From assembly GCA_007136585.1 (NCBI GenBank), contig SLGR01000156.1, positions 1 to 7,036 on the forward strand: DNA of 7,036 nucleotides. Reading direction: 5' to 3'. The translations under genes and the position numbers were made by a program. A model generated the notes under the pieces. It was not told the origin of the DNA. It did not search any database and saw only the letters and a program-made list of their open reading frames with translations. This document shows positions 1 through 7,036 of the stretch, in pieces (positions within the stretch are counted from its first letter, which is position 1; the number at the start of each line of letters is the position of its first letter). This stretch comes from Candidatus Sumerlaeota bacterium (GTDB lineage: Bacteria > CG03 > SLGR01).

Positions 1-1
1 A

Positions 2-601
2 ACAGTAGTGACGGCGTTTCTATGCGCCGCAGGGCTTCTGGCGGCCGGATGCGCCAGGGTCTCCGAGGTTGAAACGGTTACCCCGGAGCGTCCTTCCAGG
101 ATGCTTATAGCGGATTTTGACGCAGGCGATCCGCCGAATATGCTCGGAGGGGATTACGGAGCCTGGGATAAGGATCCTGAAGATGAGACTCAGTCCGCCG
201 AGATCTTTTTTGAAGAGGAAAAAAGAATGGGAGATACGGGGTATTCCCTGGGGGTCAAGTATGATGTGGATTCCCCGAACCCGGCCTTCAACGGGTTCTG
301 GATGAGCCTTGCAGGATCGGATTTTTCGGATTATGATTATCTTGTCATATCCGTAAAGGGAGATTCCGAGAAGGGGTTTACCAACCGGTTCAAGGTTGAG
401 CTTAAAAACGATGCCGGGCAGACCGGGACCTATATGGTCTCAGGCGTAACAGACGAGTGGCAGGAGATAGAGATCCCGCTTAATATGGTAAGGGGGATCC
501 GGGACTTCTCCGTAATGGAAGAGTTTGTTATTGTCTTTGAAGACGCCGTGGCTTCACCCAAGGAAGGCGTAATATATATAGACAATATTTGCGTACGGTA
601 A
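2..601 (+). CDS. Lipoprotein with a single CBM11/CIA30-like carbohydrate-binding-type module (5' end outside window)
   Basis: The reading frame is open to the left edge. GTG at 8 is the first possible start inside the window, but only seven bases precede it and the resulting signal peptide would have no positive n-region, so the true start is probably upstream. Counting from GTG 8, a hydrophobic stretch ends in a lipobox (LLAAGC, Cys15), predicting cleavage by signal peptidase II and lipid attachment. After a short linker, residues 33-197 form one beta-sandwich module: an opening LIADFDAGD, an N-x-LGG motif, a central RFKVELKN strand, a DEWQEIEIPL strand and a closing GVIYIDNI strand. This pattern is typical of CBM11/CIA30-like galactose-binding folds. 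The module is most like the N-terminal module of the downstream enzyme, so a surface or periplasmic glycan-binding role is inferred. No catalytic domain is present. A hairpin follows the stop codon, so the gene may end its own transcript. Confident as a lipoprotein; ligand unknown. Confidence 0.8.
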   Translation, partial: TVVTAFLCAAGLLAAGCARVSEVETVTPERPSRMLIADFDAGDPPNMLGGDYGAWDKDPEDETQSAEIFFEEEKRMGDTGYSLGVKYDVDSPNPAFNGFWMSLAGSDFSDYDYLVISVKGDSEKGFTNRFKVELKNDAGQTGTYMVSGVTDEWQEIEIPLNMVRGIRDFSVMEEFVIVFEDAVASPKEGVIYIDNICVR

Positions 602-610
602 AAACTCCTG

Positions 611-669
611 AATAACGGGTCTGACAGGAGGGCGGTGTAAAACAATACCGCCCTCCGGGCCCGTTTATT
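611..669 (+). terminator. Long imperfect hairpin, probable intrinsic terminator after the lipoprotein gene
   Basis: The core stem is a perfect 10-bp inverted repeat, GGAGGGCGGT (627-636) with ACCGCCCTCC (647-656), extendable inward by a G-U and a T-A pair to leave a six-base loop (639-644). Outside a four-base bulge (623-626) pairing resumes: 616-622 with 657-663 (two G-U pairs), then AATAA (611-615) with TTATT (665-669) after one bulged T. The GC-rich stem followed by TTTATT resembles a rho-independent terminator, and the AT-rich outer arms would allow bidirectional action. The T tract is interrupted by A, so efficiency is uncertain. It could also act as an attenuator or partial terminator between the lipoprotein gene and the downstream operon. 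Confidence 0.7.
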
Positions 670-681
670 ATGGGAAACGGT

Positions 682-690
682 AAAAGGAGG
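682..690 (+). promoter_or_regulatory. Strong ribosome binding site that fixes the start of the glycoside hydrolase gene at GTG 700
   Basis: AAAAGGAGG is a near-perfect Shine-Dalgarno sequence ending nine bases before GTG 700. The in-frame ATG at 670 has no such site: it lies directly against the 3' arm of the hairpin, and choosing it would put this Shine-Dalgarno sequence inside the coding region. I therefore prefer GTG 700. Confidence 0.8.
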
Positions 691-699
691 TCTTTAAAA

Positions 700-3174
700 G
701 TGAGCGCCTGGAAGGTTGCGGCGGAAAAATATGTTTTAAACCAGAGGTTTCTTCTGGTTCTAATAATACTTTTTGGAGCCGGTTTTCTTTTCCGCGGAGA
801 AAGGGTTAAGCTCATAGATGATTTTGAGGAACGCCGGGAGACCAATCTTATCGGCGGCTCGGCCGGAGGTTTTGCCGATCGGGTCCGAACCTCCTTTGTT
901 TCAGATACCCGTAACGATACTGAGACCACAGTTTTAAGGATAGATTACCTGGTTACCCCGGATACTTTCAACGGGTACTTCAGCGGCCTTGACGGGTTTG
1001 ACGCCAGGTACTACGAGAACCTTGTCTTTTATGCCAGGGGTGGGGGCAGATACCCCGAAACATTCAAGGTGGAAGTTAAGAATGTTTCCGGCGAATCGGG
1101 AGAATATCATATAACCAATCTGGAGAGCCAGTGGCAGCTTTTCAAGATACCTCTTGAAGAATTTGAAGGTATTGAAGATATTTCCGGGCTTGATGAGGTT
1201 GTTTTTGTTTTTGAGGGTGAGGTTCTCGGGGATGATGCGGGTACGGTTCTGCTGGATGAACTTAAGTTTACCGGAAGCAGATCTCATTACAGATCCGTAG
1301 ACCGGGAGATAAAGGCTGCGCGCAGGGATACTCAGCGCCGGATAAAGGAGCTTCTTGAACTGGAAGAAGACGATTTTCTGGAAGAAGTTTCAAGAGAGAT
1401 TTTTGAGTATTTCTGGAAGGAAGCTCACCCCGAGACAGGGTTTATCCGGGACAGGACACGGAAAGACTCTCCTTCAAGTATAGCCGCTACGGGTTTCGGT
1501 CTTGCCGCTTACTGCATAGGGGTGGAGCGTGGCTGGGTAGAGAGGGAACGGGCAAAGGAGAGGGTTCTTAAAATCCTGAGAAAAACCTCTGAGAGGGCGG
1601 CCGGACATGAAGGTTTTTTCTACCATTTTATTGATATGGAGACGGGGGAAAGAAGGTGGCGTTCCGAGCTTTCTTCGGTGGATACGGCCCTCCTTTTCGG
1701 GGGTATAATAACGGCCCGCGAGTATTTTGACGACCCGGAGATAACCGAACTTTCCGACGAACTCTTCCTTGAGATCAACTGGCCCTGGATGATGGATTCC
1801 GAAACAAAGGCACTTTATATGGGATGGGACCCTGAGAACGGTTTCGATGATTATATCCTCTGGGATATGTACGCCGAACAGATGATAATGAACATACTCG
1901 GGCTGGGATCTCCCACACATCCGCTCCCGGAGGAGGCATGGGATTCTTTCCGCCGCCCGGTAAAAACTTACGACGGGATAACATATATCTACTGTGAGAG
2001 CGAATCGCTGTTTGTATACCTGTTTTCGCACGCTTTCATAGATTTCCGGCAGAGGTATGACGCCTATGCCGATTACTGGGAGAATAACCGCAAAGCGGTA
2101 AAAGCGCATATAGCTTTCTGCAGGAACAATCCTCTGGGTTTCCGCACCTTTGAAGAGGGGTTCTGGGGTATATCTGCCGGGGACGGTCCCGAAGGCTATA
2201 GAAATCACGGAGCGACCATTTTTACCACGGACGGCACTGTAACCCCTTACGCGGTCGCGGGGTCCTATCCTTTTGTTCCCGAAGAATCCCTGGAAGGGAT
2301 GCGCAGGATGCTGGAAAAATACGGAGAAAAACTATGGGACGATGAGTACGGTTTTATCAGCGCCTTCAACCTGGACAGGTGGTGGTTCTCCCGGGAACAT
2401 ATCGGGATTGACCTTGGAATAATGATTCTTATGATGGAAAACCACAGAACGGAGTTTGTCTGGGATTACTTTATGCGGAACGAGTACGTCCAGCGGGGGA
2501 TGGAGAGAGCGGGGTTTACAGAGGGGGTCAAGGAGTTTGAATACAAACCTGAAGAGCCCGCTGAACTCTCTGTTGAAGAAAGAAGCTACAGGGCGAGGAA
2601 TATCCCGTCTCCGGGTTACCTTACCGAGTCGGATTATTATGAGATGGACGAATCAATGCTTGAGTTCGGCAAGATACGGGATGAGAAAGATCTGGGTGCG
2701 CGGTTTGCCGCAGGCTGGAATGATGAGAACCTGTTTTTATCTGTTGATGTCATAGATGATGTTATTATTACCGACCGGCGCGCCTCTTTTCTTTTCCAGC
2801 ATGACAGTGTAGAGGTTTATATCTCGCCCGATAGAATACTGGAATGGGGCAACCCGGAGCATTTTCAGATCGGGTTCTCTCCTTCCGGGCCGGAGGGCGA
2901 ACCTCAGCGGTATGCCTTTTTCCAGAGGGAAGACCCGGGTGAGAACGTGCAGCTGGAATCTTCAATACGGGAGGGCGGGTACAGTATACGCGCCGCTCTC
3001 AGCTGGGATTACCTGGGGGTAACCCCCGAACCTGGAAAATCCCTGGGTTTTTCGGTGGCTGTTCACGATGTTGACCGTCCGGAACGGGACGGAGCAGGAG
3101 GAAAAAAACTTAACTGGGCTTTTAAGGATACCCCGCACGGAATACTTCTGGGGCGGCTTATACTCGGAGAATGA
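700..3174 (+). CDS. Membrane-anchored GH144-like (PF10091 'glycoamylase' type) glycoside hydrolase with N-terminal CBM11/CIA30-like and C-terminal CBM9-like modules
   Basis: The protein is 824 residues from GTG 700 (834 from ATG 670). Residues 17-31 are a hydrophobic segment without a clear cleavage site, so an N-terminal anchor with the bulk outside the cytoplasm is likely. Residues 37-192 form a beta-sandwich module (LIDDFE, NLIGG, TFKVEVKN, VLLDELKF). A charged helical linker follows at 199-230. Residues 228-606 match the glycoamylase/GH144 alpha-barrel family as I know it: ATGFGLAAYCIGVERGW, ELSSVDTALL (Glu323, Asp328), WDMYAEQM with Glu393, GLGSPTHPLP, AGDGPEGY, DGTVTPYA, AFNLDRWW and GIDLGIMILMMEN. 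Characterised GH144 enzymes are endo-beta-1,2-glucanases; related domains occur in cyclic beta-1,2-glucan synthases. The acidic residues are plausible catalytic candidates, not mapped by alignment. Residues 640-824 resemble the CBM9/DOMON-like fold (AGWNDENLFLSVDVIDD, DSVEVYISPD, LNWAFKD). The stop overlaps the next ATG by four bases (ATGA), implying translational coupling. Catalytic family is confident; beta-1,2-glucan specificity is inference. Confidence 0.88.
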   Translation: MSAWKVAAEKYVLNQRFLLVLIILFGAGFLFRGERVKLIDDFEERRETNLIGGSAGGFADRVRTSFVSDTRNDTETTVLRIDYLVTPDTFNGYFSGLDGFDARYYENLVFYARGGGRYPETFKVEVKNVSGESGEYHITNLESQWQLFKIPLEEFEGIEDISGLDEVVFVFEGEVLGDDAGTVLLDELKFTGSRSHYRSVDREIKAARRDTQRRIKELLELEEDDFLEEVSREIFEYFWKEAHPETGFIRDRTRKDSPSSIAATGFGLAAYCIGVERGWVERERAKERVLKILRKTSERAAGHEGFFYHFIDMETGERRWRSELSSVDTALLFGGIITAREYFDDPEITELSDELFLEINWPWMMDSETKALYMGWDPENGFDDYILWDMYAEQMIMNILGLGSPTHPLPEEAWDSFRRPVKTYDGITYIYCESESLFVYLFSHAFIDFRQRYDAYADYWENNRKAVKAHIAFCRNNPLGFRTFEEGFWGISAGDGPEGYRNHGATIFTTDGTVTPYAVAGSYPFVPEESLEGMRRMLEKYGEKLWDDEYGFISAFNLDRWWFSREHIGIDLGIMILMMENHRTEFVWDYFMRNEYVQRGMERAGFTEGVKEFEYKPEEPAELSVEERSYRARNIPSPGYLTESDYYEMDESMLEFGKIRDEKDLGARFAAGWNDENLFLSVDVIDDVIITDRRASFLFQHDSVEVYISPDRILEWGNPEHFQIGFSPSGPEGEPQRYAFFQREDPGENVQLESSIREGGYSIRAALSWDYLGVTPEPGKSLGFSVAVHDVDRPERDGAGGKKLNWAFKDTPHGILLGRLILGE

Positions 3175-5129
3175 CCGCCGGCAGCCGGTACCGTCACTCT
3201 CCTGTAAATATTTTAATGGAAATACCCTTACTGCGCGCTTTTTCAATAAGTTATAAAGTTATAGCCCGACCCCTTTTATTGATTTTTCTTCTTACCGCGC
3301 CGGTTTCTGGGGGAAGCCGGGTTATTATTGACCCGATGGACGACTGGTGGGTCCTTGCCACCCCGACGGCTCCCCATAATAATGTTCACACCCTTGAAGA
3401 TAACGCAAACAGGATCCGGTACGATCTTCCCCGGCAGGGGTGGGTGGCGCTCGTAAAAGAAGGGGCGGGGCTTTTAGATGCAAGCACCGGGGACGCGATA
3501 AGTTTCCGGGCCCGCGGAAGCGGAAAAAACAATAACCTGCAGATACAGCTCAGGGATAAGGACGGCAGCCTGAGCGTGAGAAGCTTCAAGGGGATAACAT
3601 CTGAGGAAAACTGGTACAGTTACACTGTTCCGTTTGCTTTTCTTGACGCGGGGGAGGATGACCCCCTCAACCGGAGCTCTGTATCTTTTCTGGGGTTTGC
3701 CGTAACCCCCTCGGAGGGCGGCGCCGGGAGCGTAACCATAGACAGTATAGAATCCCTTCACCTCAGGACAGATGCTGTTTATACAATAAGCACTTTTGAT
3801 CAGGGGTACCCTCCAATGGAGGGGAGCTGGTCCGACGAGGGAGCTTCGGTGGAGTCGCTCTACGACCCGGATAACGCCTTAAGCGGGCTCTACACCCTGA
3901 AACTGGAATATGATCTCAGCGGTTCAAAGGGTGGGTACTACTGGAAGTTGAGCTCCGATCACCCCGGGGTTAAAGGGTATGAGAAACTCAGGGCTGTCAT
4001 CAGAAGCACCGCCCCCGGAAAAAGTTTTAAATTTGAGCTCAAGGATTCCGGCGGGGATACACTGGGATCCTTTGAAGTTCCTCCCACGGTGGATACAGAA
4101 TGGAATGATATAGAGATAGACCTCGGATCCGTCGGGTTCGGTATTGACAGTAACGATAAACCCGATGTTCAGGAACTGACTCTTGTAATAGTAGACGGCG
4201 ACCACGAGGCGGCGGGTCTTCTTTACCTTGACCGGGTGGAGTTTACATCCGGGAACGCCCAGGATATGCGTGAAGATATAGTATATGACAGTATGGAGCT
4301 TCCCTGGCAGATCTCGGGGTGGAAGAATTACGGAAGGGATGCGAATCTCGGGATAACCTCCTCAAGGCTTGAGAGCGTCCCGGGAGCAGTGGGGGGCAGG
4401 GCCATAAAACTTGAATACGAGTTCAGAAGAGAAGAGCCCGAAGAGGACGACTGGGTTGTAATGGAAAGGGACTGGGGGCTTAATCTGGCAACGGCCACCC
4501 ACCTGGGGTTCAGCTACGCCGGGACCGGGGACTCCAATAACCTTGAGGTAAAGATCCAGGATAAGAACGGCACCATATACTGGAGAAAGTTTTTTTCAGT
4601 TACAGATACCGGGGGTAAGTGGCGGGATAAGAAGATCCCCTTAAGCGATTTTGCTCTTTTTGAGAAGGGTGATCAGGGGGAGGTTGACCTGGACCTTACG
4701 AAGCTGAACAAGTTTGATTTCGCCGTATCCGGAAACGAGGGTTCAACCGGGGATATTTACATCCGGGACCTGGGGCTCTACTTTAAAAGCGATTTTAAGC
4801 GTGAGAGAACGGGACGCCTTATTGAAAATATAGAGGTCACCAACAACCCCTTTTCCCCGAGCGGTGACGGGCTGAAGGATACCACGGAGTTTCTTTTCAG
4901 CCTTTCCGGCGAGGCTTCTGTAAAGCTGGAGATCTTTTCAGTAAACGGGAGCCGGATATATGAGAAAGAGCTGGGAAACCTCTCCCCCGGACTCACTCAC
5001 ACCCATAAATGGGACGGCAGGGATAGCTCCGGGAGCAGGGTCTCAAACGGTATGTATTTTTACCGGCTCAGGGCATCCGGTTCCGGCGGAAGTGAGAGCA
5101 TAAAAAACCTTATAGGGGTTATTCGCTGA
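3171..5129 (+). CDS. Secreted protein with three tandem beta-sandwich (carbohydrate-binding-type) modules and a FlgD-Ig-like C-terminal domain
   Basis: The protein is 652 residues from ATG 3171, which overlaps the upstream stop as ATGA. An in-frame ATG at 3216 gives a shorter, more usual signal peptide; neither start has a well-spaced Shine-Dalgarno, so coupling probably drives initiation. Residues 34-47 are the hydrophobic core (PLLLIFLLTAPVSG), with likely cleavage near VSG|G. Module 1 covers about 50-198, module 2 about 204-358 and module 3 about 369-538. Each ends in the same hallmark strand (SVTIDSI, LLYLDRVEF, DIYIRDLGLYF). Modules 1 and 3 share a G-x-G-x-x-NNL...DK-x-G core, whereas module 2 has FKFELKD, as in the lipoprotein and the hydrolase. 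No catalytic domain is visible. Residues 551-652 are FlgD-Ig/gliding-type: NPFSPSGDGLKD, VKLEIFSVNG, HKWDGRDSSG, VSNGMYFYRL. Such domains often sit at the C-terminus of surface proteins and resemble type IX sorting domains. A multivalent glycan-binding or scaffold protein is inferred; the ligand is unknown. Confidence 0.85.
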   Translation: MTAGSRYRHSPVNILMEIPLLRAFSISYKVIARPLLLIFLLTAPVSGGSRVIIDPMDDWWVLATPTAPHNNVHTLEDNANRIRYDLPRQGWVALVKEGAGLLDASTGDAISFRARGSGKNNNLQIQLRDKDGSLSVRSFKGITSEENWYSYTVPFAFLDAGEDDPLNRSSVSFLGFAVTPSEGGAGSVTIDSIESLHLRTDAVYTISTFDQGYPPMEGSWSDEGASVESLYDPDNALSGLYTLKLEYDLSGSKGGYYWKLSSDHPGVKGYEKLRAVIRSTAPGKSFKFELKDSGGDTLGSFEVPPTVDTEWNDIEIDLGSVGFGIDSNDKPDVQELTLVIVDGDHEAAGLLYLDRVEFTSGNAQDMREDIVYDSMELPWQISGWKNYGRDANLGITSSRLESVPGAVGGRAIKLEYEFRREEPEEDDWVVMERDWGLNLATATHLGFSYAGTGDSNNLEVKIQDKNGTIYWRKFFSVTDTGGKWRDKKIPLSDFALFEKGDQGEVDLDLTKLNKFDFAVSGNEGSTGDIYIRDLGLYFKSDFKRERTGRLIENIEVTNNPFSPSGDGLKDTTEFLFSLSGEASVKLEIFSVNGSRIYEKELGNLSPGLTHTHKWDGRDSSGSRVSNGMYFYRLRASGSGGSESIKNLIGVIR

Positions 5130-5136
5130 AAAACCT

Positions 5137-6060
5137 ATGTCCACAGAGTATAAAAAACGCATAAAAATCTTCCGGGTCCCCCCGCCGGCACTCTTTTTTT
5201 GCCTGAAACTTCCTCTTATAGCATCTTTTATTCTTTTAATATGCCGGACAGCGCTCCCGGCCGGAGGGGCCTTTACGGCTCTCCCCCCCAGCGCCCTTGC
5301 GGCGGGGCTGGGTTATATTTCATGTTCTTTCAGAGGTGAGCCGTCTGCTCTTGAAGAGAACCCTGCCTCCCTTGCCGGAGTGGAGGGTATAACGGCTCAG
5401 TTTTCATACCGGGATTATTATTCTCTCAACCTTATGGGACATTCCTGGGCGGGGCTTGCCGTCCCTGTCGGAAGGAGTGCCGCAATGGGGTTCTCCCTTA
5501 GCAGGATGGGAACCTCCAGGCGTGTTGATTTTATGGATTACTCCGAGGAGGTTTTCTCTCTGGGGCTGGGCGGGGATACGGGTTTCGTCCCCGGACTTAA
5601 AGCGGGAGGGGCTTTCAGTTTTTACCGGGTTGATTCCCGGGAGAACGCCTCAGGGTTCGGTTTCTCCTGCGGGGTGACCTGGAACCCGCAGGGGTTCCGT
5701 GAGCTGACCCTGGGGGCGTCTCTGAAAAACTTAAACAGTCCCCGCATTGAGTGGACCACCGGGGCCTCTGATATCCTCGCCCCTGAAGCATCTGTATCTG
5801 CCGGTTATGCCCATCCCCTGGGGTTCTCGGGGGGAGTCGGTTATAACGGGCTTCTGAGGGCAGGTTTACAGTACGATATACCCGGTGAGATGCTTTCGGT
5901 GAGAGCAGGGTACCGGGATCTTGACGATTATACCGGGTCTATCTCGGGAGGGATAAGCGTTTACTACAGGGGTCTGAGGATTGATTATGCCGCTGAGAAT
6001 CACGCGGCTCTGGGTCTCTCCCACCTGTTTACGGTGAATGTTTCTATTGAAAGGATATGA
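5137..6060 (+). CDS. PorV/PorQ/UPF0164-like outer-membrane beta-barrel protein
   Basis: The protein is 307 residues. A long basic n-region (KKRIK) leads to a hydrophobic segment at about 25-37, with signal cleavage likely around residues 42-45. The mature start has the family hallmark: GGAFTALPPSALAAGLG, then PSALEENPASLAGVEG at about 69-84, corresponding to the usual 'A-L-x-x-NPA-x-L' turn of PorV/PorQ, UPF0164 and FadL-related barrels. The rest alternates small and aromatic residues as transmembrane beta-strands do (SWAGLAVPVG, LKAGGAFSFYRV, LTLGASLKNLN, VSAGYAHPLGF, LSVRAGYRDLDDY). Length is normal for the family. The C-terminus (FTVNVSIERI) lacks the terminal aromatic residue often seen in barrel-assembly signals. 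PorV and PorQ take part in type IX secretion in Bacteroidota; UPF0164 proteins are FadL-like in treponemes. Here it sits seven bases after a gene whose product has a FlgD-like C-terminal domain, so a role in export or display is possible. No good Shine-Dalgarno is seen; AGGGG at 5114-5118 is too distant, suggesting coupled translation. Confidence 0.82.
   Translation: MSTEYKKRIKIFRVPPPALFFCLKLPLIASFILLICRTALPAGGAFTALPPSALAAGLGYISCSFRGEPSALEENPASLAGVEGITAQFSYRDYYSLNLMGHSWAGLAVPVGRSAAMGFSLSRMGTSRRVDFMDYSEEVFSLGLGGDTGFVPGLKAGGAFSFYRVDSRENASGFGFSCGVTWNPQGFRELTLGASLKNLNSPRIEWTTGASDILAPEASVSAGYAHPLGFSGGVGYNGLLRAGLQYDIPGEMLSVRAGYRDLDDYTGSISGGISVYYRGLRIDYAAENHAALGLSHLFTVNVSIERI
6049..6055 (+). promoter_or_regulatory. 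Ribosome binding site for the last gene of the window
   Basis: GAAAGGA lies at the end of the barrel gene, seven bases before ATG 6063. An in-frame ATG at 6057 overlaps the upstream stop but is only one base from this site, so 6063 is the better start. Confidence 0.6.
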
Positions 6061-6062
6061 AA

Positions 6063-7036
6063 ATGAAGAATTTGCTTTTTAAAGTTATCGCAGGAGCCGC
6101 GCTTGCGCTTTTTTTCTCCGGTCCGGCCGGAGCGCGGGAGATTTATGTGGAGGATTTTAACGAGCAGAGTTTTGAGGGGTACCTGGGGGCTCACGGCCCC
6201 TGGAGGGTTGACGAGAAGGATCCGACAGGCGGAGCCGAGGCGGATTTTGTCCGGACTCGCGACGGTTACGCGCTCAAACTATCCTACAGCGTTGACTCAG
6301 CCATCTCCTATTTTTTCGGACCTGTCTTTATACAGGATTACAGCGAGTTTACGATCCTGGGGACCTCGGACGGTATGCCCCATATGGTCCCCTGCGGGTA
6401 TTATTTTCTTCTGGGAGAGACGGATCTTAGAAGGAAGCAGTACCTGGTTTTCTCCGCCCGGGGGGATGAGCGGGCCGGGTTTACCCGGAGGTTTCATATA
6501 GAGATCAAGACCGCTGAGCGTGTAAGCCGGTTCCTTTTTGAGGGACTTACATCCAGCTGGAGAAAATACGCTCTCCCGCTTGACGTTTTTGACGGTATAG
6601 ACGACTGGAGCGCCGTAACCGAACTTACTATAGTTTTCAACGAACACGTGACTGCCGAGAGGGGTGTAATATATCTGGATGATATTTACTTTGTGCGGGA
6701 CCCGGCGCTTATACCGGAGCCTTCCGGGGGGGATCCGGGGGGGGCTGAGGATCCTCTCGGGGATTATACATATTTTACTTCTCTTAACCTGAGCTCAAAT
6801 TACAGACATACCCCGGAAAGAGGGGGGGAGATATTCTCTTCCGCAGAGTCCGTGATACAGGGGCGCACCGGCGGGATAACCGGAAGGGTTAGGGCAAGGG
6901 CCGGAGACCAGGAGTTCGGTTCGGCCGCCTACCGGGTCGCGCTTGACGAGTATCCCTATACCAGGTTTGAGTCGGCCGAAAGGAGCGTGACCTTTCCCAC
7001 ACTGCAGCTTAAGACCGGGAGTCTGGGCCCGCTTGC
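6063..7036 (+). CDS. Exported protein with N-terminal CBM11/CIA30-like module and unrecognised beta-rich region (3' end outside window)
   Basis: The frame is open from ATG 6063 to the window edge (324 codons plus two bases). Residues 1-24 are a clear signal peptide: MKNLLFK, hydrophobic core, cleavage at AGA|R. Residues 27-213 form a beta-sandwich module (YVEDFNEQ, YLGAHGPW, LKLSYSVDS, RRFHIEIKT, SSWRKYALPL, GVIYLDDIYF). Compared with the lipoprotein module it carries an insertion of roughly 35 residues near 92-125 that includes Cys111. A Gly/Pro/Asp-rich linker (about 217-234) follows. From about 236 the sequence is rich in Ser, Thr, Arg and aromatic residues with an alternating pattern (YFTSLNLSSNYRHT, GGITGRVRARAGDQEFGSAAYRV), suggesting beta-strands and possibly the start of an outer-membrane barrel; I do not recognise the family. 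It is separated from the barrel gene by two bases, so it belongs to the same operon. G tracts of 7, 8 and 7 bases lie in and after the linker. Total length and function cannot be judged from this fragment. Confidence 0.8.
   Translation, partial: MKNLLFKVIAGAALALFFSGPAGAREIYVEDFNEQSFEGYLGAHGPWRVDEKDPTGGAEADFVRTRDGYALKLSYSVDSAISYFFGPVFIQDYSEFTILGTSDGMPHMVPCGYYFLLGETDLRRKQYLVFSARGDERAGFTRRFHIEIKTAERVSRFLFEGLTSSWRKYALPLDVFDGIDDWSAVTELTIVFNEHVTAERGVIYLDDIYFVRDPALIPEPSGGDPGGAEDPLGDYTYFTSLNLSSNYRHTPERGGEIFSSAESVIQGRTGGITGRVRARAGDQEFGSAAYRVALDEYPYTRFESAERSVTFPTLQLKTGSLGPL
6726..6828 (+). repeat. Cluster of three poly-G tracts in the linker region of the last gene
   Basis: G7 at 6726-6732, G8 at 6737-6744 and G7 at 6822-6828 fall within 103 bases. 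The first two form a short imperfect tandem unit (CC, G tract, AT, CC, G tract). They encode Gly-Gly pairs in a flexible linker and at the start of the next region. They may simply reflect GGG codon use; slippage is possible but not shown. Confidence 0.55.

What the first reader, a model, noticed from the sequence alone, without database searches (positions are those of the whole stretch)
700..7036. Candidate surface glycan-processing operon joining a GH144-like hydrolase, a FlgD-tailed binding protein and a PorV-like barrel
Four consecutive genes overlap by 4 bases or are separated by 7 and 2 bases. They combine a membrane-anchored glycanase, a multi-module binding protein, an outer-membrane barrel and a second binding-module protein. 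There is no SusC/SusD pair or ABC transporter here, so it is unlike a classic polysaccharide utilisation locus. It could break down an external glucan or remodel the cell's own periplasmic or capsular glucan.
Basis: inference. Interest (0 to 1): 0.6.

Follow-up and report, generated by a model that had tools for sequence, protein, structure and literature searches.

The report
Beta-1,2-glucan capture operon with secretion pair
Four adjacent genes of an uncultured bacterium probably display a sugar-binding protein on the cell surface, draw in a rare glucose polymer (beta-1,2-glucan) and cut it, using an outer-membrane kit different from the textbook one; one gene pair turns out to be one of about 26 'cargo plus its own shuttle' secretion pairs in that genome.

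Summary
In detail: four co-directional, tightly spaced genes at 700-7036. The window is a whole 7,036-bp contig, so gene 4 is cut and flanking genes are missing. The run is conserved gene for gene in two other genera. The hydrolase is GH144 with its four marker residues conserved (acid E403, base D338, F448, Y510); best PDB match is the beta-1,2-glucanase XcSGL. The substrate is most likely beta-1,2-glucan: the same genome encodes, on other contigs, an ABC importer of the sophorooligosaccharide (Lin1841) type, a GH35 of the beta-1,2-glucosyltransferase type, and an NdvB-type GH94 phosphorylase fused to a polytopic membrane domain; in relatives these share contigs with the GH144 run. So "no ABC transporter" is an assembly artefact; "no SusC/SusD" stands. 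The FlgD-tailed protein plus PorV-like barrel is best read as a type IX-like secretion cargo with a dedicated shuttle: 26 of 31 PorV-family genes in this genome directly follow a tail-bearing gene, tails and barrels co-vary (Mantel r 0.53), and a SprA-like translocon is present. Gene 4 (from orthologs) is a binding domain on an outer-membrane barrel. A new variant of the known Ignavibacterium-type beta-1,2-glucan locus. Nothing was tested biochemically.

The parts
2..601 (+). Lipoprotein (lipobox LAAGC) with one CIA30/CBM-like jelly-roll domain; 5' end cut by the contig start
   Evidence: ORF; 60% and 58% identical to lipoproteins of G001 and G004 in the same gene clusters
614..665 (+). Strong GC-rich hairpin between the lipoprotein gene and the GH144 gene, followed by TTTATT; terminator- or stabiliser-like
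   Evidence: fold -45 kcal/mol, z -6.07, 0 of 200 shuffles as good; no counterpart upstream of GH144 in G001 or G004
683..702 (+). Shine-Dalgarno AAAAGGAGG and GTG start (700) of gene 1
   Evidence: sequence
700..3174 (+). Gene 1: GH144 beta-1,2-glucanase; signal sequence or anchor, CIA30-like jelly roll, catalytic (alpha/alpha)6 domain, C-terminal CBM9
   Evidence: acid E403, base D338, F448, Y510 conserved (numbering from ATG 670)
1861..2481 (+). PF10091 match within the catalytic domain
   Evidence: 228 bits
2668..3117 (+). CBM9-like domain of gene 1
   Evidence: PF06452 46 bits, cut-off 23.4
3171..5129 (+). Gene 2: surface glycan-binding protein, CBM11/CIA30-like modules plus FlgD_ig/CHU_C C-terminal tail (type IX secretion-type sorting domain)
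   Evidence: PF03425 47.7, PF08547 37, PF13860 43.2, PF13585 35.5 bits, all over cut-off
4836..5126 (+). C-terminal secretion tail of gene 2 (residues 556-652)
   Evidence: iterated tail HMM 3.6e-21
5137..6060 (+). Gene 3: PorV/PorQ-family outer-membrane barrel, probable dedicated shuttle/anchor of gene 2
   Evidence: NF033709 36 bits; iterated family HMM 1.7e-64; pairing rule 26 of 31 in this genome
6057..7034 (+). Gene 4 (cut by contig end): CIA30-like binding domain followed, in full-length orthologs of 693-698 aa, by an outer-membrane beta-barrel ending in Phe
   Evidence: 53% identical orthologs; 16-20 amphipathic strand segments versus about 9 in shuffles, C-terminal F

Best explanation
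The operon is the outer-membrane and periplasmic half of a beta-1,2-glucan utilisation system. Gene 2 binds glucan on the cell surface; its C-terminal tail sends it through a type IX-like translocon (SprA-like protein elsewhere in the genome), and gene 3, a PorV-family barrel encoded directly behind it, is its own shuttle and membrane anchor. Gene 4, a binding domain fused to an outer-membrane barrel, lets glucan or its fragments into the periplasm. Gene 1 (GH144) cuts it to beta-1,2-glucooligosaccharides (sophorooligosaccharides), helped by the sugar-binding lipoprotein. A Lin1841-type ABC importer (contig C28) takes these up, and GH35 and NdvB-type GH94 enzymes process them inside. Shown by sequence: families, catalytic residues, gene order, conservation, cargo/shuttle pairing, presence of importer, GH35 and GH94 in the genome. 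Inferred: substrate, localisation, transport steps, and that contigs C169, C181 and C28 act together.
For: GH144 architecture and active site (residue roles from PMC12102758). Gene-for-gene conservation in G001 and G004. Beta-1,2 pathway markers: G001 on the same contig has a GH35 closest to IALB_1185 (7vkx, 1.3e-100, against 6.8e-49 for the next kind) and an SBP-permease fusion closest to Lin1841 (5ysb, 1.1e-86); G000 has both orthologs side by side on C28. G013 contigs C92 and C8 overlap by 138 bp inside the GH144 gene, giving one run: gene-4-like barrel, lipoprotein, GH144, SBP-permease, permease, GH94. [quoted passage not shown] LacI regulators stand at the cluster heads in G001 and G004. 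Cargo/shuttle: 44 of 55 PorV-family genes in four genomes have a tail gene directly upstream, against 4 of 53 directly downstream; Mantel r 0.53, p 2e-4 in G000 and r 0.54, p 4e-4 in G003; SprA-like 1,727-aa protein, E 1e-53.
Against: No biochemical or expression data. The window contig is not joined to C28 or C169. The SprA match is below the curated cut-off (182 of 200 bits), GldM was not found, and the PorU model matches only tails, so the secretion system is incomplete by the Bacteroidota list. The window PorV-like protein scores only 36 bits against a cut-off of 90. The barrel nature of gene 4 rests on pattern statistics; the AlphaFold model failed (pLDDT 35).
Confidence: 0.72

Rival explanations
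1. The operon trims or recycles the cell's own periplasmic or capsular beta-1,2-glucan rather than feeding on an external one.
For: The neighbouring GH94 in relatives resembles the chain-trimming GH94 domain of cyclic glucan synthase and is fused to a membrane domain.
Against: A tail-bearing (surface-type) binding protein, LacI-type regulators, a Lin1841-type importer and GH35 point to uptake. In this genome the only GH94 match is on C169; a GT84 synthase was not searched for directly.
Confidence: 0.13
2. The GH144 acts on another beta-glucan, or is an inactive binding or regulatory homolog.
For: PF10091 members are often annotated only as putative glucoamylase; no assay was done.
Against: Acid, base and both marker residues are conserved; the pathway neighbours are beta-1,2 specific by best match.
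Confidence: 0.08
3. The PorV-like barrel is itself a FadL-like glucan channel, not a shuttle for gene 2.
For: PorV belongs to the FadL-type barrels (PMC9143113); it lies in a glycan operon and its family score is low.
Against: Genome-wide pairing with tail-bearing genes of very different sizes and co-variation of tails and barrels.
Confidence: 0.15

Closest known systems
Beta-1,2-glucan (SGL) gene cluster of Ignavibacterium album (IALB_1177-1187, PMC8861115)
   Same: GH144, NdvB-type GH94, GH35 beta-1,2-glucosyltransferase and a Lin1841-type ABC importer
   Different: Outer-membrane step: there a TonB-dependent transporter is presumed; here a tail-bearing binding protein with its PorV-like partner and a binding-domain barrel, plus a membrane-embedded GH94
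Type B CTD cargo with cognate PorP/SprF shuttle in Flavobacterium johnsoniae (PMC12618676, PMC9143113)
   Same: Cargo gene with a C-terminal sorting domain directly followed by its own FadL-type shuttle barrel; several pairs per genome
   Different: Here the shuttle is PorV-family, the tail is FlgD_ig-like (also over the CHU_C cut-off), about 26 pairs in one genome, outside Bacteroidota, no GldM or PorU sortase detected
Bacteroidota SusC/SusD polysaccharide utilisation locus
   Same: Surface glycan-binding protein, outer-membrane barrel and glycanase in one operon
   Different: No SusC or SusD; the main binding protein carries a secretion tail instead of a lipobox
[quoted passage not shown]
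   Same: Its GH94 domain is the nearest solved relative of the GH94 in the partner genes
   Different: No GT84 or GH189 domain found in the partner protein; a different polytopic membrane domain instead

Membership tests
GH144 beta-1,2-glucanase (clan GH-S) | Sequence membership of the catalytic domain | tested here: met
   PF10091 228 bits; best PDB hit XcSGL (GH144) 1e-67, also CpSGL and BDI_3064
GH144 beta-1,2-glucanase (clan GH-S) | General acid (CpSGL E211), putative base (CpSGL E142), F286 and Y367 of XcSGL | tested here: met
   E403, D338, F448, Y510 in the window protein, invariant in four homologs (PMC12102758)
GH144 beta-1,2-glucanase (clan GH-S) | Hydrolysis of beta-1,2-glucan with inversion | not testable with these tools
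   needs an enzyme assay
Beta-1,2-glucan utilisation cluster | Sophorooligosaccharide ABC importer (Lin1841-type) | tested here: met
   in the own genome on C28 and, in G001 and G013, on the same or an overlapping contig as the GH144 gene
Beta-1,2-glucan utilisation cluster | GH94 and GH35 (or GH3) partner enzymes | tested here: met
   GH94 on C169 and GH35 on C28 of the own genome; GH3 not sought
SusC/SusD polysaccharide utilisation locus | SusC-like TonB receptor and SusD lipoprotein | tested here: not met
   none in the operon or in the orthologous operons; plug-bearing receptors in the genome are four, frames of 611-691 aa
Type IX secretion system | SprA/Sov translocon | tested here: inconclusive
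   clear homolog, 182 bits at E 1e-53, below the curated cut-off of 200
Type IX secretion system | PorM/GldM motor | tested here: not met
   no match in four genomes, E 0.45 in the fifth; divergent forms could be missed
Type IX secretion system | PorU sortase | tested here: not met
   only the C-terminal tail region of the model matches
PorV/PorQ family (gene 3) | Curated subfamily score NF033709 of at least 90 bits | tested here: not met
   36 bits; it joins by an iterated family model at 1.7e-64, and 20 paralogs in the genome pass the cut-off
Type B CTD cargo (CHU_C) | C-terminal CHU_C domain over the PF13585 cut-off | tested here: met
   35.5 bits, cut-off 27; but TIGR04131 and TIGR04183 are below their cut-offs

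The most novel reading that the evidence does not exclude
The partner protein in this operon family, an NdvB-type GH94 phosphorylase fused to a roughly 780-residue polytopic membrane domain with its periplasmic partner (fused into one 2,083-aa protein in another phylum), moves beta-1,2-glucan chains across the inner membrane and phosphorolyses them on entry (vectorial phosphorolysis), at the end of a TonB-independent glucan intake line.
Probability: 0.1. Interest if true: 0.85.

Novelty: new variant of a known kind. Interest (0 to 1): 0.5.

Why it matters
It would show a way for an outer-membrane bacterium without SusC/SusD to feed on a polymer made by other bacteria, and it ties this to a genome-wide 'one cargo, one PorV-type shuttle' secretion arrangement in a little-known non-Bacteroidota phylum, which makes the question of how type IX cargo is matched to its shuttle testable on some 26 natural pairs.

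Tried and rejected
Structure prediction of full-length gene 4 (three sequences) and of the GH94-linked membrane domain (two sequences) gave pLDDT 35 and 33 and was not used; no fold search was run on them. The promoter and terminator scan found no more than shuffles. GldM and PorU searches were negative. Considered and dropped: that gene 1 is membrane-anchored (orthologs have cleavable-looking signals); that the GH94 partner is a glucan synthase (no glycosyltransferase domain found).

Full report
WHAT IS THERE. The window is the whole of contig C181 (7,036 bp) of an 88%-complete MAG of 1.88 Mb. Gene 1 most likely starts at GTG 700, behind AAAAGGAGG. Gene 4 runs off the contig. A hairpin at 614-665 folds at -45 kcal/mol, z -6, and has no counterpart upstream of GH144 in relatives; it may separate the lipoprotein transcript from genes 1-4.

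CONSERVATION. The four genes occur in the same order and orientation in G001 (same family, other genus) and G004 (other family, same order), at 58, 41-45, 49-55 and 53 % identity. The matching public records are deposited as 'Elusimicrobia bacterium' T1Sed10_83R1 and CSSed10_371m. G003 has a rearranged form: tail protein, PorV-like, a CIA30-CBM9 protein resembling gene 1 without its catalytic domain, and a CBM-barrel protein, with GH94 and GH35 genes further along the same contig. In G013 two contigs overlap by 138 bp at 98 % within the GH144 gene, so the run there is: gene-4-like barrel, lipoprotein, two other genes, GH144, SBP-permease fusion, permease, GH94. An Endomicrobia MAG (L082) has a full-length GH144 ortholog alone. 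The phylum has only 16 genomes held.

GENE 1. GH144: PF10091 at 228 bits, best solved structure XcSGL (8xul), then other GH144-type entries. From the printed alignments and the residue roles in PMC12102758, the acid is E403 (CpSGL E211), the putative base D338 (CpSGL E142), with F448 and Y510 matching XcSGL F286 and Y367; all are invariant in four homologs. Endo or exo action cannot be told.

PATHWAY. In G001 the same contig carries a GH35 closest to the beta-1,2-glucosyltransferase IALB_1185 and an SBP-permease fusion closest to the sophorooligosaccharide-binding protein Lin1841. The window's genome has both, adjacent to a permease and an ATPase, on C28. The Ignavibacterium cluster has the same set: GH144, GH94 of the cyclic-synthase type, GH35, Lin1841-type importer (PMC8861115). 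This makes beta-1,2-glucan the best substrate, and the 'no ABC transporter' statement an effect of the short contig.

THE GH94 PARTNER. Directly upstream of GH144 in G001 and G004, and on contig C169 of the window's genome, lies a protein of about 1,770-1,870 aa: a 780-residue polytopic domain, a basic stretch (a run of lysines) that puts the next part in the cytoplasm by the positive-inside rule, and a GH94 whose nearest solved relative is the NdvB/Cgs GH94 (1e-105 to 1e-109), with the GDWNDG motif kept. Before it stands a periplasmic repeat protein with a C-terminal anchor; in G102, another phylum, repeat, membrane domain and GH94 are one 2,083-aa protein. The membrane domain occurs in 4 of 290 genomes searched. 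C169 ends 40 bp after the GH94 stop with AGAGGAATAT, and the window begins a few codons inside the lipoprotein gene; they may be neighbours but do not overlap.

GENES 2 AND 3. Gene 2 ends in a FlgD_ig/CHU_C domain, gene 3 is PorV-family. The genome has 31 PorV-family matches. With iterated models, 26 of the 31 such genes that have an upstream neighbour on their contig follow directly on a tail-bearing gene on the same strand, mostly with a 4-base overlap or a short gap; over four genomes 44 of 55 upstream, against 4 of 53 downstream. The loci were chosen by the PorV model, not by the tails. Tail and barrel distances correlate among paralog pairs (Mantel r 0.53, p 2e-4, G000; r 0.54, p 4e-4, G003). 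A SprA-like protein is present in all five genomes; GldM and the PorU sortase were not found. This resembles type B CTD cargo with cognate PorP/SprF shuttles (PMC12618676; PMC9143113), but with PorV-type shuttles. So the pair is a general secretion cassette whose cargo, here, is a glycan-binding protein.

GENE 4. The window holds only 326 residues. Full-length orthologs (693-698 aa) have a CIA30-like domain and about 460 residues rich in amphipathic strands (16-20 segments against about 9 in shuffles) ending in Phe; the G003 relative has CBM30/CBM11/CIA30 domains over cut-off before its barrel. I read it as an outer-membrane channel with a built-in binding domain. The genome has four TonB-plug receptors in frames of 611-691 aa, none SusC-sized.

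WHAT IS SHOWN AND WHAT IS INFERRED. Shown: gene content, order, conservation, active-site residues, pathway genes in the same genome, cargo/shuttle pairing. Inferred: substrate, cell location, transport route, joint action of genes on separate contigs. The named parts are all known kinds; the combination at the outer membrane, the PorV-type pairing and the membrane-bound GH94 are the new variant.

Noticed in passing
G000 genome-wide (L180-L206) and G003 (L208-L219): About 26 pairs of a FlgD/CHU_C-tailed gene directly followed by a PorV-family barrel gene in one 1.9-Mb genome, many with 4-base overlaps; tails and barrels co-vary.
   Followed up: yes
L060 (G000:C226) 1-18003: A single open frame of at least 6,000 aa with a SecA-like stretch (DEAD, cross-linking, P-loop and wing domains) near residues 4,270-5,050, a GH130-like match and a weak PF10091 match.
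   Followed up: partly
G003:C25 22027-23367: GH94 domain inside an open frame of 11,860 aa.
   Followed up: no
L034 7158-12782, L036 814-6297, L059 41-5584, L165 2279-8530: Membrane-domain-GH94 fusion proteins with a periplasmic repeat partner, fused into one protein in G102; the membrane domain has no Pfam match.
   Followed up: partly
L036 982-984; L034 3226-3228: Single in-frame TAG stops in otherwise conserved proteins of G004 (membrane-GH94) and G001 (lipoprotein, at a conserved Trp); mutation, strain variation or assembly error.
   Followed up: partly
window 614-665: Very stable hairpin between the lipoprotein gene and gene 1, not listed by the terminator scan.
   Followed up: partly
L035 1046-2842; L037 611-2389: A second GH144 (with a PA14 domain by Pfam in L037) in the neighbourhood of the same clusters in G001 and G004.
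   Followed up: no
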